DNA from: Succinivibrio dextrinosolvens
Lineage (GTDB): Bacteria; Pseudomonadota; Gammaproteobacteria; Enterobacterales; Succinivibrionaceae
Assembly (NCBI RefSeq): GCF_011065405.1
Contig: NZ_CP047056.1
Coordinates: forward strand, 1,262,747 to 1,326,746
Reading direction: 5' to 3'
DNA: 64,000 nt
In this document: one piece after another, positions 1 through 64,000 of the stretch
Layout of the letters: each line of letters begins with the position of its first letter
Numbering within the stretch: the stretch's first letter is position 1
Translations under genes and position numbers: made by a program
Notes under the pieces: generated by a model
The model's database searches: none
The model's input: the letters and a program-made list of their open reading frames with translations, nothing else
Told to the model about the DNA's origin: nothing

Positions 1-231
1 AAACGACTTGAGGAGCTGGCATCAGAATATACCGAGGCTTTTATCGGCACCACTCAGAGATGTCTTGTGGAAGGAACATCCAGAAAGGACGAGAATGAGC
101 TCAAGAGCAGAGCCTCATCAGGAAGAATTGTTGTGTTCAAGGGGCCTTTATCTCTTGTAGGACAGATGGTTGATGTAAAGATCACTTCTGTAGCCGCCCA
201 CACACTTAAAGGTGAGCTTGTTAATCAGTAA
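1..231 (+). CDS. miaB: MiaB C-terminus (tRNA-2-methylthio-N6-dimethylallyladenosine synthase), 5' end outside window
   Basis: The frame is open from base 1 to a TAA at 229-231 and encodes the last 76 residues. The segment LVEGTSRKDENELKSRAS followed by VVFKGP and VGQMVDVKIT is the TRAM RNA-binding domain that closes MiaB. MiaB is a radical-SAM methylthiotransferase acting on i6A37 of tRNAs. The catalytic part lies upstream of the window. It is followed after 6 bases by phoH/ybeZ, as in other gammaproteobacteria, which supports the call. Confidence 0.93.
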   Translation, partial: KRLEELASEYTEAFIGTTQRCLVEGTSRKDENELKSRASSGRIVVFKGPLSLVGQMVDVKITSVAAHTLKGELVNQ

Positions 232-237
232 GGCAAT

Positions 238-1356
238 ATGATGAATACAATTACACAAGATTTTGTTTTAGATCCAGATGACAAAGATAGAATTGCCTAC
301 CTTGTAGGTCCTGAAGACGAAAATTTAAAGCAGATTGAAAAAAGACTAGGCGTAAAAATTAGTTATTCCGGAGCTCATTTTCATCTGGAAGGCAAAGCCG
401 GCCACGTAAAAAAAGTCTATAAGCTGATAAAGTCTCTGTATGTTGATACTACACCAATAAAGGGAGCAAAGAAACCATCTGAGGTTACTCCTGACATGGT
501 ACACCTTGCCATAACTGAGACCACCGCGCTAGAACAGGACAATACGGATTATTCAGGAGAAAAAGCCCCGGGATCAATTGATTCTCTTTATGCCAAGGCT
601 AATAACTTCAAAACCAAACGCGGCTTTATAAAGGCAAGAACCTCAAATCAGTCAGACTATATCAACAAGATTGTCTCTCATGATGTAAGCTTTGGTATCG
701 GACCTGCTGGAACCGGTAAGACATTCCTTGCGGTTGCTGCAGCTGTAGATGCCCTGGAGAGAAATGAAATCAGACGTATTATTCTGACTAGACCTGCAGT
801 TGAAGCTGGAGAAAAACTTGGCTTCCTTCCAGGAGATCTCTCACAGAAGGTTGATCCTTACCTAAGGCCACTATACGACGCCCTGTTTGAAATGCTCGGC
901 TTTGAGAAGGTAGAAAAACTCATCGAAAAACAGATTATAGAGATTGCTCCTCTAGCTTATATGAGAGGAAGAACTCTGAACGATTCCTTTATTATTCTCG
1001 ACGAAGCGCAGAATACTACTGTTGAACAGATGAAAATGTTTCTAACTCGTATCGGTTTCAACTCCCATGCTGTAATTACCGGAGATCCTAGCCAGATTGA
1101 TCTGCCAAGAAACGTAAGATCAGGTTTAAAGCATGCGATGGAGGTTCTAAAGTCAGTTGAGGAAATCGGCTTTACCTTCTTTGAATCTTCCGATGTTGTA
1201 AGACATCCTGTTGTAGCTGCCATTGTTAATGCCTACGATGAGTACGAAAAGACTCACGAAAAGGATAATCAGCATTATTACGGAAGAAATAATAAAAACG
1301 ATTCCTCCTCCACTGAAAATTCTGAAAAAGAGGTGTCTAATGCAAGTAATAATTGA
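238..1356 (+). CDS. ybeZ: PhoH-like ATPase (YbeZ)
   Basis: A 372-residue protein close to the usual 346-360. An N-terminal KH-like region (about residues 14-70) precedes the ATPase, whose Walker A is GPAGTGKT near residue 157 and whose Walker B is FIILDEAQNTT near residue 250. PhoH/YbeZ proteins are linked to RNA metabolism and work with the endoribonuclease YbeY, encoded next. The start is ATG 238 (or ATG 241, better spaced from the AAGG at 230-233). The C-terminal 30 residues are Asn/Ser/Lys-rich and overlap the start of ybeY by 17 bases, implying translational coupling. Confidence 0.95.
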   Translation: MMNTITQDFVLDPDDKDRIAYLVGPEDENLKQIEKRLGVKISYSGAHFHLEGKAGHVKKVYKLIKSLYVDTTPIKGAKKPSEVTPDMVHLAITETTALEQDNTDYSGEKAPGSIDSLYAKANNFKTKRGFIKARTSNQSDYINKIVSHDVSFGIGPAGTGKTFLAVAAAVDALERNEIRRIILTRPAVEAGEKLGFLPGDLSQKVDPYLRPLYDALFEMLGFEKVEKLIEKQIIEIAPLAYMRGRTLNDSFIILDEAQNTTVEQMKMFLTRIGFNSHAVITGDPSQIDLPRNVRSGLKHAMEVLKSVEEIGFTFFESSDVVRHPVVAAIVNAYDEYEKTHEKDNQHYYGRNNKNDSSSTENSEKEVSNASNN

Positions 1357-1816
1357 TCTGCAGATTGCAACAGACGAAGCTCTTGAAAGCTACCCATCAC
1401 TAGAACTAATGACAAAATGGGCAACTGTTGCACTCAAGACAGGCGGCAGAAACAAGGATAGCGAAATCACCATCCGTATGGTGAATTCAGAGGAGATCCA
1501 TCAGCTGAACTCTACATACAGACATGTAGACAGACCAACCAACATTCTGTCTTTCCCTTTTGAACTGCCAGAGGGGGTTGAAGATCTGCCTTTATTAGGA
1601 GATCTTGTTGTCTGCAAGGAAGTTTTAGAAAGAGAGTGCAAAGAGCAGAACAAGACTCTTGAGGAGCATTTTGCCCACCTGATCGTACATGGATGTCTGC
1701 ATCTTATCGGATACGATCATATTGAAGAAGAAGACGCCAAGGAAATGGAGCCTCTAGAAATTAAGGCCATGGAAGAACTTGGCTATGATAATCCTTACAA
1801 GGATGATGAATACTAA
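1340..1816 (+). CDS. ybeY: YbeY endoribonuclease
   Basis: A 158-residue protein, the normal length for YbeY, which matures 16S rRNA 3' ends and takes part in ribosome quality control. The zinc-binding signature HGCLHLIGYDH is intact near residues 114-124. I chose ATG 1340 rather than the upstream in-frame ATG 1223 because AGAGGTG lies just upstream, the product then matches family length, and the extra 39 residues are only the shadow of ybeZ. It overlaps the ybeZ 3' end and precedes corC, the conserved order. Confidence 0.95.
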   Translation: MQVIIDLQIATDEALESYPSLELMTKWATVALKTGGRNKDSEITIRMVNSEEIHQLNSTYRHVDRPTNILSFPFELPEGVEDLPLLGDLVVCKEVLERECKEQNKTLEEHFAHLIVHGCLHLIGYDHIEEEDAKEMEPLEIKAMEELGYDNPYKDDEY

Positions 1817-1858
1817 AGAAGGACAAACAGAGAAGCAATCAAGAATTTGGAAAAAATT

Positions 1859-2722
1859 ATGACAGATAATCACGACGAGGAACACAGTTCCTTTTTATCA
1901 AAGATTTTTTCAAAAAAAACTGAACCTACCAGTCAGGACGAATTAGAACAGGTTATTCGCGAAGCAACTGAAAATGAAGTTATCGACGAAGATACTGAGG
2001 AAATGCTTCAAGGTATTTTTGACATCAACAGACTTCGTGTTTCAGACGTAATGATCCCAGCAAATGAGATTGTTACAATTCATGTCAACAGCACCATTGA
2101 AGAAGCCGCAAAAATCGTTCTTCAGACTGCTCACTCCCGCTATCCTGTAATCGGTGAGGACAAGGATCATATCGTAGGAGTCCTTCTGGCAAAAGATCTA
2201 ATTCCTTATGCCTGCGGCCTAAAGGAACTTGAGGGAGGTTCAATCAAATCAATTCTTCGCTCCCCTATTATCGTTCCGGAAGCCAAGCGTGTTAATTCAA
2301 TGCTCAAGGAATTTCAGCAGAATCGATTCCACATTGCAATCGTGGTCGATGAATTTGGAGGAGTCTCAGGACTTGTCACCATTGAGGACGTTCTTGAGGT
2401 TATCGTTGGTGATATTGATGACGAATACGATACTGAGGTGAATTCAGAGCATATAGTCAAATCAAAGGAAGGAAAATCCTATATTGTCAGTGGCATAACT
2501 GAGCTAGAGGAATTTGACGAGTTCTTTAACTGTAAATTCTCTGAGCTTGCAGAGGTTGACACCATTGCAGGTCTTACCACTCATATGCTGGGTAAATTCC
2601 CCAACATCGGAGAAAAGCTTACAATTGAAGGCTTTGAATTCAAGGTGCTAGAAGCCAATGACAGGAGAGTGCATCTTCTTGAGGTAACTCCGCCAGCAAC
2701 AGATCAGGACATTAAGCAGTAG
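1859..2722 (+). CDS. corC: CorC/YbeX CBS-domain protein (magnesium/cobalt efflux accessory)
   Basis: About 287 residues, against 292 in E. coli YbeX. Two CBS domains span roughly residues 65-185 (VSDVMIPANEIVTI, then VDEFGGVSGLVTIEDVLEVI), followed by a CorC_HlyC transporter-associated domain. CorC-type proteins are tied to Mg2+/Co2+ efflux and to ribosome function through their ybeYZ linkage. ATG 1859 has GGA seven bases upstream and gives an E. coli-like N-terminus; a TTG at 1847 in the same frame is the alternative. The stop is one base from the lnt start. Confidence 0.93.
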   Translation: MTDNHDEEHSSFLSKIFSKKTEPTSQDELEQVIREATENEVIDEDTEEMLQGIFDINRLRVSDVMIPANEIVTIHVNSTIEEAAKIVLQTAHSRYPVIGEDKDHIVGVLLAKDLIPYACGLKELEGGSIKSILRSPIIVPEAKRVNSMLKEFQQNRFHIAIVVDEFGGVSGLVTIEDVLEVIVGDIDDEYDTEVNSEHIVKSKEGKSYIVSGITELEEFDEFFNCKFSELAEVDTIAGLTTHMLGKFPNIGEKLTIEGFEFKVLEANDRRVHLLEVTPPATDQDIKQ

Positions 2723-2723
2723 T

Positions 2724-4322
2724 ATGCAGTTTTTTATTAAATTATATCTTATTCTATCCAGTCTGCTTGACGGCAAGAGACTGCTGAATCTTATTAACAA
2801 ACCACTGGGTATGTGTCTATCCTCAATGGTTCTAGGTGCAATTATGAGTTTATCCATTGCACCTGTTGAAAAGTGGCCATTTGCAGTAATTGCTCTCGGA
2901 TTCTTCATGATGCAGCTTTACACCTGTAAATATATACCTCAGGTAGGACTTCTGTCCGTGCTGTTCTTTGGAACCTACGCTACTCTTTCTCTGACCTGGC
3001 TGAATTTTGTATTGGAAGGATTCGGACAGGTTCCTCTTGTTTTATCCTATATCATCATAATCGGCGGCTCTTTCGGATATATTGCATTTACTTATGCTAT
3101 TCCCAATATGATAGCCTTTGGCATCGCCAAAAATAAAAAAGCTGTTTATTTATGCTGTTTTGTTCCTATCGCATTTATCATTTCCGACTATATTGTCTAC
3201 TATTTTCTCTCAGGTTTTCCATGGCTTTACGCTGGTTATTCCTGTGTAGAAGGACCTCTTAAGAACTATGCACCATTTATCGGTGTGAGAGGAATCAATT
3301 TAGCCCTTTATGTTTTGAGTGCAGCCCTTGCTCTTACGGCTATGAGAAAATTCCTGTTTCTTCCGGTTGCTGCAATGATTCTTATTGTTGGTGTTTTCCT
3401 TGAGAATATTCCTCAGGTTGAAAAAATGCCAACCGTCAATGCATCTCTGGTTCAGGCAAATATAACTCAGTCAGTACACAACAATGCAGCCAGCGTTAAC
3501 GAAATCTTTTCAACCTACTGGACACTTACCAAACCTAAGCTTTCTAATTCCAAAATTGTAGTTTGGTCAGAGTCAGCTCTACCTATTGATTACTATTCAT
3601 CAGCAGATCTGATTAGCGATTTGGATACAGTATTTAAGAATGACAAGTCAGCGCTTATAACAGGTATATTTACCTCTGCTCAGAGTAAGATTTATAACTC
3701 AATCGTCCATATTGGTGACGGAGCTGATCTTGCCCACGATCTCCCATACCAGAAGAGAAAACTGGTACCTTTCGGAGAATTTGTCCCCTTCGAGGATATT
3801 CTCCGTCCTTTAGGTTCAATATTTGTAATTCCTAACTCTTCATTCAGTTATGGTCCGGATGAACAGCCACCTATTACAATCAATGACTATAAATTCATTC
3901 CTGCTATCTGCTATGAGGCTATTTTTCCTGAGGTGATTTCCTCCATGGATTCAGAACATACCAACGGTATTATTATGGTTTCCAATGACTCCTGGTTTGG
4001 CCCTACTCAGGCTCCACAGCAGCATCTGAATATTGCCAGAATGAGAGCAATGGAACTTCAGAAACCAATGCTTCGCTGTACAAATAGTGGAATTACGGCT
4101 TACATCGATGAAAATGGTAAGGTTGTAGACCGACTACCACAGGATCAGGAGGGAGTACTTACTGTACAGTTTTCTCCTGTTAAAGGACAGACATTCTACT
4201 CAAAATATGGAACTCAGACTCTATTCCTGATTATGCTGATACTGTTGGTTTTAGGTATTCGTGGACTAAGGCAGAAGGATGATCCCACAAAGGATACAAT
4301 GAGCAAGCTGGTTAGACCGTAA
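2724..4322 (+). CDS. lnt: Apolipoprotein N-acyltransferase Lnt
   Basis: A 532-residue inner-membrane enzyme that adds the third acyl chain to lipoproteins after Lgt and LspA. Several hydrophobic segments fill the first 220 residues, then a nitrilase-like domain with the Glu-Lys-Cys triad: VVWSESALP (Glu near 279), KRKLVPFGEF (Lys near 343) and ICYEAIFPE (Cys near 395). A last hydrophobic segment lies near residues 497-513. The ATG follows the corC stop by one base, so the genes are co-transcribed. It ends the miaB-lnt block and is followed by a hairpin. Confidence 0.95.
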   Translation: MQFFIKLYLILSSLLDGKRLLNLINKPLGMCLSSMVLGAIMSLSIAPVEKWPFAVIALGFFMMQLYTCKYIPQVGLLSVLFFGTYATLSLTWLNFVLEGFGQVPLVLSYIIIIGGSFGYIAFTYAIPNMIAFGIAKNKKAVYLCCFVPIAFIISDYIVYYFLSGFPWLYAGYSCVEGPLKNYAPFIGVRGINLALYVLSAALALTAMRKFLFLPVAAMILIVGVFLENIPQVEKMPTVNASLVQANITQSVHNNAASVNEIFSTYWTLTKPKLSNSKIVVWSESALPIDYYSSADLISDLDTVFKNDKSALITGIFTSAQSKIYNSIVHIGDGADLAHDLPYQKRKLVPFGEFVPFEDILRPLGSIFVIPNSSFSYGPDEQPPITINDYKFIPAICYEAIFPEVISSMDSEHTNGIIMVSNDSWFGPTQAPQQHLNIARMRAMELQKPMLRCTNSGITAYIDENGKVVDRLPQDQEGVLTVQFSPVKGQTFYSKYGTQTLFLIMLILLVLGIRGLRQKDDPTKDTMSKLVRP

Positions 4323-4369
4323 CAAATACATTCAAAATACAATGTGTTGAATAAAAATTTATCAACAAC

Positions 4370-4406
4370 GGCGTTGTTCCCCAAAAGACTTGAGAAGAAC
4401 AACGCC
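4370..4406. terminator. Probable bidirectional terminator between lnt and the ATP-grasp gene
   Basis: A perfect 10-bp inverted repeat, GGCGTTGTTC at 4370-4379 and GAACAACGCC at 4397-4406, lies between two converging genes. The minus-strand side runs into GATAAATTTTTAT, a fair U-rich tail; the plus side runs into AATTATTT. A competing small palindrome, AACAAC-GGC-GTTGTT, overlaps the left arm. Confidence 0.55.
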
Positions 4407-4478
4407 AATTATTTAATAACTTGCCCACCGTATGTTATGAAGCTCAATTATCGAATCAACAATAAAAAAAGTTTTCAA

Positions 4479-5507
4479 TTATTTACTAGATAGTAATAGA
4501 GTTGTAATGGCTTGCGCTATTTCAGAATCAGGTTCATTCTGTTCTAGCCACAACCAGTTGCCGACAACATTAGCCTCTAAAAAAACAATACGGTTATCTG
4601 TTGTTTCAACAAAATCAATAGCAGCGAAATATATATTCCAGTATTTAACTAATGCAATAATCTTATTTTTCACATTCTCTTGCAGTTCACATTTTTCAGT
4701 TCTAAGATCATCAACACGCCTGAAATCAGTTTTAGACTCCACTCTCTCCTGAGAATAAATTCGATAAGAAAAGCATTTATCTCCAACAACAGTAACTCTT
4801 ATCTCAGACCTCTTATCCAACGCCTCCTGAATAAGTACTGGAGCACAGCCTTTCCCTAAGTAATCATCAATGTCATCTAAATCTGACTGTCTGATTAAGC
4901 TTGTATAAAAGCCTTTGAATTCATAATCATCAAAACCATCCTCAGTAACAACAGAAATCTTATCAATAATTGAAACATCACTCATCTGCTTTATAATGAT
5001 CTTTCCATTATGATTATTAAAAAAATTTCTGACACTATCCGAGGAGTTGGTCACCAAGGAGTCCGGAACCTCTAGATTAAACTTTAAAGCACATTGATGC
5101 TGATATATCTTATTATCAATCTTTTCTTCGAGATAAGGATCGTTAATCCAGATGCAGCTGTCAGGGACTAATGAAAAAAATCCTCTTAGAGCAGATTTAT
5201 TCTCAAAAGTTGCAAGCTGCTCAGCTGTTGAACTTTCATCTTTTGCAGGGGGATAGTAAAAACTTCTACAATAAATTCCTTCAATATCTTTTGATGAAAC
5301 AATCTTTCCATCAGGAAAGATCAGTTTTCCTTCAGTACTCCCTATTTCAATTGAAATAAGCTCTCTTCTTTCAATATATTCCCTTGAACCATACTCTTCA
5401 AATAAAGAAGAAATATCAAAACGTCTAACCTCAGCCCCTCTTTCTTTTAAATAATAAAGCACAGCATCAGCATGTACATCCTCATCCATTGCCAAAATAA
5501 GATACAT
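4479..5507 (-). CDS. Graspetide-type ATP-grasp ligase (MvdC/MvdD-like)
   Basis: A 342-residue ATP-grasp enzyme. The layout follows microviridin-type ligases: WINDPYLEEKIDNKIYQ at 120-136, a nucleotide-binding lysine in KIIIKQM near 173, IQEALDKRSEIRVTVVG at 226-242, TDFRR at 260-264, AIDF near 296, and the C-terminal FLEANVVGNWLWLEQ at 309-323, a variant of the family NPxGQWxW motif. Known members make ester or amide links between Asp/Glu and Ser/Thr/Lys side chains of a precursor peptide. Last gene of a unit with the JAMM peptidase, a small protein and a TerB-like protein. The substrate is unknown, so protein rather than peptide modification is possible. Confidence 0.8.
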   Translation of the reverse strand: MYLILAMDEDVHADAVLYYLKERGAEVRRFDISSLFEEYGSREYIERRELISIEIGSTEGKLIFPDGKIVSSKDIEGIYCRSFYYPPAKDESSTAEQLATFENKSALRGFFSLVPDSCIWINDPYLEEKIDNKIYQHQCALKFNLEVPDSLVTNSSDSVRNFFNNHNGKIIIKQMSDVSIIDKISVVTEDGFDDYEFKGFYTSLIRQSDLDDIDDYLGKGCAPVLIQEALDKRSEIRVTVVGDKCFSYRIYSQERVESKTDFRRVDDLRTEKCELQENVKNKIIALVKYWNIYFAAIDFVETTDNRIVFLEANVVGNWLWLEQNEPDSEIAQAITTLLLSSK

Positions 5508-5548
5508 TAAGAATAACTCCTTATTTACTTAATCAATTAACAGTGTGC

Positions 5549-6016
5549 TTATAAAATTTGGTATTCAACTTTAAAAATACCTATCAATTTTTCTGGAGAT
5601 AGATTCTCAATATTTACAGAAAACCAATCACTCAAAATCGAGAATAACTTGAAATATATAATTGAGGGAAAACCTTTATATTCATGTAAAACGTCTCGTA
5701 GCTTATTCTGTAATCCATTATGAAAATCTGTTTTCTTTATTATCAAGATCTTGTTATCAGCAAAGAGTGCTGTATAGGTGGCTTTCGAAGTAAAAAAACA
5801 AAGCCAATCATCAAATGAAAACACTAGATTTCCGTTTGGATGAGAGTGCCAAATAAAATCACTTTTATCCTCAACATAAGCAGAAAATTCATCTCCAGCC
5901 AAAAATGAAAAGGAGCCATCATCAAAGATGGCTCCAGAACATTCAATTTTACGATTTAGGACGAGTTGTCTGATTTTTAATAATGAGGATTCGTATTTAC
6001 AGGAACCAAAAATCAT
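5549..6016 (-). CDS. JAMM/MPN+ (JAB) metallopeptidase-like protein
   Basis: A 155-residue protein. The full JAMM metal and catalytic set is visible: Glu25 in IECSGAIF, then H57-S-H59-P with seven residues to S67 and D70 (HSHPNGNLVFSFDD). JAMM peptidases cleave isopeptide or peptide bonds C-terminal to ubiquitin-like modifiers, and bacterial ones also process toxins, sulfur carriers and phage tails. It lies 19 bases after the small-protein gene and 41 bases before the ATP-grasp ligase, all on the minus strand, so the two enzymes probably act on a shared substrate. The C-terminal 70 residues are not recognised. Confidence 0.75.
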   Translation of the reverse strand: MIFGSCKYESSLLKIRQLVLNRKIECSGAIFDDGSFSFLAGDEFSAYVEDKSDFIWHSHPNGNLVFSFDDWLCFFTSKATYTALFADNKILIIKKTDFHNGLQNKLRDVLHEYKGFPSIIYFKLFSILSDWFSVNIENLSPEKLIGIFKVEYQIL

Positions 6017-6035
6017 TAAAATGACAATATATTAT

Positions 6036-6293
6036 CTACTTATTTACCCTACGATCCCATTTGCCATTTACTACTTTTGAGGGAACCCATTTATTGGAAG
6101 GAGTTCGATGGGCAGGAACCCTATGGGCGCTTGTATAAACATTTGAATAACGTTTTGTTGTCACTTTCCATGATAAAGAGCCATCTTCAAAAATATTCAT
6201 CTGCTTATCTTCATCAAAGCGGGCTTCATTACTATCGATTGGAGCTGAATTTAGCAAAGAGGCAAATTTATACAAAAAAGGTTTTTTATTCAT
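6036..6293 (-). CDS. Small basic-tailed protein, candidate substrate of the ATP-grasp/JAMM pair
   Basis: An 85-residue protein I do not recognise. The N-terminal half is acidic (DSNEARFDEDKQMNIFEDG, about residues 22-40); the C-terminal half has many Ser, Thr, Lys, Arg and Trp and almost no Asp or Glu. ATG 6293 is preferred over 6299 because GGAG lies seven bases upstream. The start is inside the last codons of the TerB-like gene (ATGAATAA overlap), so translation is coupled. Its size and position beside the ligase make it the best precursor candidate, but no classical graspetide core repeat such as TxxTxxExxD is present. Confidence 0.6.
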   Translation of the reverse strand: MNKKPFLYKFASLLNSAPIDSNEARFDEDKQMNIFEDGSLSWKVTTKRYSNVYTSAHRVPAHRTPSNKWVPSKVVNGKWDRRVNK

Positions 6294-6726
6294 GATCATT
6301 CTCCAGGTCGAATTTCAAGTTTTGTTGATCTTTAACAGCATTTAAAAGTGCAACACTAGATAAGGAAGGCTCTAAGCCAAATGACTCTCCGAGTAAATGA
6401 ATAACGCTAACTTCACTAAAAGTAATTTCACCATCACTGATCGCGATCTTTGCTAAATCCTTCAAAATATCAAAGCTATCAACATCGTCAATTTCAAGAT
6501 TTCCTAAAGTAATATCCTGATCACTCTCAACAGTATTTTCTGATTCGCTTGCATCAATAAACTTATCTAAATAAGTCTTGATTAAAGTTTCACCCTCAAA
6601 CCAATCAAAACCGTATTTCTCAAAAATAAACTTTGAAGAATCAAGCTCTGTCGAATCAATCTTTCCATCTGCAAAGATTATAAAAGCGCAGGCTTTTGCT
6701 AGATGTTTTAACGTTTCTGTTGCCAT
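6286..6726 (-). CDS. TerB-like (tellurite-resistance family) helical protein
   Basis: A 146-residue, very acidic protein. Two helical units each carry an acidic loop, IIFADGKIDSTE (about 17-27) and KIAISDGEITFSE (about 93-105), which is the pattern of TerB/DjlA-N domains where such loops can bind metal. A Ser/Glu/Asp-rich linker (about 59-83) separates them. TerB proteins occur in stress islands with TerD, ATP-grasp and peptidase genes. First gene of the four-gene unit, with AGGAG seven bases before ATG. Function here is inferred only from the domain and neighbours. Confidence 0.65.
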   Translation of the reverse strand: MATETLKHLAKACAFIIFADGKIDSTELDSSKFIFEKYGFDWFEGETLIKTYLDKFIDASESENTVESDQDITLGNLEIDDVDSFDILKDLAKIAISDGEITFSEVSVIHLLGESFGLEPSLSSVALLNAVKDQQNLKFDLENDHE

Positions 6727-6843
6727 ACAATCACTCCTAATTTATGTTGTTTTGAAAAGAAAAATATAAAAGCATTGAAGAAAACAAAAATTCTTCATTT
6801 TTAACAAACAAATAACTCGATACAACAGCATAAAGAGTTTCAT

Positions 6844-7716
6844 TTAACATTTAGTATTTAAATGATTCTCAATATTAATTATTGCAGCCTTTATTTCATT
6901 CAATTCCTTATTCAGCATAACAAGTTGCTCTTTCAATAACATTTCAGATTCAACACTATCTACATCGCTATTTGAGTCTTTAGAATCGTTTTCAATCTGT
7001 TTATCTGGACTTTCTTTATCTAAATTTGCTAATTCTGAATCGATTTCACTCATGGCACTAACAATCACACCAACAAAAAGATTCAACATAATAAAAGTAT
7101 TTAACAGAATAAAAAAAACGAAATATATATAAGCATATTCATGTTCATTGAGAATAGAGCGAGCTAGATCTGCCCAGCCTTCAAGAGTCATTATCTGAAA
7201 CAATGTAAAAAAGCTTCTTCCGATTGTTCCAAAATAATCATCAAATACATCTCCAAAGAAATTCGTTCCAATAACAGAAAACAAATATAGGTTTATTAAC
7301 ACTAAAAGAGACAGCCATCCAATACTTGGAATAGATTTTAATAGACTTACAATGATTCTTCTTAAAGGCTTGAAAGCAGAAAAAACACGGAAAAGACGAA
7401 GAATTCTTAAGCCTCTTAGAATACTTAGAGAACCATTTGCTGGAGCTAATGATAACGTAACTATCAGTACATCAAAAACATTCCAGCCATTTTTCCAAAA
7501 TCTTCCGCCCAAGGCAATCTGCTTCAAAACTAATTCTGTAACGTAAATACATAAGACAATTGTGTCAAACCATTCAAGATAATTTCTTAAGCTCGTTGGT
7601 AGATTTTTGGAAGTCTCTATTCCTAAAGAAATAGCATTAAGAATAATAATAGTAACAATAAAAATCTGAATATTTTTATTAAATATAAATCTACATTTTG
7701 TCTGTAGTGATGACAT
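6844..7716 (-). CDS. Bacterial voltage-gated cation channel (NaChBac/BacNaV-type, possibly Ca2+-selective)
   Basis: A 290-residue six-helix channel. S1 starts near residue 15, and S4 has arginines at 101, 104, 107 and 110 (RGLRILRLFR). The pore filter is T177-L-E-G-W-A-D183, followed by S6 (about 196-222). A C-terminal acidic linker leads to a predicted coiled coil (about 256-287), typical of BacNaV tetramers. Sodium channels of this family read TLESW at the filter; the Gly and the final Asp here are calcium-channel-like features. ATG 7716 is chosen over 7749 because GAGGGG sits six bases upstream. Confidence 0.9.
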   Translation of the reverse strand: MSSLQTKCRFIFNKNIQIFIVTIIILNAISLGIETSKNLPTSLRNYLEWFDTIVLCIYVTELVLKQIALGGRFWKNGWNVFDVLIVTLSLAPANGSLSILRGLRILRLFRVFSAFKPLRRIIVSLLKSIPSIGWLSLLVLINLYLFSVIGTNFFGDVFDDYFGTIGRSFFTLFQIMTLEGWADLARSILNEHEYAYIYFVFFILLNTFIMLNLFVGVIVSAMSEIDSELANLDKESPDKQIENDSKDSNSDVDSVESEMLLKEQLVMLNKELNEIKAAIINIENHLNTKC

Positions 7717-8000
7717 AAATTCCCCTCGGAATCTTATTTTTGAAAACATAAAGAAAAAATTTCCTACGGATTAAGAGATGATCTTATTTTTAGTTATATT
7801 GAATTTTGTGTACGCTTAAATATATTTACATAACGATCGATTTTTATTTGAATAACAACACCACAGAAAAAAGCTCACAGCCTAAATATAAAAAAGCTAA
7901 TAAATAAGCACGGAATCGTTAACTGAGCCAAAGTAATTTTTATAAAATCAAAAAAAGAAGCTAAAAAATATAAACAAATAAACAAAGAATAAAAATAGCA
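7717..8000. other. AT-rich intergenic region upstream of the channel gene
   Basis: About 280 bases with no convincing open frame. It must hold the minus-strand promoter for the channel gene, and it ends at the terminator of the upstream module-protein genes. I see only runs of A and T and no clear operator. Confidence 0.5.
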
Positions 8001-8044
8001 AAAATCCCCGATTACATGACTAAGCTCACTTCATCGAGGATTTT
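8001..8044 (-). terminator. Terminator of the module-protein operon
   Basis: Read on the minus strand, AAAATCCTCGAT and ATCGGGGATTTT form a 12-bp stem with one G-U pair, followed by T-rich sequence (TGCTATTTTTATTC). It lies 19 bases after the stop of the last module gene. Confidence 0.7.
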
Positions 8045-8062
8045 CATAAAAAAACTTCTAGA

Positions 8063-8356
8063 CTACTTTAAAGATGCAAGAGTTGCCTTGTCGTCTGCAA
8101 GTTCGCCTTTCTTGTTTTCGATCTGAATCTTAACAGCAAAAGCTTCCATAAAAGCTTTTTCTGCATTGCCAACTCTGGTATTACCATGAAGTTCAAAATC
8201 ATCGCTCTTCTTTGCTGGCTCACCATCTCTAATTGAAGCTAGAGTTGCACTATCTTTTGCAAAGTTAATTTTGTGGTATACACGAACACCAACACCGAAT
8301 TCGTCTTTAAACATTTCCTTAAACTTTGCAACTGTTATTCTTCCATTTACTTTCAT
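8063..8356 (-). CDS. Two-module small protein, copy 1
   Basis: A 97-residue protein made of two copies of one module. Module 1 (about 1-45) contains FKDEFGVGVRVYH and ends ATLASIR at 37-43; module 2 (about 52-97) contains AFMEAFAVKIQIE and ends ATLASLK at 91-97. Each module reads as strand, helix ending in F-x3-F, two alternating hydrophobic strands, then the D-x-ATLAS tail, which could be a small beta-alpha-beta-beta (ubiquitin-like) fold; that is inference. I recall similar unnamed small proteins in other bacteria. It is a close paralogue of the next upstream gene, also visible at DNA level, so the duplication is recent. Confidence 0.8.
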   Translation of the reverse strand: MKVNGRITVAKFKEMFKDEFGVGVRVYHKINFAKDSATLASIRDGEPAKKSDDFELHGNTRVGNAEKAFMEAFAVKIQIENKKGELADDKATLASLK

Positions 8357-8395
8357 AATAAAACTCCCTAAATAAATACTAATTAAACAAATTAA

Positions 8396-8728
8396 CTATT
8401 TAAAAATACTCGAAATAAATTTCTTAATTCCCTGTAATTTTAAAGAAGCAAGAGTTGCCTTGTCGTCTGCAAGTTCGCCTTCTTTATTTTCAATTTGAAT
8501 TTTTACAGCAAAAGCGTCCTTAAAAGCTTTTTCTGCGTTGCCAACCTTTGTAAAAGCATGGATTTCAAAATCATCGCTCTTTTTTTTAGGCTCTCCTGCT
8601 CTAATTGAAGCAAGGGTTGCATTATCTTTTGCAAAATTAACTCCATGATAAACACGAACTCCTACACCGAATTCGTCTTTAAACATTGACTTAAACTTAC
8701 CTACAGTCGTTCTACCGTTTACTTTCAT
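8396..8728 (-). CDS. Two-module small protein, copy 2 with C-terminal extension
   Basis: A 110-residue paralogue of the downstream neighbour, nearly identical through both modules (FKDEFGVGVRVYH with ATLASIR, then AFAVKIQIE with ATLASLK). It differs by a 13-residue C-terminal tail, LQGIKKFISSIFK, which would form a short basic amphipathic helix and might touch membrane or a partner. There is no signal peptide, so it is probably cytoplasmic. It lies 22 bases after the larger module protein and is probably in one operon with it. Confidence 0.8.
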   Translation of the reverse strand: MKVNGRTTVGKFKSMFKDEFGVGVRVYHGVNFAKDNATLASIRAGEPKKKSDDFEIHAFTKVGNAEKAFKDAFAVKIQIENKEGELADDKATLASLKLQGIKKFISSIFK

Positions 8729-8750
8729 AATTATCCAAAATAAACAAACG

Positions 8751-9482
8751 TTACTTACTCAAATCAGCTAATTTAAGATCATCTGAAACAGGTTCTTTAT
8801 TTTCTGCAATAAATTCAACACCAAGACCATATGTCTTACGGAAGTTAGCTTTAATCTTAGAAAGAGGCTCTGTAACCTTTAGAGCAACAATTCCATATTT
8901 CTTTGCTAGTTTTCCATCTTCAGAACAATCCTTTAAATTACCAGCAGGATCTGCAAATGCAGCCCATCTACCAGAACTAATTTTCCCAGTGCCAGATAAT
9001 TTGTAGACCTCTACTTTTGCTCCATAAGTTGACAAAAATGCATTTTTAAAAGCACCTACTGAAGTAGACTCTCTTAAAGGTACACACAGTGGCACAACAT
9101 CCGGCTGAGCCTCCTTTACCTGCTTTAAACTTAACTCGTTTCTAGCTAAATCCTTTACGTCAGGATTAAATATCTGAATACCTATACCGAGTTCATCTGC
9201 AAATCTTTTTTCTACATCACCAACTAATTCATCTTCTTTAATAAAGATTTTCTTAACCTTATTTACTTTCTGATCCTGTGATACATCAATAAGAACTTCA
9301 CCTTTGTCAGCAGGACGAGCTCCTGTAGATGTCAGAATTTTTCCATCATTTGTCAGTCTGTATACTTTTACAGGAACAGAAAAAACAGATAAAAAATTCT
9401 GTTCAAAATCTATTACCTTAGTGCCAGGAGCAACTTCCATCTCCAAATAGCCTCTAATTTTCTTAAAAAAACCGCCGAACAT
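8751..9482 (-). CDS. Four-module protein of the same family
   Basis: A 243-residue protein with four diverged copies of the module. The recognisable cores are FEQNFLSVFSVPVKVYR, VEKRFADELGIGIQIFN, FKNAFLSTYGAKVEVYK and IKANFRKTYGLGVEFIA. The N-terminal MFGGFFKKIRGYLE is hydrophobic and basic, like the tail of the 110-residue paralogue. First gene of the three-gene unit. The ATG is preceded by eight more A bases, with GGAG 13 bases upstream, an unusually long spacing; an internal ATG at 9440 is the alternative start. I do not know the function. Confidence 0.78.
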   Translation of the reverse strand: MFGGFFKKIRGYLEMEVAPGTKVIDFEQNFLSVFSVPVKVYRLTNDGKILTSTGARPADKGEVLIDVSQDQKVNKVKKIFIKEDELVGDVEKRFADELGIGIQIFNPDVKDLARNELSLKQVKEAQPDVVPLCVPLRESTSVGAFKNAFLSTYGAKVEVYKLSGTGKISSGRWAAFADPAGNLKDCSEDGKLAKKYGIVALKVTEPLSKIKANFRKTYGLGVEFIAENKEPVSDDLKLADLSK

Positions 9483-9562
9483 TTTTTTTTCGTCACTCCA
9501 TACCTAAAAAAAACTAATAATTCAATGAATTATCAAATCAACAAAAAAACAAAATTTAATAT

Positions 9563-9616
9563 ATTCTAATCACCAAAAATTACTACCCCCCCCCATTAAA
9601 TTGTGATTTAAATCAA
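9563..9616 (-). promoter_or_regulatory. Putative switchable promoter: -10 box, C9/G9 tract and CRP/FNR-like palindrome
   Basis: Read on the minus strand: a palindrome TTTGATTTAAATCACA (9603-9616 core; TGTGA-N6-TCAAA, one base from a CRP site and one from an FNR site), then a run of nine G (C9 at 9586-9594 on plus), then TAGAAT (9563-9568), a 5/6 match to a -10 box. The tract begins exactly where a -35 box should be at 17-base spacing. It serves the four-module protein gene. Homopolymer length changes would alter activator-to-promoter spacing. Confidence 0.45.
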
Positions 9617-9735
9617 ACTATATCGCCTTAAAATTTGCAAAGTATCAAATTTATTTCTTGCTATAAAAAAAAATGTTTCTTTTTCTTTTGAATTGTGTAT
9701 TTTTTTATTAGAGAAGAAAATTCAGAATTATTTTG

Positions 9736-9823
9736 AACTCACGATATGTTTTTACTGATCCTGTTTAACGTCACATTAAATTTATCGTTTATGTCAATTT
9801 CTGAAATGAGAAAGTTGAGTTAG
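9736..9823 (+). repeat. Repeat element copy A
   Basis: It shares an ordered series of motifs with 10176-10281: AACTCA, TTTACTG, GTTTAAC, CACATTAA, CGTTTA, and GAGAAAGTTGAG near the end (9808-9819). The left arm is degenerate in this copy. It lies upstream of the 70-residue protein gene. Confidence 0.5.
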
Positions 9824-9946
9824 TCTTGTAAGAATTGTTTTCTATGTTGGATTTTTATGACATTTAACGCGTTTTTATGTAGGAATAAAACTAATCTTCT
9901 ATTTATTTAGGCAAATAAATAACAATACGTAACAATGGAGACATAA

Positions 9947-10159
9947 ATGGATTTTGATACTTATAGATATTACAACTTCGAAGTAACTTACGAAGAGAAT
10001 GGTAGACAACATACTGAACATTACCGTATTAGAGCTCATGGAAAACCAGAGGCAACCAAATTAGCAAAAGAGAAAGCAGATGGAGGATGGTTTTCCTCTA
10101 GAGAAAAGATAAAGGTTAAATATCTTAATTATGAGGATGATTTCAGCGGAGTTGAATAG
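9947..10159 (+). CDS. Small hypothetical protein
   Basis: A 70-residue charged protein with no signal peptide or membrane segment, and I do not recognise it. The N-terminal half (YYNFEVTYEENGRQHTEHY) reads as a beta hairpin, and the middle (KPEATKLAKEKADGG) as a helix. GGAGAC sits just upstream of the ATG (spacing about 7), which supports translation. It is flanked on both sides by the paired repeat element, so it may have been inserted or copied with it. Confidence 0.65.
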   Translation: MDFDTYRYYNFEVTYEENGRQHTEHYRIRAHGKPEATKLAKEKADGGWFSSREKIKVKYLNYEDDFSGVE

Positions 10160-10175
10160 AAAAATAAACAGTTAA

Positions 10176-10281
10176 ATAACTCAACTTTCAGATTATAAGT
10201 CGAAATTCTTTTACTGCGTTTTAACACCACATTAACTTAACGTTTAACTCAGTTTATTACAAGGAGAAAGTTGAGAGTTAT
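10176..10281 (+). repeat. Repeat element copy B with terminal inverted arms
   Basis: The left end ATAACTCAACTTTC (10176-10189) is the inverse of the right end GAAAGTTGAG-AG-TTAT (10266-10281), apart from a two-base insertion. The interior shares GTTT(T)AAC, CACATTAA and AACGTTTAA motifs with copy A. It lies between the 70-residue gene and the K+ channel gene. Confidence 0.55.
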
Positions 10282-10517
10282 GAATAGGATTATTTCTTAT
10301 ATTTAATTCTTTTTTTTATAAGAATATACAGATTCTTTATAAAGCTGAAATAATCAGTTTATCTTTAATTTATATAGGCTAATATATATTATATTTTTTA
10401 TTGTAATAATATACACATAAAAAACCACTATTGATGATTATTGTTTTTTATGACATGAATGATATAAAAAGAAAATCGTTCCATTAGCTATTTTAGCAAT
10501 ATTTACTAAATAAGAAT

Positions 10518-11228
10518 ATGTTATATAAAAGAAAGCAGATTATAAATAAGGTAGATAGATTTCTTAATAACAGTAATACTGAGAAATTTATTATAGTCCT
10601 CATTCTACTCAACATAGTGTGTTATATACTTTCGACTGTTGATGAAATTGAATTCGTCACGGAATCATTCTTCTCATATTTTGATTTAGTGTGTGTCATT
10701 ATCTTTTCTATTGAATTTATTTTAAGAGTACTCTCATGTAAGTCTTTAAAGCAGTTATTCTCTCCTATGATGATTATTGATTTTATTGCAATTGCTCCTT
10801 TCTATTGTGGACAATTCTTTAATAACAGCACTGTATTTCTTCGCGTGGTTAGAATATCTAGACTTCTAAGGCTTGCTAAATTAGCTCGTTACTCAAGAGC
10901 TTTAAAAAACATACAGGTCGCCTTTAAACAAAAGAAAGAAGAATTAGTAATTACCCTCGCGTTCTTTTGTATTAGCGTAGTCATTTGCGGGATCCTAATG
11001 TACCTATTTGAACATAATGCTCAACCAAGTGTTTTTTCTTCAATTCCGAGAAGTTGTTATTTTGCAATTGTTACTTTTACCACTGTGGGTTATGGGGATT
11101 TTTCGCCAATCACAGAAGAAGGAAGATTTATTGCTTCTCTTATGGCTGTGTTAGGAGCTTGTATTCACGGTCTTGTTATTGGAGTAATAAGTACAGCAAT
11201 CAGTTCCGCATTAAAAGTTAGTAAATAA
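10518..11228 (+). CDS. Voltage-gated potassium channel
   Basis: A 236-residue six-helix channel. S4 has a regular arginine ladder (LRVVRISRLLRLAKLARYSR, about 108-127), and the K+ filter TTVGYGD is at 188-194. S5 lies near 144-163 and S6 near 203-228. There is no C-terminal ligand-binding or RCK domain, so gating is probably by voltage alone. No good ribosome-binding site precedes the ATG in this AT-rich leader. It shares an island with a BacNaV/CaV-type channel on the other strand. Confidence 0.93.
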   Translation: MLYKRKQIINKVDRFLNNSNTEKFIIVLILLNIVCYILSTVDEIEFVTESFFSYFDLVCVIIFSIEFILRVLSCKSLKQLFSPMMIIDFIAIAPFYCGQFFNNSTVFLRVVRISRLLRLAKLARYSRALKNIQVAFKQKKEELVITLAFFCISVVICGILMYLFEHNAQPSVFSSIPRSCYFAIVTFTTVGYGDFSPITEEGRFIASLMAVLGACIHGLVIGVISTAISSALKVSK

Positions 11229-11264
11229 TTTTTAAATATAATATAGAGTCTAGTCAGGTGCTTT

Positions 11265-11846
11265 ATGGATTTTCTAGAGAATCTTCACTATTCATTAGAT
11301 ACAAAAAGGATTTACATCGGAAATGACAAAGTTAGATTTATACTTGGTGAACCGGCTCCTGCCAATAATATTCTTGTAATTGGAGTAAATCCAAGTACAG
11401 CTGATGATAAAAAAGACGATCCAACAATTAGACGCGTAAGACAATTTATAAATTCTACAGGGGGTATTGATGGATGGATAATGGTTAATCCTTACCCTTA
11501 TAGAACAGCAAAAGTAAAAAAACTACCAGATAATTGTAATAATTATTTAGTAGAAGAAAATTTAAGAATCATTAACGAAATAACTAAAAAATATAATGTT
11601 AATTATGTTTGGGCAGGCTGGGGAAGTGGAATAGATCAAAAAGAGTATCTTTGGGAATGTTTATATCGTTTGATAAGATCTCTTCCTACCTCTTTAAAAT
11701 GGTTAAGTAGACCTGGTTTATCTAAGCAAGGAAATGTTATTCATCCATTTTGTCCTTTTGGCGAAGTAAAGTTAATTAGTTTTGATATTATTTCACACTT
11801 AAGAAACAAAGGATTTTCTGATGATCACATAGATATCATTAACTGA
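11265..11846 (+). CDS. DUF1643 family protein
   Basis: A 193-residue protein with the family signature: VIGVNPSTADDKKDDPTIRR near residues 44-63, followed by MVNPYPYRTA near 79 and YVWAGWGSG near 117. The biochemical function of DUF1643 is not known to me. It is often found in mobile or defence-rich regions. It lies 36 bases after the K+ channel gene on the same strand and may be co-transcribed with it. Codon usage is AT-rich, like the rest of the island. Confidence 0.85.
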   Translation: MDFLENLHYSLDTKRIYIGNDKVRFILGEPAPANNILVIGVNPSTADDKKDDPTIRRVRQFINSTGGIDGWIMVNPYPYRTAKVKKLPDNCNNYLVEENLRIINEITKKYNVNYVWAGWGSGIDQKEYLWECLYRLIRSLPTSLKWLSRPGLSKQGNVIHPFCPFGEVKLISFDIISHLRNKGFSDDHIDIIN

Positions 11847-11913
11847 ACATTTTACTCATAAAATATTGCGCTCCCCGGTACTTTCTTTTTATCAAAGTCT
11901 AACTTCTTATATA

Positions 11914-14526
11914 TCAGCCATAACGACCAGAACCTGTCTTTCTTACCAGAACAACAGAAAATGCCAGCATCAGAATACAGCCCACAATACTTAAGATATA
12001 TCTCCACATTGGCAGAGGTTTTGTGGCATTACTGTAGGTATTGATGAAATCACCTATATAACAGCCACGAGGAGAGCAGTTTACACTCCTTCCCATTTCT
12101 CCCTGCGTATACCACAGATGTTTAGGAAATTTGGTATAAGCCTGATATTTATCTAGTTTCTGATTAGCCTGTCTTACGAAAGTATTCATAAACTCAAGAA
12201 GAGCCTTAGGATCAGAAGAGAATCTCTTAATATCGTTATAAGAGATCCCCGGCTCAATGTTAACAACGCCATCAGGGGCAAACAGACTGCCTTCAAACTT
12301 TATATCATCAATGATCGTTCCGTCTCTAACCGCATCAAGACAGATTACAGATTTACTTGAGATAGAAGCCTTATCCTTAACAATGAAAGTCTGACTTTCT
12401 CCATTGGTCAGATCAAGCTGACCGCCTCTGCTAAGATCAAGAATCTCTACCACAGAATTATGGTTTCCCTTTGGAGAATCAATGAAAACAGAGGAATCCT
12501 TAATATAAAGACGGTTAAGATTGATTAAGCCGACAATATCGCTCACACCGCCGTAACTTAACAGATTGATGGTCTTACCGATGATATTACCTTTGATTTC
12601 GACATGGGATTTATTGTCAGCAATCAGATTATCAGATGAAAAATCCTTAGCTTTATTCTTTTTCTTAACGCCTAGATTAATGTTGGTTGCAAGTTTTTTA
12701 ATGAAGAAAGGAACATTAAGTTTATCTCCATAGGCTGCATCAAAATGAAGTTTTCCAGCAAGAAGCTTTGGATTATAGGCCTTTGAATAGAATGAATTAC
12801 CATCAGGAGATACATAATAATTCCACTTGGAAACTATATCACCATAAATCTTCGCCTTATTGGTGATATTTATATCTCCAACATGAGCAGTGTCATCAAT
12901 ATATATGGAGTATTTTCTGCCTGTAATCTTTCCTGAGATGTTCAGAGTCGATACCAGAGGTCCTCTGATATTGTTTGGAACATTGTAACTTTCAGCCTGG
13001 TCTTTAGGAATTTTTCTCTGAAGATAGTCATAGGTGCGAACCCTTCTATATGAGCCACGAAACTCCTTTAAATCTGACAGGACATTTGAACCAAAATCAA
13101 AGCGAAGAGCTGTTCCGTCAACACCATTAGCTTCAACTTCACCGCTGATATCTATAATATTGTTCCTTCCATATGTTACCGCGATACCGGTTGCTGACTC
13201 ACCATTTTCGATAATAGACGCTGATTTAGGAACAATAATCCTGTTTCTGGATCCGTCAATGCGTATACCAATACTTCCAAATCCCTGACTGGCAATAATT
13301 CCAGACTGAGTAACGTCATTGTAGCTACCATAGACATGAGTTGCAATTGAAAGAGGAACTATTGAAGCCTTATCCTGCTTGAATGTTCTGAACTCCCCAT
13401 TACTAGCTGTAAACGAGGAAGTAATATCGTATATTCCCCTGTTTTCCGGAGTTCCAGAGTTATAAATAGATGTACCAAAGAATTCGCTGGCATTGATGTT
13501 ATATCCAAGATCTCTGAACATCTCCAGTTCTGCTTGATTGTAAAAGCCGTAATTTATATAGGAAGAACCTGAAAGAAGAGTGTTACTTAGATTAAATTTT
13601 GGGAAGCCGCTCTTTGTAAAATGAATACTGAATCTATTCTTGGAGGAAAAATCACTCAGACTCTTTATCTTTTTTCCATTAGCTAAAAGTGACTCAGTGT
13701 TCTCTCCAACAAACTTGAAGTGACAGGTGGATATTGAATCATAGACACAGTTCTTCTGCATATCAGAGAATCTGGTATTTTCTGTTACAAAAGTATTATT
13801 ACCGGTCAGGTGGTAATCGAAAGTTGAGAGAGGAGAACTGAAACCAACCTGATTATGACTAGAGTACATGCCAATAAGAGAGGCAAAGGTTAAAAACAGT
13901 TTATGCGATAAAGATTCCTTAATACCATTTTCAGGAATCAGTCTAATTCTGTATTTAGAACTGAACAGACCAATGTCAGGATTGTAGTTAATCTCCACCA
14001 GACCGAAACTGTCACGGTTGTTAATTGCACAGATGTTTTTCAGGCTTGACTCAAAATAGCCCATTCCTGCACATAAATTTGAGGCATTATAATGCTGATC
14101 AAATGCTCTTGATGATCTGTCATTGTCCGTACTTGCGACAAAAGGTACGTTAAAAGACTGGTTGTCTGCAACATATCTTCTGAAAAGAAAGGAAAGAATA
14201 GAGGAGGCATTAACCCACGTCATTTTCGATGGAGAAAACTCCAGAGATCCTTTCTTAGAAGGAACTTTTATTCCTTTGGCACGTACAGTAAAAAGCTCTT
14301 TAATTTCATCATCATCAGTAACAACATATGGTCTGAAAAGAGAATTTCTACTTACAAAAATCTTGTCAGATTCTTTCAGATCAGAGAAAAGTCTGTGAAT
14401 ATCGTGGTGTTGGTAGTTTGTTGAAGTCTGTGAAGGATATGTTGAAGAGTCAGAACTAGCCATGGCCTGATGCTGATACATCAGACCACACATAACTATT
14501 GCTGTTACAGTTTTAGCATCAATCAC
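11914..14526 (-). CDS. Autotransporter-passenger-like surface protein without beta-barrel
   Basis: An 870-residue protein with an N-terminal signal-like segment ending ...QAMASSD and a C-terminal hydrophobic segment (about 841-861) followed by VRKTGSGRYG. The middle resembles passengers of large autotransporters: AELEMFRDLGYNI, then FFGTSIYNSG, then YGSYNDVTQSG, GIAVTYGRNN and TALRFDFGSN, which build beta-helix repeats. The roughly 280-residue outer-membrane barrel expected at the C-terminus is absent. Translation starts at GTG 14526, eight bases after the L,D-transpeptidase stop, so the two are coupled. Probably an envelope protein held by its C-terminal helix. Exact role unknown. Confidence 0.7.
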   Translation of the reverse strand: MIDAKTVTAIVMCGLMYQHQAMASSDSSTYPSQTSTNYQHHDIHRLFSDLKESDKIFVSRNSLFRPYVVTDDDEIKELFTVRAKGIKVPSKKGSLEFSPSKMTWVNASSILSFLFRRYVADNQSFNVPFVASTDNDRSSRAFDQHYNASNLCAGMGYFESSLKNICAINNRDSFGLVEINYNPDIGLFSSKYRIRLIPENGIKESLSHKLFLTFASLIGMYSSHNQVGFSSPLSTFDYHLTGNNTFVTENTRFSDMQKNCVYDSISTCHFKFVGENTESLLANGKKIKSLSDFSSKNRFSIHFTKSGFPKFNLSNTLLSGSSYINYGFYNQAELEMFRDLGYNINASEFFGTSIYNSGTPENRGIYDITSSFTASNGEFRTFKQDKASIVPLSIATHVYGSYNDVTQSGIIASQGFGSIGIRIDGSRNRIIVPKSASIIENGESATGIAVTYGRNNIIDISGEVEANGVDGTALRFDFGSNVLSDLKEFRGSYRRVRTYDYLQRKIPKDQAESYNVPNNIRGPLVSTLNISGKITGRKYSIYIDDTAHVGDINITNKAKIYGDIVSKWNYYVSPDGNSFYSKAYNPKLLAGKLHFDAAYGDKLNVPFFIKKLATNINLGVKKKNKAKDFSSDNLIADNKSHVEIKGNIIGKTINLLSYGGVSDIVGLINLNRLYIKDSSVFIDSPKGNHNSVVEILDLSRGGQLDLTNGESQTFIVKDKASISSKSVICLDAVRDGTIIDDIKFEGSLFAPDGVVNIEPGISYNDIKRFSSDPKALLEFMNTFVRQANQKLDKYQAYTKFPKHLWYTQGEMGRSVNCSPRGCYIGDFINTYSNATKPLPMWRYILSIVGCILMLAFSVVLVRKTGSGRYG

Positions 14527-14534
14527 GTAATTCT

Positions 14535-15449
14535 CTAGAATTCCACTGGATTTAGCAGAACCGGTCTTCCAGTTCGCTCATGAAGAGCACGCTGTAAAAT
14601 ATCCTGATTAATTCGAGGATCCTTAAAGAATTCTAGTTGAGACTTCGTAAATGAGAAAGGAACATTTGCATCAAAATTATCAAATTCAGACTGACTTCTC
14701 GATAATGGCTGATGAACTTCAATATAAAGATCACCGTTTGGTTCTTCAGCAGTCTTAATTGGTTCGTTGATAAACTGAACTCTGGTACCTACAGGAACCT
14801 TGTTGAACAGTTCCTCGTTATCCTCGTTACGAAGACGAACACATCCATGACTTACTCGAAGGCCAATACCAAAATCAGCATTTGTTCCATGAATAGCATA
14901 AAGCTTTCCTACGTACATAGCATACAGTCCCATTGGATTATCTGGACCAGCAGGAACTACAGGAGGAAGATACTCACCCTCGGCAGCATATTCTGCTCTC
15001 ATGGCTGCAGTTGGAGTCCAGGTAGGACCGGCCTTCTTACGCTCAACCTTAGTGGTCCAGGCTAAAGGTGTGCCCTTTCCAATCTGTCCGATACCGATTG
15101 GATAAACTTCAACTTTACCCTTGTTGTAATAATAGAGGCGCATTTCAGCGGAATTAACAATAATACCTTCATGAACAGTATCAGGAAGGATCAGTTTTGT
15201 AGGAATAACAAGATTAAGACCTTTCAGAGGAACAATAGGATCAACCTCCGGATTAGCCTCTATCATATTTGAAAGACCTAGATGATACTCAGCTGCTACA
15301 TATTCAAGAGTAGTAATACCGTTAGAATCGATCTGATAAATCTGCTCCTCTCCTACTACCCGATTACCATTTAGATTATAAACATTGGTTGCATTTGCAG
15401 CTGTAACAGAAGAAAGGAAAGCAAAAGCTAGAGCTAATTTCTTATACAT
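14535..15449 (-). CDS. L,D-transpeptidase (ErfK/YcfS/YkuD family)
   Basis: A 304-residue periplasmic enzyme. A signal peptide ([20 protein letters not shown]) is followed by a LysM-like segment (about 45-85) and a YkuD domain with the catalytic motif [10 protein letters not shown] (Cys near 204) and the upstream His in YAIHGTN. Family members make 3-3 cross-links or attach lipoproteins and outer-membrane proteins to peptidoglycan. It is the first gene of a two-gene unit with the passenger-like protein, so it might help anchor that protein; this is inference. Confidence 0.9.
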
Positions 15450-15735
15450 GATTGTCTCATTAATATCTTGTTTAATATCCCAAGAAACAATATTCTGGGA
15501 CTAAAGCTTCACAAAAAATACACCAATAGATGTATGCACCAAAATCTGAAGCATTCAGGTACGTGATTATACTGTACCGGACTGTAATTTTATCACAGAT
15601 CAAATTATTGGAGTATTGTCAGAAGACTTCAAAGAATAGGTTTCTGAAAAAAAATTCGTTATAATCTATTCATTGATACCTTAAGTTAAGAAGTTATAAG
15701 AACCAGTCAATTTAGAAAGAATTTCTGTATATCAA

Positions 15736-15918
15736 ATGATTAACAAAGTCACCATCATAGAATTCGTAATCCTGGCACTATGGTTCTGGGCTTTCCTGTG
15801 GGCTTATACTCACTACAACTATAAGGTTAATCCTAAGACGAGATTCAAAAAAACATTCTACAGGGATCTGCTTTTGGCAATCACCCTTCTGCTACCTGTT
15901 ATTCTCATCCTCTTCTGA
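15736..15918 (+). CDS. Possible small membrane protein
   Basis: A 60-residue frame with two hydrophobic segments (about 7-26 and 44-60) separated by a basic loop (YNYKVNPKTRFKKTFYRD). The pattern suits a two-helix membrane protein. There is no clear ribosome-binding site before the ATG and I recognise no family, so it may be spurious. It is divergent from the L,D-transpeptidase and lies 200 bases upstream of leuS. Confidence 0.4.
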   Translation: MINKVTIIEFVILALWFWAFLWAYTHYNYKVNPKTRFKKTFYRDLLLAITLLLPVILILF

Positions 15919-16120
15919 CATCTGATTAAAATCATTGTAAGTCAGTATCCTTATACGCAAAGTAGTAAACAGACTGACAAATGACTAGCACCACATAGAC
16001 TTAATTTGATTTTTTTTCTAGTGCATACGTCAAAATATGGCTTAAATGTGGCAAAATATATGATTATTTTCAATTTGAATCGATTTGTTTAAACGAATTT
16101 TAACTTGGAGCACTTAGTCC

Positions 16121-18718
16121 ATGGCTGACAATAAAGTTGCCTACAATCCACAGGAAATTGAGCCTGAGGTACAGAAATACTGGGAAGAACATCAGACTTT
16201 CCGCGCAACAGAAGATAAAAACAAAGAGAAATACTACTGCCTAGTTATGTTTCCATATCCATCAGGCAGATTACATTTAGGTCATGTTAGAAACTATGCT
16301 CTAGGTGACGTTATTGCAAGATTTAACCGTTTATTAGGTAAAAACGTTCTTGCTCCTATCGGCTGGGATGCTTTCGGTCTGCCAGCAGAAAACGCTGCAA
16401 TCAAAAATAACAAGCAGCCAGGAGACTGGACCTATGAAAACATTTCCTACATGAAAGGTCAGTTAAAGTCACTTGGGCTTTCATACGATTGGGCCCGTGA
16501 GGTTGCAACCTGCCGACCAGAGTACTACAAGTGGGAGCAAAAATTCTTCGGTGAACTTTACAAGAAAGGACTTGTTTACAAGAAGGTTTCCACAGTTAAC
16601 TGGTGTCCTGTTGACAACACTGTGTTGGCTAACGAACAGGTTGAGAATGGCTGCTGCTGGAGATGCGGTTCTAAGGTCGAGCTTAAGGAAATCCCTCAGT
16701 GGTATCTGAAGATCACAGCATACGCAGAAGAGCTGTTAAACGATCTGGATAAGCTTGATGGCTGGCCAGAGCGTGTTCGTACCATGCAGAAAAACTGGAT
16801 CGGACGTTCTGAAGGCCTGAACATTACCTTCAAGGTCGACGGAAGCGATGATACCTTTACTGTGTACACCACCCGACCAGATACCTTCATGGGTATTACC
16901 TACATTTCAATTTCTGCTAATCATCCTCTGGTTAAGAAGTGCTGTGAAAACAATCCTGAACTTGAAGCTTTCTGTCAGGAATGCCGCACTCAGAAATTTG
17001 CAGAAGCAGATCTTGCCACCATGGAAAAGAAAGGTATGGCAACAGGTCTGTATGCTATTCATCCTATTACCGGAAGGAAGGTACCTATTTATGTTGCCAA
17101 CTTCGTTATCATGGATTATGGTACTGGTGCAGTTATGTCTGTTCCAGGCCACGATCAGCGTGACTACGAGTTTGCTAAGAAATATGGCATTGAAATCATT
17201 CCTGTAATCAAAGAGTCAAAGGAATCAGGTGATCCTGATCTGTCAGAGCACGCTTTTGTTGAGCACGGTATTGCCTGCCACTCTGGTGAATTTGACGGAA
17301 TGAACTTTGAAGAGGCTTTCAAAGCTATTGCTGACAAGCTTGAGAGCATGGGCTGTGCAGAGCGTAAGGTTAACTACAGATTACGTGACTGGGGAATTTC
17401 CCGTCAGCGTTACTGGGGTGCACCTATCCCAATGTTAACCATTGATGAGACTGGCGAAGTTGTTCCTGAGAAGGACGAGAATCTGCCAGTTGAGCTTCCA
17501 TATGACGTTAAGATCAATGGTGTAATTTCTCCTCTGAAGACTGACGAGAAGTGGTACAAGACCACCTATGAAGGAAAGAGCGCAACTCGTGAAACTGACA
17601 CCTTCGATACCTTCATGGAGTCATCATGGTACTTTGCAAGATACTGCTCCCCTCGTGATGAGAAGGAAATGTTCGACAAGGATGCAGCCAACTACTGGCT
17701 ACCTGTTGATCAGTACATTGGCGGTATTGAGCACGCTGTATTACACCTGCTGTACTCACGTTTCTTCTTCAAGCTGTTAAGAGATGCGGGAATGGTTAAA
17801 TATGACGAGCCATTCAAGCGTCTGCTGTGCCAGGGTATGGTACTTGCTGATGCCTACTACTACCTAGATGAGAAGGGAACTAAGAACTGGGTAAATCCTC
17901 TAGATGCATTCCCTACCCGTGACGATAAAGGTAATATTGTTTCAGCAGTAGATAAGGAAGGACATCAGCTGCATCATGAAGGTATGATCAAGATGTCTAA
18001 GTCTAAGGCTAACGGAATTGATCCTGAGTACATGGTTAAGATGTACGGTGCTGATACAGTTCGTCTGTTTATGTTATTCGCATCCCCTGCAGAACTGACT
18101 CTTGAGTGGAGACAGTCCGGTGTTGAAGGTTCACAGAGATTCCTACGTAAGCTATGGTCTCAGGTTCAGGATCTTGTTAATGCTGGTCCTAAGGTTACCC
18201 TTGACAAGAACAAGCTTACACCTGAGCTGAAGAAGTTAAGACATGAACTGCACGTAACCATTGAAAAGGTTACCGACGATATCGGCCGCAGACAGACCTT
18301 CAATACAGCTATTGCTGCAATTATGGAGCTTCTGAATCTTGCTAACAAGTGCACAGGAACTGATGAAGCTTCTATGGCTGTGCGTTATGAAGTATATAAT
18401 AGCGTTATTATCATGCTGTACCCAATTGTTCCTCATATCTGCTTCAAGCTATGGTCAATGCTTGGTAATACTACTGAGATTGATACTGAGACCTGGCCAG
18501 TTGCTGATAAGGAAGCTCTGAAGGAAGACGAAATCACCATCGTTGTTCAGATCAACGGAAAGGTTCGTGCAAAGATCAGTGTTGCCCCTAATGAAGATGA
18601 GGAAGCAGTTATCGCCAAGGCAAAAGAAACTCCTGAAGCACAGAAGTTTACCGAGGGTAAGCAGATCAAGAAATCAATCTACGTAAAGGGTAGACTGGTT
18701 AACATTGTTGCTGTCTAA
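16121..18718 (+). CDS. leuS: Leucyl-tRNA synthetase
   Basis: An 865-residue class I synthetase (E. coli 860). The HIGH motif appears in [16 protein letters not shown] near residue 45, and KMSKS appears in [12 protein letters not shown] near residue 625. The CP1 editing domain ([11 protein letters not shown], near residue 250) is present, so mischarged tRNA can be hydrolysed. The C-terminal anticodon-binding and LeuS-specific domains are complete. GGAG lies 10 bases before the ATG. Codon use is noticeably more biased than in neighbours, as expected for high expression. It is followed by lptE, the conserved order. Confidence 0.97.
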
Positions 18719-18736
18719 CAACTAAGGAAGAAGTGG

Positions 18737-19540
18737 ATGAGATTTAAGCTTTTTGCAGTTGGAGTAATGCTATTAGGGCTTAGTGCCTGTGGTTTTCATA
18801 TTCCTAATCAGAACAGACTTGGATCGACACTTGCTGAAATAGATGTTACAGGAGCATATCACGACCAGTTCTACAAGATGGTTGTGCAGAAGCTTCAGGT
18901 AAGAGGAGTTAAAGTTAATTACCAGGGAACAGCCAATCGCAAATTCAAAAGCCGTAAGGATGTTCCTTCTCTGGAAATTGCTGCTCCTTCTGTAAGTACT
19001 CCGATTGTTTCGATTGATGTTTTCGGTTCTGCCAAGGAATACAACATGGTGGTAACCACTTCGGCCATCCTGAAGATCCCAAATCACAGCAAGCCAATCA
19101 TCATCAGAAACGGCATCAGCAGACTTACCATTAACAAAGGTGATAACTCTCTGGCTAGTGCCAATGAGAGACAGATCCTTCTGGATGAAAGTTTAGACGA
19201 GCTTTCAGATCAGATGATCCGACGCATCAATTATCTTGGAAAACAGTCTGATCCGGACGCTTCAAAGGCAACACCAGCTCAGCTAGTGTTAGCAAAGGAT
19301 GAGGACAACAATGAGGTCTACATTGATAATTCACCTTCAATGACTCTTATTGATGCCCTGAAGGCTCAGCAGGTTCAGGAAAAATATGAAGCTGATTCCG
19401 TTGCTCTGTCAGAATTGAACAATGGTATTAGAGTCTTAAATCCTGAAAAGAAGTATGAGCTGCCTAAGACCAAGATAAAGATGGTTAATGAAGCTCCTGA
19501 TGATCTGAGTGCTGAAGGCTTCATCAAGAAAGACAAATAG
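18737..19540 (+). CDS. lptE: LPS-assembly lipoprotein LptE
   Basis: A 267-residue lipoprotein. The signal peptide ends in the lipobox LSAC near residue 18, followed by GFHIPN, the usual GFHLR-like start of mature LptE. LptE plugs the LptD barrel at the outer membrane for LPS export. The protein is about 75 residues longer than E. coli LptE because of a charged C-terminal extension (from about residue 190). It starts 18 bases after leuS. The identification rests on the N-terminus and the leuS-lptE-holA order. Confidence 0.88.
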   Translation: MRFKLFAVGVMLLGLSACGFHIPNQNRLGSTLAEIDVTGAYHDQFYKMVVQKLQVRGVKVNYQGTANRKFKSRKDVPSLEIAAPSVSTPIVSIDVFGSAKEYNMVVTTSAILKIPNHSKPIIIRNGISRLTINKGDNSLASANERQILLDESLDELSDQMIRRINYLGKQSDPDASKATPAQLVLAKDEDNNEVYIDNSPSMTLIDALKAQQVQEKYEADSVALSELNNGIRVLNPEKKYELPKTKIKMVNEAPDDLSAEGFIKKDK

Positions 19541-19577
19541 TTTTCTATGACTAGTGCGTTTTCTTTCAGAAATTCTC

Positions 19578-19609
19578 AAAAGTCAGCTTAAGGCTGACTT
19601 TTGTTTTCG
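19578..19609 (+). terminator. Rho-independent terminator after lptE
   Basis: AAAAGTCAGC (19578-19587), loop TTAAG, then GCTGACTTTT (19593-19602) followed by GTTTTC. A 10-bp perfect stem with a T-rich tail separates leuS-lptE from holA. Confidence 0.8.
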
Positions 19610-19679
19610 ACGATTCTGCTAAAATCAGTTCTAACTTGTTACTACTAATTATATAAGAGTAAATTCCTGCGGATTTAGT

Positions 19680-20777
19680 ATGGCATTAGCACCTGTTTAC
19701 GTTATTTCAAGTGATGAGCCTTTTCTTAAGAATGAGAAAAGCTCCATGTTGATTCAGATGGCACGAAAGGAACTGCCAGAAGCTGAATTCATGCTCTTTA
19801 CAAATAACGATTTTTCCTCCGGTGCCACCGCTAATCTTGCAAGACTGGAGAATGAACTTATTGATCCAGGTCTCTTTGGCGGAGATCGCATCATTAAGAT
19901 TTATCTTGATTCAATCAACTCAACTACGGTACAGGTTCTTCAGCTTTTGGCAAAGAGATCAAGACCAGGGGTTGTCTGTGTGGTTGAAATTCCAAGAATT
20001 AAAAAGACCACTCTGCCAACAGCTCCTGAGAAATATACCGATAAATTCCGCGGTCAAAGTTCTGTGGAAACTAAACTCAAACATGTTCTAGCTTTTCTGA
20101 TGGATATAGGAGGGATCAATGAAATTCTTTATGCTCCATCAGGCGTACAGTTCAGTCAATGGATCAGTAAACAGGCTCAGAAACATGGACTTTCAGTAGC
20201 CCCTGAGGTTATTTCCTTTTTATCTCTTTGCTGCGAGGGAAATCTCGTGGCAGTAGATCAGTTTTTCTCAATTGCGAAAATCTCGGGGAAAACCAATATT
20301 GATCTTGAGACCGCAAAAGCTTACCTTGAATCAAGCAGCCGCTATACTGGATTTGAATTTTCAGAGGCTGTTCTGGCACCAAATACACAGAGAGCACTGA
20401 ATATTCTAGCCTCCTTATGTCAGACAAATACCAACAGAACACAGATTCTATCCATGGTTGTATCTAATTTCGACAAAATGCTCTGGGTTATGAGAAAATT
20501 AAAGGAACCAGAGAATATTCAAATTTTAAAATCCAGAAATTTTAAAGAAAGAGCAGCCTTCTTTAAATCATATGGAATAGTACTGCCCTCAACATCAGAT
20601 GTTATTCTCCGTGCAGCTCAAACCATGCCTCAGGATTTCTATGACTATCTTGTAACAGAGCTTGCTCAGGCAGCAAAATATCTTCAGGAATTTGACGATA
20701 AAAAGGCATATCAGTCACTTCAGAACATGGCTGTCTCTGTTTATACATCTGCAGTACGAGAATTGAAAAAACTCTAA
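19680..20777 (+). CDS. holA: DNA polymerase III delta subunit
   Basis: A 365-residue clamp-loader subunit (E. coli 343) that opens the beta clamp. The family pattern is visible: VYVISSDEPFLKNE near the N-terminus, then LIDPGLFGGDRIIKIYLDS and the C-terminal collar domain. It is located between lptE and nadD as in E. coli. An insert around residues 98-125 (IKKTTLPTAPEKYTDK) is longer than usual. The stop TAA shares its last A with the nadD ATG. Confidence 0.92.
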   Translation: MALAPVYVISSDEPFLKNEKSSMLIQMARKELPEAEFMLFTNNDFSSGATANLARLENELIDPGLFGGDRIIKIYLDSINSTTVQVLQLLAKRSRPGVVCVVEIPRIKKTTLPTAPEKYTDKFRGQSSVETKLKHVLAFLMDIGGINEILYAPSGVQFSQWISKQAQKHGLSVAPEVISFLSLCCEGNLVAVDQFFSIAKISGKTNIDLETAKAYLESSSRYTGFEFSEAVLAPNTQRALNILASLCQTNTNRTQILSMVVSNFDKMLWVMRKLKEPENIQILKSRNFKERAAFFKSYGIVLPSTSDVILRAAQTMPQDFYDYLVTELAQAAKYLQEFDDKKAYQSLQNMAVSVYTSAVRELKKL

Positions 20778-21499
20778 TGGAAAAGACTATAAAGAAAATC
20801 GGAGTTCTTGGAGGCAGCTTCAATCCTCCACACAATGATCACATAAGAATTGCAGAATATATCAGGAACAGACTTGATCTTGATTTGTTTCTCATTGTGC
20901 CTAATGCCTTGCCTCCTCACAAGGATACCTGTCATGTTGAATTTTCACACCGCCGCAGGATGCTTCAGATACTGACAGAAAACCACAGCGCACTTCAGAT
21001 TAGTGATCTTGAAAAAGATCCTAATGTACCACATTACACCATTGATCTGATTGATAAAATCAAGTCCGAGTATCCTCAATCCACAGTATTCTTCTGCATG
21101 GGCATGGATTCACTTATTTATCTCGATAAATGGCGTAACGGACTTGATATAACAGATAAATGTAATATCGTGGTAATTGGAAGAAAGGGCTACAGTGTTG
21201 ATGATTCAAATCCTGAGGTAAAGGATTATCTGAAAACTCATGCAGTTTATGAGTCGGATTCAACTTTTTCAGAAAAGCTTAATGAAAAAAAAGGTAACTG
21301 CTTTTTACTAAAAGAATGCTTTAATGATGTAAGTTCTAGTAAAATAAGGCAGGAATTTGAAGAATACTATAAAACAGCTGAACAGCATATGGATTTAGCG
21401 GAATATGCCGATAAATTCCCCTACTCACTGACTTATCTTGATAGAGGGATTATTGAGTATATTGTAAAGAATTCACTATACAGAAAGAGAGAATCTTAA
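20777..21499 (+). CDS. nadD: Nicotinate-mononucleotide adenylyltransferase
   Basis: A 240-residue NaMN adenylyltransferase, the step making deamido-NAD in NAD synthesis. The nucleotidyltransferase motif GGSFNPPHNDHI (about 13-24) and the C-terminal SSSKIRQ signature are present. It is longer than E. coli NadD (213) because of inserts around residues 150-175. The ATG overlaps the holA stop by one base (TAATG), a classical coupled junction. Confidence 0.94.
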   Translation: MEKTIKKIGVLGGSFNPPHNDHIRIAEYIRNRLDLDLFLIVPNALPPHKDTCHVEFSHRRRMLQILTENHSALQISDLEKDPNVPHYTIDLIDKIKSEYPQSTVFFCMGMDSLIYLDKWRNGLDITDKCNIVVIGRKGYSVDDSNPEVKDYLKTHAVYESDSTFSEKLNEKKGNCFLLKECFNDVSSSKIRQEFEEYYKTAEQHMDLAEYADKFPYSLTYLDRGIIEYIVKNSLYRKRES

Positions 21500-21500
21500 T

Positions 21501-21836
21501 TTGGAAAACGATATTTTAATTCAGAAATGTATAAAGACTCTTGAGGATTCAAAGGCAAGAGATCTGGTAAGCATTGACGTTAAGGAACATTCATCTATTG
21601 CAGACAATATGGTGATCTGTACCGGTACTTCAAACCGACATGTAAGTGCAATTGCCCAAAAGCTAGTAGACAATCTATACAAGGAAGGGTTAAAGCACAT
21701 CAAGATTTCAGGGGAACAGCTTGGTGAATGGGTTATCGTCGACACTGGCTCAGTAATGGTACACATTCTTCAGAATGAAGCTAGAGAAAGGTATGAACTT
21801 GATGACCTATACCGCTGCATGGCCTCAGGATTTTAA
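21501..21836 (+). CDS. rsfS: Ribosome silencing factor RsfS
   Basis: A 111-residue protein (E. coli 105) that binds L14 and blocks subunit joining in starvation. Family motifs are ICTGTSNRHVSAIAQ and GEWVIVDTGSVMVHI. The start codon is TTG 21501, one base after the nadD stop; no better ATG exists and the N-terminus aligns with the family. It is directly followed by rlmH after 3 bases, the conserved pair. Confidence 0.94.
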   Translation: MENDILIQKCIKTLEDSKARDLVSIDVKEHSSIADNMVICTGTSNRHVSAIAQKLVDNLYKEGLKHIKISGEQLGEWVIVDTGSVMVHILQNEARERYELDDLYRCMASGF

Positions 21837-21839
21837 GGA

Positions 21840-22310
21840 ATGAAACTGATTATCATTGCTGTTGGCAACAAAATGCCAGCATGGGTAACTGAAGCTTTTA
21901 CAGATTATCAGAAAAGATTTCCTCCTGAGATGAAACTGGTATTAGAGGAAATTGCTCCTGTGAAACGTAACGGAAAAAACTCCGATGAAAAGGCCAAGGA
22001 ACAGGAAGCAAAGATGATCCTTGAGGCTTTACCAAAAAAAGCCTACATAATTGCCCTGGATGAAAGAGGAAAACAGTTTACCTCTCTGGAACTTGGAGAT
22101 AAGGTTGGCGTCTGGCAAAATCTTGGAATGGACGTTGTTCTGATTATTGGAGGGCCAAACGGCCTCACAGACGAAGTTAGAAACAAAGCCAATGAGCTTT
22201 GGTCTCTTTCAAAACTTACACTTCCTCATCCACTGGTAAGAGTTTTTCTTGCGGAAACCATTTATAGAGGATGGAGTATTTACGCAAATTTACCTTACCA
22301 TCGGGCATAA
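21840..22310 (+). CDS. rlmH: 23S rRNA pseudouridine-1915 N3-methyltransferase
   Basis: A 156-residue SPOUT methyltransferase (E. coli 155). The N-terminus MKLIIIAVGNKMPAWV and the SAM-binding knot LIIGGPNGL with C-terminal YRGWSIYANLPYHRA are all present. It modifies pseudouridine 1915 in helix 69 of 23S rRNA. It lies three bases after rsfS and upstream of the mrd genes. The 127-base gap after it is AT-rich and probably contains the mrdA promoter. Confidence 0.96.
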   Translation: MKLIIIAVGNKMPAWVTEAFTDYQKRFPPEMKLVLEEIAPVKRNGKNSDEKAKEQEAKMILEALPKKAYIIALDERGKQFTSLELGDKVGVWQNLGMDVVLIIGGPNGLTDEVRNKANELWSLSKLTLPHPLVRVFLAETIYRGWSIYANLPYHRA

Positions 22311-22437
22311 ATATCAAGATTATTTGAAAACCTCCGCAAAATTACTTAAAAAAAATAAAATATACGAATACTATAATTATTTATCGCTAAAATAATAAGT
22401 AAGTGCGGAAAATATAAGAAGAATTTTAGAGAAAAAA

Positions 22438-24456
22438 TTGTCAATTTTTAGCAGAAAAAGTCGACACGAGCGTCCTCTTTTCGGAAAAATAAAGAAAAGA
22501 CGTTATTCCTCAGAGGGCGGACTGGGTAAGCAGAATCGCAACGAGGAACTTGAACTAAGAGTATTCCGTTCCAGAGTTTTCATATGCATTGGTATATCCA
22601 TACTGATGGTAGTTATCCTTTTCTGTAATCTTTATTATCTGCAGATTATCTCCTATCAGGACTATAAAACCCGTTCCAATGAAAACAGCATCAAGGTAAT
22701 GCCGGTTGTACCTCCTCGAGGAATTATCTACGATCGCAATCTCGTGGTTTTGGCAGATAATGCACCTGTTTATCATCTGGTGCTATTCCCAAACAAACAG
22801 ATCAAGACTAAAGACACCATTGTTGAATTAGATAAGCTGCTTGAACTAAACCTTTCTGAAAAGGATATTTCAAGATTACTCTATGAATCTAAAACCAGAA
22901 AGAGATTCTCAGGAGTTGAGCTTTCTAACTTTCTCTCAGAGGAGCAGATAGCAACTTTTGCAGTAAATTCATATAAATATCCTAATGCACAGATTGTAGC
23001 AAACCTGAAGAGATATTATCCATTTGCAGATATTACCACTCATACCACAGGCTACGTATCTAGAATCAACCAGAATGACGTAAAAAAACTGGCCAGCTCA
23101 GGAAAACTTGAGAACTATGAAGGCTCTACTGAAATCGGAAAACTAGGTATTGAAAAATTCTATGAGGATTCCCTGCATGGTGAAACCGGTTCAACCAAGG
23201 TTGAAGTCAACTCCCATGGACAGGTTATCAGGACACTGAATTATGAGCCTCCCGTTCCAGGAAAAGATCTCAAGCTCACCATTGATATCAGACTGCAGTA
23301 TTACGCCCAGGAAATATTCGGTCATATGAAAGGAGCTGTGGTCGCCATTGATCCTTCAAACGGAGAAATCCTGGCGATGTATTCAAATCCTAGCTACGAT
23401 CCTAATCCATTTGTACGCGGCATCCGTTCTGGCGAATACAAACGTCTTCTAGACAATCCTGGTCATCCACTGATCAACCGAGCCACCCAGGGTGGTTATG
23501 CACCAGCCTCAACAGTTAAGCCTCTGCTTTGTGTAATGGGACTGAATGAAAAACTAATCACAACAAAAGGAAACTTCTTTGGAGCTCCTTATTTCAAACT
23601 GCCTGGTTCAACACACCAGTTCCGTGACTGGAGAGCCTGGGGTCATGGATGGATGGACTTATACAGAGCAATTGAAATCTCTGCAGATACTTATTTCTAC
23701 GATCTTGCCTACAGAGCAGGAATCAACAGAATTCACGACTACCTTGACAGATACGGATTCGGAAAGAAAACCGGAATTGATATTTCTGAGGAGTCTTTAG
23801 GAATAAATCCATCTCGCGACTGGAAAAAATCTCGTTTCAATCAGCAGTGGCATCTTGGTGATACCGTACCTATCGGTATCGGTCAGGGCTATTGGACCTC
23901 AACACTGATGCAGCTTGCAAAGGCTCATGCAACACTTGCAAACCGAGGTGTTACAAGAACGCCTCATCTACTTAAGGAAATGGTTGATCCAACTACCAAT
24001 GAAATCACCGCATATACTCAGGAAGAACCTGAAGATACACTGAAGGTTACGGATCCTCAGTACTTTGAGGACTGTAGAATCGGTATGTATCTGGTGGTTA
24101 ACGGACCGGAAGGTACCGGAAGAAGAGCATTCTTCGGGGCAAAATACAAGGCAGCAGGAAAATCAGGTACAGCTCAGGTTGTATCCATCAAGCAGGGTGA
24201 AAAATACAATGCCGCCAAGCTCAAGGTTGAACATCGAGACAATGCTCTATTTGTTGCCTATGCCCCATTTAAACAGCCTAGAATTCTTGTAGCGGTTATT
24301 CTTGAGAATGAGGGAGGCGGTTCGACAAAAGCAGCCCCTGTTGCCAGAGCCATGATCGACAAGTATCTTTTAGATCTTTATCCTAACGGCTACATGGGAG
24401 ATCCAAATCCTCAGGTAGTAAAATTCGGAATGGGTGGCACTGTCGTATTACAGTAA
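22438..24456 (+). CDS. mrdA: Penicillin-binding protein 2
   Basis: A 672-residue class B transpeptidase of the elongasome (E. coli 633). A basic N-terminus is followed by one membrane helix (about 44-64), the pedestal domain starting VPPRGIIYDRN, and the transpeptidase domain with ASTVKP (active-site Ser), SAD and KSGTAQ motifs. The start is TTG 22438. It works with RodA, encoded next, to build side-wall peptidoglycan. Order mrdA-mrdB-mltB-rlpA-dacA is closer to Pseudomonas than to E. coli. Confidence 0.96.
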   Translation: MSIFSRKSRHERPLFGKIKKRRYSSEGGLGKQNRNEELELRVFRSRVFICIGISILMVVILFCNLYYLQIISYQDYKTRSNENSIKVMPVVPPRGIIYDRNLVVLADNAPVYHLVLFPNKQIKTKDTIVELDKLLELNLSEKDISRLLYESKTRKRFSGVELSNFLSEEQIATFAVNSYKYPNAQIVANLKRYYPFADITTHTTGYVSRINQNDVKKLASSGKLENYEGSTEIGKLGIEKFYEDSLHGETGSTKVEVNSHGQVIRTLNYEPPVPGKDLKLTIDIRLQYYAQEIFGHMKGAVVAIDPSNGEILAMYSNPSYDPNPFVRGIRSGEYKRLLDNPGHPLINRATQGGYAPASTVKPLLCVMGLNEKLITTKGNFFGAPYFKLPGSTHQFRDWRAWGHGWMDLYRAIEISADTYFYDLAYRAGINRIHDYLDRYGFGKKTGIDISEESLGINPSRDWKKSRFNQQWHLGDTVPIGIGQGYWTSTLMQLAKAHATLANRGVTRTPHLLKEMVDPTTNEITAYTQEEPEDTLKVTDPQYFEDCRIGMYLVVNGPEGTGRRAFFGAKYKAAGKSGTAQVVSIKQGEKYNAAKLKVEHRDNALFVAYAPFKQPRILVAVILENEGGGSTKAAPVARAMIDKYLLDLYPNGYMGDPNPQVVKFGMGGTVVLQ

Positions 24457-24490
24457 AACAGACAAAACAGTTTAATATCAGAAAAATAAT

Positions 24491-25642
24491 ATGTCAGAAG
24501 ATAAAAATACACTAAGTCAGGTTAACAGCAACAGCATAGGTAAGAATTTCTTCACCCGACACCACATTGATCTTCCTTTAATGTTTGGTCTATTCTTAGC
24601 TCTCTGTTTCAGTCTGTTTGTTCTTTATTCCGCATCTGGTCAGGAAGCAGATATGCTGATTCGACAGATTACAAGAACAGGCGCGGCTTTCGTGCTGATG
24701 ATTGCAGTTGCTCAGATTCCACCTAAATACTTTGCAAAAGCCTCAACCTATCTGTACATCATTGGCGTTATTCTACTGGTTTTAGTAGAGCTTTTCGGAG
24801 ATATTTCCAAAGGAGCTCAGAGATGGCTTAATCTCGGTATTGTAAGAATTCAGCCATCAGAGTTTTTCAAGGTGGTAATGCCTCTTTCTGTAGCAGCCTT
24901 CCTTGCAAAAACAGCACTTCCTCCAAAACTGCTGCACACCATCTGTTCCTTCATTATCGTAGGTATACCTACAGTTCTGATTCTAATGCAGCCTGACTTA
25001 GGAACTGCAGCACTAGTTTCAGTTGCAGGCTTTATCTGTATCTTTATTGCAGGTCTGTCATGGTGGTGGCTGATTGCAGGAGCAATTGCAGGAGCTGCCG
25101 CACTTCCTGTAATCTGGAATTTTGTGCTTCACGACTATCAGAAACAGCGCGTATTTACTCTGCTTGACCCTTCATCTGATCCATTAGGTGCCGGCTATCA
25201 CATCATTCAATCTAAAATCGCCATCGGCTCAGGCGGTCTTTATGGAAAAGGCTGGCTACAGGGTAGTCAGTCTCAGCTGGACTTTTTGCCAGAACCTCAT
25301 ACTGATTTTATTTTTGCTGTGCTTTCAGAGGAAACTGGACTTGTAGGATTCCTCATTCTGATATCACTATACTGTTTTATAATCGGAAGATGTGTCGTCA
25401 TCACCTTAAATGCCCGTCATAACTTTGAAAGAATTCTGTGTGGAAGTTTCACTTTTACCTTCATGTTCTACATCTTTGTAAATATCGGCATGGTGTCAGG
25501 TATTCTCCCTGTAGTAGGTGTACCACTGCCGCTGATCAGTTACGGCGGTACAGCAATGATTACCCTTATGATCTGCTTTGGAATCATGATGTCTATTCAC
25601 ACTCATAAAAAAGTAAGTTTCTTTAAGAAGGATAATAAGTAA
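24491..25642 (+). CDS. mrdB: Peptidoglycan glycosyltransferase RodA
   Basis: A 383-residue SEDS polymerase (E. coli 370) with about ten membrane helices. Family signatures include RWLNLGIVRIQPSEFFK near residue 115, QPDLGTA near 160 and LPEPHTDFIFAVLSEETG near 266, plus GVPLPLISYGGT near 340. It polymerises glycan strands for PBP2. It begins 34 bases after mrdA. The stop is followed at once by AAGGAGG, which serves mltB. Confidence 0.96.
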   Translation: MSEDKNTLSQVNSNSIGKNFFTRHHIDLPLMFGLFLALCFSLFVLYSASGQEADMLIRQITRTGAAFVLMIAVAQIPPKYFAKASTYLYIIGVILLVLVELFGDISKGAQRWLNLGIVRIQPSEFFKVVMPLSVAAFLAKTALPPKLLHTICSFIIVGIPTVLILMQPDLGTAALVSVAGFICIFIAGLSWWWLIAGAIAGAAALPVIWNFVLHDYQKQRVFTLLDPSSDPLGAGYHIIQSKIAIGSGGLYGKGWLQGSQSQLDFLPEPHTDFIFAVLSEETGLVGFLILISLYCFIIGRCVVITLNARHNFERILCGSFTFTFMFYIFVNIGMVSGILPVVGVPLPLISYGGTAMITLMICFGIMMSIHTHKKVSFFKKDNK

Positions 25643-25678
25643 GGAGGCTGCACCCTTGGTGCGGACATATAGAAAAGA

Positions 25679-26686
25679 ATGAAAAAAACAATTAGTAAAC
25701 TGGCCATCGCATTGGGATTATCCTTTTTTGCCAATTCATACGTAGCGGCAGCTCCTAATTATAATGAACTTGCACAGTACGCTGGAATTGATGTTCAGAC
25801 ACTAAAAGATGCAATCTCCCAGGCTGTTTATCAACAGAAGATTATTGACGCAATAACCAGACCATCAGAGGGGAAACCTTGGTGGCAGTATCGCAAGATC
25901 TTTATTACCACCTCAAGAATCGAGGCTGCTGTAAAGTTCTATTTCGAGAATGAAAAAACTCTTCTAAAAGCTCAGAAGGAATTCGGTGTTCCTTATGAGA
26001 TTATCTGTGCAATTATTGGAGTAGAGACTTTCTTTGGTAAAAATATGGGCAGCTGGAGAGTTCTTGATGCACTTTATACTCTTGGCTTTAACTATCCAAA
26101 AAGAGAAGCTTACTTCTCAAAGGAATTTGCTAGATTCGTAGCATTGGCTTCAAGAGAAGATTGGAAGTACAACGATATCAAAGGTTCATATGCAGGAGCT
26201 ATGGGTATGGGGCAGTTTATGCCTTCTGCCTATCTTGACTATGCAGTAGACTATGATGGTGATGGCTATGTAAATCTGTTTACCAACAGAGTAGATGCGA
26301 TCGGCTCAGTTGCAAATTATTTCAATGGACATGGCTGGCAGACAGGCAGAGGTATCTACTATCCATGCCATATCAACAATGCAGATCCTAAAGTTCTTAT
26401 GGACAAACAATGGAATCTTACTGTCGAGGAACTGTACAAGTCAGGAGCGACCACCAAGGTTAATCTGAGTCCAAATCAGAAAATTAGACTGTTTGCATAT
26501 GATCTTGAGAACGGTCAGAAGGGGTATGCTGTAGGACTTGAGAATTTCCACTCTATTATGAGATACAACACCTCTCCGCTGTATGCTCGTGCTGTATATG
26601 AACTGTCGGAGTTCATTGCAATTGGAGTCAATAAGGTAAAACAGCAGCAGGGACAGAAAGTAGTACACAGAAGCAAAAAGCCATAA
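25679..26686 (+). CDS. mltB: Membrane-bound lytic murein transglycosylase B
   Basis: A 335-residue periplasmic lytic transglycosylase. A signal peptide (about 1-24) is followed by the SLT-2/MltB domain: IIGVETFFGKNMGSWRVLDA (catalytic Glu near 117) and YAGAMGMGQFMPSAYLDYAV. No lipobox Cys is present, so it is probably soluble, unlike E. coli MltB. It cleaves glycan strands to 1,6-anhydroMurNAc. A 7-bp hairpin (25648-25664) lies between the AAGGAGG at 25641 and the ATG, making the spacer partly structured. Confidence 0.92.
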   Translation: MKKTISKLAIALGLSFFANSYVAAAPNYNELAQYAGIDVQTLKDAISQAVYQQKIIDAITRPSEGKPWWQYRKIFITTSRIEAAVKFYFENEKTLLKAQKEFGVPYEIICAIIGVETFFGKNMGSWRVLDALYTLGFNYPKREAYFSKEFARFVALASREDWKYNDIKGSYAGAMGMGQFMPSAYLDYAVDYDGDGYVNLFTNRVDAIGSVANYFNGHGWQTGRGIYYPCHINNADPKVLMDKQWNLTVEELYKSGATTKVNLSPNQKIRLFAYDLENGQKGYAVGLENFHSIMRYNTSPLYARAVYELSEFIAIGVNKVKQQQGQKVVHRSKKP

Positions 26687-26824
26687 TCTGAAAGTCACAG
26701 TCTTGAACGCTGAAAACAAAATAAATATAAAGTAATAAAAATGCTTTTAAGTGTAACTCGTAAACATTAAAATGTTATGCTTGAAATCTGTTTTTTGCCG
26801 ATGAAAATTGAGAGATTCTTTTTA

Positions 26825-27826
26825 ATGAAAAACATAAAATTTATAGCTACCATTATTACAGTTTCAGCGGCACTTGTTCTTCAGGGATGTTCATCTTCTT
26901 CATCAGGTGGAACTCCTTCATTCTCTGGATCATACAGATATGGAACAGGTCCAAACAAGACAAAGCCAAAACCACAGACAGAGCCAGTCAATATCAATGG
27001 TGTAGGCGGTGCTGTTCCTAAATATGAATATCAGAGAACAGGCGGTTGCAACAAGGATTATAGGGTTTTAGGAAAAAACTATATGATCTGGAACGGTACC
27101 ACTTCATATATCGAAGAGGGTATCGCCTCCTGGTACGGTCCAGGTTTCCATGGACAAAAGACCTCTAACGGAGAAATCTACGATCAGAAAGGCTTTACTG
27201 CTGCCCATAAAAATCTGCCATTACCATCCTATCTAAAGGTTACAAACCTTCGCAACGGTAAAAAGGTTATTGTAAGAGTAAATGATAGAGGACCTTTTGT
27301 CGGGGACAGAATCCTGGATTTATCAGAAGGATCAGCTCGCGCCATTGATATGGTAGGTACAGGCACCTCAAAGGTTAGAATTGAACTTATCAATGTAAGC
27401 TCAAATGGAACCTACACCAATGCAGTTGGTAAACCTGCCGGTGTAAAACAGCAGCAGTATGCACAGGTTGTGAATAAGAAAACCTCATCCTATCAGCATA
27501 TTGGAGCTGCAACCTCAAGATCTTCAGTAAGTTCTAATACAGGCTACATAAATACTAATAATCAGGGAATAACATCTAATAGAGCAAATACTGTATCCAA
27601 TACAGTTCCTGGCTGGTATGTCCAGCTGGTTGCATGTAATTCAGATCTGATGGCTAATGAGATTAAGAACAATGTTCAGACTAAGATCTCATACCCAATC
27701 GTAATCAGAAAGGAAGGCAACATTAACAAGGTACTGGTTGGACCATTAAATGAAGGCTCTGCAAGAAAAGCAGCCGCGTCATTAAAGCAGAAGGGTTATA
27801 CTGATTGTTTTGTAAAGAGTTTTTAA
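26825..27826 (+). CDS. rlpA: Septal/rare lipoprotein RlpA with SPOR domain
   Basis: A 333-residue lipoprotein that, in characterised relatives, cuts naked glycan strands. The signal peptide begins MKNIKFIATII and ends in lipobox LQGC near residue 22; this supports ATG 26825 rather than ATG 26777. The double-psi barrel domain starts EGIASWYGPGFHGQKTSNGE and includes VNDRGPF. A Ser/Asn-rich linker leads to a C-terminal SPOR domain (about 259-333, WYVQLVACNS onward) that binds denuded peptidoglycan. Confidence 0.93.
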   Translation: MKNIKFIATIITVSAALVLQGCSSSSSGGTPSFSGSYRYGTGPNKTKPKPQTEPVNINGVGGAVPKYEYQRTGGCNKDYRVLGKNYMIWNGTTSYIEEGIASWYGPGFHGQKTSNGEIYDQKGFTAAHKNLPLPSYLKVTNLRNGKKVIVRVNDRGPFVGDRILDLSEGSARAIDMVGTGTSKVRIELINVSSNGTYTNAVGKPAGVKQQQYAQVVNKKTSSYQHIGAATSRSSVSSNTGYINTNNQGITSNRANTVSNTVPGWYVQLVACNSDLMANEIKNNVQTKISYPIVIRKEGNINKVLVGPLNEGSARKAAASLKQKGYTDCFVKSF

Positions 27827-27848
27827 AAAGAAAAACTAGGAAAATAAA

Positions 27849-29132
27849 ATGTCATTAAATAAGGTAATTAAAACCGCATTATTAGTTACTGCTCTTGTTT
27901 CAGGTTTAAGTGCATCCGCAGAGGATAATATTCCAGATCCATTTGCCCAGATGAAGGCCAATGCAGATGCCTCAAATCCTACAGCTGTTCCTGCAAACGG
28001 AGTTGCACCTGCACCTATAGTAATTCCAGAGCCTCCAGTATTTGACGCCCAGTCATGGGTTTTAATGGATTACAGTTCAGGAAGAATTATCTGTGAACAC
28101 AACGCTCACGAAAAGATTTGGCCTGCTTCACTTACAAAGATGATGACAGCCTATGTTATCGGAATGGAACTTAAGGCTGGCAGACTTCACATGGATGATG
28201 ATGTTACCATCACAGAGGATGCATGGGCAAAGAAATATACCGATTCATCTAAGATGTTCATCGAAGTTGGTAAAACCATTAAAGTAGGAGATTTGGTTAA
28301 GGGCATCATTATTCAGTCTGGTAACGACGCATGCGTTGCAATGGCTATTCATCTGGCTGGAACACAGGAAGGTTTCGTTTCTGTAATGAACAATTATGCT
28401 GCACAGCTAGGACTTAAAGATACCCATTTCTCAAATGTTCATGGTCTGTATGACGAGCTGAACTATTCCTCTGCTTATGATATGGCCCTGTTAGGCCGTG
28501 CAACCATCAGAGATCTTCCTGATGAATACCCACTGTACAGCCAGAAGGATTTCACATTTAACGGCATCAAACAGATGAACAGAAACCGTCTTTTATGGGA
28601 TAAGTCAATCAATGTTGACGGCATCAAGACAGGACACCTTTCACAGGTGGGATATAATCTTGTTACCTCCGCCACAAATGACGGTATGAGACTTGTTGCC
28701 TCAGTTATCGGTGCAAAATCAGAAAAACTACGTGCAGACTACAACAAGGCCCTGTTAACATACGGCTTCCGTTACTTCCAGAGATACACTCCAGTTTCTG
28801 CCAACAAGGTCCTTCTGACCAGAAATGTTCGCATGGGTCAGACTAATCAGGTCCGTCTTGCAATCCAGAATGATCTGAATCTGATGATTCCTCGCGGCCG
28901 TCAGGGTGATATCAAACTTGGATACAGATTAAAGAAGAGTGTCTTCACAGCTCCAATCAACAAGGGTGATGAGCTTGGTGTAATTGAGGTTAAGATCGAT
29001 AACAACATTATTTCAACTGTTCCTCTGGTATCCGTGGACACCATTGAGGAATGCGGATTCTTCGGAAGAATCTGGGATAAGATCTGTCTGTTCTTCTCCT
29101 CTGACGAAGAAGTTGTTGAAGAGGCTGAATAG
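27849..29132 (+). CDS. dacA: D-alanyl-D-alanine carboxypeptidase (PBP5/6 type)
   Basis: A 427-residue DD-carboxypeptidase (E. coli PBP5 403) that trims pentapeptide stems. A signal peptide (about 1-24) is followed by the three active-site motifs PASLTKMM (SxxK, Ser near 94), QSGND (SGN) and GIKTGHL (KTG). The C-terminal region (from about 335) forms the second beta domain and ends in an amphipathic helix for membrane attachment, then an acidic tail EEVVEEAE, which is unusual. AGGA lies 8 bases before the ATG. Confidence 0.95.
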   Translation: MSLNKVIKTALLVTALVSGLSASAEDNIPDPFAQMKANADASNPTAVPANGVAPAPIVIPEPPVFDAQSWVLMDYSSGRIICEHNAHEKIWPASLTKMMTAYVIGMELKAGRLHMDDDVTITEDAWAKKYTDSSKMFIEVGKTIKVGDLVKGIIIQSGNDACVAMAIHLAGTQEGFVSVMNNYAAQLGLKDTHFSNVHGLYDELNYSSAYDMALLGRATIRDLPDEYPLYSQKDFTFNGIKQMNRNRLLWDKSINVDGIKTGHLSQVGYNLVTSATNDGMRLVASVIGAKSEKLRADYNKALLTYGFRYFQRYTPVSANKVLLTRNVRMGQTNQVRLAIQNDLNLMIPRGRQGDIKLGYRLKKSVFTAPINKGDELGVIEVKIDNNIISTVPLVSVDTIEECGFFGRIWDKICLFFSSDEEVVEEAE

Positions 29133-29142
29133 AGATATCTTT

Positions 29143-29187
29143 AAAGGAGATTGGTTCTATCCATGAAAAATGGATAGAACTTCAATG
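29143..29187 (+). promoter_or_regulatory. Ribosome-binding site of ybeD with a hairpin inside the spacer
   Basis: AAGGAG at 29143-29148 is followed by a perfect 11-bp hairpin, GTTCTATCCAT (29154-29164), loop GAAAA, ATGGATAGAAC (29170-29180), then ATG at 29185. The linear gap from AAGGAG to this ATG is 36 bases, but folding the 27-base hairpin leaves 9, an ideal spacing. ATG codons at 29163 and 29170 are buried in the stem. Confidence 0.6.
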
Positions 29188-29475
29188 TTTATGACAGATT
29201 CATATAACAAATTAGAAAAACTCATGGAATTTCCATGTGTAGTTGGATTCAGAGTGATTGTTGATGCATCAATCGTGAATTCACTTGTTGAGGTTGAAAA
29301 AGCCATAAATGAGGTAGAGGCTGGAATTATGCAGAAAATTACAGATGAACCTCGCAAAAGTTCAAAAGGAAACTATGTTTCCTACACAATCCCTGTAAAA
29401 GTAAATAAGGCAGATAACCTGAAACTTTTATATGAAAAAATCAGTGCGCTGCCTTGTGTTAAACATGTAATCTAG
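29185..29475 (+). CDS. ybeD: DUF493 family protein YbeD
   Basis: About 96 residues (E. coli YbeD 87). The family pattern is clear: LEKLMEFPCVVGFRVI near the start, then SSKGNYVSYTIPVKV and a final ALPCVKHVI. YbeD has a ferredoxin-like, ACT-like fold; its function is not settled. It follows dacA, as in E. coli, but lipB is not next. Start choice is difficult: ATG 29185 fits the folded-spacer model, 29191 is also possible, and 29170 lies inside the hairpin. Confidence 0.88.
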   Translation: MFMTDSYNKLEKLMEFPCVVGFRVIVDASIVNSLVEVEKAINEVEAGIMQKITDEPRKSSKGNYVSYTIPVKVNKADNLKLLYEKISALPCVKHVI

Positions 29476-29482
29476 GAAGAAT

Positions 29483-30547
29483 ATGTCATATCAAGATCAG
29501 TCTGAGATGAGGTTTTCCTCTGATATGTCGAGCTTTTTAAAGGCAGTAGGCTACATTGGTCTATTGGCTTTAGTCATTGGAATTCTCTTCCTGGTTTTAG
29601 GCTGCTTCAGAATTTCAAGCTATGCTTTTAAGACCTATGAAAGTATAGACAAAATTCCTCATAACAAGGTTGGTCTGCTGCTTGGTACCTCTTCACTTAA
29701 TTCAAACGGTCAGCCTAATGATTACTTTACTTACAGGATCATTGCAGCTGCCCAGCTGTTCAAGTCAGGCAAGATTGATTATATTCTGGCTTCAGGAGAC
29801 AATCTGCATCACTCCTATAACGAGCCAAGACAGATGATAAGAGCCCTGATTAAGGCTGGTGTTCCATCAGATAGAATTGTGGCCGATTTTGCAGGTATAT
29901 CAACTCTGGATTCTGTAATCAGAGCAAGAAAAGTGTTCCTTCTTAAGAATGTAACCATCATCTCTCAGGATTTTCAGAACGAACGCGCCCTGTTTATTGC
30001 AGACAATTATGATCTGAATGCTGTGGGCTTCAATGCATTAAGTCCAAATTACGGCATCTTCTCAAAGGTGTCCATAAGAGAGTTCTTTGCCAGAATCAAA
30101 TGTGCCTTTGATGTTTATCTTTTAAAGAGTCAGCCTAAGTTCCTGGGTAAACCAGAATCTATAGGCAAATCAGCTCTTCCAAAGGAAATGTCAAATAAAC
30201 CAAAGAAACTGACCTCTCCGCTCAAGTTCATTACTGATAACGCAAAGATCATGAACGAGAAAGCCCGTATTGCTAAATTCGAGCCTATCGCCAAGAAGAC
30301 TACTGATACAGCAAAGATGATCAGAAAGCGAGTTGAGCAGGCTGAGTATGAGTATTACATTCCTGAGGCAAGAGTTCCGGAAAACAAGATTGATAAGCAG
30401 CAGATCGAGGTATTAAGTGAGGAGCAGACTGAAGCTTTAGAAGAAGCCAATGAAGTTGCGTCCGAAAGTCTGAATGTCGGAACCTCAAATACCTACATCG
30501 ATCCAAACATTCCTGCAAAGCCAAATCTTCAGGCAAATCCTGAATAG
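29483..30547 (+). CDS. sanA: SanA-like DUF218 membrane protein with C-terminal extension
   Basis: A 354-residue protein. One membrane helix (about 22-45) precedes a DUF218/SanA domain (about 57-210): KVGLLLGTSSLNSNGQPNDY, ILASGDN and STLDSVIRARKVF with VTIISQDFQNERAL. E. coli SanA (239 residues) supports envelope barrier function and vancomycin exclusion at high temperature. The extra 120 residues at the C-terminus are charged and low-complexity, with no recognised domain. It starts 7 bases after ybeD. Confidence 0.85.
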   Translation: MSYQDQSEMRFSSDMSSFLKAVGYIGLLALVIGILFLVLGCFRISSYAFKTYESIDKIPHNKVGLLLGTSSLNSNGQPNDYFTYRIIAAAQLFKSGKIDYILASGDNLHHSYNEPRQMIRALIKAGVPSDRIVADFAGISTLDSVIRARKVFLLKNVTIISQDFQNERALFIADNYDLNAVGFNALSPNYGIFSKVSIREFFARIKCAFDVYLLKSQPKFLGKPESIGKSALPKEMSNKPKKLTSPLKFITDNAKIMNEKARIAKFEPIAKKTTDTAKMIRKRVEQAEYEYYIPEARVPENKIDKQQIEVLSEEQTEALEEANEVASESLNVGTSNTYIDPNIPAKPNLQANPE

Positions 30548-30699
30548 TCAGAAGAGCATGCATTGGAAAAACTCATAAAGATTAGTTTGGATTGAAGTCA
30601 GTTATGTCCCTCAACTTATACTGACTAATCCTGATTAACCGTTTGAGAAATAGATAAATTCTATAACTGAATAAAATACTAATCAGATATTTTTTGATC

Positions 30700-30705
30700 T
30701 ATAAT
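30700..30705 (+). promoter_or_regulatory. Perfect TATAAT -10 box, candidate antisense promoter
   Basis: TATAAT at 30700-30705 on the plus strand would start an RNA near 30712 that runs antisense across the hydrophobic mini-gene at 30754-30819. The -35 region (TACTAA at 17-base spacing) is weak. Confidence 0.4.
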
Positions 30706-30714
30706 AAAGACGAA

Positions 30715-30736
30715 GGGCGGAGATTTCTCCCCGCCC
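30715..30736 (-). terminator. GC-rich hairpin downstream of the hydrophobic mini-gene
   Basis: GGGC+GGAG (30715-30722) pairs with CTCC (30727-30730) and GCCC (30733-30736) around an ATTT loop and a two-base bulge. On the minus strand it is followed by TTCGTCTTTATTAT. It stands out in an AT-rich region and would end a short minus transcript. Confidence 0.5.
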
Positions 30737-30753
30737 CTCTTAGTGGTTTAGCT

Positions 30754-30819
30754 CTAGTACACTGCGCTAGAATATAACAGTAACAAGGCTACAACCACGA
30801 TAACAATTAGGATTTTCAC
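30754..30819 (-). CDS. 21-residue hydrophobic peptide, candidate Ibs-like type I toxin
   Basis: GTG start at 30819, stop TAG at 30754. The peptide starts M-K, continues as an unbroken run of Ile, Leu, Val and Ala, and ends YSSAVY. E. coli Ibs toxins have the same plan (M-K/R, about 13 aliphatic residues, then an S-x-S-A-Y-type end). AGGAG lies 5 bases before the GTG, a very strong site for so short a frame, and an anti-site CTCCT immediately upstream could mask it. A GC hairpin follows 18 bases after the stop, and a TATAAT on the other strand could drive an antisense RNA, as for Sib. Not proven to be translated. Confidence 0.5.
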   Translation of the reverse strand: MKILIVIVVVALLLLYSSAVY

Positions 30820-30946
30820 AGAATCTCCTAGAGGAGTTAATCTAAGGCAATAGCAACTGTTAGAGCCATTTACACTGTTAAGCCTTACATATATTTTGTC
30901 TCTTCATTCTCTTTGATTTATAGTAGTTTTATATTTTTAAATTACC

Positions 30947-31819
30947 CTACCCTATTTTTACAAGCTCAAATGAATCCTTGTCATAGTTGGTAATGATAAG
31001 TTCGTTTACAGCATTTCTCTTCGAAGTATTAGAATTGATTCTACGGCTTACAGCAACAGTATTGATATTAAAATCCCGGTACAGTTCTCTTATATGAGGA
31101 ACATCTGAGTTAGACTGCAGGAATTTTATTCCTCTTCTGTGTAACTCTAGACAGAACTCATACAATCTCTGATGCTCGTCCTGCTTAAAGTTTCCAGACT
31201 GATACTGTGTGAAATTAGCTGTCTTTGATACAGGAAAATAAGGAGGATCTAAATAGACAAAGGCATCCTTAGGAATAATCTCAAGTAAAGTCTGATAGTC
31301 CTGACAAAGAATACGGATATCCTTCTGATTAAAGAAGGCAGAGCAGGCCTCTAGAGTCTGAGTATCACATATGGTTGGATTCTTGTAATTGCCAAATGGT
31401 GTATTAAAAAAATTTTTCTTTGAAACGCGATACAGCCCGTTATAGCAGGTTTTCATAAGAAAAATAAATCTGGCAGCCCTCTCCACAGCAGATCTTTTAT
31501 CAAAATCAGGCTCTCTATCCCAGGATCTGATTTCATCATAAAGCTTTCTGTCATATATTAGAGTAGACAGGTAAACTTCCAGTTCACCAAGATTTGATTT
31601 GATGACATTGTAAGCATTGATTAGTTCTGAATTGGAATCATTGATTATAGCCTTATCAAAATTCAGAGCCATTAATACAGCACCTGACCCCACGAAAGGC
31701 TCAACGTAAGTTGAAATGTGCTCAGGTATATACTCTAGAAGACTGGGAATACTGGTAGATTTTCCTCCAACCCACTTAACAAAGGGTTTGAGATTTGGGA
31801 AATTGTTTGGGCTATGCAT
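30947..31819 (-). CDS. dam: Dam-family adenine-N6 DNA methyltransferase (copy 1)
   Basis: A 290-residue class D12 methyltransferase (E. coli Dam 278). The SAM motif is KPFVKWVGGKS with YVEPFVGSGAVLMAL, and the catalytic motif IV is VYLDPPYFPVSKTANFTQY, very close to the E. coli Dam segment DPPYAPLSATANFTAY, so GATC is the likely target. No restriction endonuclease is adjacent, which suggests a solitary regulatory or repair-strand methylase. It is not in the usual aroKB-damX context. A second family member lies 2.2 kb away. Confidence 0.85.
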   Translation of the reverse strand: MHSPNNFPNLKPFVKWVGGKSTSIPSLLEYIPEHISTYVEPFVGSGAVLMALNFDKAIINDSNSELINAYNVIKSNLGELEVYLSTLIYDRKLYDEIRSWDREPDFDKRSAVERAARFIFLMKTCYNGLYRVSKKNFFNTPFGNYKNPTICDTQTLEACSAFFNQKDIRILCQDYQTLLEIIPKDAFVYLDPPYFPVSKTANFTQYQSGNFKQDEHQRLYEFCLELHRRGIKFLQSNSDVPHIRELYRDFNINTVAVSRRINSNTSKRNAVNELIITNYDKDSFELVKIG

Positions 31820-31907
31820 ATTAGAAATAACTCCTTATACTCTGCTTATTTTACAGAATAATGTGTGAGTTTTTCGGATCTGATACGTTATTGCTCAGAA
31901 TTTTGAG

Positions 31908-31932
31908 AAAAAAAAGGAGGAACAAGACCTCC
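31908..31932 (-). terminator. Terminator after the sialidase gene
   Basis: On the minus strand GGAGG-TCTTGTT-CCTCC is followed by eight T residues (A8 at 31908-31915 on plus). The stem is short but GC-rich. Confidence 0.6.
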
Positions 31933-31962
31933 AAAAATAAATAACTACAAAGATTGAGGAAT

Positions 31963-33081
31963 TTAAGAAACTTTAGCCGAGGTTGGATTGTATAAAACAA
32001 CCTTCTCTCTCTTCTTACCGGCAACACTCTCTTCGCTTAGAGTTACATATTTTATGCCCTGTCTATCGTGATAAGCATAAGCAAGATGCAGCATGCCATC
32101 TGAAGACTGCATTAGGTAAGGATACTCGTACTGCTTGTTGTTGGTTCGATTCTCTTCGCCGACATAACCCTGGCCCAATTCAATGTTTCTAATCAGAGGG
32201 AAAGACTTTCCTCCATCCTCTGATAAGGCAATTGCAACAGGACAGCGCAATCCTGGCCATGCAGCCTTACCCTTTTGAGGATTAGGTGTACAGGTAGGAT
32301 TGTAGGCAATTGCGATACGACCACTCTTAAGCTTGATAGCACTGATACTTGAGTTGTTGTTAGGAAGAGGTGTTGGAACAGGCGCACTCCAGGAGTCTCC
32401 ATTATCCTGAGATTCACTTCTGTAGATAAAATCAGCTTCTCTGCTACGCATAAAAGCGATCAGGTGAGACTCTTCTAGCTCAACAACATTGGCGTGAACT
32501 CGTCCGGAGCTCTGAGGCATATCCACCTGACGCCAGGTCTTTCCCTTGTCATCAGAGATCTGGAATGCAGTAGGATCACCAGAAAGGCCTTCAGGAGAAT
32601 CAGTACATAGCCAGTTTGAGAAGATCCAGCGACCGCTCTTTAATACCTGTATAGGCTGACGACAGAATGTTCCTTCACGTGCAAACATGGTCTCATACTT
32701 ACTCCAGCTCTTACCTCCGTCAGTTGATTTCTGACAGCGAACCTGAGAAGTATATTGCATATTATCCTTCCCCTCGGTTCTTGCTTTCTGAGCAGTATAC
32801 ATACACCACACAGCATTATCAGGACCAAAGAATAAGGATGGATTCTGTTCACTGCGTTCAGGATCAGATGAAACCTGAACAGGCTCTGACCACTTGGTAT
32901 CACCATACTTTAACGATGCACAGACAATACTTACGTCAGGACTACCTTCAAAAGATCCTGCAAACCAGCAGCATAATAAATCCTTATTAGGAAGCTCTAG
33001 AATAGCAGGAGAGTGTGCAGTGCGATATGGACCAGGAGGAAGTAGAGCTTCCACGGTATTCATAACCGCATTCTCATACAT
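31963..33081 (-). CDS. Sialidase-family BNR-repeat protein
   Basis: About 372 residues, with four Asp-box/BNR motifs: STDGGKSW, SDDKGKTW, SQDNGDSW and SEDGGKSF, spaced as in six-bladed sialidases. RTAHSPAILELPNKDLL and DPERSEQNPSLFF are typical of cytoplasmic exo-sialidase-like proteins. No signal peptide is visible. The frame is open up to 33114; ATG 33081 and ATG 33063 are both possible. No sialic-acid catabolic (nan) genes are nearby. Its 5' end runs directly into a truncated alcohol dehydrogenase on the other strand, so its native promoter may be missing. Confidence 0.82.
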   Translation of the reverse strand: MYENAVMNTVEALLPPGPYRTAHSPAILELPNKDLLCCWFAGSFEGSPDVSIVCASLKYGDTKWSEPVQVSSDPERSEQNPSLFFGPDNAVWCMYTAQKARTEGKDNMQYTSQVRCQKSTDGGKSWSKYETMFAREGTFCRQPIQVLKSGRWIFSNWLCTDSPEGLSGDPTAFQISDDKGKTWRQVDMPQSSGRVHANVVELEESHLIAFMRSREADFIYRSESQDNGDSWSAPVPTPLPNNNSSISAIKLKSGRIAIAYNPTCTPNPQKGKAAWPGLRCPVAIALSEDGGKSFPLIRNIELGQGYVGEENRTNNKQYEYPYLMQSSDGMLHLAYAYHDRQGIKYVTLSEESVAGKKREKVVLYNPTSAKVS

Positions 33082-33092
33082 GGTTCCATCAT

Positions 33093-33932
33093 TTGCTGAA
33101 GAACAAATGCACATTAGAAGAGATGGTTCGCGGAACCAAACCTGTTGAGAGAGGAGTTCCTACACTAATGGTTCCTACCACTGCTGGTACAGGTTCTGAA
33201 GCAACTCCAAACGCAATTGTTCTTGTACCAGAAGAGAATCTTAAAGTTGGTATCGTAACAGATCTTATGATTGCTGACTGCGTAATTCTAGATCCTGCCA
33301 TGACAGCAGGTCTACCTCCACACATAACCGCTAATACCGGAATTGATGCTCTATGTCATCTAATGGAATGCTATATATCAAAGAAAGCAAATCCTTTATC
33401 TGACACTTTTGAACTTCAGGGAATCAAGCTCGTAGCCAAGAGCATTCGTGAATGCTATAAGAACGGTTCTAATCTGAAGGCACGAGAGAAGATGCTGTTA
33501 GCAGCATGCTATGGAGGAATCTGTATTGCATCTTCATCAACAACTGCTATTCATGCCCTATCTTATCCTTTAGGTGGCAGATACCATATTCCACATGGTC
33601 TAGCCAACGCAATCCTTATGCCACTTGTAATGGATGCAAACAAGGAAGCGTGCCTTGATAAGTACTATGACATGGCTGTTGCCATGGAACTGGATGTTAA
33701 CGGAAAGTCAAAGCAGGAAGTCGCAGATATGTTCGTAAAAGAGCTTTACGCTTTCAATAAAGATCTAAACATCAAGTGCAATCTTCAGGAAAAGGGAATT
33801 TCTGAGGATGTAATTCCAGAGCTGGTTGAAGGCGCCTCAAAGGTAACAAGACTGCTTGGCAATAATCCTAAGTTCTTCACGCACGAAGAAATGGCAGATA
33901 TTTATCGCAAACTTATCGAAGCCAACAGGTAA
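33093..33932 (+). pseudogene. Iron-containing alcohol dehydrogenase, N-terminus missing
   Basis: About 279 residues of a Fe-ADH protein (family length about 380). Homology begins near LEEMVRG, then PTLMVPTTAGTGSEATPN, the metal-binding HITANTGIDALCHLMECYIS and HIPHGLANAILMP. The N-terminal nucleotide-binding third with its GGGS motif is gone. The open frame reaches upstream only to 33066, and the only start before the homology is a TTG inside the sialidase 5' end. This looks like a rearrangement junction, so the gene is probably inactive. Confidence 0.75.
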
Positions 33933-33970
33933 AGAATGCAAAAAACTACATAGCAAAACAGACCAAGAGA

Positions 33971-34003
33971 AAAGGATCTAGCCTTCACCTGCTAAGATCC
34001 TTT
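33971..34003. terminator. Terminator between the Fe-ADH remnant and the second dam-like gene
   Basis: AAAGGATCT (33971-33979) pairs with AGATCCTTT (33995-34003), followed on plus by CTTTATC. It sits between converging genes and may work both ways. Confidence 0.6.
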
Positions 34004-34019
34004 CTTTATCAGTAAATGG

Positions 34020-34835
34020 CTATTTGTAATTTCTAACAATAACCTCATCGACAGAGCCTCGATTCTTAGCATCGCAATTGATATATCTTTTGGCGCCGAC
34101 AATTGTTATCTTGTAATCTTTATATAAATCTTTAATGAAATCAGTTGCTGAATTTGAGAGCATGAATCTGATTCCATTTGCGGTAAGTTTGTCACAGAAA
34201 TTTTTCAGTCCAATCTGATCTAAGCGAGAGAAACTATCACTTGAATAGCTTATGAAAGAAGTTGTTGAGACTCGATCATATGGAGGATCTAAGTAAACAA
34301 ATGATTTTGATTCAAGATAATTCAGAATCTCAGAATAATGACCATTCAGAAAAACTATATTGTTAGAATTAAAATAATCACTTAATTCTCGAATTGAGTC
34401 AACAAATGGAGTGAATGGCCTTTTATATTTGCCATAAGGGACATTAAATAGACCTTTGCTGTTTACTCTGTACAGCCCATTAAATCCCATACGGTTTAAA
34501 TAATAGGTTCTGGCTGCTTTTTTTACTGGAGATAAGGTTTTGAAAGAATCTGTCCTATCAAGATCTCTTATTGAATAATAGAAGGCTTCATCATTAACGT
34601 AGGTCAGTAACTCTGAGATTAAATCATCAGGATAATCTCTAACAACTTTATAGAACTCAATAAGTTCAGTATTTATATCGTTAATGATTGCATGATTAGG
34701 CTTTAAATGAAAACAGACAGCACCGCCACCAAAGAAAGGTTCGCAGTAGCTTGTGAAAGATTTTGGAACAAGAGGTGCAATGGAATTTAAAATCTGTCTT
34801 TTTCCACCCACCCATTTTAAAACAGGTTGAATCAT
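34020..34835 (-). CDS. Dam-family adenine-N6 DNA methyltransferase (copy 2)
   Basis: A 271-residue D12 methyltransferase. Motifs are QPVLKWVGGKRQ, CEPFFGGGAVCFHL and VYLDPPYDRVSTTSFISY. It is clearly a diverged relative of the copy at 30947-31819, with a different DPPY context, so its target may differ or also be GATC. No partner restriction enzyme is seen. It lies just downstream of the rpsF-rpsR-rplI terminator, on the same strand. Probably acquired with the surrounding accessory segment. Confidence 0.83.
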   Translation of the reverse strand: MIQPVLKWVGGKRQILNSIAPLVPKSFTSYCEPFFGGGAVCFHLKPNHAIINDINTELIEFYKVVRDYPDDLISELLTYVNDEAFYYSIRDLDRTDSFKTLSPVKKAARTYYLNRMGFNGLYRVNSKGLFNVPYGKYKRPFTPFVDSIRELSDYFNSNNIVFLNGHYSEILNYLESKSFVYLDPPYDRVSTTSFISYSSDSFSRLDQIGLKNFCDKLTANGIRFMLSNSATDFIKDLYKDYKITIVGAKRYINCDAKNRGSVDEVIVRNYK

Positions 34836-34851
34836 TACTTCTTATGCATTA

Positions 34852-34878
34852 AAAAACGGAGAACAAGTCTCCGTTTTT
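34852..34878 (-). terminator. Terminator of the rpsF-rpsR-rplI operon
   Basis: AAAAACGGAGA (34852-34862), loop ACAAG, TCTCCGTTTTT (34868-34878): an 11-bp perfect stem flanked by A and T runs, so it could act in both directions. Confidence 0.85.
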
Positions 34879-34897
34879 ATTGTAGATCGAAAAACTA

Positions 34898-35350
34898 TTA
34901 TTTCTCTGGAACGATAGAAACAGTAATTTCGGTCTTAACGTCAGCGTGTAGCTGAATTTCAATCTGGTAATCACCAACTGAACGTAGAACACCGTCTGGA
35001 AGACGAACTTCTGACTTGTGTAACTCTACACCAGCTTTTGATGCAGCTTCAGCAATATCACGAGTACCAACTGAACCGAACAGCTTGCCCTCGTCGCCAG
35101 CCTGAGCAGCGATTTCGAACTTGCCGATCTGGTTTAACTTCTCAGCACGTTCCTGAGCAGCTTTTAATTCAGCAGCAATCTTAGCCTCAAACTGAGCACG
35201 CTCAGCTTCGAACTTAGCTAGGTTCTCTTTAGTTGCTAAAACAGCCTTCTTTAAAGGTAACAGGTAGTTACGAGCATAACCATTCTTAACCTTAACCTTG
35301 TCACCTAGACCGCCTAGACGGCCAATTTTGTCTAATAGAATAACTTCCAT
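34898..35350 (-). CDS. rplI: 50S ribosomal protein L9
   Basis: A 150-residue protein (E. coli 149). The N-terminal signature [19 protein letters not shown] is followed by YARNYLLP, the long central helix (about 40-75), and a C-terminal domain ending VSIVPEK. It binds 23S rRNA near the L1 stalk. Last gene of the rpsF-rpsR-rplI operon. Confidence 0.98.
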
Positions 35351-35362
35351 TTTAGCTCCTAA

Positions 35363-35593
35363 TTAGCGGCTTTGTAGGTCAGTGTATGGTAATAGAGCTA
35401 AGAAACGAGCACGCTTGATAGCAGTAGCCAGCTGACGCTGATACTTAGCACTTGTACCTGTGATGCGGCTTGGAACAATCTTACCTGACTCGGTAACATA
35501 GTTCTTTAATAAAGCAACATCCTTGTAATCAATCTCGGTAACGCCTTCTGCAGTGAAACGGCAGAACTTACGACGGTGATAGTAATGAGCCAT
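35363..35593 (-). CDS. rpsR: 30S ribosomal protein S18
   Basis: A 76-residue protein (E. coli 75) with the S18 pattern [36 protein letters not shown] and LLPYTD. It pairs with S6 on the 30S platform. It lies 11 bases after rpsF; the primosomal gene priB, which sits between them in E. coli, is absent here. Confidence 0.98.
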
Positions 35594-35604
35594 GATTAAT
35601 CCCC

Positions 35605-36009
35605 TTATTCTGCATCTACTGAAGCTTCAGCATCTGCATCATCTTCAATCTTCTGTGAAGAAATTTCTTCATCACGTACGCGACGGTCATCACGAGCCTT
35701 CATCATTGGAGACTGCTCAGTAATTGGCTCATTGGTACGAATGATTAAATTACGGATAATAGCATCATTGAAACGGAAGGTGTTCTCGATTGAATCGATA
35801 ACTTCCTGATCAGCTTCAACGTTCATAAGAACATAAGTTGCCTTGTGTACTTTCTGGATTGGGTAAGCCAGCTGACGACGGCCCCAGTTCTCTAAACGGT
35901 GAACCTTACCACCTGATTTCTCGATCTCGCCCTTGTAGCGCTCGATCATACCTGGAACCTGATCGGTCTGATCTGGGTGAACCAGGAATACAATTTCGTA
36001 GTTACGCAT
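35605..36009 (-). CDS. rpsF: 30S ribosomal protein S6
   Basis: A 134-residue protein (E. coli 131). [19 protein letters not shown], the [15 protein letters not shown] segment and a C-terminal acidic tail ending in alternating Asp/Ala/Glu residues match S6; glutamate-rich tails of S6 are known targets of the RimK ligase. First gene of the operon, with a clear promoter and structured leader upstream. Confidence 0.97.
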
Positions 36010-36033
36010 TAAAATGCCCCTTACGGTAAAAAT

Positions 36034-36056
36034 CTGATAAATCAGTCAATTATCAG
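36034..36056 (-). promoter_or_regulatory. Stem-loop in the rpsF leader, candidate S6:S18 autoregulatory site
   Basis: CTGATAA (36034-36040) pairs with TTATCAG (36050-36056) just upstream of the rpsF start, followed on the minus strand by TTTTTACCGTAAGGGG. Known rpsF leaders fold into a hairpin bound by the S6-S18 pair, with a conserved CCG. The match to that motif here is only suggestive. Confidence 0.35.
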
Positions 36057-36103
36057 ACAAGGAGACCAATGTGAATATGTTATCCACATGACTGAGTGCG
36101 ATT

Positions 36104-36131
36104 ATTATACGCTTTTTGAGAGGATTATCAA
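36104..36131 (-). promoter_or_regulatory. Sigma-70-type promoter of rpsF operon
   Basis: Minus strand TTGATA (36126-36131), 16-base spacer, TATAAT (36104-36109). The -10 is perfect and the -35 matches 5/6. Transcription would start about 85-90 bases before the rpsF ATG. Confidence 0.75.
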
Positions 36132-36200
36132 GAAAAAACGAGGTATTTGAAGAGGTGCTACCGTATCTATCTGATACGATAGCAAAAAAAGTTGACAAAT

Positions 36201-36974
36201 TTATTTTACAGAAAGCTGACGTACGACCTCGAACATTGCAATTCCGGCAGCCACTGAAACATTTAATGATTCAACCCCTTTGGCCATTGGAATCTTAACA
36301 ATGGTATCGCATTTCTCTCGAGTCAGATGTCGCATACCACTTTCCTCTGAGCCCATTACAAGAGCAGTAGCTTTCTGGAAGTCGTAATCATAAATGGTAT
36401 CTGTAGCCTCACCAGCCATACCTACAATTTCAACATTGAATTCCTGAAGCAGCTCGATAGTTCTTGCAAGATTGGTTACAGCAACAAAAGGAACATGCTC
36501 TGCAGCACCGTCTGCTGTCTTTCTTGCAACAGGGGTCAGTGAAGCTGACTTGTCCTTTGGAACAATAACCGCAGCAGCTCCGGCAGCCCAGGCAGAACGC
36601 ATAGCCGCACCAAGATTTCTAGGATCGGTTACACCGTCAAGGATCAGATACAGCTGTCTCTGTCCTTCAAGCTCCTTTAACAGGTTTTCAAGGAAACGCT
36701 CATCCTTTGGAGGAGTTGCGATAACCTCAAGAACAATACCCTGGTGCACTCCATTATCGGTCTTCTCATCTAAAGAATGACGCATTGCAACCTGTGCCTT
36801 GATACCAATCTGAGAAAGCATCTGCTCAATCTGACGAATGCGCTTGTCATCCTCTCTGCCTTTTACAACCCAGGCAGCGGTAATCTTGTCAGGATTTGAC
36901 TGAATTGCTGTAGTAGCGGCATTGATACCGTAAATGATTTCTCTGGTATTTGCCTTTTTCTTATTTACGTACAT
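36201..36974 (-). CDS. rlmB: 23S rRNA 2'-O-ribose guanosine-2251 methyltransferase
   Basis: A 257-residue SPOUT enzyme (E. coli 243). The N-terminal substrate-binding domain (IIYGINAATTAIQ, about 13-25) leads to the knot with DGVTDPRNLGAAMRSAWAAG, VMGSEESGM and a final MAKGVESLNVSVAAGIAMFE. It methylates G2251 in the peptidyl-transferase centre. It starts 7 bases after rnr, the conserved rnr-rlmB pair. Confidence 0.96.
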   Translation of the reverse strand: MYVNKKKANTREIIYGINAATTAIQSNPDKITAAWVVKGREDDKRIRQIEQMLSQIGIKAQVAMRHSLDEKTDNGVHQGIVLEVIATPPKDERFLENLLKELEGQRQLYLILDGVTDPRNLGAAMRSAWAAGAAAVIVPKDKSASLTPVARKTADGAAEHVPFVAVTNLARTIELLQEFNVEIVGMAGEATDTIYDYDFQKATALVMGSEESGMRHLTREKCDTIVKIPMAKGVESLNVSVAAGIAMFEVVRQLSVK

Positions 36975-36981
36975 ATTTTTT

Positions 36982-39498
36982 TTAACCTTTTTTAGATTTT
37001 TTATTCGATTTCTTTGAGAACTTGATCTTTTTCATGTCAATGGCTGAATCATATGGATCACTTATATATTCCTTTCCAAGTGAAAAAGCCTGCTTTTTGT
37101 TTCTCAAAACAATGTCCTGATCAGAAGGATCCTTTCCTTTAGATATGTCTGAAAGATTCTTGAAAATTGTTTCTTTATCATTTTTTGGTGCATTTTGAAC
37201 AATTTTCTGTCTATTTGCAACTATTGCATCTCTTTCTTTTTTCAGAGCATTAATCTGCCCCTTGCTCATATTGGCAGGCATCAGGTTAATCTTATGCTCT
37301 TCGTGATTGATATCTGCAACTACAACCTTAACCTTCTTGCCGATCGCGTATGATTCGCCTCTATTTGAAGTCAGAGTCTGGGTTCTCTCATCAAAGACCA
37401 TATAGGAATTAAAGTTTCCTATATAAATCATACCGTCAATACCGAAATCATCGATTCTGACAAAGACACCGAAGCTGGTTACTGCAGTTACAGTACCCTC
37501 TACGGTTTCTCCGATAAACTTTTCCATATAAATACATGCCAGTGCAGCATCAACCTCATGCTCTGCCATGTCAGCGGCTATTTCTCTGTCAGTACACTTT
37601 ACACCAAGTGCAACAAGTTCTGCCCTGGTATAAGATCTTGCTCCAATCTTTCCCCAGGAGCGCTTTTCCTCTTTTTCGAGAAGGTACTTGATTACACGGT
37701 GAAGCTGAAGATCAGCATAACGACGTATAGGAGAGGTGAAATGAGCATATTTCTCCAGAGCCAGACCAAAGTGACCGATGTTCTCAGGAGTATACTCTGC
37801 CTTGGACATACTTCTTAGAATCAGCTCATTGATGATCTTTGCATCAACACGATGAGCAACAGAATCAGCAAGTTTCATATAGTCCTTTGAAGTAGGCTCC
37901 TTTCCTCCAGGAAGAGACAGTCCGAATCTTGCCAGCTGAGTAACCAGAAGTCCTAATTTCTTCTCTGTAGGTTTTGCATGAACTCGGTACAAAGTCTGAG
38001 CATTCTTAGAGGCAACAAAACAGGCAGCAGCCACATTTGCGGCAATCATGCATTCCTCAATAACCTTGTGAGCATCATTTCTCTCTAAAGGTTTGATTCC
38101 CTCAATTTCCATATTCTCGTTGAATACAAAATGCAGTTCCTCAGATTCAACGGATAAACCGCCACGATTGATACGATCCTTTTTAAAAGCAAGGTACAGA
38201 TTGTGTAACTCTTTAACATCCTCAACCACACTCTCGTGCTCTTCAAACTGAACAGTGCCCTTTTCCATCATCTGCCAGGCCTCGGTATAGGTGAGACGAG
38301 CATGAGATCTCATCACAGCAGGGTAGAATTTGTAGGAGGTTATCTTGCCCTGATGAGAAATTTCCATTTCTGCTGTCATACATAATCTGTCAACATTAGG
38401 ATTTAAAGAACAGATTCCGTTTGACAGTTTTTCTGGTAGCATAGGTATTACAAAATTTGGGAAATAGCAGCTGTTACAACGGTTTACAGCTTCCTTATCC
38501 AAAAGAGTATTTGGTTTTACATAGGTTGAAACATCCGCGATACTTACCCACAGTCTCCAGCCTTTTCCTTCTTTTCTGCAGTAAACAGCATCATCAAAGT
38601 CTCTAGCATCCTCACCGTCAATAGTAACCAAAGGAAGCTCTCTTAAATCAACTCTGCCTTTTGTTTCCTTTTCACTCACAGAATCAGGAATTCTGGATAG
38701 GGACTTTAACAGGTTCTGAGGCCAGACGTTAGGAATATCATTTCTCAGAACGGCCATAACAATAATGTTGTTAAGATTGCCGATATCCTTCACAACTTCT
38801 CTGGTCTTAATTTCAAAGCCAGATACATCCCTTTTAACAACCTGAGCAATAACCACATCTCCAGAGGTTGCCTCTCCAAGATCATCTTTTGATTTAAAGA
38901 AGAACTTGAGCTGCTTTAAATTTGGTTCATCAGGTGAAAAGCCAACCTTTTTACCAGACAGAGGAATAACTCTTCCTAATACGCACTGTCTTACCTTGGT
39001 GATACTTCTGATATAGGCAACATCACCTGTTTTTGAAGCCACAGCCTCAACCTCGTCATTAGGCAGTAGCACAAAATCTGAATTCAATCGGTATTCTTTG
39101 CCTGATTCATCACTCACATAGTAATTGAAGAATTTCTCCCCCATCTCTATAGACATGGCAGGATCTTCAACGCAATAGACCTTTGATTTAAAAATCAGCA
39201 GATCATTAGGTGTTGTATAGGAACTACCCTGACCTAATGGAATCAGACTCCCTTTATCAGAAAGATCCTTTAGACAATCAAAATAATCTTTGTCTGAGTA
39301 ACGTGAAATATCGCCCTTAAAACCGACCTCTCCAAGAAGATAGGTACAGACTCCTAGATTGGATTTGTTAGAAAAATCCAGATGATATAAGGCTGCCACC
39401 ACATATAGAGCCACTCTGAAATCAGACTCGATTTTTCCCTTTGGAGCATTCTTTAATGCCAAAAGTGCGCTAATTCTTTTTTTATCGTTTGTATTCAT
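36982..39498 (-). CDS. rnr: Ribonuclease R
   Basis: An 838-residue 3'-5' exoribonuclease (E. coli 813). Cold-shock domains occupy about 115-255, and the RNB catalytic core contains LPLVTIDGEDARDFDDAVYC with the metal-binding aspartates near residue 300. An S1 domain near 695-775 (GTVTAVTSFGVFVRIDDF) is followed by a Lys-rich tail ending KKSNKKSKKG. It degrades structured RNA and takes part in tmRNA-linked mRNA decay. It is transcribed with rlmB. Confidence 0.96.
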   Translation of the reverse strand: MNTNDKKRISALLALKNAPKGKIESDFRVALYVVAALYHLDFSNKSNLGVCTYLLGEVGFKGDISRYSDKDYFDCLKDLSDKGSLIPLGQGSSYTTPNDLLIFKSKVYCVEDPAMSIEMGEKFFNYYVSDESGKEYRLNSDFVLLPNDEVEAVASKTGDVAYIRSITKVRQCVLGRVIPLSGKKVGFSPDEPNLKQLKFFFKSKDDLGEATSGDVVIAQVVKRDVSGFEIKTREVVKDIGNLNNIIVMAVLRNDIPNVWPQNLLKSLSRIPDSVSEKETKGRVDLRELPLVTIDGEDARDFDDAVYCRKEGKGWRLWVSIADVSTYVKPNTLLDKEAVNRCNSCYFPNFVIPMLPEKLSNGICSLNPNVDRLCMTAEMEISHQGKITSYKFYPAVMRSHARLTYTEAWQMMEKGTVQFEEHESVVEDVKELHNLYLAFKKDRINRGGLSVESEELHFVFNENMEIEGIKPLERNDAHKVIEECMIAANVAAACFVASKNAQTLYRVHAKPTEKKLGLLVTQLARFGLSLPGGKEPTSKDYMKLADSVAHRVDAKIINELILRSMSKAEYTPENIGHFGLALEKYAHFTSPIRRYADLQLHRVIKYLLEKEEKRSWGKIGARSYTRAELVALGVKCTDREIAADMAEHEVDAALACIYMEKFIGETVEGTVTAVTSFGVFVRIDDFGIDGMIYIGNFNSYMVFDERTQTLTSNRGESYAIGKKVKVVVADINHEEHKINLMPANMSKGQINALKKERDAIVANRQKIVQNAPKNDKETIFKNLSDISKGKDPSDQDIVLRNKKQAFSLGKEYISDPYDSAIDMKKIKFSKKSNKKSKKG

Positions 39499-39792
39499 AT
39501 GTTTTCTCTTTGAATATCTTTACTCTTTTGCGGGGATTAAAAGTCTGAGTAAAGGGGATCGTTCTTATCAAAAATCCGTCTGTAAAGCTGCCAAGCTTCC
39601 GCAAAGGCAGGTGTGATTTTGTTATTAAACCGCAATATTATTGAAATGATTATTTTTTTCTAACTAAAATTATAGCATCTTAATTGAAAGAGCTATGTGG
39701 AAGAACAGTACGTTTTACAACAGTTAAGTGTTCTACTGCTCATTTTTGACAAAAAAATATTTTCTAGAGTGGAATGTGAGTGCAGTTTACAC
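39499..39792. other. Intergenic region between hemW and rnr
   Basis: About 290 bases, holding the rnr promoter region on the minus strand. Small open frames here have no recognisable protein character. GAACAGTACG...TTAAGTGTTC (39703-39734) is a weak inverted repeat after hemW. I see no RNA gene. Confidence 0.4.
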
Positions 39793-40923
39793 CTAATCCA
39801 GAAACATTTCCAGAATATCGTTAAGCATCCACCTTCCTTTTTCTGTAAGTCTGTAGGATTCCTTATCCATGATAATAAGACCAAGAGACTGAGAATTCTC
39901 AAGTTTATCTCTGACTTTTTCAAAGGAAAGCCCCGTAGTCTTTTCAAACTCACTGTATTTAATATCATCAAAGATGCGCAGGCGATTCAGCATGAATTCA
40001 AAAGGTAGATCTTCAGGATTTACTTTTGAAAGTTTAAGCTGACTGTTCAAAACCTTTGAGATATATTCTGAAGGGATCTGAGGATTAGCATTTCTGAAGG
40101 TATCATTACCTATCTTCAGCTTTGAATGAGCACCAGCACCGATACCAATATAATCACCAAAGTACCAGTAGTTCTGATTATGAAGACATCTTCTATCCTT
40201 GGTATAACCTGAAACCTCGTAACGGTGAAAACCTTTAGAATCCAGAAGTTCAAAGCCCCTCTCCTCAATCTCTGAAAGAGCATCTTCAGAAGGTAGTACA
40301 GGAGGATTCATGCCAAAAGCAGTATCCTCCTCAATAGTCAGCTCATACCAAGAGAGATGGTTGCATCCAAGATCGACGGCTCTTGTGATATCTTCAAGCG
40401 CCATTGAGACGTTCTGTCTAGGAAGGCCGTGCATGATATCGATATTGAAATTGTCAAAGCCTGCTCTGAGAACATTTTCGCAGCAGACAACAGCATCTCT
40501 TGAGCAGTGGATTCTCCCTAGGAGTTTTAAGGAAACATCGTTAAAACTCTGAACACCGATACTGATACGATTAATTCCTATATCGCGGTAGCTTTTCAGA
40601 AGGTCAAGATCAACTGTACCAGGATTAGCCTCCATTGAGATTTCAGTTTTCTCTGTAAGATAAGGAGAAATTCTTTTGATAACCTTCTCCATTTCAAAAG
40701 GAGAAAACAGAGAAGGAGTTCCTCCACCGAAATAGACGGACAGCAAGGAACGGCCTTCAAGATATTCTTCAAACGATGAAAAATCTGAGAGCAGCGCCTC
40801 TAAATATTTATTTTCAGTACAGTCTCTATCTCTTATAGGATAGGAATTAAAGTCACAGTAAGGACACTTCCTAACACACCATGGATAATGAACGTATAAA
40901 CCGACAGGTAGTTCTGAAGCCAT
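39793..40923 (-). CDS. hemW: HemW radical-SAM heme chaperone
   Basis: A 376-residue protein (E. coli 378). The N-terminus LYVHYPWCVRKCPYCDFNSY carries the CxxxCxxC radical-SAM cluster site, followed by VYFGGGTPSLF and the C-terminal HemN-like domain. HemW was long mis-annotated as oxygen-independent coproporphyrinogen oxidase; it binds heme and delivers it to targets. Its ATG overlaps the rdgB stop by one base, the conserved rdgB-hemW pair. Confidence 0.95.
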   Translation of the reverse strand: MASELPVGLYVHYPWCVRKCPYCDFNSYPIRDRDCTENKYLEALLSDFSSFEEYLEGRSLLSVYFGGGTPSLFSPFEMEKVIKRISPYLTEKTEISMEANPGTVDLDLLKSYRDIGINRISIGVQSFNDVSLKLLGRIHCSRDAVVCCENVLRAGFDNFNIDIMHGLPRQNVSMALEDITRAVDLGCNHLSWYELTIEEDTAFGMNPPVLPSEDALSEIEERGFELLDSKGFHRYEVSGYTKDRRCLHNQNYWYFGDYIGIGAGAHSKLKIGNDTFRNANPQIPSEYISKVLNSQLKLSKVNPEDLPFEFMLNRLRIFDDIKYSEFEKTTGLSFEKVRDKLENSQSLGLIIMDKESYRLTEKGRWMLNDILEMFLD

Positions 40924-41519
40924 TAGATGTAATTGTGCTCGAGCTTGTAAGTTAAGGCGGAGAGAGCTCTTCCTCTGTGAGAAATCAGATTCTTAATCTG
41001 AGGAGGAAGCTGTGCCGCAGAACAGTGTCTGCCGGTTACCATAAACAGAGGATCATAGCCAAATCCGCCAGAACCTATTTCCTTATAGCCGATTGATCCT
41101 TCCCATGAGGCAAGCACGGTCAGAGGAACAGGATCATCCTTGTGCTTAACAAGGCATAGAGCACAGTAATATCTTGCGGTTCTCTTATTTTCTGGAACAT
41201 TCTTCATAAGCTCTAACAGCTTGGCATTATTGCTTTTGTCATCTCCACCTGAAAAACGGGCAGAATAAATGCCAGGGGCACCGTTCAGGGCATCAACAGC
41301 TAAACCAGAATCATCAGCAAGCGCCCACATTCCTGTTTTCTCTGCAGCATATCTGGCCTTTAAAATAGCATTTTCAATAAAGCTTCTGCCTGTTTCTTCA
41401 GGGGATACAACTCCCAGTTCTGACTGAAGCACAATCTCAAAACCTAATGGCTCTAAAATTGCGCGGAATTCTCTTGCCTTTCCCTCATTGGCGGAAGCTA
41501 GAACAATCTTATTTTTCAT
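40923..41519 (-). CDS. rdgB: dITP/XTP pyrophosphatase
   Basis: A 198-residue Ham1-family house-cleaning enzyme (E. coli 197) that hydrolyses non-canonical purine triphosphates. Signatures: IVLASANEGKAREF, WALADDSGLAVDALNGAPGI, GSGGFGYDPLF and the terminal SHRGRALSAL. It sits between the flavoprotein gene (stop one base away) and hemW. Confidence 0.96.
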   Translation of the reverse strand: MKNKIVLASANEGKAREFRAILEPLGFEIVLQSELGVVSPEETGRSFIENAILKARYAAEKTGMWALADDSGLAVDALNGAPGIYSARFSGGDDKSNNAKLLELMKNVPENKRTARYYCALCLVKHKDDPVPLTVLASWEGSIGYKEIGSGGFGYDPLFMVTGRHCSAAQLPPQIKNLISHRGRALSALTYKLEHNYI

Positions 41520-42953
41520 TTATTGACGAACTCTAAATTTGTTACTTTTCTTAAGCTTATTTACAGTATTCTGGGCCGCAATTCCAATTGCAGACTCTGC
41601 AGATAAATTTGCAAAATTATATTCCGATAATCTTTCAACAGTGTAATTATTTTCCATGGCCAATGCTAAAAAGTTAGCTATCTTATCGCCTCTATAGGCA
41701 CAGATTTCTGCTCCAAGGATTCGGTGAGAAGATACTGATGTATAAAGATTAAGAATTCCACCATCTTCTCTTAAGCCTCTATAATGTCCCTGAGATAATC
41801 TAACTTCTGTTGTAACGAAAGTATCTCCAGTCATTTTCGCGTATTTTCTCATTTCCTCAAGAGAATTGCCAACTATGGCCAGCACCGGATCTGTGTATAC
41901 TAGATTTACTTTTACCTGCGAAGGTTTGTTTGATAGAACAGGATAGTTGGCGGCATTTCTGCCTGCATACTTACCATCAGAAAACGCAACAGAGGAGAGG
42001 AAGGTATCTCGGCAGACATCTCCTGCGGCAAAAATATTGGGAACAGAGGTCTGCAGTGTGTCTTTATTTATTCTAATAAAACCGTTAGGCTGCAGTTTAA
42101 CTCCGATTTTCTGCAGATTCATGCCTCCGACATTTGGAATTCTGGCGGTTGCTGCAACAATACTCTCCATGTGCAGATAATTCTCATAGCCTTTACCATC
42201 CACATAGTAGATGGTATAACCTTTTTCACCGTCATCCTCCATAGAGGTAACATAAGTGTCCACATAGAGCTTAAATCTTGAAGACAGTAACTGATGAGCA
42301 ACAAGTAACACAGACTCATCAGTAAACTGCCAGAGCTTTTTCTGACCGAACACCACTGTATCAACGCCAAGATATGATAAAGACTGACCTAACTGCAGTC
42401 CCACCTTGGAGCTTCCAAATACCGCAACTGATTTAGGGAGAGTTTCAAGCTCAAAGAACTCATTTGACGTAAGAATATTCTTAAGTCTTGACTGTTCAAA
42501 AGTAACCAGTGGAGAGGAACCGGTTGCAATTACCGCTGTCTCAAAATGAATTTCATTAGAATCATCCACAATAGCATGATGATTATCCGTAAATTTTAAA
42601 GTGCCTCTCAATCTTTTATTCTCAGGAATTCTGTACATAAAAGAAAGAACATCAGAGGTAGCTCGAGATCTAACGGCTCTTAGGGAGGATAAAACATTTG
42701 AAGTATCTGGCTGGACAGGAATAGGAAAAGTGATGCCGCTTTGTTCTAGATTTTTTATGGCTTTGAGGGACTGAGCCGCAGCCATTAAAAGACTGGTAGG
42801 AAGTTCTCCAGAACGCTGTGCCGTCGTTCCAACAGGGCCGGAATCCACGATAACACAGTCAACTCCACTTTCCACAGCGCTTTTAAATGCTTCAATACCT
42901 GCCGAGCCGGCTCCGACAATCAAAGTATGACACTCAATTTTTCGAGTTTCCAT
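41520..42953 (-). CDS. FAD/NAD(P)-dependent oxidoreductase of the lipoamide dehydrogenase family lacking redox cysteines
   Basis: A 477-residue flavoprotein. The FAD motif is VGAGSAGIEAF, a GSSKVGLQLGQSLSYLG NAD(P) motif follows, and the second FAD motif NIFAAGDV is near residue 310. The active disulfide region, GTTCxRxGCMPSK in the closest relatives I know, reads G42-T-T-A45-Q-R-S-G-E50-L-P-T-S54, so both cysteines and the lysine are replaced. The C-terminal His-Pro...Glu base is also missing (YNFANLSAES). It cannot do disulfide chemistry. It might still be a transhydrogenase-like or sensory flavoprotein. It precedes rdgB-hemW in one unit. Confidence 0.8.
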   Translation of the reverse strand: METRKIECHTLIVGAGSAGIEAFKSAVESGVDCVIVDSGPVGTTAQRSGELPTSLLMAAAQSLKAIKNLEQSGITFPIPVQPDTSNVLSSLRAVRSRATSDVLSFMYRIPENKRLRGTLKFTDNHHAIVDDSNEIHFETAVIATGSSPLVTFEQSRLKNILTSNEFFELETLPKSVAVFGSSKVGLQLGQSLSYLGVDTVVFGQKKLWQFTDESVLLVAHQLLSSRFKLYVDTYVTSMEDDGEKGYTIYYVDGKGYENYLHMESIVAATARIPNVGGMNLQKIGVKLQPNGFIRINKDTLQTSVPNIFAAGDVCRDTFLSSVAFSDGKYAGRNAANYPVLSNKPSQVKVNLVYTDPVLAIVGNSLEEMRKYAKMTGDTFVTTEVRLSQGHYRGLREDGGILNLYTSVSSHRILGAEICAYRGDKIANFLALAMENNYTVERLSEYNFANLSAESAIGIAAQNTVNKLKKSNKFRVRQ

Positions 42954-43257
42954 GACTTGTCCTTTTTAACACTTTTCTTTATATGGAGAGATTTTAACAA
43001 TCAAAAAATGATAATTCCATACTCTATTTTCTAGTTAATACTTTTTTGGACTGACTTCATTTTCAACGTCACATTGATCACCCACAAAGATTTCATTGAA
43101 AATACTTTCAATTTTAATTTTTTTTAGTCATACCCAAAAAAATGAAATAAATCACGTGAATTTTGTTATAAAAAATTGCGAGTTTCTCTTTTTAACTTAT
43201 ATTCAGTATATGTAGGGGTAGTTTAAGTAATAAGAAATAATTACCACGGGAATTGAA
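42954..43257. other. Divergent intergenic region with a terminator-like hairpin
   Basis: About 300 AT-rich bases between two divergent genes. ATTGAAA (43095-43101), loop ATAC, TTTCAAT (43106-43112), then TTTAATTTTTTTT looks like a plus-strand terminator although no plus gene precedes it; it may end a short leader or small RNA. The end of the region holds the promoter of the TctC-type gene. Confidence 0.35.
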
Positions 43258-44238
43258 ATGAAAATATTAATTACATTGATATTTGGTGTGTTATCAGCCT
43301 TAATTTCTTTTTCTTCTGTTGCAGCAGAGTGGAAGCCAACAAAAGAAATCACGATTATTGTTCCATACAAGGCTGGTGGAGGAACTGACATGAGTGCACA
43401 GGCGATCAAGTCAGTTGCAGAGAAATACATCAAACAAAAGATAACAATCAAAAATATTACTGGCGAGGATGGTATAGCCGGTGTTAAGGAAATTGTAAAG
43501 GCAAATCCTGATGGACAAACTATTGGCTATGTAAACCTACCTACTTTTGCTGCAATGTCATATCTTCCAGGAGCCTTCTTTAAAGTTTCAGATGTTGTGC
43601 CAATCTGCGGTCAAAATACAGAAACAGCTATCATTGTAGTTAATGCAGACAGCAAATACATGATGATTGAAGATCTAGTGGAAGACGCAAAAAAGCATCC
43701 AGGAAAAATCAAAGCCGCAACCAACGGATACAAGGCTTCATATCACACAGGAGCACAGCTTTTTGCCCACTCCGCTGGTTTTAAATATACTGCAGTGCAC
43801 TGTGACGGAACCGTAAATCAGCTTGCTAAGCTCTTAACAAAGGAGGTTGACTTCATCTGTGTCACCTTCGCAGAGATTGCAGATCTGGTTTTATCAAGCT
43901 CACCAAAACTAAGAGTTGTCGGAGTATTCGGCAATAACAGAATTTCTGCCCTGCCTGATGTTCCAACCTTAGAGGAGGCAGGATATTACAACAAGTGGTA
44001 TGGAACAATAAGAGGAATTGTAGCACCTCACGGAGTATCCAATGAAGTCATCAAATACTATACAGAGATCTTTAAGAAAATCATGAGTGATCCTGCCGTT
44101 GTAAGAGAACACTTTAAAAAACACATGACTCTTGACTATCAAGATAATCTGAACTTTGAGGCCGCAATTACTCAGTTGGATTATTTCTGCCGAAGTGTTG
44201 AAGATAGCATTTACAAAGACGAACCCAAACAGAATTAA
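43258..44238 (+). CDS. TctC/Bug-family periplasmic solute-binding protein
   Basis: A 326-residue secreted protein. The signal peptide ends SSVAAEWKP near residue 23, followed by the Bug-family hallmark ITIIVPYKAGGGTDMSAQAI. Such proteins deliver tricarboxylates or other organic acids to TctAB transporters. No tctA or tctB is in the window, so it is an orphan that may serve a distant transporter or act as a sensor. It is followed by its own terminator. Confidence 0.88.
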   Translation: MKILITLIFGVLSALISFSSVAAEWKPTKEITIIVPYKAGGGTDMSAQAIKSVAEKYIKQKITIKNITGEDGIAGVKEIVKANPDGQTIGYVNLPTFAAMSYLPGAFFKVSDVVPICGQNTETAIIVVNADSKYMMIEDLVEDAKKHPGKIKAATNGYKASYHTGAQLFAHSAGFKYTAVHCDGTVNQLAKLLTKEVDFICVTFAEIADLVLSSSPKLRVVGVFGNNRISALPDVPTLEEAGYYNKWYGTIRGIVAPHGVSNEVIKYYTEIFKKIMSDPAVVREHFKKHMTLDYQDNLNFEAAITQLDYFCRSVEDSIYKDEPKQN

Positions 44239-44274
44239 AACAAGATCTTTATCAAACAAAATTCAAAATATGAG

Positions 44275-44302
44275 ACCTCCACAATCTGGAGGTTTTTATT
44301 TA
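44275..44302 (+). terminator. Terminator of the TctC-type gene
   Basis: ACCTCCA (44275-44281), loop CAATC, TGGAGGT (44287-44293), then TTTTATTTA. Confidence 0.85.
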
Positions 44303-44470
44303 CAGCAGTTCAAATCCGTATAATCTATTCTCGCCACAGTGTAAAAAAAGACAATTTTCTAATAGATTCTTAACCTTTTTTTAATCAGTGTTCTCTAATT
44401 ATTTATGTTAAAATGGTTCGGTTTATCGATTCTCTAAAAAGAGAATATTGCATAAAAAACTGAGGAAATT

Positions 44471-45802
44471 ATGCTTTCGTCTACATCACAATTTTTGAAC
44501 CGTCTATTCAAAATTGAACAGAAAGGATCATCTGTATCAACAGAACTACTTGCAGGTCTTACCACTTTCGTGGCAATGGCCTACATTATTTTCGTTAATC
44601 CATCAATACTTGAGGCATCGGGTATTCCTCGTGAAGCCGCCATTGCAGCTACACTCTGGTCTGCAGGTCTGTGCTCAATTGCTATGGGTTTATTCTCAAA
44701 TCTACCAATCGGCGTTGCTCCTGGAATGGGTATTAATGCCTTTTTCGCATTCTACGTCTGCGGAACCATGGGATTATCCTGGCAAACCGCTTTAGGTGCA
44801 GTGTTTGTGTCTGGTGTAGTATTCCTAATACTGACCATAACCAAGCTACGTATTCTGATCATTAAGGCTGTACCGGACAGCATCAAAGCCGCTGTGGTAG
44901 TAGGTATTGGAATGTTTCTGGCAATCATCGGCTTCAGCAGCGCAGGTATCGTGGTAAAGTCTGATGCAACCATGGTTACCTTAGGTCACATTGGAGACGG
45001 CAAAGTTTTTCTGTCAATCATTGGAATGCTGCTTATTTCTGTATTGCTGGCCTATAAGATAAAAGGAGCTTTAATCTACGGTATTCTGGCAGTAACAGTT
45101 TTAGGGATGATCTTCGGTCTAACCCCAGCTCCAACTTCTGTAAGTGATGTGTTTAGTTTCAATATTCCAAGCTTTGCTGATACCTTCATGCAAATGGATG
45201 TTATGGGTGCCATCAACTATGGTCTTGTTACTGTTATCTTCACATTTACTGTTGTAGAACTGTTTGACAACATCTGTACTCTAATCGGTGTTACAAAAGA
45301 TGCAGGTCTGATGGACAAAAAAGGAAATGTTGCAGGAATGGAGAAGGCTCTTTTAACAGACTCTGTTGGAACTATGGCTTCTGCTGTTCTTGGGACCTGT
45401 ACTGTAACCTCCTATGTTGAGTCAACCACAGGTATCAAAGAAGGCGGAAGAACCGGTCTAACTGCTGTTGTAGTAGGTTTAGGCTTCTTCCTAGCCTTTG
45501 TGTTTGCCCCTCTTGCGGGGCTTATTCCTGCCTTTGCAACTGCACCTGCAATTATTATTGTTGGAAGTATGATGATGAGAAACATCAAGGATATTAATTT
45601 CTCAGATATCACCGAGTCAATTCCTGCATTTCTAACCATTGCTATGATGCCACTGAGCTACTCAATCGGTAATGGTTTCGGCTTTGGCTTTATCAGTTAC
45701 TGTCTAATTAAGACCTTCACTGGTCACATAAAGGAAATCTCACCTGTAATGTGGCTGATTTCAATTATGTTTATTGTAAGTTTCTACATGCACGGCGTGT
45801 AA
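44471..45802 (+). CDS. NCS2-family (AzgA-like) purine permease
   Basis: A 443-residue transporter with 12 or more hydrophobic segments. The family start TELLAGLTTFVAMAYIIFVN and the motif GMGINAFFAFYV belong to the AzgA/GhxP/AdeP branch, which imports hypoxanthine, guanine or adenine with protons. Substrate cannot be fixed from sequence alone. A 5' leader hairpin (ATTCTCT-AAAA-AGAGAAT, 44429-44446) lies just upstream of the AGGAAATT ribosome-binding region; I see no purine riboswitch. Confidence 0.9.
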   Translation: MLSSTSQFLNRLFKIEQKGSSVSTELLAGLTTFVAMAYIIFVNPSILEASGIPREAAIAATLWSAGLCSIAMGLFSNLPIGVAPGMGINAFFAFYVCGTMGLSWQTALGAVFVSGVVFLILTITKLRILIIKAVPDSIKAAVVVGIGMFLAIIGFSSAGIVVKSDATMVTLGHIGDGKVFLSIIGMLLISVLLAYKIKGALIYGILAVTVLGMIFGLTPAPTSVSDVFSFNIPSFADTFMQMDVMGAINYGLVTVIFTFTVVELFDNICTLIGVTKDAGLMDKKGNVAGMEKALLTDSVGTMASAVLGTCTVTSYVESTTGIKEGGRTGLTAVVVGLGFFLAFVFAPLAGLIPAFATAPAIIIVGSMMMRNIKDINFSDITESIPAFLTIAMMPLSYSIGNGFGFGFISYCLIKTFTGHIKEISPVMWLISIMFIVSFYMHGV

Positions 45803-45840
45803 AAATATCTTCATTTCTAAGATAAAAAAAATAAACATTT

Positions 45841-45875
45841 AATCACCGTGTAAAATACACGGTGATTTTATTTTT
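45841..45875. terminator. Strong terminator between the permease and TetR genes
   Basis: AATCACCGTGTA (45841-45852), loop AAA, TACACGGTGATT (45856-45867), then TTATTTTT. A 12-bp perfect stem between converging genes. Confidence 0.9.
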
Positions 45876-45886
45876 AACGATTGAAA

Positions 45887-46516
45887 TCAAGACTGAACCA
45901 GCAACTTTAGCTGTTCTATCTCCATATCCACAATCTGAGAATAATATTTTTTTAGAGCATCTGTGTTCTTCATACGAGTCTGAAAGAATATACCTGACAT
46001 AAATACGGCCAGATGTTCAGTCGCAGCTCTTATATTCAGATTTTTTGGCAGTTGACCTTTTGCCACACAGTTCATAATGATTTTTGACAGCTGATCCATT
46101 CTCTGCTTATCCAGCTCGGCAAGTTTTGCTCTTGCATCCTCATTTCCCGAAAAACCGTTAGAAATACCAATCAGCATGTTTACAAAGCTTGAATTAAAGA
46201 ATTCACTGAGTTCTTCAGAAAAAATACATAACACGAAAGCCTTAAGCTTTGACAGAGGATCCTGTTCTGATGGAGATGCACTCTCAAAAAAATAACGGAC
46301 ACCTTCGGTATTGACATCAACGTATTCAACAAGATTTACAAGAAGGTCTTCTTTACTTTCGAAATGCCAGTAAATAGCGCCTCTGGATACACCTGAATAC
46401 TTAGCAATATCAGAAAGGCTTGTCCTCTCATAACCTCTCTTTGAGAAAAGTCTCTTAGCGCATTCTAGAATATTCTTTCTGGTTTCCTGGGATTCTTCCT
46501 GTGTTTTTCTTGGCAT
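45887..46516 (-). CDS. TetR/AcrR-family transcriptional regulator
   Basis: A 209-residue repressor. The N-terminal helix-turn-helix region (ILECAKRLFSKRGYERTSLS, then GVSRGAIYWHFESKEDLL) is of the AcrR/TtgR type that controls RND efflux pumps, and the C-terminal part (about 85-205) is the ligand-binding half. No efflux pump gene is adjacent in this window; upstream lies a decayed insertion sequence that may have separated it from a former partner. Confidence 0.88.
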   Translation of the reverse strand: MPRKTQEESQETRKNILECAKRLFSKRGYERTSLSDIAKYSGVSRGAIYWHFESKEDLLVNLVEYVDVNTEGVRYFFESASPSEQDPLSKLKAFVLCIFSEELSEFFNSSFVNMLIGISNGFSGNEDARAKLAELDKQRMDQLSKIIMNCVAKGQLPKNLNIRAATEHLAVFMSGIFFQTRMKNTDALKKYYSQIVDMEIEQLKLLVQS

Positions 46517-46626
46517 ATAAGATCACCTTATGGACAGGCTTAATGCTGTCACTGTTTTTATCTTCCATTTAACTCAAAAAAGTATTCTTAATTTTACAAT
46601 AACTATTAAGAAACAAATCTATAACC

Positions 46627-46915
46627 TTATAATATTTCTTTTATTTTTTCTATGGACTGCTTCATGGTGGTAAATTCAGAGCTGCAGCCGGCATAGATTT
46701 CATAATCCACAGGAAAGCCAAGCTCATCTATAACCAGTGCTATGGAGATTAGAGGCAAATCAAAAGATGCTCCTTGGACATTCCTCTCATTCTGAGGAAA
46801 AGGTACTGTTTGAGCTCGTAAATTAAATCATTGGGGATGTTCTCTAGTACCAGTCTACCCTTGTCATCAAGCAACTTGAACGGATCACATGCTAGAGAAA
46901 GACCGGCATTAAAAA
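46627..46915 (-). pseudogene. Decayed IS1634-like transposase fragment
   Basis: Two frames on the minus strand encode pieces of one transposase: LACDPFKLLDDKGRLVLENI (upstream) and, after a frameshift near 46800, DLPLISIALVIDELGFPVDY with EIYAGCSSEFTTM. The latter is the core around the catalytic domain of IS1634/IS4-type enzymes. Both ends are missing and a stop lies at 46627. No terminal repeats are visible. Confidence 0.6.
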
Positions 46916-47039
46916 AGTTTTTTTATTCTGCATCCTTTAGGGATAAACCAGATATATCTGTTAACAGTTGTGTAACCTTGCTTTAGAATAGACAATAATT
47001 AAAAAATTGGTTTTAACCTGACATTTAAATAATGCATAT

Positions 47040-47654
47040 ATGAAATTTAGTAAACTTGACACATATAAAGGTCTTATTTTTGATCTTGACGGAACCTTGA
47101 TTGATTCAATGCCCTATCACGCACAGTCCTGGAAACAGGTAGCTAATGAACATGGCTTTGATATAGACATAGCTGATGTAATTAGAATGGGTGGAGCATC
47201 AAGCTATGACATAGCAAGATTCTACAAAAATCAGGGATTCCCTGTTGGAGATATCGAGGCGTACGTTGACAGAAAGATTGAGATTTATCTTCAGAATATT
47301 CCCAAAATAAAAGTTTATGAGTATGTTTTTAATTTTCTCAAGGAAAGACGTAATAACAACGTTAAAATCGCCATTGGTACGGGATCTAGAACCGTCAACG
47401 TAAACTGCCTTCTAGAAGCTAAGAACATGATAGATTCTATTGACGTAATCGTAACCTCAGATGATGTAACTGCACATAAACCAAATCCAGCCACTTTTCT
47501 TCTGGCAGCTGAAAAGATGAACCTCTCACCTCAGGAGTGCTGTGTCTTTGAAGATGGCGGACTAGGGATTCAGGCGGCAGTGAACGGAGGATTTGACTGT
47601 GTCGAAGTTAGAGAAGGAAGTTTTATAAATTTCTATGAAATAGACAGAGACTAA
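47040..47654 (+). CDS. HAD-superfamily phosphatase (YqaB/beta-phosphoglucomutase-like)
   Basis: A 204-residue HAD hydrolase. Motif I is FDLDGTLIDSMPYH (about 15-28), motif II GTGSR near 118, motif III lysine in AHKPNP near 144 and motif IV FEDGGLGIQAA near 170. E. coli YqaB removes phosphate from fructose-1-phosphate and 6-phosphogluconate. It is a single gene between an insertion-sequence remnant and a gene-poor stretch. Confidence 0.87.
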   Translation: MKFSKLDTYKGLIFDLDGTLIDSMPYHAQSWKQVANEHGFDIDIADVIRMGGASSYDIARFYKNQGFPVGDIEAYVDRKIEIYLQNIPKIKVYEYVFNFLKERRNNNVKIAIGTGSRTVNVNCLLEAKNMIDSIDVIVTSDDVTAHKPNPATFLLAAEKMNLSPQECCVFEDGGLGIQAAVNGGFDCVEVREGSFINFYEIDRD

Positions 47655-47804
47655 AGAACACTCACAAAACAAGTTATTTATTTGGACTAATGAGACAGTT
47701 CCACTTTTCATTAGGTCCTTCAAACTCAATATGTATTGATACCATCTCTTCTTTTGTGATCTTTCTCCTTTCTCATATTTTTTTATCTAAAATTCACTTT
47801 ACGG

Positions 47805-47960
47805 TTAAGCTTTTTCTGCTGTCGTTGAGCATATCGCTTCAATAACCGTTTCAGGGGCTATCAAGGAGGCTTTGCCAATTCTTTGATATGTAACAAAACA
47901 GTCTATGTTCAGCCTTTTTCCAGTTGAAAATGTGATACGTAAATTTTCACCCTGTTTCAT
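47805..47960 (-). CDS. Possible 51-residue protein or fragment
   Basis: ATG 47960 to TAA 47805. The product alternates hydrophobic and polar residues (ENLRITFSTGKRLNIDC, then ASLIAPETVIEAI) in a manner suggesting beta strands, but no good ribosome-binding site is present. I do not recognise it. It may be the remnant of a larger gene. The rest of the 394-base gap between the HAD and DeoR genes shows nothing else except the DeoR promoter. Confidence 0.25.
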   Translation of the reverse strand: MKQGENLRITFSTGKRLNIDCFVTYQRIGKASLIAPETVIEAICSTTAEKA

Positions 47961-48072
47961 TTGCCAACTGTTGTACAGATAGTGACTATGTAGGTTTTAG
48001 CGTGGAGTCCTGCACACATATTTTCCGAAGATTTCTGTATAATCGAAAGTGAATAGACTAAGGATATTTTGT

Positions 48073-48831
48073 ATGAGCACAGATAGAGTCGAGCAAATCT
48101 TAAATCACCTAAAACTCCATAACCTTGTAACAGTAGAAGAACTTGTGGCTGTTACCGGAGCATCTCCATCTACAATAAGAAGAGAACTATCAAAGCTTAC
48201 TAAAAAAGGCACAATCAGCAGAGTACATGGAGGAGCAACATTAAACCGGTATATTCCGATTCAGACTCCAGTTACAGAAAAGGCTGTAACCAAACATCAG
48301 GATAAGGCACTAATCGGAAAGAAAGCAGCATCTCTAATCAAGGAGGGGGACTGCATTATTCTTGATGCAGGTACTACAACCATGGAGATTGCCAGAAACA
48401 TTCCTAATATTCCTTTAACTGTGTTTACACCAGATCTTAATATTGCACTGTTTCTCTCTGAACTGTCTGAGGTTAATGTTGTTGTTACCGGAGGCCATGT
48501 AGACAAGACTACAAAATCATGCTCTGGGGATGATACAAAACAGTATTTTGAGAGAATAAATCCTAATTTGGTTTTCCTTGCCTGCAACGCATGGATTGAT
48601 GAAAGTCCAGGAGTATCTACACCAAACTACTCAAAGGTTATTATCAAAAAATCTCTTTTAAAACGCCATGCCAAAAAGGTTCTGGTTGTGGATTCAAGTA
48701 AATATGGAGCAACCAGCCTTTACAAAATATGCGATATAGACGATCTGGACATGGTTATTACCGATAAGGGATTACCAGAAGAAGTCAGTGAATCTCTAAA
48801 GAAGCGCGGAGTTATAATGATCAGAGTCTAG
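48073..48831 (+). CDS. DeoR-family transcriptional regulator
   Basis: A 252-residue regulator. An N-terminal winged helix (NLVTVEELVAVTGASPSTIR, then KGTISRVHGGA) precedes a DeoR sensor domain with ILDAGTTTMEIA (about 91-102), which binds sugar phosphates. ATG 48073 is preferred because AAGGA lies 8 bases upstream; the frame extends to a GTG at 48049. TATAAT at 48038-48043 is a good -10. It converges on the GntP-PdxA2-DUF1537 operon and is its likely regulator. Confidence 0.88.
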   Translation: MSTDRVEQILNHLKLHNLVTVEELVAVTGASPSTIRRELSKLTKKGTISRVHGGATLNRYIPIQTPVTEKAVTKHQDKALIGKKAASLIKEGDCIILDAGTTTMEIARNIPNIPLTVFTPDLNIALFLSELSEVNVVVTGGHVDKTTKSCSGDDTKQYFERINPNLVFLACNAWIDESPGVSTPNYSKVIIKKSLLKRHAKKVLVVDSSKYGATSLYKICDIDDLDMVITDKGLPEEVSESLKKRGVIMIRV

Positions 48832-49068
48832 CTCAGAAATCTTCAAAAAAATATAAGATTCAGTCCGTAGACAAAAGGTAGAGTCTGACTGGAGAACAGG
48901 GTACGTGATAGGCACCGAACTTCATTGAACCGTCGATGATAGGCAGAGGATTTATACTATTTTAAGGCTAATAATTCAATCAGACTGTCCATTGCCTACA
49001 TAACCGAAAAGGAATTTGAAGATGGAGCGTTGAATCTAAAGCATCTAGTTATAAAAATGTCAGCCCCC
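48832..49068. other. Gene-poor stretch with degenerate coding character
   Basis: A plus-strand frame without a proper start (ITEKEFEDGALNLKHLVIKM, about 48998-49057) reads like a protein fragment ending at a TAG near 49122. I cannot assign it; it resembles leftovers of a transposase. No RNA gene is seen. Confidence 0.3.
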
Positions 49069-49074
49069 CCAAAA

Positions 49075-49110
49075 AAAGAGAGTGAAATTTTTGAGAAGAT
49101 CACTCTCTTT
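49075..49110 (-). terminator. Terminator of the acid-sugar operon
   Basis: On the minus strand AAAGAGAGTGA and TCACTCTCTTT form an 11-bp perfect stem followed by further T residues. It lies 18 bases after the permease stop. Confidence 0.85.
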
Positions 49111-49128
49111 GCACAAGGTTAGTTAATT

Positions 49129-50529
49129 TTACATAAACATTGAAAGTACCAGCACTTCAACACAGCCAATAGCCCATGCGATAGTGGTTGGTGCGGTCCA
49201 TACCTTCAGCTGATCCTTTACCTGACTGATTCCCAGCAATCTGTTTACAACCCAGAAGAATGAGTCATTAAAATAGCTGGCGAACAGAGATCCAACACAG
49301 CATGCGATTGCACCGAGCATTGGATTTGCACCGGCAGCAATTACGATTGGGGCTGTAATACCTGCAGCAGTTATCATTGCTACGGTACCTGAACCTTGGA
49401 TGAAACGAACACAGGTTGCGATAACCATTGGAAGAAGAACTACAGGAATGCTTGCTGCAGCAAAGCCCTGAGCAATGTAGGTACCAAGCCCTGAGTCTTT
49501 GATAATCTGACCTAAAGCACCACCTGCACCTGTTACCAGAAGAATGATACCAGCTGAAGCCATTCCTTTTTCCATTTCCTTAACAGCTGTATCCTTGTCC
49601 ACAGTAGGAATCAGAGTTGCGATTGCAACCAGTAGTCCTAGACCTACAGCGATTATAGGCTGACCGAGGAAGATGATTACATTGAACAAGCCTTCCTTTA
49701 ATCCCAGAGCAGACAGAATTGTGTTCAGAAGGATCAGAATAATTGGAAGTACCAATGGGGTAAATGCTTTGAATGCGCTTGGAAGACCGTCTTCACCCTG
49801 CTGTAAAGCTGCATCAGGGTTATAATCTCCAACAATCTTCTCTAAAATGCCTTTGTCATTAGGCACAAGATCAAAGTGCTTGGTCAGGTAAGTTTTTGCA
49901 TAGAACAATACACCAATAACCATAGGAACTGATAGAACTAGGTTGATAAGGATGAATGCACCAACATCAATGTCAAAGATACCTGCAACACCAAGTGGAC
50001 CAGGAGTAGGTGGGACCATGGTATGGGTGATTACAAGCCCGGCAGCCAGAGCTGCACCGATAGCAACTACTGATTTATTTACAACTCTAGCAATGGCCTT
50101 GGCGATAGGTGACAGAATAACAAAGCCTGAATCGCAGAAAATTGGAATAGAAACGAAGAAGCCAGTTATTGCCATTGCCTCTTCCTCACGTTTCTTTCCA
50201 AATATCTTGATAAATGTGTAAGCCATGCGCTTAGCAGCACCTGACATCTCAAAGATCTGCCCCAAAATTACACCAAAGCCAATGATTATACCAATTCCGC
50301 CTAAGGTTCCTCCAAAGCCAGAGGTGATTGATTTTATGATGCCCAGCGTGTTTCCGTCTGCAAGTTTTGTCGTGTTAATAGGCATGCCTCCAACAACGCC
50401 TATGATTACGGTTGCAATAATCAGAGCAACGAAACTATGTACCTTGGTTTTGAGTACCAGAAAGAAAAGTACCGCAAGACCTATAAAAAGGCCAAGCAAC
50501 ATCTGGCCTCCACTTAGTCCTTCAATCAT
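49129..50529 (-). CDS. GntP-family gluconate/acid-sugar permease
   Basis: A 466-residue transporter with about 12 hydrophobic segments. Family signatures include THTMVPPTPGPLGVAGIFDID near residue 165 and the C-terminal IACCVGSLFASYFNDSFFWV. GntP proteins import gluconate and related hydroxy acids with protons. Here the partner genes (PdxA2 and DUF1537 kinase) suggest a four-carbon acid sugar such as D-threonate or erythronate. Last gene of the operon. Confidence 0.9.
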   Translation of the reverse strand: MIEGLSGGQMLLGLFIGLAVLFFLVLKTKVHSFVALIIATVIIGVVGGMPINTTKLADGNTLGIIKSITSGFGGTLGGIGIIIGFGVILGQIFEMSGAAKRMAYTFIKIFGKKREEEAMAITGFFVSIPIFCDSGFVILSPIAKAIARVVNKSVVAIGAALAAGLVITHTMVPPTPGPLGVAGIFDIDVGAFILINLVLSVPMVIGVLFYAKTYLTKHFDLVPNDKGILEKIVGDYNPDAALQQGEDGLPSAFKAFTPLVLPIILILLNTILSALGLKEGLFNVIIFLGQPIIAVGLGLLVAIATLIPTVDKDTAVKEMEKGMASAGIILLVTGAGGALGQIIKDSGLGTYIAQGFAAASIPVVLLPMVIATCVRFIQGSGTVAMITAAGITAPIVIAAGANPMLGAIACCVGSLFASYFNDSFFWVVNRLLGISQVKDQLKVWTAPTTIAWAIGCVEVLVLSMFM

Positions 50530-50565
50530 ATAAAACTCCTTATTGTTTGTTTACGTTTAATATTT

Positions 50566-51564
50566 TTATTTGTTGAAATTAGGTCCGTATTCAGCTGCGA
50601 GCTTAACAGCCTCCACCATGCTAACCTCGCTGACAATATTTTTACCCGCAATGTCAAAAGCTGTGCCATGATCTACAGATGTTCTTAAAATTGGCATTCC
50701 TGCAGTAATTGAAATTGTTCTTTCAAAATCAAGGGTCTTAGTCGCAATGTGCCCCTGATCGTGATAAAGAGAAAGCACACTGTTGAATTTTCCCTGATGA
50801 GCCTGATGGAATACAGAATCTGCTGGTACAGGACCTACCACATTAAAGCCTTCATCCTGAAGTTCCTTGCAGGCTGGAGCTATAACGTTAACTTCTTCCC
50901 ATCCAAACAGACCGTGTTCTCCAGAATGTGGATTCAGTCCGGCAACAGCCATGGTTCCCTCGTTTACACCTAGCTTCTTTAAGGCATCAGTACAGCGCTT
51001 TACATAATCCTTAATACGGTCTTTTTTTATCATTCCAAGCATTTCCAGAAGAGAAACGTGTCTTGTCAGGAAGAAAACTCTCAGCTTGTGTACCTGGAAT
51101 AATGTCAGAGGATCAGGAGTATGAGTTAGAGCACCGAAAATTTCTGTATGACCTATAAAGTTGATGTTTCCTGCTCTTAGTGATTCCTTGTTGATTGGTG
51201 GAGTTGCTACAGCAAGAACCTCATGGTTCATTGCCATTTTGATAGTTCTTTCTATGTATTCATATGCAGCTCGTCCGCACATGCCGTTGACTTTTCCAAA
51301 AACAAATTGCGACATGTCAATGTTGTTAAGATCAATCAGATTTAACACGCCTCTCTGATATTTGCCTTCTTCAGGAGAGTTAACAATATTTACACTCAGA
51401 TTTACTTTTGTGATTTTTATTGCCTGTTCGATTATCTTGTGATCACCAACGACAATTACGTCTGCTACATTCATTGCTTCATCAGACGCAAGGGTCTTTA
51501 CCACGATTTCAGGTCCAACACCTGCAGGATCACCTATAGGTACAGCAATTAATGGTTTTGTCAT
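50566..51564 (-). CDS. pdxA2: PdxA2-type 4-phospho-acid-sugar dehydrogenase
   Basis: A 332-residue PdxA-family enzyme. [18 protein letters not shown] opens the protein and the metal-binding region includes [12 protein letters not shown] and LYHDQGHI. Classical PdxA acts in vitamin B6 synthesis; copies next to a DUF1537 kinase instead oxidise and decarboxylate 4-phospho-D-threonate or 4-phospho-D-erythronate to dihydroxyacetone phosphate. The operon context favours the catabolic role. Confidence 0.88.
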
Positions 51565-51582
51565 TTTTTCTCCTAAAATTTA

Positions 51583-52887
51583 TTAAATTGATAATCTCTT
51601 CTTCAGATAATTAACGCAGTCTATGAGTGCGTCCTGATTTCCCTGACTTCCGCCTTTGGTTACAATGTGACATCCATCCAGCGGACCTCCTTTTATAAAT
51701 CCGTATGCAGCCAGAGGCAGAACCTCGTCTTCAAGCGAGATTCCTGCGGCTTTTACTCTCTGACATACTGCAACGGTAATATCTCCTCCACAACAGTAAA
51801 GCCCCTTGAAAGACTTTACTCTGTCAAAGATACGAATAGCTATTTCTGCAAAGGAATCGTTGATGATTGCAGAAACCTCCTCTAGGGAAAGATTCAGTTT
51901 CTTCATATAAGGTTTAAAATCAATTCTCTTTTTCAGATCAAGTCCATCGCCTATAACTGTTGAGATAGGGAACTTATCGTAGTTTTCAACGATAGAATCG
52001 ACAACTCTTGAGATCTCTTTCTCTCGTCTTTCCTCAGATTCCAGAAATTCTTTTGTTACAACAGTTTCGCTAACTGTTCTCTGCATAATCTTCAGTTTTG
52101 CCACCTGACCAGCGGTTGTTGGATGAACACTGCCGATAACTACAAGAACATGACTTTTTGCAGTCTGATTCTTTGGTTTAATTGCCTTACGTGCCAGGGC
52201 TGCAGTAAATGCTCCGGAATCTACAGCAAGAACCTTCTGTTTACTTGTCATAACAGCATCTGCTATAAGATCAAGATCTTCCTGAGTTACAGCATCAAAA
52301 ATAATAATTCTGTTTCCGCTGCTGATTTTTTCTTTGATGATATCTGCAAGGTGATGCTTTCCGTTCATCATATCTTCAGAATAAATATTTGTAATATTGT
52401 ATTTTGACTGCTGTCTGACAATGGTAGAGACCTTTGCAACCTTTACAGGACATTTAGGATCAATGGCAATGTCTGTCTTGTGTAACAGAGCTCCATTGAC
52501 CAGAAGATAACCTCCCACAACTGTTCTGCCCGAAGAAGGAAAGGTAGGAACTACAATTGCCGTATAGTCTGCTCCTAGAGAGTCAAGCATTGCATCCGTT
52601 TCTGCTCCGATATTTCCTCTTAAGGTACTGTCAATTCTCTTTGAATAAACTTTAGTATCCTTACCTTTGAGTTTTTCACAGGCTTCATAGATTCTGGCGT
52701 ATGCTTGCTGCTGCGGAATGGCTCTACTGTCGGTAGGGTAAATAATACAGTCTATATCATCTGTTTCCATGCTACTGACTTCAGCTGAGTTGAGAATACT
52801 AATAGAATTAAAATCACTCTGTTTGAGCTGTACACCTGTAGCATTACCTCCGGTCAGATCATCTGCTATTACAACACACTGTGTCAT
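51583..52887 (-). CDS. Four-carbon acid sugar kinase (DUF1537)
   Basis: A 434-residue kinase of the OtnK/DtnK family. N-terminal IADDLTGGNATGVQL (substrate-binding domain), KRIDSTLRGNIGAE near residue 85 and the C-terminal nucleotide-binding part with GGDITVAV and KGGSQGNQDAL are diagnostic. It phosphorylates D-threonate, D-erythronate or similar acids at C4. It is first in the operon, followed by PdxA2 and the permease. Exact substrate cannot be read from sequence. Confidence 0.88.
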   Translation of the reverse strand: MTQCVVIADDLTGGNATGVQLKQSDFNSISILNSAEVSSMETDDIDCIIYPTDSRAIPQQQAYARIYEACEKLKGKDTKVYSKRIDSTLRGNIGAETDAMLDSLGADYTAIVVPTFPSSGRTVVGGYLLVNGALLHKTDIAIDPKCPVKVAKVSTIVRQQSKYNITNIYSEDMMNGKHHLADIIKEKISSGNRIIIFDAVTQEDLDLIADAVMTSKQKVLAVDSGAFTAALARKAIKPKNQTAKSHVLVVIGSVHPTTAGQVAKLKIMQRTVSETVVTKEFLESEERREKEISRVVDSIVENYDKFPISTVIGDGLDLKKRIDFKPYMKKLNLSLEEVSAIINDSFAEIAIRIFDRVKSFKGLYCCGGDITVAVCQRVKAAGISLEDEVLPLAAYGFIKGGPLDGCHIVTKGGSQGNQDALIDCVNYLKKRLSI

Positions 52888-53495
52888 GTTTACTCCGTAA
52901 TATCTGTTTGATGGTTATATTTAGTTATATTGACTGATTTAAACCTACCTTAAGTATATTCGTTTTTTAACTAAAAGTATTTGTAATTAAATAGGATAAA
53001 TAAGCTTTCCCCTTCGTTAGTGAGCACTTTTATGACTGTTTATGTGAGACAGCTTAACTACTGTGACTGAAAACGCTCATTGAGATTTAATGCATTAAAC
53101 AAAACAGTTCTAGCGAGGAAAAGGTGTTTTGTAGAATCTTGGATGAATTGAGAATGACTGAATTGTATCTAATGGTTCTGAGAATATTTTTTTATAAATT
53201 TATTTGATTTTGTGATGACTCTCAGGAATATGTCAGGGCATACTTAAGAAAAAGTTAACCTCTAATTTTGTAAATGGTCAGAATTAAATTTTTGTGTCAC
53301 ATTTTCTAACAGGAACATCCAAATGGAATAAGGCTAAACAGAGACTAATTTATTTCATATAAAAGAATTAGCAGGAAAAAACATTGATATACGTGGAAAC
53401 GGTTGTTGAACTGATGGGCTCACGACAACAGAAAAAAGCTTACTCTAAAGTGGCATTTTGGATAAAGTTAAGTATGAGTCAGAAATTGACCTGCT
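52888..53495. other. Gene-poor region with decayed coding fragments
   Basis: No intact gene. Plus-strand fragments such as FIKELAGKNIDIRGNG (interrupted by stops, near 53350-53410) look like leftovers of a transposase or other mobile gene. The start of the region contains the promoter of the DUF1537 gene on the minus strand. No tRNA or riboswitch is seen. Confidence 0.35.
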
Positions 53496-53520
53496 CCCCA
53501 TGGCTGAAGCCAGGGGATTC
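53496..53520 (+). mobile_element. Solitary IS200/IS605-type end hairpin
   Basis: CCCC-A-TGGCT-GA-AGCCA-GGGG (53496-53516) is a nine-bp stem with one bulged base, the shape of IS200/IS605 subterminal hairpins, and TTCAA follows at once (53518-53522), as at right-end cleavage sites of this family. No tnpA or tnpB is present, so this is a remnant end or a non-autonomous palindromic element. Confidence 0.4.
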
Positions 53521-53623
53521 AATACCGCCCGATAAATATTGAGTTTGTAGGATCTAATGAAAAAACTATTTCATCAGATCAAATAGATAAGTTGTTTTAT
53601 GACAGTTCTTAAGAATACACCTA

Positions 53624-53656
53624 AAAAAATTCCCTCTACTACCGAGGGAATTTTTT
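53624..53656 (-). terminator. Terminator of the glycogen phosphorylase gene
   Basis: AAAAAATTCCCTC (53624-53636), loop TACTACC, GAGGGAATTTTTT (53644-53656): 13-bp perfect stem, usable in both directions. Confidence 0.9.
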
Positions 53657-53671
53657 ACCAGAACATCAGGA

Positions 53672-56236
53672 TTATTTCTTAATCAGCTGACTCTTTAGAG
53701 TCCAGATGTTAGTTGCGTAATCCTTAATAGATCTGTCCGAGCTGAAAATACCCATGGTTGCAGAGTTAATCATGGCAGCTTTAGCCCACTTTGCCTTGTC
53801 CTTAAACATCTTCTGTGCTCTCTGATGAGCTGCCTTATATGATGCAAAGTCTGCCAATACTAGGAAAGGATCACCGTTGTTCAGAAGTGAACTCTTGATT
53901 GAGGACAATGCACCAGGCTGTCCCGGAGTAAAGAAGTCAGAATCAAGCCAGTCAACTACAGCCTTCAGATCATGATCAGCGTTGTAGTAATCCCATGGAT
54001 TGTAACGAGGCTTCAATTTCTGAACTTCTTCAACACTCAGACCGAAGATGAAGTTGTTTTCGATACCAGCTTGCTCAACAATCTCGATGTTGGCTCCATC
54101 CATAGTACCCAAGGTTAGAGCTCCATTCATAGAGAATTTCATGTTTGAAGTACCTGAAGCTTCATAACCAGCAGTTGAAATCTGCTCAGAAATATCTGCT
54201 GCAGGAATAATCTTCTCTGCAAGACTTACTCTGTAGTTAGGAATGAATACAACCTTCAGCTTGCCCTTAATACGCAAATCATTGTTGATCTTTTCACCAA
54301 CAGCATTGATTGCGAAAATAATGTCCTTGGCAAGAGTATAAGCAGGAGCAGCCTTAGCACCGAAGATAAATACCTGAGGAACGATATCCTGATCTGGATC
54401 TTCAAGAAGACTCTTGTACAGAGACATAATGTACAGAAGATTCAAGTGCTGACGTTTATACTCATGAAGTCTCTTAACCTGAACATCAAACAGAGCATTA
54501 GGATCAACCTCAACTCCGCACAGCTCCTTGATGGTCTTAGCAAGAGCAACCTTGTTATCATGCTTGATCTTCATGAAACGATCCTGATATTCTTTCTTGT
54601 CAGCATATTTCTTTAATGCTTCACACTTATCAAGATCTAAAGGCCAATCCTTACCTGCAACATCATTGTATAACTCGGCAAGACCTCTGTTGCATGAGAG
54701 TATCCAACGACGTGGTGTTACACCATTTGTTACATTGCAGAACTTGTTTGGCCACAGCTGAGCATAGTCAGGGAACAGATCCTCTTTTACAAGCTTAGAG
54801 TGAATCTTAGCAACACCGTTAACATGCTCTGAGGTAATTACGCACAGATTTGCCATGCGAACCTTTCTCACCTCACCTTCTTCAATGATGGAGAGCTTAG
54901 ACTTCATTTCGTTATTGCCAGGCCACTTAGCTTCTACGGGACCATTTAAGAAACGGAAGTTGATCTCGTAGATCAGTTCAAGATGACGAGGTAACAGTTT
55001 CTCGAAAATATAAACAGGCCACTTCTCTAATGCTTCTGGAAGCAGAGTGTGGTTGGTGTAATTGAATGATTTTGAGGTAATATCCCATGCCTGCTCATAT
55101 GATAAACCTTCCTCATCAATCAGAAGTCTCATCAGCTCAGGAATAGCAATTGTTGGGTGAGTATCATTCAGCTGAATAGCGATCTTTGAGGCAAACTCAC
55201 TGAAATCATTATGATGTGATCTCTTATATCTACGAAGAATATCGCGAAGAGAACATGCACAGAAGAAGTACTGCTGAGTCAAGCGTAATTCTTTACCAGC
55301 TTCGGTTGAATCGTTTGGATAGAGAACCTTAGAAATAGTTTCAGCCAATGACTTTTCTGTCTGAGCATCAACATAACCACCGGCATTGAAAACGTCCCAG
55401 TTGAACTGTTCGGTTGAGCGTGATTCCCATAAACGAAGAATTGCAACAGATGAACCTCTGTAACCTACAACTGGGATATCCCAAGGCACACCTTTAATCA
55501 TGCTTGATGGATGCCATACAGAACACTGTGAGCCATCAGGAGCGGTCTGCTTCTCAACATATCCGCCAAGAGGGATGTTCTGAACAGACTCAGGACGGCA
55601 GACTTCCCAAGGGCAGCCGTACTCTCTCCATGAATCAGGACGTTCAACCTGCTTACCAGCACGGATTTCCTGTCTGAATAAGCCATTTTCGTAATGAATA
55701 CCGTAACCTACACAAGGATAGTTGCAGGTTGCAAGTGAATCCATAAAGCAGGCAGCCAGACGACCTAGGCCACCGTTACCTAGAGCCATATCAGGCTCTT
55801 CCTCGCAAATATCGTTGATATCTAATCCAAATTCCTTCAATGCTTCGCGAGCAACATCGAATTTTTCCAGGTTGGTAAGATTATTGATGGTTAATCTTCC
55901 CATTAAGAATTCTGCTGATAAATAATGCACTGCACGTGTATCATTCTTTGCGTGTGTTTGCTGAGTATCAGTCAGTCGACCGAAAATATCCTCATTAACA
56001 GTTGCAACAAGAGCCTGCCACCAGGCTAGTTTACTTGCTTTTTCAGGAGAGGTACCGATAGTAGTACGAAGATGCTTTTCAACCTGCTCTTTAAATGCTT
56101 TTACCTGAGCTTTGTCTACAGTTGAAGTTGCCTTAACAGCTTTTGGTGCTGAGGTGGTTGTCTTAGCAGCAGCTTTTACAGGAGCTTTTGCTTTAACAGT
56201 GGTTTTTGATGTTTGTTTTTTTGAAGAAGTTGCCAT
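53672..56236 (-). CDS. glgP: Glycogen/maltodextrin phosphorylase with Lys/Ala-rich N-terminal tail
   Basis: An 854-residue phosphorylase that releases glucose-1-phosphate from alpha-1,4-glucans. Core motifs: ALGNGGLGRLAACFMDSLAT, NDTHP, and the pyridoxal-phosphate region EASGTSNMKFSMNGALTLGT. ATG 56236 is preferred (AGAGGAA upstream) over the open frame to 56317. The first 45 or so residues are Lys/Ala/Thr/Pro-rich (VKAKAPVKAAAKTTT), like histone H1-type tails, and are not part of the enzyme fold. It stands alone, with no other glg or mal genes in the window. Confidence 0.94.
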   Translation of the reverse strand: MATSSKKQTSKTTVKAKAPVKAAAKTTTSAPKAVKATSTVDKAQVKAFKEQVEKHLRTTIGTSPEKASKLAWWQALVATVNEDIFGRLTDTQQTHAKNDTRAVHYLSAEFLMGRLTINNLTNLEKFDVAREALKEFGLDINDICEEEPDMALGNGGLGRLAACFMDSLATCNYPCVGYGIHYENGLFRQEIRAGKQVERPDSWREYGCPWEVCRPESVQNIPLGGYVEKQTAPDGSQCSVWHPSSMIKGVPWDIPVVGYRGSSVAILRLWESRSTEQFNWDVFNAGGYVDAQTEKSLAETISKVLYPNDSTEAGKELRLTQQYFFCACSLRDILRRYKRSHHNDFSEFASKIAIQLNDTHPTIAIPELMRLLIDEEGLSYEQAWDITSKSFNYTNHTLLPEALEKWPVYIFEKLLPRHLELIYEINFRFLNGPVEAKWPGNNEMKSKLSIIEEGEVRKVRMANLCVITSEHVNGVAKIHSKLVKEDLFPDYAQLWPNKFCNVTNGVTPRRWILSCNRGLAELYNDVAGKDWPLDLDKCEALKKYADKKEYQDRFMKIKHDNKVALAKTIKELCGVEVDPNALFDVQVKRLHEYKRQHLNLLYIMSLYKSLLEDPDQDIVPQVFIFGAKAAPAYTLAKDIIFAINAVGEKINNDLRIKGKLKVVFIPNYRVSLAEKIIPAADISEQISTAGYEASGTSNMKFSMNGALTLGTMDGANIEIVEQAGIENNFIFGLSVEEVQKLKPRYNPWDYYNADHDLKAVVDWLDSDFFTPGQPGALSSIKSSLLNNGDPFLVLADFASYKAAHQRAQKMFKDKAKWAKAAMINSATMGIFSSDRSIKDYATNIWTLKSQLIKK

Positions 56237-56853
56237 AAAAAATTCCTCTTTAACTCCTTTGGTATATTTGATTATAACAAAGCGGAAAACCCTGTTCATA
56301 CTCAAAGTACTACACAATATTAAACCAAAATTCAGTTTTTTTCTTGAACAACCTCTTAACTTTCAAATAATTGTCCACTAATAATGGTGAAAATTTGAAA
56401 TTGGACATAAGAAATTCATACTTAGAAGATTAAACACTTTTTTTTGAGGTCACAGGATGGTTATCGATCTTTTGATAATCAATTTCTGATCCGTCCAATT
56501 ATCAAATAGAGCTCCGATCTTCCAAAATAAACAATTCCAACCTATATTCTGCCCTATGGACGTTGCAAACAGGAATAATGTTGAGAAATACTTAACAGCA
56601 GATAAAAACAAGCAAAAAGCATTAGAAAATGCATAAAGCCATACCAAAAAAATAAACATGACATTATCTTTAAACAAAGTTTCAGATAGGTGGTAATCAA
56701 ATTCTTTGAAAGACAGGGAATAAATAAGAAATGAGAGAAAGATAAAGTCAAAGAATGGAATCATCTCAATTATTCTGAAATGAAACGGTTATATGCATGC
56801 CTGTAGCTCTTCAAGAATAAAATTGGATGAAGGATCTCGTGGATACATTGAAC
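56237..56853. other. Gene-poor region upstream of glgP
   Basis: About 600 bases. A minus-strand frame at 56450-56764 encodes 104 residues rich in Phe/Leu, but has no ribosome-binding site and is AT-driven. On plus, MDVANRNNVEKYLTADKNKQ (from about 56556, ending at a TAA after 26 codons) has better protein character but is only a fragment. I accept neither as a gene. Confidence 0.35.
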
Positions 56854-56874
56854 TGCGCAGACACTGTCTGCGCA
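56854..56874 (-). terminator. Hairpin after the AAA/PD-(D/E)XK gene
   Basis: TGCGCAGAC-ACT-GTCTGCGCA, a 9-bp perfect stem 8 bases after the gene stop. The U tail on the minus strand is poor (GTTCAATGT), so it may be a transcript-stabilising hairpin. Confidence 0.5.
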
Positions 56875-56881
56875 ATAAAAA

Positions 56882-58657
56882 CTAATACTGCTGACAGTAA
56901 ACACAGTCAGGACCTGCAAAAACCATTGAGTAGGCTTTGATATTCCTGCCTTTAAAGTCTAATGCTGATTTATAGGCTGTAAGCTCTGCTGTGGCATCCT
57001 TGATGGCACTCTTTAAGGCGCTTTTACTCTTATCTCTGGCTTCTGTCTTTTTAAGATACTTAAGCTCAATAATATAAATACACTCGTCAGGCAGTCCCTT
57101 GTTTACGGTGATGACCAAATCTGGAAATTTTTCTCCCTCTTTTGGTACCTGCACAGACTGTTGCATCTTAACGTAGGTATTTACAATTGCCATGGTCTCT
57201 AACTTTGCATAAAGTGCAAGATTCAGAGCCATTTCATTCATTTGACTTAAAACCTGATTATTCATAATCCTGCTTAAGAACTCGGTACAGGACTCTGCAA
57301 AGGAGGAGATATCGTCTTCGCATGCAGTTAATGCTGACAGGTTGAGCTTTGGAGCCTTAAATTCAGTATTGTCTTTAAAGCGGAAATCTATCGTACATCT
57401 GGCAAAAAGCTTGGACATAAAACGATTTGGGATTTTTAAAGCCAGTTCACTTGGAGATGATTTTTCTCTCTCAATGGTCAGATAGCCTAAATAGTAGAGC
57501 ATGGATAAAAGCTGCTCTCGAGAATACTCTTTTAGCTGATTCAGATTGATGTTTTCAGAGAGTTTGTCAAGATAGAAAACACCCCCCTGCAGATAAGTAT
57601 CAATGATAAATTCCGCAGTTTCCTTTTGGGTTAAATTAAATAGCTGACTTAACTTGCTGCCATCCTGGTCAGAGGCAGGATCGAGATAATCCTCTGGATT
57701 TAGAAACACTCCTTTCTGACGGACTTTGTTCAGGAAGTAAAGACACATCGAGGAATTGTAGACTGTCTTATCAGCTTCAGCTGAAAAACAGTAGCCGTCA
57801 TAGACGGGTTTCATTCTCTCAATGATTTCTTTTGTGGTTACTCCTAGCTTTTCTACATCCACAAGCTTTGGAATAAGGATCTCAAGTTCATCCTCAGTAA
57901 AGCCAGCGTATTCGTTGAAACAATCTAAAGATGTAACATTTAACGCAATATTAAAGCCTGAGGTTAGTGAATCTAAGGAAACAGAGGAGACTCCAGTGAT
58001 AAAGGTCTTGGCTATAACATCACTGGCCTTGGCCTTTATTGCAGCATAAAAAGACTTAAGGAAACCATCCTTACTGGTTATATTCAGGAATAACTCTAAA
58101 TCTTTAGATAAAATCTCATTGGCAAAATTGTCATATTCGTCAATCATGACATAGAGTTTCTGGCTTCTTGAAAACTTTCTGTAGGCCTTGGAAAATTCAG
58201 TAAACAGAGTTGCAGCATCTGTTTTATCCATGTCTGAATAATCAAAACTAAAATCAGGATATCTGAGACAAAAATCATCAATGCCATCGGTTACAGCTAC
58301 AAAAAAACTGGTTAAAATCTTATTAAGATTACCTGTTGAAACAGCCGAGAAATCAAAATTGATTACATGGTAGCTGTTGTGAGTTGGGAGATTTAGATCA
58401 TAAATCTTTGTGCCAGAAAACAGCTCCTCATACCTGTCCAGATAGGAAATGTCGTAATAGCACTTGAGCATCTGCACAAAGGTAGACTTGCCAAAACGAC
58501 GGGGACGTAAGAGTACAGGATATTTACTCGTACCATTATCATCCAGGTATTTAATGGAGAGACTCTTATCAACAAAGGCCTGTTTTTCCTGACGGAATAA
58601 ATTAAATGTAACCTGTCCATAAGGATTATTAAGTAGTTTAACTGTACTCTCTGACAT
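56882..58657 (-). CDS. AAA-ATPase-like protein with C-terminal PD-(D/E)XK nuclease domain
   Basis: A 591-residue protein of the AAA-ATPase_like plus PDDEXK_9 type common in gut bacteria. The N-terminal part carries a Walker A variant LRPRRFGKST (about 51-60) and a Walker B LYVMIDEYDN (about 168-177). The C-terminal domain shows FPDLVITV and IYIIELKYLKK (about 524-551), the acidic and lysine residues of the nuclease fold. These proteins often occur in many copies per genome and their function is unclear; defence or mobile roles have been suggested. It stands alone here. Confidence 0.82.
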   Translation of the reverse strand: MSESTVKLLNNPYGQVTFNLFRQEKQAFVDKSLSIKYLDDNGTSKYPVLLRPRRFGKSTFVQMLKCYYDISYLDRYEELFSGTKIYDLNLPTHNSYHVINFDFSAVSTGNLNKILTSFFVAVTDGIDDFCLRYPDFSFDYSDMDKTDAATLFTEFSKAYRKFSRSQKLYVMIDEYDNFANEILSKDLELFLNITSKDGFLKSFYAAIKAKASDVIAKTFITGVSSVSLDSLTSGFNIALNVTSLDCFNEYAGFTEDELEILIPKLVDVEKLGVTTKEIIERMKPVYDGYCFSAEADKTVYNSSMCLYFLNKVRQKGVFLNPEDYLDPASDQDGSKLSQLFNLTQKETAEFIIDTYLQGGVFYLDKLSENINLNQLKEYSREQLLSMLYYLGYLTIEREKSSPSELALKIPNRFMSKLFARCTIDFRFKDNTEFKAPKLNLSALTACEDDISSFAESCTEFLSRIMNNQVLSQMNEMALNLALYAKLETMAIVNTYVKMQQSVQVPKEGEKFPDLVITVNKGLPDECIYIIELKYLKKTEARDKSKSALKSAIKDATAELTAYKSALDFKGRNIKAYSMVFAGPDCVYCQQY

Positions 58658-59283
58658 AAAGCTGTATCCTTAAATCTCTGCTGTCTTCATTATAGCAGAT
58701 ATGAGATCGAGCTGTAGTTTTGGGGTATAAAGATGCCGGAGTGGGAGGAGGAGAGAGAAGAAATCTAATGAAGAGTGATCTTTATGTAGAAATTGCAAAT
58801 TGTTTGAATAAAAAGAACTTGCTCCCATAATATAGGGAGCAGAATTATCTGACAGTACTCTCTATAACCTTATGCAGAGTGGCTTCAGTGACTTTAGGCT
58901 TTCTGCTTTTCTTTGTTTTGGTTTGTAACATGAGTCTTTGAATTCTTTGGATTATGCTTAGCTCAATCATAATCCATAAAAAAAATATTCTATGAGATAA
59001 CTAACTGATTAATTTATATTATTTTTTAAATACTCTTTTTCTATTCCGTGATGTGCTTCATATGGTGTTGTCGCCATACTATTGTGAAGCAATTCATCCC
59101 ACAGCCTATAGAAGAGGGGGGATTCTTGCTAGGAAAGGTTAAAATTTTATTTACACAGACTTAAAGATAGGGTGGATAATCATCCTCTCGGTAAAAAAAA
59201 CTAGTTCTCCCCCGCAGTTATGAGAAAGGATAATATTTGCAAATTAGTTATTTTAGGAAGGAGGAGTTTATAGAATATTCACT
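58658..59283. other. Degenerate region between the AAA gene and flhB
   Basis: About 620 bases without an intact gene. On the minus strand, pieces such as LFYRLWDELLHNSMATTPYE (near 59050-59115) and a 41-residue frame ending KVTEATLHKVIESTVR (near 58850-58975) have protein-like composition but no start signals and lie in different frames. They look like a decayed gene. No RNA gene is seen. Confidence 0.35.
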
Positions 59284-60411
59284 TTAGAACCGGAGCTCGT
59301 CAGGAATTTCTGGATTCATATTCAAATCACGAGGTCGCTGTTGAGATTTACCCTCTTTAAAAGCTTTCATCCCCATTACCCAGGCTAATACCTGAGCCAC
59401 AGCCTTGAAAAGACCTCTTGGAATTTCATTATCAAGTTCTGTAGTGTAGTAAAGAGAACGGGCCAAAGGAGGAAGAGGAATTACAGGAACGTTGGTTTCG
59501 CGGGCAATTTCTTTTATTTTTTCAGCAATTTCGTCTACACCTTTTGCCACCACGAGAGGAGCTGTCGTTCCATTAGGATCATATGAAAGAGCAACCGCGT
59601 AATGAGTAGGGTTAGTAACAACCACATCCGCTTGAGGTACCTTTGCCATCATACGCCGCGCAGCCATCTGATACTGTAACTGCTTAATTTTACCCTTAAT
59701 CTGAGGGTTACCTTCAGTGTTCTTGTACTCGTCCTTTACTTCCTGTTTAGTCATTCTAAGCTGCTTGAGATAATGCCATTTCTGATATGGGACATCTATA
59801 AGCACAATCGGCAGCATGGCACAAACCACAATAATCATAAACTGCAGAAGCAGAATCATTGCACGCTTAATAGCGCCGATAGGATCTAGATAGGATAAGG
59901 TTAAAACCTCACTTATTCGGCCAGAAAGCGCGAAATAACAGAATGATCCAATAAAAGCGACCTTAAGGACACCTTTTAAAAGCTCAATAATTGAATTTAA
60001 AGAAAAGATTCTGCCGATTCCGTTTACAGGGTTAAGCTTATCAAACTTAGGCTGATAGGCTTCGTGGGAAAAATTATATCCGCCAATAAAAGTATTTCCG
60101 TATATTCCGCAGATAAAAAGAATTACAGATATACAAAGAATTGGAAGACCGACCTCAGTAACATTGGCAACGAACAGACGACGAATTTCATCTACCGAAA
60201 AGATCTGGTCTCGTGTCAGAGTAAAGCTGTTATGCATGATCTGCTGGATTGCACGACCCAGCATTGAGGAGAAGCCCCATAAAGAAAGCACACCGGCAAG
60301 AAGAACAATAAAAGTCGCAGCTTCCTTTGAGCGAGGAACCTGTCCTTTGCGTCTGGCATCACTTATCTTTTTGCCAGTCGGTTGTTCTGTCTTGTCGTCG
60401 TTATCTGCCAT
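59284..60411 (-). CDS. flhB: Flagellar type III export protein FlhB
   Basis: A 375-residue export-gate protein (E. coli 382). The N-terminus DKTEQPTGKKISDARRKGQV matches FlhB, four hydrophobic segments follow (about 33-52, 85-110, 145-165, 183-206), and the self-cleavage site N267-P-T-H270 lies in VVVTNPTHYAVAL. Autocleavage switches export from hook to filament substrates. It is placed 10 bases after parE rather than with flhA and other flagellar genes, which is unusual; the flagellar class rather than injectisome is inferred from the N-terminus. Confidence 0.88.
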   Translation of the reverse strand: MADNDDKTEQPTGKKISDARRKGQVPRSKEAATFIVLLAGVLSLWGFSSMLGRAIQQIMHNSFTLTRDQIFSVDEIRRLFVANVTEVGLPILCISVILFICGIYGNTFIGGYNFSHEAYQPKFDKLNPVNGIGRIFSLNSIIELLKGVLKVAFIGSFCYFALSGRISEVLTLSYLDPIGAIKRAMILLLQFMIIVVCAMLPIVLIDVPYQKWHYLKQLRMTKQEVKDEYKNTEGNPQIKGKIKQLQYQMAARRMMAKVPQADVVVTNPTHYAVALSYDPNGTTAPLVVAKGVDEIAEKIKEIARETNVPVIPLPPLARSLYYTTELDNEIPRGLFKAVAQVLAWVMGMKAFKEGKSQQRPRDLNMNPEIPDELRF

Positions 60412-60420
60412 ACCTTAAGT

Positions 60421-62337
60421 TTAGTCTAGCAATTCAGCCTTGTCGCCATTATTTTCAATCCACTGACGTCGATCGGCTGCGCGTTTGCTGGACAGCAACA
60501 TATCCATTAGAGCAAAGGTGCCTTCGTCAGCCTCAGTTGTGAGAGTAAGCTGCATCAGACGACGAGATTCAGGAGCAAGAGTGGTTTCTCTTAACTGCTC
60601 AGGATTCATCTCACCTAATCCCTTGAATCGCTGAATCTTGATATTCTCTTTTTTGATGCCTTTTCTTAAAAGCTGATTCTGTTTTACCTCGAGCTCATCT
60701 TCATCCAGGGCATATTCCTTGATTTTTCCAGAATCGATTCTGAACAGAGGAGGACAGGCCACAAAAACGTGACCTTCACGAACAAGCTGAGTGAAGTGCT
60801 TAACAAAAAGGCCGCACAAAAGAGTACCGATATGAAGACCGTCAGAATCGGCATCAGCAAGAATACAGATCTTGTTGTAACGAAGACCTTCAAGAGAATC
60901 TGCATCAGGCTCAACTCCAATGGCAATAGATATCGCTCTGATTTCTTCTGAAGCCAGAGCCTCTGCAGAAGACTTCTCCCACGTATTAAGAATTTTGCCT
61001 CGCAGAGGAAGGATCGCCTGACAGCTTGAATCTCTGGCCTGTCTTGCAGAACCACCTGCTGAGTCACCCTCTACAATAAAAAGCTCTCCTCTTGACGGAT
61101 CGGTTGAAGTACAATCCACAAGTTTTCCTGGAAGAGCTGGACCACGAGTAATCTTCTTGCGCTCAACAATCTTGGCGGAATTCTCTCGCTCTCTTGCAGA
61201 TTCAATTATCAGATTAGCTATAACAGTTGCCTTTTCAACATTGGCGTTAAGCCATAAAGAAAATCTGTCCGAAATAATACCGTCAACCAAAGCTGCAATA
61301 TGACGAGAAGAAAGTTTTTCCTTAGTCTGTCCTGCAAACTGAGGATCTCTCATTTTAAGGGAAATAACATAGCTGCATCTTGTCCAAACATCATCAGCTG
61401 TAATCTTGATTCCACGAGGAAGTAGATTATGAAGCTCGCAGAACTCTCTAATAGCAGTGGTAAGACCACTTCTGAAGCCATTGACATGAGTGCCGCCATC
61501 TACCGTAGGGATCAGGTTTACAAAGGACTCGCCTATACAGTGAGTTCCACGACCTTCCATTTCCCAGCCTACAGCCCATTCCAGTTCTTCATCTTCATTT
61601 TTAACAACACCAAAAAATGGGGGCTGTGGCTCAATTACTCTGCCCTGAACCTGATTGGTAAGGTATGTCTGAAGATTGCCGTTGTATGTCCACTGATCGG
61701 TGGTATTGCGGATCTTGTCAATAAAGTTAATAGTCAGCCCTTCGCACAGGACAGCCTTGGCCTTTAACAGATGTTTTAACGTCTGAACATTAAATCTGAT
61801 ATCGTCAAAATATGGTTCATCAGGCCAAAAATGCACAGTTGTGCCAGTATTCTTTTTGCCGCAGGTACCGATTACCTGAAGATCCTCTGTCTTTTTTCCG
61901 TACTCATAAACAATGCGATAAATATTACCGTCACGCTTTACCGTAGCGGAAAGCTTTTTAGATAGAGCATTTACGACAGATACACCTACACCGTGCAGAC
62001 CGCCCGAGAACTTGTAGCTGTCTGAATTAAACTTGCCACCGGCATGAAGCTTAGTGAGAATAAGCTCAATTGCAGGAATTTTTTCAATAGGATGAAGATC
62101 CACAGGCATACCTCTTCCATTATCTTCAACCTCAAGAGATTCATCCTCATGCAAAGTAACATTAATTACGGAAGCAAAACCAGCAACAGCCTCATCCACA
62201 CTGTTATCAATAACTTCCATACCCAGATGATTTGGATTCTGAGTATCAGTGTACATGCCAGGTCTTCTGCGAACCGGTTCTAGACCTTTTAATACCTCAA
62301 TGGAAGCGCCAGTATAATCTTTTACGTTTTCTGTCAT
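60421..62337 (-). CDS. parE: DNA topoisomerase IV subunit B
   Basis: A 638-residue type II topoisomerase ATPase subunit (E. coli 630) that decatenates daughter chromosomes. The ATP-binding part has EVIDNSVDEAVAG and GGLHGVGVSVVNALS, and the TOPRIM domain EGDSAGGSARQARD and DADSDGLHIGTLL. Absence of the GyrB-specific insert and the N-terminal sequence favour ParE over GyrB. flhB follows after 10 bases on the same strand; parC is not in the window. Confidence 0.94.
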   Translation of the reverse strand: MTENVKDYTGASIEVLKGLEPVRRRPGMYTDTQNPNHLGMEVIDNSVDEAVAGFASVINVTLHEDESLEVEDNGRGMPVDLHPIEKIPAIELILTKLHAGGKFNSDSYKFSGGLHGVGVSVVNALSKKLSATVKRDGNIYRIVYEYGKKTEDLQVIGTCGKKNTGTTVHFWPDEPYFDDIRFNVQTLKHLLKAKAVLCEGLTINFIDKIRNTTDQWTYNGNLQTYLTNQVQGRVIEPQPPFFGVVKNEDEELEWAVGWEMEGRGTHCIGESFVNLIPTVDGGTHVNGFRSGLTTAIREFCELHNLLPRGIKITADDVWTRCSYVISLKMRDPQFAGQTKEKLSSRHIAALVDGIISDRFSLWLNANVEKATVIANLIIESARERENSAKIVERKKITRGPALPGKLVDCTSTDPSRGELFIVEGDSAGGSARQARDSSCQAILPLRGKILNTWEKSSAEALASEEIRAISIAIGVEPDADSLEGLRYNKICILADADSDGLHIGTLLCGLFVKHFTQLVREGHVFVACPPLFRIDSGKIKEYALDEDELEVKQNQLLRKGIKKENIKIQRFKGLGEMNPEQLRETTLAPESRRLMQLTLTTEADEGTFALMDMLLSSKRAADRRQWIENNGDKAELLD

Positions 62338-62614
62338 ATAAATCTAAAGTATGTGAATCTTTGCAAATTAATATTCCCCTTAATTTTAGCAAAAAGCATT
62401 GATAAAAGCACATTAGAGGAATTGTTAAGGATGGTTTATTGTGCAGAAAGACAGAATATTTCTATAAAGGTAATTACTGATTTTCAAACAAAAGCAGCAG
62501 GAACTTGTTTTAGAAAAAATGCCAAAAGATTAGATCTAAAAACCACAGAAAGAAAGGAAACAGAAAGAGATATCAACATTTAGCTTTTTTAAGACTTGAA
62601 AATGATGTTATCTC
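62338..62614. other. Intergenic region between parE and the histidine kinase
   Basis: 277 bases. A plus-strand frame from GTG 62353 to 62583 (76 residues, Lys/Thr-rich) lacks a ribosome-binding site and a recognisable family, so I do not accept it. The parE promoter should lie here on the minus strand. Confidence 0.35.
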
Positions 62615-64000
62615 TTAGACAAAATTACGCTTGGGGATAGTTACAGCAGCTCTTAATCCGCCCTTTTTTCGGTTAGAAAGTTCAATTCTGCCATTGATTT
62701 CATCACAGGCAGATTTAACAATGGAAAGCCCCAAACCTGTACCTTCCACCTTGGCCGAATCTCCTCCCACACGATAGAAAGCATTGAATACCAGATCAAG
62801 ATCTTTTTGAAGCAAGCCTGGACCTGTATCATCAACATAAATGGAAACAACCTTTTTATCGGAACTCTCCTCGCATGAAAGGTCGCAGCGTCCGCCATCT
62901 GGAGTATACTTTAAAGCATTGGAAACCAAGTTAGTGACAATAGTTTTTACATTAGTTCTATCGGTGTAAACCAGAATATCGCAGTCTCCTTCAAGGCCTA
63001 AATCAATATTCTTTCTATCAGCTATAAATCCAATTTCATCAATAACTTCAATAAAAATATCCTTTATGGAGAAATTCTGAAGCTTCAGCACATGACCACA
63101 CTGAGAACGAGCGTACTCAAGCAGATTATTGGTAAGTGTTCTCTGTCTTGCAATAGCCTGTTTAAGCTGTCTCATTTTTTCAGCTTCTTCAAGAGGCAAA
63201 TCTGCTTCATGAATAGCCTGAGCCTGAAGAGAAATCGCAGTTAACGGAGTTCTAAGCTCATGAGCGGCATCTGCAATAAAGCGACGCTCATTCTGCATTA
63301 CGCCTGAGGTCTTGGTAAACAGACGATTAATAGACTCAATAAAAATATCAAGTTCTGATGGCAGCTTGGTAGCTCTGATAGGCGAAAGGTCATTGTGCTT
63401 TCTAGCATCTAGTTCAGAAGCAACCTTTTTGACTGGTCTGAAAATAACATTAACCAGAAAAACCGTACTAGGAACGTAAATAATCAAAAGCAGAAGGAAT
63501 TCACTCAAAGAATGAAGCAGAGCCTGATTAACAACCTCGTCTAAAAGATCATAAGAACGGGCAACAACAAAACGGATGCCTGCCTTATTAGTGGAGACAT
63601 AAGCTCTTACTCGTTTATCCTTGATTAGGACAGTATAGATTCCATCCTCAATCATAGAAGGAAAATAGAAAGTCTCTCCTGGCTGAGCAAATAGCGGAGC
63701 GACCATAATTTCCTGATGCTTGTCAAACAGATCATTCAGTGAAGGCATAGGAAGAAGAGATGAAGGTGCTCCGTGATGAGGAAACAGTAGATTACCGTTC
63801 ATATCACGAAAAAGTCTTCTTCTGAAAGATGGACCTTCCCAGGATTTAGGCAAAATAACATCGTAATTGACGATAACGCCTGCAATCTGAGCAAGCTCCT
63901 CATCAATAAAAGCGGCAGCCTCAATCTTTGTCTTATTGTATGAACGATAACAGCTAAAGCCAGTGTAGATGATACCAATAACAGTCAGAGCAACGCATAA
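62615..64000 (-). CDS. QseC-like sensor histidine kinase, N-terminus beyond window
   Basis: The frame is open to the window edge and encodes about 460 residues. A first membrane helix lies at the cut end (residues coded near 63960-64000), then a periplasmic domain, a second helix (SEFLLLLIIYVPSTVFLVNV) and a HAMP region. The kinase core has H-box DAAHELRTPLTAISLQAQ, N-box NLVSNALKYTP, DTGPGL and GTGLGLSIV. It belongs to the QseC/PmrB group. The partner response regulator should be just outside the window. Confidence 0.88.
   Translation of the reverse strand, partial: LCVALTVIGIIYTGFSCYRSYNKTKIEAAAFIDEELAQIAGVIVNYDVILPKSWEGPSFRRRLFRDMNGNLLFPHHGAPSSLLPMPSLNDLFDKHQEIMVAPLFAQPGETFYFPSMIEDGIYTVLIKDKRVRAYVSTNKAGIRFVVARSYDLLDEVVNQALLHSLSEFLLLLIIYVPSTVFLVNVIFRPVKKVASELDARKHNDLSPIRATKLPSELDIFIESINRLFTKTSGVMQNERRFIADAAHELRTPLTAISLQAQAIHEADLPLEEAEKMRQLKQAIARQRTLTNNLLEYARSQCGHVLKLQNFSIKDIFIEVIDEIGFIADRKNIDLGLEGDCDILVYTDRTNVKTIVTNLVSNALKYTPDGGRCDLSCEESSDKKVVSIYVDDTGPGLLQKDLDLVFNAFYRVGGDSAKVEGTGLGLSIVKSACDEINGRIELSNRKKGGLRAAVTIPKRNFV

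What the first reader, a model, noticed from the sequence alone, without database searches (positions are those of the whole stretch)
4479..6726. Four-gene ATP-grasp ligase / JAMM peptidase / TerB unit
The sequence shows, in one tight minus-strand unit, a ligase with the graspetide-type architecture (FLEANVVGNWLWLEQ end motif), a JAMM peptidase with its full metal site (E25, H57, H59, S67, D70), a small coupled protein and a TerB-like protein. Graspetide ligases normally travel with a precursor and a transporter or acetyltransferase. A ligase paired with an isopeptidase-type JAMM enzyme suggests a reversible or processed conjugation, perhaps a stress response as for Ter islands. I do not recall this exact set as a described system.
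Basis: partly seen in the sequence, partly recalled or inferred. Interest (0 to 1): 0.8.

Follow-up and report, generated by a model that had tools for sequence, protein, structure and literature searches.

The report
Graspetide-like operon with JAMM and TerB
A gut bacterium carries a compact four-gene unit that probably ties a small basic protein into a cross-linked form with an ATP-driven ligase and processes it with a metal-dependent protease, a pairing that would be new for this class of modified peptides and that in sister copies sits beside antiviral-type genes.

Summary
Window 4479-6726 (-) holds TerB, an 85-aa protein, a JAMM protein and a graspetide-type ATP-grasp ligase, overlapping or 19-41 bp apart. 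A second complete unit lies elsewhere in the same genome, a third in another genome of the genus; a fourth copy has TerB, 85-aa and JAMM, with no ligase on its short contig or found in its draft genome. The ligase is a divergent graspetide synthetase, not a metabolic enzyme. The JAMM site E-Xn-HSH-X7-S-XX-D is intact in 4 of 4 copies. In three of four copies the genes follow a KAP NTPase and a type IIG restriction-modification gene, pointing to a defence setting; I saw no exporter beside the units. Best reading: a graspetide-like module with two additions, JAMM and TerB, that no paper listed by my searches describes. Cross-linking, JAMM substrate and function are inferred.

The parts
6286..6726 (-). 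TerB-domain protein, 146 aa, acidic (pI 4.2)
   Evidence: Pfam PF05099 30.5 bits, cut-off 24.4; pI; present in 4 of 4 copies
6036..6293 (-). 85-aa basic protein (pI 10.1), proposed graspetide-type precursor; its start overlaps the TerB stop by 8 bases
   Evidence: no hit in Pfam or NCBIfam at E<=1
6264..6281 (-). leader motif PFLYKF (Phhx(1,2)h), residues 5-10 of the 85-aa protein
   Evidence: PFLY[KR]F in 4 of 4 copies; motif as defined in PMC8939145; shuffle test
5549..6016 (-). JAMM/MPN+ metalloprotease-like protein, 155 aa
   Evidence: AF2 models poor
5807..5944 (-). JAMM metal/catalytic site E25...H57-S-H59-X7-S67-XX-D70
   Evidence: E25, H57, H59, S67, D70 invariant in 4 of 4 copies; motif definition from abstract of PMC300881
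4479..5507 (-). ATP-grasp ligase of the graspetide-synthetase class, 342 aa
   Evidence: TIGR04187 E 2.4e-43, TIGR04185 1.2e-40, TIGR04184 1.2e-39; PDB 5ig9 2.9e-23, CdnC 7mgv 2.6e-21
4539..4583 (-). FLEANVVGNWLWLEQ segment with E311 and N313, by recall part of the ATP-grasp metal site
   Evidence: K133, K173, R237, R263, D298, E311, N313 shared with the four distant relatives aligned

Best explanation
A graspetide-like protein-modification module whose product probably stays inside the cell. The ligase recognises the N-terminal PFLY[KR]F leader of the 85-aa protein and uses ATP to join Asp/Glu side chains to Ser/Thr/Lys side chains of the same protein (esters or amides, 18 Da lost per link). 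TerB, acidic and probably translationally coupled to the basic 85-aa protein, is a partner that holds or presents it. The JAMM enzyme, a metal-dependent (iso)peptidase, processes the product: it removes the leader or re-opens a link. The unit is cargo of a defence-type island; in three of four copies it follows a KAP NTPase and a type IIG restriction-modification gene in one operon-like array. Shown: gene order, families, intact catalytic residues, recurrence, purifying selection on the 85-aa frame, leader motif. Inferred: substrate identity, cross-linking chemistry, TerB binding, JAMM substrate, defence role.
For: Ligase class; catalytic residues shared. Leader motif at residues 5-10 in 4 of 4 copies; the motif is described in about 50% of graspetide precursors: passages of PMC8939145. 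Recurrence: complete unit in 3 copies from 2 genomes. In 56 genomes of the family, clear hits for JAMM, TerB and the 85-aa protein fall in the same 3 genomes, for the ligase in 2 of those 3. Block exchange: between L015 and L073 the upstream KAP protein is 89% identical while TerB, 85-aa and JAMM are 59, 58 and 33% identical, as if the genes behind KAP were swapped together. TerB/85-aa spacing -8, +2, +2, +4 bases in the four copies; opposite charge (pI 4.05-4.17 against 10.01-10.06 in the three copies computed). JAMM. Defence context: type IIG REase-MTase E 6.5e-302, KAP hits to PDC-S20, PifA, QatA (L015 copy), Pfam; the same two genes by BLASTP in L006 and L073. Low GC (0.28-0.36 over 4-12 kb; 0.39-0.42 over 0-4 kb, 0.37-0.39 over 12-16 kb, 0.41-0.45 over 16-20 kb). 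TerB also occurs in the anti-phage systems Shango and Bunzi, JAB in CBASS II and ISG15-like systems (passage of PMC10952713).
Against: The fourth copy (L073) has a second KAP NTPase where the ligase should be, and no ligase was found in that genome even at E<=10; the genome is 88% complete in about 440 contigs and the contig ends inside that gene, so absence is not shown. The broad leader motif occurs within the first 20 residues of 6.4% of shuffled versions; the tighter microviridin-like form (11 of 100,000) was chosen after seeing the sequence. The 85-aa protein shows no leader/core contrast: it is evenly conserved, has few acidic donors (four invariant: D20, E36, D37, D80), no core pattern known to me and no model hit. 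No exporter or C39 peptidase was seen in the ORF lists around the units, although many graspetide clusters have such genes. In the window copy the KAP and restriction genes are absent. The JAMM fold is not firmly supported by structure.
Confidence: 0.5

Rival explanations
1. Reversible conjugation: the ATP-grasp enzyme attaches the 85-aa protein, or an amino acid or peptide, to other proteins, and the JAMM enzyme removes it, by analogy with pupylation or ubiquitin-like systems.
For: The JAMM motif underlies isopeptidase activity in Rpn11 and Csn5 (abstract of PMC300881); ligase and JAMM are neighbours in 3 of 4 copies; the 85-aa protein is rich in Lys/Arg and strongly constrained.
Against: C-terminal residue not conserved, no GG/Gln/Glu tail; no E1/E2-like gene among the neighbours scanned; the ligase belongs to an intramolecular cyclase class and the small protein has its leader motif.
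Confidence: 0.2
2. TerB, the 85-aa protein and JAMM form a three-part module (partner of a KAP NTPase, or a toxin with its antidote and activating protease), and the ligase is an accessory gene that does not act on the 85-aa protein.
For: The fourth copy keeps these three with two KAP genes and no detectable ligase, and these three seem to be exchanged as a block behind a conserved KAP gene; even conservation of the 85-aa protein; degraded ligase copies persist alone at one locus in two genomes.
Against: Ligase directly follows JAMM in 3 of 3 complete units, and between window and L015 it is about as diverged as its neighbours (64% against 54-65%); leader motif; the contig of the fourth copy is cut.
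Confidence: 0.22
3. Unrelated island genes that happen to be neighbours.
For: AT-rich region with other cargo such as ion channels and repeat proteins.
Against: Same order and similar spacing at two chromosomal places and in other genomes, with proteins only 33-65% identical between window, L015 and L073 copies.
Confidence: 0.04

Closest known systems
Graspetide (microviridin-type) gene clusters, ligases MvdC/MvdD, CdnC, AMdnB
   Same: Ligase class and catalytic residues; small adjacent protein with Phhx(1,2)h leader motif near its N-terminus
   Different: JAMM and TerB partners, no exporter or C39 peptidase seen next to the unit, evenly conserved precursor with few acidic donors, curated subfamily cut-offs not reached
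Partner protein-dependent graspetides (rosaritide MirC, corallotide CorD; PMC13097080)
   Same: A co-encoded partner protein is proposed here for TerB, as shown there for MirC (abstract, section 7 and passages seen)
   Different: The MirC partner is a predicted PPIase; the words TerB, JAB and JAMM do not occur in that text
Bacterial JAB/JAMM deconjugation systems in defence (CBASS type II, ISG15-like)
   Same: JAMM protein in a defence-type setting (passage of PMC10952713)
   Different: No E1/E2 or ubiquitin-like tag seen here; ligation would be by ATP-grasp
Shango and Bunzi anti-phage systems
   Same: TerB domain (PF05099); an NTPase partner in the sister loci, as recalled for Shango
   Different: Other genes differ; PADLOC matched this TerB only to PDC-S48 at E 2.3e-4

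Membership tests
Graspetide biosynthetic cluster | ATP-grasp ligase of the MvdC/MvdD class | tested here: met
   E 2e-43 to 1e-39 against three maturase models; best PDB matches are ligases of this class. Curated subfamily cut-offs are not reached, so it is a divergent member.
Graspetide biosynthetic cluster | Adjacent small precursor with leader motif Phhx(1,2)h | tested here: met
   PFLY[KR]F in 4 of 4 copies; weak statistically on its own, 6.4% of shuffles
Graspetide biosynthetic cluster | Core with conserved acceptor (S/T/K) and donor (D/E) residues | tested here: inconclusive
   Invariant D20, E36, D37, D80 and several S/T/K, but no pattern known to me and no enrichment over other residues
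Graspetide biosynthetic cluster | Dehydrated, cross-linked product | not testable with these tools
   needs mass spectrometry
JAMM/MPN+ metalloenzyme | EXnHS/THX7SXXD motif | tested here: met
   E25, HSH57-59, X7, S67, XX, D70, ligands invariant in 4 of 4 copies; definition
JAMM/MPN+ metalloenzyme | Similarity to the Prok-JAB family | tested here: met
   profile-profile E 1.3e-5, 0 of 200 shuffles; single sequences below the Pfam cut-off or without a match
JAMM/MPN+ metalloenzyme | JAMM fold | tested here: inconclusive
TerB (PF05099) | Pfam model above cut-off | tested here: met
   30.5 bits window, 28.2 bits L073, cut-off 24.4
Ubiquitin-like or Pup-like conjugation system | Tag with a conserved C-terminal residue | tested here: not met
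   last residue K/H/H/R in the four copies
Ter (tellurite) island | TerB beside other Ter family genes | tested here: not met
   none among the 10 window proteins scanned nor the neighbours scanned in L015 and L073; the rest of the window was not scanned
Known anti-phage system (PADLOC) | Match of the unit to a defined system | tested here: inconclusive
   ligase and 85-aa protein no hit; TerB to PDC-S48 E 2.3e-4; JAMM to JAB E 0.0096; neighbours in L015 are strong defence matches

The most novel reading that the evidence does not exclude
A switchable intracellular graspetide: the ligase locks the 85-aa protein with side-chain cross-links, TerB holds it, and the JAMM enzyme hydrolyses those same cross-links (an erasing enzyme for a graspetide), releasing or disarming an effector that works with a KAP NTPase in phage defence.
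Probability: 0.13. Interest if true: 0.88.

Novelty: new variant of a known kind. Interest (0 to 1): 0.6.

Why it matters
Graspetides are mostly studied as secreted peptides (recalled). A graspetide-type ligase coupled to a JAMM metalloprotease and a TerB partner, with a constrained precursor, no exporter beside it, and a defence-operon address in sister copies, would extend this chemistry to intracellular regulation or immunity, add JAMM to the proteases of RiPP pathways, and make the role of TerB domains in defence systems directly testable with a four-gene E. coli experiment.

Tried and rejected
Ubiquitin-like repeat proteins upstream (8063-9482) as tags for the JAMM enzyme: dropped from the unit, because an ion-channel gene lies between and I saw nothing like them beside the unit in L015, L006 or L073; the weak ubiquitin/Rad60-SLD matches of one of them (E 0.055 and 0.022) are below cut-offs, and PDB gave nothing under E 0.1.

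Wider distribution: JAMM profile in 197 genomes of the order (own genome only) and 398 of the phylum (own genome plus G438 at E 0.0018, which is antisense to an 806-aa frame with a stop inside, rejected as chance). 85-aa profile in 398 genomes of the phylum: own genome plus one E 0.009 hit with three stops, rejected. Ligase in 369 genomes of the class: own plus 7 genomes with distant ligases; none of those 9 loci holds a JAMM motif within the 1.5 kb flanks. JAMM, 85-aa and ligase scans of viral contigs found no relative; JAMM in plasmids and phages none; 85-aa in plasmids one E 0.7 match, ignored. Ligase relatives in plasmids: 66 records, all under 60% identity, and 2 phages; their neighbourhoods were not read. 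In the family searches, weak matches from E 0.003 to 0.1 (five other genomes for JAMM, four for TerB, one for 85-aa, and one further weak place each in G000 for JAMM and TerB and in G232 for 85-aa) were dropped; of these only the G232 place was looked at. An 85-aa match at E 0.56 in G000 lies beside sugar-biosynthesis-type genes and was dropped.

Structure: two AlphaFold2 runs with 3 and 4 sequences gave pLDDT 56; Foldseek against PDB: best E 0.22. PDB sequence searches: JAMM alignment, two chains at E 0.026 and 0.25 with no stretch passing (nvBagel4, a cell surface protein), taken as chance; single JAMM copy none at E<=10; TerB alignment none at E<=0.1.

Literature. Listings only: 171 papers, 20 listed, polluted by terbium and terbinafine; 11; 19, 15 listed; 59, 15 listed; 3; 17, 8 listed; 2; 335, 15 listed; one returned none; one search listed 30 of the 37 papers that hold 'graspetide'. 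None listed describes this gene set by title or abstract start, but unlisted ones were not seen. By whole-word search only two papers of the library hold both 'ATP-grasp' and 'TerB'; in the one opened, PMC7824862, the passages do not join them. Passages seen in PMC8939145, PMC13097080, PMC13003496, PMC10885120, PMC10952713 and PMC7824862; section 7 of PMC13097080 read; abstract and outline only of PMC300881. By word search PMC8939145 holds neither TerB nor JAB (JAMM not asked), PMC13097080 none of the three, PMC10885120 neither JAMM nor JAB (TerB not asked). The amidoligase paper PMC3268129 is not held and was not read; it may discuss such neighbourhoods.
Full report
What is there. On the minus strand of window 4479-6726 four genes run TerB (6286-6726), an 85-aa protein (6036-6293), a JAMM protein (5549-6016) and an ATP-grasp ligase (4479-5507). 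The 85-aa start overlaps the TerB stop by 8 bases; the other gaps are 19 and 41 bases. The region is AT-rich (GC 0.28-0.36 from 4 to 12 kb, against 0.39-0.42 over 0-4 kb, 0.37-0.39 over 12-16 kb and 0.41-0.45 over 16-20 kb; the rest of the window was not profiled), beside housekeeping genes (apolipoprotein N-acyltransferase and others, named by recall from their sequences), and looks like a horizontally acquired island.

The ligase. NCBIfam graspetide maturase models match over nearly the whole length (TIGR04187 E 2.4e-43, TIGR04185 1.2e-40, TIGR04184 1.2e-39), against 6.6e-9 for the RimK family and weaker for LysX, glutathione synthase and other metabolic enzymes; none of the curated cut-offs is reached. 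The best solved relatives are 5ig9, CdnC, 5ig8 and AMdnB, at E 2.9e-23 to 7.6e-19 (that 5ig8/5ig9 are microviridin ligases is recalled). Residues K133, K173, R237, R263, D298, E311 and N313 are shared with the four distant relatives that I aligned, out of the nine distant places.

The small protein. It has no family match at E<=1 (the L015 copy has a sub-threshold Pfam match to PRKCSH_1, E 0.0027, 17.8 bits against 23, which I take as chance). It is basic (pI 10.01-10.06) while TerB is acidic (pI 4.05-4.17), and between the two closest copies it has the lowest dN of the four genes (dN/dS values 0.015/0.229; ligase 0.045/0.225, JAMM 0.051/0.236, TerB 0.074/0.195); other comparisons have dS above 1.4. 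Its residues 5-10 read PFLY[KR]F in 4 of 4 copies. Graspetide precursors carry a leader motif Phhx(1,2)h, PFFARFL in microviridins where it binds the ligase, often within the first 30 residues; the motif was found in about 50% of precursors (passages of PMC8939145). The broad motif occurs by chance within the first 20 residues of 6.4% of shuffles, the microviridin-like form PFhx[KR]F in 11 of 100,000, the latter being a pattern that I chose after seeing the sequence. Against a classical precursor: conservation is even along the protein, acids and Ser/Thr/Lys are not preferentially kept, and only D20, E36, D37 and D80 are invariant acids. The last residue is K, H, H or R, which speaks against a ubiquitin- or Pup-like tail.

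Other copies. The same genome has a second complete unit at G000:C1 2.47 Mb, 64, 54, 64 and 65% identical for 85-aa, JAMM, ligase and TerB. In 56 genomes of the family, clear matches to JAMM (E<=2e-38), TerB (E<=2.1e-51) and 85-aa (E<=5e-32) are in the same three genomes, G000, G231 and G232; the ligase is in two of them. In G232 the contig (6,723 bases) reads restriction-modification, KAP, TerB, 85-aa, JAMM, and then a second KAP gene that runs off the end; no ligase was found in that genome at E<=10, which is 88% complete. Between L015 and L073 the first KAP protein is 89% identical but TerB, 85-aa and JAMM only 59, 58 and 33%: the genes behind KAP look exchanged as a block, which supports a functional set of at least these three. 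Decayed ligase copies without the other three genes sit beside the same 587-aa AAA-type gene (99% identical) in G000 and G231.

Context. In the second, third and fourth copies the unit follows a KAP NTPase and a type IIG (MmeI-like) restriction-modification gene (families by profile in L015, and for both KAP genes of L073; the L006 and L073 counterparts by BLASTP at 62-98% identity), with spacings of 9-15 bases where I measured them (L015, L073). In the window copy an ion channel (Pfam Ion_trans) lies 117 bases upstream instead. TerB domains occur in Shango and Bunzi, and JAB domains in CBASS II and ISG15-like systems (passage). I saw no exporter or C39-type peptidase among the adjacent reading frames (ORF lists, read by eye and only partly scanned).

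How it most likely works. The ligase binds the PFLYKF leader and cross-links side chains in the rest of the 85-aa protein; TerB, made from an overlapping or abutting gene and of opposite charge, holds it, as the partner MirC is required for rosaritide (PMC13097080, abstract and passages); the JAMM enzyme trims or re-opens the product. The lack of an adjacent exporter, the constrained sequence and the restriction/KAP neighbours suggest an intracellular role, perhaps in phage defence. Only the anatomy is shown; the chemistry and function are inferred. I put 0.5 on this reading, 0.22 on a TerB-85aa-JAMM module in which the ligase is accessory, and 0.2 on intermolecular, reversible conjugation.

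Novelty. No paper listed by my searches joins a graspetide ligase with JAMM or TerB (several lists were capped), and the graspetide surveys and the review of RiPP leader proteases that I word-searched do not hold the words asked for. An older paper on amidoligase neighbourhoods is not held. I class the unit as a new variant of a known kind, rare so far: one genus among the genomes sampled.

Noticed in passing
window 8063-9482 (-): Three consecutive genes (97, 110 and 243 aa) that share repeats of roughly 45 residues (VGKFKSMFKDEFGVGVRVYH..., ADDKATLASLK), seen by eye; weak ubiquitin/Rad60-SLD matches of the longest are below cut-off.
   Followed up: partly
window 6844-7749 (-) and 10518-11228 (+): Two ion channels (Pfam Ion_trans) in the same AT-rich region; the first lies 117 bp upstream of TerB and may share its operon.
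   Followed up: partly
G000:C1:329677-330600 (L014) and G231:C126:2356-3324 (L013): A ligase copy with a stop inside and no TerB, 85-aa or JAMM beside it, next to the same AAA-type gene in two genomes and followed by RecC/RecB-like genes (named by recall): a remnant of an older unit.
   Followed up: partly
L006 160-3248 and L015 11086-13743: The MmeI-like restriction-modification frame in L015 matches its model only from position 127 of 912; in L006 a separate short upstream frame weakly matches MmeI_N (E 0.03, below cut-off), so the nuclease part may be broken.
   Followed up: partly
L073 3-995 (-): A second KAP NTPase, about 30% identical to the first, overlaps the JAMM gene by 13 bases and takes the ligase's place.
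   Followed up: partly
L015 9079-11070 against L073 2228-4207: KAP proteins 89% identical while the three genes behind them are 33-59% identical: a sharp drop that looks like block exchange of a cassette.
   Followed up: partly
window 11914-14526 (-): 870-aa protein with no Pfam match at E<=1 that looks like an autotransporter passenger (impression only).
   Followed up: no
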